A stretch of DNA of 10,368 nucleotides from Holophaga sp. (GTDB lineage: Bacteria; Acidobacteriota; Holophagae; Holophagales; Holophagaceae), in NCBI GenBank assembly GCA_030691225.1, contig JAUYES010000527.1:1-10368 (forward strand), in the 5' to 3' direction. The notes under the pieces are model-generated. The model worked only from the letters and a program-made list of their open reading frames with translations, ran no database searches and was not told the DNA's origin. The position numbers and the translations under genes are program-made. Shown piece after piece: positions 1 through 10,368 of the stretch. The first letter of the stretch is position 1, and the number at the start of each line of letters is the position of its first letter.

Positions 1-1
1 G

Positions 2-454
2 AAAAATGGCGGCGTAATCCAACTCTGCATCCTTTCGGACTACATAAAGAAGATCGCCCCCAATCCCGATTTTCTAAAGGCACTAGAAGCCTTGGATCAA
101 AAGGCAAAATCCCTGGGCGGTTGGGAAGATCTTCGAGGCAAGCCCGAGGCCGAAGCCCTGCTGAAGGAACGGGGGGAATTGCGCACCAAGTTCCCCACCC
201 CCAAGGCCACCGTGAGGGATGCCGTGGACCACATCGATCACATCGTGAAACTCATCGGCATCGACCATGTGGGCATCGGCACCGATTTCGATGGTGGTGG
301 CGGCCTGGCCGATTGCCGAGATGCGACCGAATTGCCCAACATCACATTTGAGTTGGTGCGCCGCGGCTACTCCGAAAAGGACATCCGCAAGATCTGGGGG
401 GAAAACACCCTGAGAGTCTTCGAGAAAGCACAGAAGCAGGGCAACAAGTCTTGA
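2..454 (+). CDS. Membrane dipeptidase (peptidase M19, renal dipeptidase family), 3' part only
   Basis: The reading frame is open from the first bases of the window and ends at TGA 452-454. It gives the last 150 residues of a protein whose start lies outside the window; an internal TTG at 92 is not a credible start. Seen: an NGGVIQLCI segment at the cut end, the metal-site region DHVGIGTDFDGGGG in the middle, and a C-terminal stretch LVRRGYSEKDIRKIWGENTL. All three are hallmarks of the M19 family, binuclear-zinc TIM-barrel enzymes that hydrolyse dipeptides (some accept L-D or D-amino-acid dipeptides). The DFDG aspartate is a known active-site residue of the family. M19 proteins are usually about 350-420 residues, so roughly the last third is present. 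A 71-bp gap separates it from the M14 genes downstream, so cotranscription is plausible and would fit shared work in peptide breakdown. Whether it is secreted cannot be judged without the N-terminus. Confidence 0.9.
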   Translation, partial: KNGGVIQLCILSDYIKKIAPNPDFLKALEALDQKAKSLGGWEDLRGKPEAEALLKERGELRTKFPTPKATVRDAVDHIDHIVKLIGIDHVGIGTDFDGGGGLADCRDATELPNITFELVRRGYSEKDIRKIWGENTLRVFEKAQKQGNKS

Positions 455-515
455 ATCCTGTTTAGCTTGGTTACCCTCAGCATCCTCATTTTCCGCAGCG
501 TTCGATTTTGCCCCT

Positions 516-520
516 GGAGG
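516..520 (+). promoter_or_regulatory. Ribosome binding site that fixes the GTG start at 526
   Basis: GGAGG at 516-520 lies 5 nt before GTG 526-528. The upstream in-frame TTG at 508 has no such site, and starting there would put six extra residues before an otherwise textbook signal peptide. GTG 526 is therefore the chosen start. Confidence 0.8.
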
Positions 521-525
521 CTACC

Positions 526-2559
526 GTGAAAACGTTCCATCGCTGGGCCCAACCCCTGCTGCTGGCAAGCCTAGGCCTAGTCGCCGCCGAAACGCCTTTG
601 GCCTTCGACCGCTACCACACCCCCCAGGAGATCCAAGCCGCCATGAAAACCCTGGCCGCCGCCCATCCGGGCCGTACGGCCCTACACCTGATCGCCAAGA
701 GCCCCGGGGGTGGGGAGATCACAGTGCTGGAAATCGGACCCGATATTGGCCGCAAGGCTCGCCAAGCCCCGGCGGTACTGGTGGTGGCCAATCTCGAAGG
801 CGTGCTTCCCCTCACCAGCGAAGGGGCCCTTTTCCTGGCTCAGGCGATCCTCAAGGACCCTTCAAAAAGTCAGCATCTAACGTGGTACATCCTGCCAACA
901 ACCAACCCTGATGCCGCTTGGCGCTACTTCCGCCAGCCTTTGGGTTCCAGCGAGCGCAATGCGCAACCCTGGAATGAGGATATGGATGACCGCGTGGATG
1001 AAGACGGGCCGGAGGATCTGGATGGCAATGGCGTCATTACAGGAATGCGGGTGAAAGACCCCGCTGGCGAGTGGATCGTGGCAGAGGGCGATAAGCGCCT
1101 GCTGCGCAAGGCCAACCCGGTCAAAGGCGAAAAAGGAATGTTTAAGCTCTACCCAGAAGCCCTCGACAAGGACTCCGATGGCCAATACGGGGAAGATCCC
1201 GCGGGTGGCGTGAATCCGGCCATCAATTTCCCTCATCTCTGGAAGCCTTTCACGGCCACCGGTGGACGCTGGGCCGGAAGCACGCCCGAGACCTTCGGCA
1301 TTCTGCAATTCGTGGCTGCCCATCCCGAAATCGCCATGTCCTTTTCCTTCGACGCCACCAACCTCTGCCTGCAACCCCCGGCCGGTGGACGTCAGGGAAC
1401 CTTCGATCCAAATGCCATCCGCATCCCCGAAGACACCGCCAAGCGCTTTGGTGCCGATCCCACGCGGACCTATTCGATGAAGGAGATCATGGATATGGCT
1501 CGCCCCATGGCCCCTCCGGGAATGGAGATGACCGAAGCTATGGTGGCTTCTTTCCTTGGACTCGGCGCCATCGTGAATCCCCTGGAAGCGGACCTCAAGC
1601 ATTACAAGGAGCTTTCGGACAAGTTCAAGGAATTCCTCAAGGCTTCGAAACTCGATGGCAAGCGCCTGGAGCCCGCCCAGCCCAAGGATGGCTCCTTCTC
1701 GCTTTGGTCTTACTACCACCTGGGGATCCCCACCTTCAGCATGGATCTCTGGACCCTGCCCGAGGTCAAGGACGAAAAAGAGAAAAGCAGGATCACCGCC
1801 GAAGGCCTGGAGGCCATGACCTCCGAAACCTTCTTGGCCCTGGGCGAACCCAAGATCACGGCCTTCCTCAAGGAAGTCGGCGCGCCTGAAACCATCAAGG
1901 CCAGTTTCCTGATGGAAGGCGTGAAAGCCGGGCGCATGAACCCCAAGCAAATGGCGGGCATGCTCAAGTCCCTCCCCAAACCCCCAGCCCAGGAACCCCT
2001 CACCGTGGATCCCCGCGCGAAGGCCCTGTTGGCCTGGAGTGACAAGGAACTCCAGGCCAAGGGCTTCGCCGAATGGAAAGCATTCAAACATCCCCAGCTG
2101 GGCGAGGTGGAGATCGGCGGCGCCATGCCCTATGCCGATACCACGCCACCACCCGCGATGATCAAACCCCTGCTCGAAGGCCAAGTGCCTTGGGTGTTTA
2201 CGCTCGCCGCGAAACTGCCCCGATTGAAGATTCTGAAAAGCGAGGTCAAGGCCAAAGGTTCGGGTGTCTATGCCTTGGACCTGTGGGTGGAAAACACGGG
2301 CTACCTACCCGTCCCCACGGCCATGGGCCGAAAGAATTTGCCTGTTCCTCCGGCGATCCTGCTACTGGGCGGCAAGGGTGTGGAATTCCTCCAGGGTCGC
2401 TCCCGCACCCCCATCAACGCGGTGGAAGGTGGCTCCAGCGTGAAACTCCAGTGGCTGGTGCGGGTTTCGCCCGGCTCCAACCTGGACGCCAAACTCGAAT
2501 CCCCCACGGCCTGGGGCGATGCCGCAACGATCAACTTCGCGATGGGAGAATCGAAATGA
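526..2559 (+). CDS. Secreted M14-family carboxypeptidase homologue with a lost active site (probable pseudoenzyme)
   Basis: 677 residues from GTG 526. A signal peptide is visible (MKTFHR, hydrophobic LLLASLGLVAA, likely cleavage near residue 21), so the protein is exported. The body follows the M14 zinc-carboxypeptidase fold and aligns along its length with the next gene: acidic DxDxDG-type segments near residues 151-170 and 214-224, a C-terminal domain opening with FKHPQLGEVEIGG (520-532), then beta-rich sequence. By alignment with the neighbour, the HxxE zinc motif is E91 and L94, the third zinc His is D276, the Asn-Arg substrate pair is A232-I233, and the catalytic Glu is D407. Zinc chemistry is therefore very unlikely; a binding, chaperone or regulatory role for its paralogue is an inference. 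The frame is intact, so this is not a decayed pseudogene. About 75 extra residues relative to the neighbour include a Met/Lys-rich helical stretch around 437-500. The stop overlaps the next start. Confidence 0.85.
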   Translation: MKTFHRWAQPLLLASLGLVAAETPLAFDRYHTPQEIQAAMKTLAAAHPGRTALHLIAKSPGGGEITVLEIGPDIGRKARQAPAVLVVANLEGVLPLTSEGALFLAQAILKDPSKSQHLTWYILPTTNPDAAWRYFRQPLGSSERNAQPWNEDMDDRVDEDGPEDLDGNGVITGMRVKDPAGEWIVAEGDKRLLRKANPVKGEKGMFKLYPEALDKDSDGQYGEDPAGGVNPAINFPHLWKPFTATGGRWAGSTPETFGILQFVAAHPEIAMSFSFDATNLCLQPPAGGRQGTFDPNAIRIPEDTAKRFGADPTRTYSMKEIMDMARPMAPPGMEMTEAMVASFLGLGAIVNPLEADLKHYKELSDKFKEFLKASKLDGKRLEPAQPKDGSFSLWSYYHLGIPTFSMDLWTLPEVKDEKEKSRITAEGLEAMTSETFLALGEPKITAFLKEVGAPETIKASFLMEGVKAGRMNPKQMAGMLKSLPKPPAQEPLTVDPRAKALLAWSDKELQAKGFAEWKAFKHPQLGEVEIGGAMPYADTTPPPAMIKPLLEGQVPWVFTLAAKLPRLKILKSEVKAKGSGVYALDLWVENTGYLPVPTAMGRKNLPVPPAILLLGGKGVEFLQGRSRTPINAVEGGSSVKLQWLVRVSPGSNLDAKLESPTAWGDAATINFAMGESK

Positions 2560-4358
2560 AGATGAGCATCCTTTCGATTCTTGGCCTTGCCCTGGCGGGC
2601 CTCACTTTCCACGCGGAGGCTCAGGTCAGTGCCAAAACCGCCAAGACTCCTTTCGTCACCACAGGACCCATCACGCTCCCCTTGCACTTCGACCACTACT
2701 ACACCTACGAGCAGGTAGGAGAAGCCCTCAAAGCTCTTCATGCGGCCTATCCCAAACTCACCACGCTGGAATCCGTGGGCAAAAGCGAAGAGGGACGCGA
2801 CATCTGGGCCATGACGGTGAACAACCCAGCCACCGGAGCACCCTCCACCAAGCCTGGCGTTTATGTGGATGGCAATATCCATGGCAACGAAATTCAGGCG
2901 GGCGAGGTCTGCTTGGGCCTACTGAACCGCCTGCTCACGCTCTACGGTCAGAACGAACAAATCACCAAACTGGTGGATCGAAACGTCTACTACGTTGTGC
3001 CAGTGGTGAACGTGGATGGGCGCTTCCATTTCCTGGCCGATGCCAGCACCTCCAGTTCCCAACGCTCCATCCGCATTCCCGTGGATGACGATCGCGACGG
3101 CTTGCTGGATGAGGACGGACCGGATGATCTGGATGGAGATGGCAACATCTGTCGGCTGCGCCGGAAGGATCCTTTTGGTGTCTGGAAGACCGACCCAGAA
3201 GATCCACGCCTCATGGTACGCATCAAGCCCGGCGAAGTGGGCGAGTGGACACTCCTCGGCGATGAGGGCATCGATAACGATGGGGATGGCAAGATCAATG
3301 AAGACGCCGAAGGCTACGTGGATGGAAACCGCAATTGGGGCTTCAACTGGATGCCTCCCTATGTGCAGTCCGGCGCCGGAGCCTACCCCTTCCAGGCGAA
3401 AGGGCTGAAGGCCCTGGCCACCTTCCTGGTAGAACGCCCCAACATCCTGGTGGTCTACGCCTTTCACAACAATGGAGGCATGTTCTTGCGGGGCCCCAGC
3501 ACCAAGCTCGGGGAACCCATGAATGCCCGGGATGTAGCGGTCTACGATGTGCTGGGCAAACACGCGGAAAAGATCGTCCCCGGCTACCGCTACCTAGTTT
3601 CTTGGAAGGATCTCTACGCAACCAACGGGGATTTTGTCGATTTCACGGATAACGTAGTGGCCTCCTATGGCTTTGTGGGAGAACTCTTCCAATCCGAAAG
3701 CGAAAGCTACCGAGCCCCCGCCAAGCCCGGCGCCGCCGCACCTCCCCCTCCGGCCGAAGGTGGCTTCATGGGTCGAAATCCCGACCAGGAACGAGAACGC
3801 ATCCTTTTCAATGACAAGGTTGTGCAAGGCGATCTGTACCGCCCCTGGAAGCCCTTCAAGCATCCCCAACTCGGTGAAATCGAGATCGGCGGCTGGGTCA
3901 AGATGAGTTCGCGTTTACCCCACCCCTTTATGCTCAACGATCTGGTCTATCGCAACGTTTCAGCGGTTCTGTTTGCCGCCTCGCAAACCCCCGAGATCAA
4001 GCTGGAGGTGCTCTCGGTGGAAAAGGCCGGACCCGAACTCCATCGAATTCGCGTGCGCCTCTCCAACCCCAATGCCATCCCATCGATGACCCATACGGCT
4101 GTGCAGCACCAGATCCATCCCAAGGACACACTGAAGGTAGAGGGAACCGGCCTCAAGGTCGTAGCCGGCGGCCCCATTGCCATGAACCCTCTGGAAGAAA
4201 TCACCTATAAGCCCCACAAGCCCGAGATTCAATTTCTTCAGGTGCCTGGCTATGGCAAGGTGGAATACAGCTTCCTGGTTTCGGGCAAAGGCAAGGCACA
4301 TATCACCTACCAGTCCCTCAAGGCAGGGCGAGCAGCTGTTTCGGCGGAGTTAAAATAG
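2556..4358 (+). CDS. Secreted M14-family zinc carboxypeptidase with intact active site
   Basis: 600 residues from ATG 2556, which overlaps the upstream stop as ATGA; GGGAG at 2544-2548 sits 7 nt before it. An alternative ATG at 2562 would drop only two residues. The signal peptide is MKMSILSILGLALAGLTFHAEA with probable cleavage after A22. Catalytic features are all visible: zinc ligands H109 and E112 in GNIHGNE, third ligand H304 in YAFHNNGG, substrate-binding N258-R259 in DGNRNWGF, and general-base E376 in YGFVGELF. Between the first and third ligands are two acidic, calcium-site-like insertions (DDDRDGLLDEDG near 177-188 and DNDGDGKINED at 240-250). A Pro/Ala-rich linker (about 387-403) leads to a beta-rich C-terminal domain starting FKHPQLGEIEIGG (434-446). 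M14 enzymes remove C-terminal residues from peptides or cleave cell-wall peptides; the exact substrate cannot be read here. Translational coupling to the inactive paralogue suggests the two products are made together. Confidence 0.9.
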   Translation: MKMSILSILGLALAGLTFHAEAQVSAKTAKTPFVTTGPITLPLHFDHYYTYEQVGEALKALHAAYPKLTTLESVGKSEEGRDIWAMTVNNPATGAPSTKPGVYVDGNIHGNEIQAGEVCLGLLNRLLTLYGQNEQITKLVDRNVYYVVPVVNVDGRFHFLADASTSSSQRSIRIPVDDDRDGLLDEDGPDDLDGDGNICRLRRKDPFGVWKTDPEDPRLMVRIKPGEVGEWTLLGDEGIDNDGDGKINEDAEGYVDGNRNWGFNWMPPYVQSGAGAYPFQAKGLKALATFLVERPNILVVYAFHNNGGMFLRGPSTKLGEPMNARDVAVYDVLGKHAEKIVPGYRYLVSWKDLYATNGDFVDFTDNVVASYGFVGELFQSESESYRAPAKPGAAAPPPPAEGGFMGRNPDQERERILFNDKVVQGDLYRPWKPFKHPQLGEIEIGGWVKMSSRLPHPFMLNDLVYRNVSAVLFAASQTPEIKLEVLSVEKAGPELHRIRVRLSNPNAIPSMTHTAVQHQIHPKDTLKVEGTGLKVVAGGPIAMNPLEEITYKPHKPEIQFLQVPGYGKVEYSFLVSGKGKAHITYQSLKAGRAAVSAELK

Positions 4359-4368
4359 GAGATCGGTA

Positions 4369-5631
4369 ATGCCTTTCACGTTCCTGAAACAGGCCTTTGA
4401 CCAAATGGTCGGGAACACCAAAGTGGAAAGGCTTACTTGGCGACAACCCCAGATCGTCGATCGGGGGCTGATTAGTGGCGTAAGCCTTGCCATGGATCAC
4501 AGTGGCCGAGGCTTGCTGCTTTGGGGCCTAAATGGCGAACTCCGGCTAATGCCCATGCGTCCCTCGCAAGGCGCGGGCATCGGCAATTTCCCGGTGGGAC
4601 CAGGCGACCGATCCGTGACTGTCCTAAGCGACAAGGGGCTCGGCGTTGCGCTCTGGATTGAAGATGACCCTTCCGGGTCCCGAATCACGGGGTCGCCCTT
4701 CAAAGCGGCCTCTCCCAGCTTTTCTCCCAGCACCATCTACCAGGGCGAAGGGCAGATCCAGCATCTGCAAGCCGCCATCGATCGAAGAGGTAGTGCCTTG
4801 GTCGTTTGGTGTGTGGAACGCTCGGGCACCTGGGAAATCCTGGCGCAAAGTTATGACGCTCGCAAAGCAAGGTGGGATGAACAGCCGGTTCATCTTGGAA
4901 AATCCACGGAACACGCCTTGATTCCTCGACTGGCCATGAACTGCCGAGGCAGGGCCTTGGTTGCCTGGGAGCTGCAGGAGGCCTCCTTCGAGGGGTTTGT
5001 GGTCAGCCACTATTGGACCAGCGAGCACCTCTGGTCGGATTCACCCGTTCAGGGCGTGCCTGTATTTGGTCATGAATTAGAACTCACCATGGATAACCGC
5101 GGCGACGCCTTGGCGGTCTGGGTGGCACGCCCCCATGGGCAGCCCGCACGGCTGGAAACGGCTCGGTACCGCACCGCCGATTCTGTCTGGGAAAAAACGG
5201 GGGTGCTGGCCTCAGGGCCAAACGTGAGTCGCGTCCAATTGCGTGGCACCGAGGATGGGAGAGCTTGGCTCTTATGGCTACAACAGGAATCCAATGGATC
5301 TCCACGCATCATGGCCAAGCACTACGTGGCTAGGGCTTGGCAAGCTTCGGCGGAACGGGTGGATTCCGACAAAGGTCAAGCCAAGGCAACCGTAATAGGT
5401 TGTACCGAAGGCGCTCCGCCCGGCATCTTGTTCGTTCAACAGGGTGCTCAAGGAGACGCGATCCAGTTCCGTTCCTGGGGCGAACAACTCGGCCCCACGG
5501 TAACCATTGGGCACTGTTCCAATGACTCCATATCTGAACCCCAACTGGCCATGAGCCCAACCGGAGCCATTGCCCTCTGGCGACAAGGGGAAGGCAAAGG
5601 CTCAGGATTGGTGATGGCCAAGGGGCTTTAA
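4369..5631 (+). CDS. Uncharacterised repeat protein, predicted eight-bladed beta-propeller
   Basis: 420 residues; ATG 4369 is preceded by AGGAG (4357-4361, 7 nt spacing), which overlaps the previous stop, so the gene belongs to the M14 transcription unit. I do not recognise a named family. The protein is built of about 50-residue repeats whose core is an inner strand 'xAMDxxGxALxxW': W52, W96, W147, W200, W251, W303, a degenerate copy near 354, and W404. Most repeats then carry an outer strand with Trp before a polar Pro-rich turn (W169, W222, W274, W324). The last repeat is only half present, and the missing outer strand is found at the N-terminus (RLTWRQPQIVDRG, W24), as in a propeller closed by its two ends. 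No signal peptide or membrane segment is visible, which is odd beside two secreted proteins. No catalytic motif is seen. A role in binding protein or glycan is only a guess. Confidence 0.8.
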   Translation: MPFTFLKQAFDQMVGNTKVERLTWRQPQIVDRGLISGVSLAMDHSGRGLLLWGLNGELRLMPMRPSQGAGIGNFPVGPGDRSVTVLSDKGLGVALWIEDDPSGSRITGSPFKAASPSFSPSTIYQGEGQIQHLQAAIDRRGSALVVWCVERSGTWEILAQSYDARKARWDEQPVHLGKSTEHALIPRLAMNCRGRALVAWELQEASFEGFVVSHYWTSEHLWSDSPVQGVPVFGHELELTMDNRGDALAVWVARPHGQPARLETARYRTADSVWEKTGVLASGPNVSRVQLRGTEDGRAWLLWLQQESNGSPRIMAKHYVARAWQASAERVDSDKGQAKATVIGCTEGAPPGILFVQQGAQGDAIQFRSWGEQLGPTVTIGHCSNDSISEPQLAMSPTGAIALWRQGEGKGSGLVMAKGL

Positions 5632-5662
5632 TCGGCTGTATCGCGTTCGATCCCCCGGGTTG

Positions 5663-6988
5663 TTATGCGATCGGATGATCTTCCCGGAACCGCTTCAACC
5701 GTTCTTCCAGCAAAGGGAATTGTTCTCGCTTGATCAGTGAGGTGCAGGCCCGCAGCCCTTCGGTGTGTTCGCTGCCGGTGATACCAAGGGTGATCGCGCT
5801 GATGCCGTAATGGACGAGTTCGAGCAGGAGCTCTCCGCCATCCAGGCCAGGGTAGGCGAAGGTGAAGTAGAAACCATCCGCGATGGGCTCGCCCAGATCC
5901 TGATCGTAAACAATGCTGAAGCCGTTCTCGGTGAAGAGGCGCTTCATGACCTTGGCCTTCTCGCCGTATTCCTTGGCGATGGCCACGAAATCGATCTCGC
6001 CATTGTTCACGGCTTTCAGAATGGCGGCCAGGGCGTACTGAGCGGAATGGCTAGTGCCGGAACTGATGCCGTAGATGGCGCCAAAGATCAGCGAATGACC
6101 CACCTGATCGGAGCTAAAGAAGCGCTTCAGATCGGGGCTGCGCATCTCCCAAACCTTGTCCGACACCACCATCATGCCGATGCGTTCGCCCGCGTAGCTA
6201 AAGGCTTTGGAACTGGAGATCAGCAGGATGTAGTTATCGGTGTACTTGGCCACCGTGGGCTGGTAGGGCGCCTGACCAGGCTTGGAGTAGTCCTGCCGGA
6301 AATCCATGGCGAAGTAGGCCAGATCCTCAATGACCACCACGTTGTACTGGGTGGCCAATTCGCCGATGGTGCGGAGTTCATCTTCGGTGAAGCAGATCCA
6401 GCTGGGGTTGTTGGGGCTGGAGTACAGGATCGAGGAAATTGTTCCGGTCTTGAGGTACGACTCCAGCTTGGAACGAAGCTTCTCACCCCGGTATTCGTAA
6501 ACATCGAAGGAGTCGTAGTCATGGCCCAGCAACTTGCACTGCTGCTTCTGCACGGGAAAACCAGGGTCGAGATACAGCGTTCCCTTGCGATTGGCCCACA
6601 TGCGATTGATGGTCATGAAGGCCGCCATGCCGCCCATCATGGACCCCACGGTAGGTACGCAATGTTCAGGGCTCACCTCGACATCCATGAAGAGCTTCAC
6701 GAAGCGGGCGATTTCCTTCTTCAAGACCGGAATGCCCTGAATATCGGGATAGATAGCAGCCACGCCATCCTTCAGCGCCTGAATCTGCGCATCAACGCCT
6801 ACTTGCAGCGCAGGCAGCCCTGGAATACCCATTTCCATGCGGATGAAGGTCTCGCCAGTGTCTCCTTCCACCAAATCCACGATCTTCTTGATCTCACGAA
6901 TGGAAGCCGACCCAAGGTCGGTCAGGCCCATTTCGCGAATCCGGCGGCTCACCACGTCGGCATTGATGGGGGTAGGTTTGGAGGCCAT
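5663..6988 (-). CDS. PLP-dependent class I/II aminotransferase
   Basis: 441 residues on the minus strand. The start is the ATG complementary to 6986-6988, with a GGAG site (complement of 6995-6998) 6 nt upstream; the frame extends 19 codons further upstream but without a site. Fold-type I aminotransferase landmarks are visible: SSPNNPSW with N193/N194, IEDLAYF with D222 and Y225, the PLP-binding lysine K261 in SSSKAFSYAGERIG followed by R269, and the carboxylate-binding arginine R413 in GLRACTS. It resembles the roughly 430-440-residue aspartate-aminotransferase-like proteins of Bacteroidota and Acidobacteriota that carry FIRMEMGxPGLP near the N-terminus (48-59 here). The amino donor cannot be deduced. 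It converges on the propeller gene with a 31-bp gap and diverges from proC. No signal peptide is present, so it is cytoplasmic. Confidence 0.92.
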   Translation of the reverse strand: MASKPTPINADVVSRRIREMGLTDLGSASIREIKKIVDLVEGDTGETFIRMEMGIPGLPALQVGVDAQIQALKDGVAAIYPDIQGIPVLKKEIARFVKLFMDVEVSPEHCVPTVGSMMGGMAAFMTINRMWANRKGTLYLDPGFPVQKQQCKLLGHDYDSFDVYEYRGEKLRSKLESYLKTGTISSILYSSPNNPSWICFTEDELRTIGELATQYNVVVIEDLAYFAMDFRQDYSKPGQAPYQPTVAKYTDNYILLISSSKAFSYAGERIGMMVVSDKVWEMRSPDLKRFFSSDQVGHSLIFGAIYGISSGTSHSAQYALAAILKAVNNGEIDFVAIAKEYGEKAKVMKRLFTENGFSIVYDQDLGEPIADGFYFTFAYPGLDGGELLLELVHYGISAITLGITGSEHTEGLRACTSLIKREQFPLLEERLKRFREDHPIA

Positions 6989-7028
6989 GGAAAACTCCGG
7001 GTGCTGCGCGAAAAGAGCGCGAACTGGA

Positions 7029-7056
7029 AGGATTGCACCCCCCAAAAGACTGTCAA
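7029..7056 (-). promoter_or_regulatory. Candidate promoter for the aminotransferase gene
   Basis: On the minus strand a perfect TTGACA (complement of 7051-7056) is followed after 16 nt by AATCCT (complement of 7029-7034). The -10 box is weak (3 of 6) but keeps the key A2 and T6. Transcription would begin near 7022, leaving about 33 nt before the ATG. Confidence 0.4.
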
Positions 7057-7063
7057 GGGAGCC

Positions 7064-7093
7064 TCGACCAAGGTGTGGGCTAGGTCACACAAT
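7064..7093 (+). promoter_or_regulatory. Candidate promoter for the proC leader
   Basis: TCGACC (7064-7069, 4 of 6 to TTGACA), an 18-nt spacer, and CACAAT (7088-7093, 4 of 6 to TATAAT). The predicted start near 7100 coincides with the 5' edge of a long-range helix (7101-7109 with 7193-7202). A second candidate, GTCACA 7084-7089, 17 nt, TACGCT 7107-7112, would start transcription close to 7119, the ATG of the small leader ORF. Both are judged by eye. Confidence 0.35.
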
Positions 7094-7118
7094 CGAAAAG
7101 ACCGGCTACGCTAGAAAC

Positions 7119-7196
7119 ATGACATTTCACTTGGCCCCGAGCCCATGCCCGCTGCCTCGCACCTTGGGTGCGGTGGAAAGGTATGGTTGCCGGTAG
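7119..7196 (+). CDS. Possible proline-rich leader peptide of proC
   Basis: A 25-codon frame from ATG 7119 to TAG 7194-7196. Codons 7, 9, 11 and 13 are all proline (CCG, CCA, CCG, CCT), giving APSPCPLPR directly before the left arm of the 7158-7172 hairpin. A proline-rich leader before a proline-biosynthesis gene is the arrangement expected for ribosome-mediated attenuation. Against it: there is no good Shine-Dalgarno site (only AGAAAC precedes the ATG), C-rich DNA yields Pro codons by chance, and the same frame stays open upstream. A transcript starting near 7119 would make the ORF leaderless, which would remove the need for a ribosome site. Treated as a hypothesis. Confidence 0.3.
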   Translation: MTFHLAPSPCPLPRTLGAVERYGCR

Positions 7197-7222
7197 TCCG
7201 GTATCCCCTCGCTTCTTCTCCC

Positions 7223-7250
7223 GCCCCCGGTTTCCATCCGGGGGCTTTTT
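7223..7250 (+). terminator. Strong intrinsic terminator in front of proC
   Basis: GCCCCCGG (7223-7230) and CCGGGGGC (7238-7245) form a perfect 8-bp GC stem around a 7-nt loop and are followed at once by TTTTT (7246-7250), then CTT. No T-run follows the stem on the other strand, so it acts on plus-strand transcripts only. It ends 12 nt before the proC ATG and directly precedes its ribosome site, the position typical of an attenuator. Confidence 0.8.
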
Positions 7251-7262
7251 CTTGGAGGCACC

Positions 7263-8078
7263 ATGACGCCCCACACAACGCTCGCCGTAATCGGTTTCGG
7301 CACCATGGGCCAAGCCATCTGCCAGGGCCTGGTGGAAACCGGTGGCCTGCCTCCCGAGCGAATCCAAGCCGCCGACCGCCACACCCACGCGCTACAGAAA
7401 CAGGCGGCAAGCCTTGGTATTACCCTGACCGGAAATGCAGCCGCTACGGCCCGAAATGCCGAGATTGTGCTGCTCTGCGTGAAGCCCCGAGAGCTCGGCG
7501 AACTCCTGGAAGGTCTCCAGCGCGAAGGTGCCCTGGATCACAAACCCCTGGTGATCTCCATCGCAGCCGGGGTCGGTTTGAAGTTCCTCGAGGAACACCT
7601 TCCCCAGGGCACTCCCGTCATTCGCGCCATGCCCAACACGCCCTGCTCCGTTCGTTGTGGCATGACGGTGCTTTCACCCGGCCATGCGGCCACCGAGGCC
7701 CATCTCGGACAAGCCCGCCAGTTTTTCGAACCCCTGGGCCGAGTCATGGACCTGGAAGAAAAGCACATGGACGCCGTGACGGGCCTCAGCGCCTCGGGCC
7801 CCGCCTTCATCTTCGTGATCCTGGAAGCCCTCGCCGAAGGCGGCGTGCAATGCGGCCTGCCTCGCGCCGTCGCCATCGAATTGGCCGCTCAGATGACCCT
7901 GGGCGCCGCATCCATGGTGCTGCAAACCGGCAAACATCCCGCCGCCCTCAAGGATGAAGTAACCACGCCCGCCGGGTGCACCATCGCGGGGCTCTTGGCG
8001 CTGGAGGATGGCCGTATTCGTTCCGTGGTGGCGCGCGGCATCGAGCGGGCGACCCAGGTGGCCGCGGGATTGGGCTAA
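7263..8078 (+). CDS. proC: Pyrroline-5-carboxylate reductase
   Basis: 271 residues, close to the usual family length. The enzyme reduces 1-pyrroline-5-carboxylate to L-proline with NAD(P)H, the last step of proline synthesis in the cytoplasm. Seen: the N-terminal Rossmann loop GFGTMG (11-16), VKP (73-75), RAMPNTP (121-127), the helical-domain signature TGLSASGPAF (173-182), and DEVTTPAGCTIAGL (231-244), the substrate-site region. ATG 7263 is preceded by GGAGG (7254-7258) at a short 4-nt spacing. A terminator lies just upstream of the ribosome site, so expression probably depends on read-through or on an undetected promoter. The TAA stop (8076-8078) is the first triplet of a MITE-like inverted repeat, so the original C-terminal end may have been replaced by the insertion. 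Confidence 0.95.
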   Translation: MTPHTTLAVIGFGTMGQAICQGLVETGGLPPERIQAADRHTHALQKQAASLGITLTGNAAATARNAEIVLLCVKPRELGELLEGLQREGALDHKPLVISIAAGVGLKFLEEHLPQGTPVIRAMPNTPCSVRCGMTVLSPGHAATEAHLGQARQFFEPLGRVMDLEEKHMDAVTGLSASGPAFIFVILEALAEGGVQCGLPRAVAIELAAQMTLGAASMVLQTGKHPAALKDEVTTPAGCTIAGLLALEDGRIRSVVARGIERATQVAAGLG

Positions 8079-8108
8079 GGCGCTATCACGGAATAACTAT
8101 GGTGATTG
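8076..8108 (+). repeat. Left terminal inverted repeat of the MITE-like element
   Basis: 33 bp, 30 of which are complementary to 8318-8350. Its first three bases are the proC stop codon. Confidence 0.8.
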
Positions 8109-8317
8109 CTGGTGGTCAGCCGCGTGATCCGACAAGGAGAGCGGCGAAGGGGGATGCGGGACATCCTTCGAGCCGGTCGACGAAGTCGGGCGCGCGGATG
8201 GCCACCAGCCCTACGGGTGCGGGGCGGCGGGCAGCGCCTAGCGTTGTCGATGGCCCTTGACATGGAACCACCATGCCTGCGGGCCATCTCCTACCCAGGC
8301 TTGCCCGGCGCTCTGCA

Positions 8318-8350
8318 CAATCATCATCGTTATTCCGTGACAGCGCCTTA
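8318..8350 (-). repeat. Right terminal inverted repeat of the MITE-like element
   Basis: 33 bp, inverted partner of 8076-8108. It ends 63 bp before the glnS start and contains GTGACA (8337-8342, 5 of 6 to a -35 box), but I see no matching -10 box at the right distance. Confidence 0.8.
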
Positions 8351-8413
8351 GTTGCTGCCACTCCGGCCCTATCCCTGCTAGTACTTATCCTTCGCCTTTT
8401 TTACGGAATCCCC

Positions 8414-10114
8414 ATGACCCACGAATCCCCCGAACCCAAAAGCCTCCACTTCATTGAAGAGATCATGGAGGCCGACTTGGCCTCGGACAAGCACGCCGGG
8501 CGCATCATGACGCGCTTTCCGCCGGAGCCCAACGGCTATCTGCACATCGGCCATGCGAAATCCATCTGCATCAATTTCGGCCTGGCGAAGAAATACGGCG
8601 GAAAGACCAACCTGCGCTTCGATGACACCAACCCCGTGAAGGAAGACATCGAGTATGTGGATTCCATTCGCGAGGATGTGCACTGGCTGGGCTTTGGCTG
8701 GGAGAACGAATTCTTTGCCTCGGACTACTTCCAGTTCCTGTACGACTACGCCGAGTACTTGATCCAGCAGGGCAAGGCCTACGTGTGCGATCTCTCGGAT
8801 GAGGCCATCAAGGAATATCGCGGCAACTTCTATACGCCCGGCAAGGAAAGCCCCTTCCGCACGCGCAGTGCGGAAGAGAATCTGGATCTCTTCCGCCGCA
8901 TGCGGGCCGGTGAATTCGCCGATGGTTCCCGAACGCTACGCGCCAAGATCGATATGCAATCCCCCAACATGAACCTGCGCGATCCGTTGATGTACCGCAT
9001 CAAGCGCGCCCATCACCATCGCACCGGCGATGCTTGGCTGATCTACCCGATGTATGACTACGCCCACGGCGTGTGCGATGCCATCGAGACCATTACGCAC
9101 AGCATCTGCACCCTGGAATTTGAGGATCACCGTCCGCTGTACGAGTGGTTCTTGGAGCAAGACGTCGATGGCAAATTCTTCAAACGCCCCCTGCCCCGCC
9201 AGATCGAATTTGCGCGTTTGAACCTCACGCATACCGTCATGAGCAAACGGCGTCTGCTGCAGCTCGTGCAGGAAAACCAAGTGCGCGGCTGGGACGATCC
9301 CCGCATGCCCACCATCTGCGGACTGCGCCGCCGGGGTTACACCCCCGAAGCCGTGCGGGCCTTTGCGGAACATGTGGGTGTGGCCAAACGCGACATGGTG
9401 GCCGATGTTGAACTGCTTGAGCACTGCATCCGTCAGGATCTAGAGCTGCACGCACCCCGCGCCATGGCCGTGCTGCGACCCCTGAAGCTCGTCATCACCA
9501 ACATGACGGAAGCCGAAGGCTTCGAGGTGGAATTGCCCCGGCACCCGGAGCTTCCCGAGCTGGGTTCCCGCACCATTCCCTTCACCAATGAACTCTGGAT
9601 CGATCAGGATGATTTCCGCGAGGAAGCTCCTAAGAAATGGTTCCGCCTCGCTCCCGGCGCCGAGGTTCGTCTGCGCGGCGCCGCCCTCGTCACTTGCCAA
9701 GAGATCATCAAGGATGCCGAAGGCAATGTCGTCGAACTTCGTTGCACCTGGGACCCAGCCTCCAAGGGCGGCAATGCGCCCGATGGCCGCAAGGTCAAAG
9801 GCACCATCCATTGGGTGAGCGCGAAGCACGCCATCAACGCCGAAGTGCGTGTCTACGAGCAGCTCTTCCTGGCCAACGACCCCATGGATGTTCCAGCAGG
9901 TCAGGATTGGCATCAGGGCATCAACCCCAATAGCCTGGAAATCATCACCGCCCAACTCGAACCCAGCCTAGCTGAAGCCAAGCCCGGCGAGCGTTTCCAG
10001 TTCGAGCGCACGGGCTATTTCGCCGTGGACCTAGATTCCCAACCGGGAGCGCTGGTGTTCAACCGCACCGTGGGGTTGAAAGATAGCTGGGCGAAAATCG
10101 AAGCGAAGGGCTAA
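8414..10114 (+). CDS. glnS: Glutamine--tRNA ligase
   Basis: 566 residues. The enzyme charges tRNA-Gln with glutamine using ATP, in the cytoplasm. It is a class I synthetase: [16 protein letters not shown] (35-50) carries the HIGH motif at 44-47, and VMSKRR (275-280) is the KMSKS loop in the MSKR form typical of GlnRS. The segments [15 protein letters not shown] (67-81), [16 protein letters not shown] (210-225) and [19 protein letters not shown] (292-310) separate it from GluRS. The C-terminal anticodon-binding beta-barrels are complete and end with [16 protein letters not shown], so it is full length. The frame is open back to 8273, but that part lies in the MITE-like element; ATG 8414 starts where family similarity begins (only a weak GGA at 8406-8408 precedes it). 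Its presence suggests direct Gln-tRNA charging rather than sole reliance on the GatCAB route. Spacing from proC argues for separate transcription. Confidence 0.96.
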
Positions 10115-10270
10115 TTGTTTCGCTCGAAGAAAATGCCGTTGGCAATCAGAAAACGGAGCTGAACCCTAGAGATCACAGCGAAGCTCTACCGCAGAAAAGA
10201 GATTCTCGGGTTTCTCAGGGGCGGCAAGCAGAAATAGCGATCACGGTCTCGTTTTTGGGAAAACAGATGA

Positions 10271-10296
10271 ACCGCCAAGGCGGTAAGACGCCAAGA
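10271..10296 (+). repeat. Three tandem 8-bp units, consensus CGCCAAGR, with a small hairpin
   Basis: Units are CGCCAAGG (10273-10280), CGGTAAGA (10281-10288) and CGCCAAGA (10289-10296). The first two also form the hairpin ACCGCC-AA-GGCGGT (10271-10284). The pattern is like short-period intergenic repeats that occur many times in some genomes. Confidence 0.5.
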
Positions 10297-10329
10297 AAAA
10301 CACTCGAACACAAGTGCAGCAGGTCGCCG

Positions 10330-10368
10330 GATCCCGCCTCGCGGGATCTCCGCTGCCTTTGCAGCGGA
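10330..10368. repeat. Two back-to-back perfect hairpins (REP-like)
   Basis: GATCCCGC (10330-10337) pairs with GCGGGATC (10341-10348) around CTC. With no gap, TCCGCTGC (10349-10356) pairs with GCAGCGGA (10361-10368) around CTTT. Both stems are perfect 8-bp stems. There is no T-run inside the window, so a terminator is not supported; the element may continue past the edge. Confidence 0.6.

Follow-up and report, generated by a model that had tools for sequence, protein, structure and literature searches.

Is transcription of proC, the gene for pyrroline-5-carboxylate reductase, decided in Holophaga by a ribosome that reads proline codons in a short leader? The question is raised by the sequence in front of proC in a 10,368-nucleotide stretch of Holophaga sp. 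DNA (the window), part of a draft genome that is 76% complete (G000), for which an initial annotation had proposed a proline attenuator. The positions it gave for a leader ORF (7119-7196), Pro codons 7, 9, 11 and 13, a first hairpin and a terminator all agree with the sequence (Table 1), and the interpretation gains support from relatives, where the layout occurs in 34 of 56 proC upstream regions of the family and leaders of the kind stand before proB as well. The best explanation, at a probability of roughly 0.8 and judged from sequence comparison and predicted folding, is that the proC leader is a ribosome-mediated transcription attenuator that senses charged tRNA-Pro.

Organization of the proC leader

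Table 1. Features in and around the proC leader of the window (positions in nucleotides of the window)
Feature	Position	Strand	Basis or conservation
-10 box TACGCT of the predicted leader promoter	7107..7112	+	TAnnnT-type box recurs in family leaders
Leader peptide ORF, 25 codons, MTFHLAPSPCPLPRTLGAVERYGCR, probably leaderless; stop codon TAG 7194-7196	7119..7196	+	short ORF counterpart in 34/56 proC upstream regions
Pro codon 7, CCG	7137..7139	+	common to G001; column not invariant
Pro codon 9, CCA	7143..7145	+	common to G001; column not invariant
Pro codon 11, CCG, conserved	7149..7151	+	bases 1-2 invariant 34/34; in frame with ATG 34/34
Pro codon 13, CCT, conserved	7155..7157	+	bases 1-2 invariant 34/34; in frame 34/34
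Hairpin 1, putative anti-antiterminator, CGCACC 7158-7163 with GGTGCG 7167-7172	7158..7172	+	sequence
Predicted antiterminator, 7164-7186 with 7207-7230, stem 3 enclosed	7164..7230	+	minimum-energy fold
Stem 3, TGCCGG/CCGGTA, stop codon TAG in loop	7188..7203	+	fold
Intrinsic terminator, stem 7223-7245 (arms 7223-7230 and 7238-7245, 8 GC pairs), T run 7246-7250	7223..7250	+	-17.9 kcal/mol
Shine-Dalgarno GGAGG of proC	7254..7258	+	sequence
proC, pyrroline-5-carboxylate reductase	7263..8078	+	Pfam P5CR_dimer 7.1e-38, also F420_oxidored

The antiterminator of Table 1 is the fold predicted when a ribosome occupies Pro codon 11 and the terminator still lacks its right arm. A possible -35 element, GTCACA at 7084-7089 with a 17-nt spacer, is a weak reading made by eye, and a promoter scan of the window gave no sigma-70-type site. 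Terminator-like sites number 3 within 2 kb against 2.0 +/- 1.6 expected in shuffles, so that a stem of this type taken alone is weak evidence.

Directly behind proC lies a 277-bp element (window 8075-8351) with 34-nt inverted terminal repeats (91%). Elsewhere in G000 a full-length copy, 68% identical, is present on contig C382 and copies of its ends only on C264 and C603, because of which it is perhaps a small mobile or MITE-like repeat.

Start of transcription and translation

The window has no ribosome site for the leader ORF, which the initial annotation had counted as a weak point; a start that is probably leaderless would account for the absence. An ATG 6-8 nt after a -10-like box is most simply read as a leaderless start, and transcription is predicted to begin at or next to 7119. 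Across the 34 leaders found in the family a TAnnnT box lies 6 nt 5′ of the ATG in 12 and 7 nt 5′ in 16, and the other six have a weaker box 7-8 nt away, CATACT in G066 and G070 and nACTnT in G017, G027, G029 and G035; the ATG was set by eye in these six and by a pattern that demands an ATG in the other 28 of the 34. When 15 leaders of named loci and that of the window were picked by eye on hairpin 1, the ATG adjoined the -10 box in 16 of 16. Among described leader peptides, that of ilvBNC in Corynebacterium glutamicum is reported to start one nucleotide from the transcription start (PMC11857589), and the ilvB leader of C. diphtheriae is given as leaderless (PMC5784534).

The leader in the Holophagaceae

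ProC was searched in the 77 genomes of the family (an order-level search gave the same 77), of which 57 have a match; 56 upstream regions were read, G063 being left out as its ProC is a fragment (residues 179-271). The succession of -10 box, ATG, ORF of 20-25 codons, hairpin, terminator and proC is present in 34 of the 56 and absent in 22, and in 15 of the latter the end of one same upstream gene is close before proC. The nearest named relatives of the protein are mostly labelled Holophagaceae or Geothrix, in the Acidobacteriota; the closest, L004, is labelled Deltaproteobacteria and has a leader nearly identical to that of the window. Among the 30 nearest named loci, largely from the same genomes, the leader was recognized by eye in 15. 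Of 50 more distant proC upstream regions (L034-L083), where stems were sought within 110 nt only, 2 have a terminator-like stem, and no Pro leader was seen by eye in either.

Sequence comparison shows directly which parts there are, how far they are conserved, that the frame is kept, and that the leader recurs before proB. All 34 leaders with this layout keep the ORF, an in-frame P-x-P and a terminator, though the stem picked is weak in G030 and G054. These are the features expected of an attenuator, a short ORF with codons for the product, here with a number of Pro codons not above composition, and an intrinsic terminator between ORF and gene, in the window as in the 34. The invariant columns of the alignment are 7112 (last T of the -10 box), 7149-7150, 7155-7156, 7194 (stop T) and the terminator G residues 7241-7243, those inside the ORF being only the CC that opens each of Pro codons 11 and 13, and the stop-codon T of the window. 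Because MAFFT does not align the ATG across all rows, it is missing from this list. Between the two conserved Pro codons stands a variable one (CGC, CGA, CTG, CAG, AAC or CAC, for R, L, Q, N or H). From ATG to Pro the distance is 24, 27, 30 or 33 nt in 25, 4, 2 and 3 leaders respectively, and so a multiple of three in 34 of 34. In G007, G009 and G010 the lack of one G 3′ of the Pro codons puts the rest of the leader in another frame, where it meets an early stop; it seems, then, that the frame matters only as far as the Pro codons.

At the proC loci L011, L015, L024 and L026, read by eye, proC is separated from the upstream gene by what looks like the residue of a deleted leader, short and consisting of a T run or of a small stem with one. 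Retention of the terminator without the ORF, which had been named as telling against a proline attenuator, is thus seen at L011, L024 and L026 as a small stem and T run, again by eye; hairpin 1 is gone from them too, and they look like losses of the whole device.

Folding and the proposed switch

The initial annotation had paired 7166-7173 with 7221-7228, and 7 of those 8 pairs stand; the antiterminator predicted here is larger, its two sides enclosing 7188-7203. Folded as in a stalled state before the right arm of the terminator exists, the RNA has -31.4 kcal/mol, and a slightly shorter piece -31.1 kcal/mol with z -2.9 against shuffles. In the full-length RNA of the window the terminator is at 0.98-1.0 at equilibrium in every state, and the antiterminator is not favoured; as the terminator wins at equilibrium, a switch in the window would have to be kinetic. 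Stalling at a Pro codon, simulated with an assumed ribosome footprint of 13 nt ahead of the A site, lowers the terminator from at least 0.88 to below 0.5 in 11 of the 34 leaders (0.98 to 0.01 in G012 and 0.98 to 0.06 in G021, for example). It stays at or above 0.88 at equilibrium despite the stalled ribosome in 14, the window included, and the outcome is intermediate or unreadable in 9, in five of which (G030, G042, G047, G049 and G054) the bare RNA does not fold into the picked terminator to begin with.

The start site, the translation, the stalling and the switch itself are what we infer from these parts. Transcription would begin at 7119 or close beside it, and the leaderless ATG would be where a ribosome starts. 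With proline short it would stall at Pro codons 11 and 13 and cover the left arm of hairpin 1, so freeing 7164-7186 to pair with 7207-7230, which includes the left arm of the terminator, and RNA polymerase would read into proC. With proline ample the ribosome would reach the TAG and cover approximately 7178-7207 (the footprint again being assumed) and thus the tip of the antiterminator, or alternatively would leave and allow hairpin 1 to form; by either route the terminator at 7223-7250 would stop transcription.

Leaders of proB and the proline pathway

A profile made from the proC leaders, R1, was searched in the 77 genomes and matches leaders of proB in 27 genomes at 1.1e-9 to 0.00101. Their peptides, for example MIPVTTLNPRPNHAIPVAGCSGV, have P-x-P in 26 of 27 (the starts of 2 of the 27, L163 and L165, were set by eye), and the gene behind them is that for glutamate 5-kinase (TIGR01027). 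R1 matches elsewhere than at proC number 34 at E<=1e-3, and the 32 fetched (G051:C311 and G052:C8 were left out) divide into 26 proB, 2 asnB, 1 pheA, 2 aspartokinase and 1 without assignment (L171). NCBIfam checks were made on one ProB, AsnB, PheA and aspartokinase each, plus the ProB of G065; the other proB loci are matches of the L152 ProB, and the remaining gene calls are by eye.

In G055, G066 and G070 the proC leader is followed by proC, proB and proA one after another, in G054 by proC and proB, and in Geothrix-type genomes proC and proB are unlinked. Searches for ProB and ProA came up empty in G000 (76% complete), G001 (81%), G014 and G024 (both 100%). Ornithine aminotransferase is above its curated cut-off in G000, G014 and G024, and none is over it in G001. 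Since proB and proA were not found but ornithine aminotransferase is present, proC may be the only proline-dedicated step in G000, G014 and G024. The link between having the leader and lacking proB and proA is not strict, because G039 (100% complete) has proC without the leader and no proB or proA match above cut-off.

Leaders with other codons

Weaker profile matches and two targeted searches brought up leaders with codons for other amino acids. The pheA leader, MTTSRRFFPFSFRTSGARVGGV, has Phe codons where the window has Pro codons, and its hairpin, CGC ACC TCG GGT GCG, matches CGC ACC TTG GGT GCG of the window in frame; 8 such leaders were seen and 7 counted (L186 was left out), and in G000 the surroundings of the prephenate dehydratase gene yielded none. 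The asnB leader, MTFSSLRTNRNFNNPLPRANRAWAGEGLT, is a possible asparagine attenuator. At L169, L175 and L178 five Asn codons lie in the ORF of the asnB leader, which also has a terminator-like stem. Two leader ORFs with His codons stand in tandem before hisG in G000, G001, G066 and G070, 4 of 13 hisG upstream regions. The first is MILASRHHASHHVAHRVTGAAF in G000 (L206) or MLISRHHASHHVAHRVTGAAF in G001 (L207) and the second MTTFTFHHHHAHPPPPG, further cases being L209 (G070) and L210 (G066); by eye each is followed by a terminator-like stem, whose T run is poor after the first ORF in G066 and G070. A Thr-rich open frame, LTTTTNITLAIPRGA, with a stop and a terminator-like stem, lies 5′ of an aspartokinase gene at L179, L180, L185 and L187 (aspartokinase by NCBIfam for L180), and no ATG, GTG or TTG start was seen for it.

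The share of Pro is 16.6% in proC leaders (n=34) and 21.3% in those of proB (n=27), that of Phe 20.4% in pheA leaders (n=7), that of Asn 17.9% in asnB leaders (n=3) and that of His 21.6% in the first and 33.3% in the second hisG leaders (n=4 each). Second hisG leaders also have 23.3% Pro, and P-x-P occurs in all 3 asnB, all 4 second hisG and 2 of 7 pheA leaders, from which it appears that C-rich stems give some Pro codons free; C-rich hairpin arms may account for part of the P-x-P.

Pro codons slow ribosomes whatever the charging of their tRNA, and this, with the P-x-P of the asnB and second hisG leaders, speaks for a translation-coupled attenuator that would gauge the speed of the ribosome at Pro codons (EF-P status, slow peptide bonds, global translation) and not the supply of proline. 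Such a device is nevertheless improbable, as the leader sits on two proline-synthesis genes, unlinked in Geothrix-type genomes, and the leaders of other pathways carry their own codons too. With attenuation by charged tRNA-Pro kept as the preferred reading of the proC leader, about even odds are given to a wider one, that in the Holophagaceae much of amino acid synthesis is under related leaderless attenuators with the codons swapped on a shared scaffold, Pro for proC and proB, Phe for pheA, Asn for asnB and His, twice in tandem, for hisG.

Composition, coding and covariation

Taken alone, the Pro codons of the window are not beyond chance, as 23% of its dinucleotide shuffles have four or more in codons 2-15; it is with the relatives included, the layout recurring in 34 of 56, that the leader is judged to be so. 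Frame 0 of the leaders shows no excess of Pro (mean 3.21 against 3.33 in dinucleotide shuffles), and frame 2 holds more of it than frame 0 (4.24 against 3.21). An RNAcode-like permutation test in three frames gave no codon-substitution signal. Over codons 2-12 of 17 Geothrix-type leaders it is frame 0 that scores best, though at p 0.33, and with 24 leaders p is 0.50.

The annotation had looked to related leaders for conserved Pro codons and covarying stems; the codons and their frame are indeed conserved, and covariation of hairpin 1, stem 3, terminator and antiterminator is weak or none, the best being the antiterminator score, which 8 of 500 shuffles reach. When the G008 hairpin at the place of hairpin 1 is followed through the 34 leaders, 86% of cells pair and covariation is slight; for a G008 stem near stem 3, not exactly aligned with that of the window, the figure in relatives is 81%. 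As the RNAalifold consensus of alignment A2 has only 4 pairs, R1 is in effect a sequence profile. Against shuffles the antiterminator duplex is below z -1.645 in 15 of 34 leaders and ordinary in the window (z +0.42). Rfam, searched with the whole window and with 7080-7290, gave nothing at curated cut-off; the dauA RNA motif (RF04311) reached 26 bits where the cut-off is 45, and no T-box riboswitch matched at E up to 1 (whole window) or 10 (7080-7290).

A number of Pro codons equal to composition and the lack of a substitution signal would suit a structured RNA with a metabolite or protein as its ligand, for which the ORF would be incidental and the Pro codons by-products of C-rich stems, as would the near letter-for-letter presence of CCGCGCCCTAGC in most Geothrix-type leaders. 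Where that sequence is changed, in G000, G001, G054, G055 and the G042 group, the Pro codons and the frame stay, however, and with an ATG that adjoins a -10-like box in 34 of 34 and no Rfam family at curated cut-off, a structured RNA of this kind is very improbable. Least probable of all is that proC is preceded by no more than a terminator or transcription insulator, the ORF having arisen by chance. GC-rich DNA readily yields short ORFs and terminator-like stems, and three loci keep only a small stem and T run, but the predicted promoter precedes the terminator, and 34 leaders, with those of proB besides, repeat the ORF, its frame and the Pro codons.

Known systems and significance

Ribosome-mediated attenuators control amino acid operons of Proteobacteria, with his, trp, phe, thr, ilv and leu leaders. 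The proC leader is like them in its short ORF with cognate codons, its predicted mutually exclusive stems and a terminator before the structural gene, and unlike them in concerning proline, with proC and proB as targets, in the Acidobacteriota and with a probably leaderless start. T-box riboswitches before pro genes of Firmicutes also respond to tRNA-Pro charging, but do so by binding the tRNA itself, and no T-box match is present here. The ilvBNC attenuator of C. glutamicum, as described, resembles what is predicted for the proC leader in the position of its start (PMC11857589), and differs in serving branched-chain amino acids in Actinobacteria. In Salmonella the Pro codons of the mgtP and mgtA-leader ORFs are reported to raise transcription when charged tRNA-Pro falls, with Pro codons 10 and 11 of mgtP necessary and possibly sufficient (PMC3641672); unlike the proC leader, these are described as controlling Mg2+ transport genes, and mgtP as having a Shine-Dalgarno-like site. 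Small upstream ORFs with clustered Cys codons in mycobacteria, a group rich in leaderless genes, are proposed attenuators (PMC4633059), for cysteine where the present leader has proline, the role being put forward in that account as a proposal and not as proved.

That attenuation of proline synthesis is seldom described, as the initial annotation had said, agrees with the literature searched, which included few subscription papers and held no documented case of leader-peptide attenuation of proline synthesis and no leader-peptide attenuators of such kind in Acidobacteria. In a 2010 survey, as reported, predicted attenuators in phyla such as Acidobacteria were almost all without associated function, and leader-peptide systems were hardly known at that time outside Proteobacteria and Actinobacteria (PMC2965389). 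The leaders offer definite sites for testing in named Geothrix strains, among them G. campi, G. fuzhouensis and G. limicola with their leaders at L009, L014 and L017. It would be sensible for a switch on proC to respond to proline where proC may be fed by ornithine and be the only proline-dedicated gene, and the shared scaffold, if true, would mean a translation-based regulon in a phylum whose attenuators had been left almost without assigned function in that survey.
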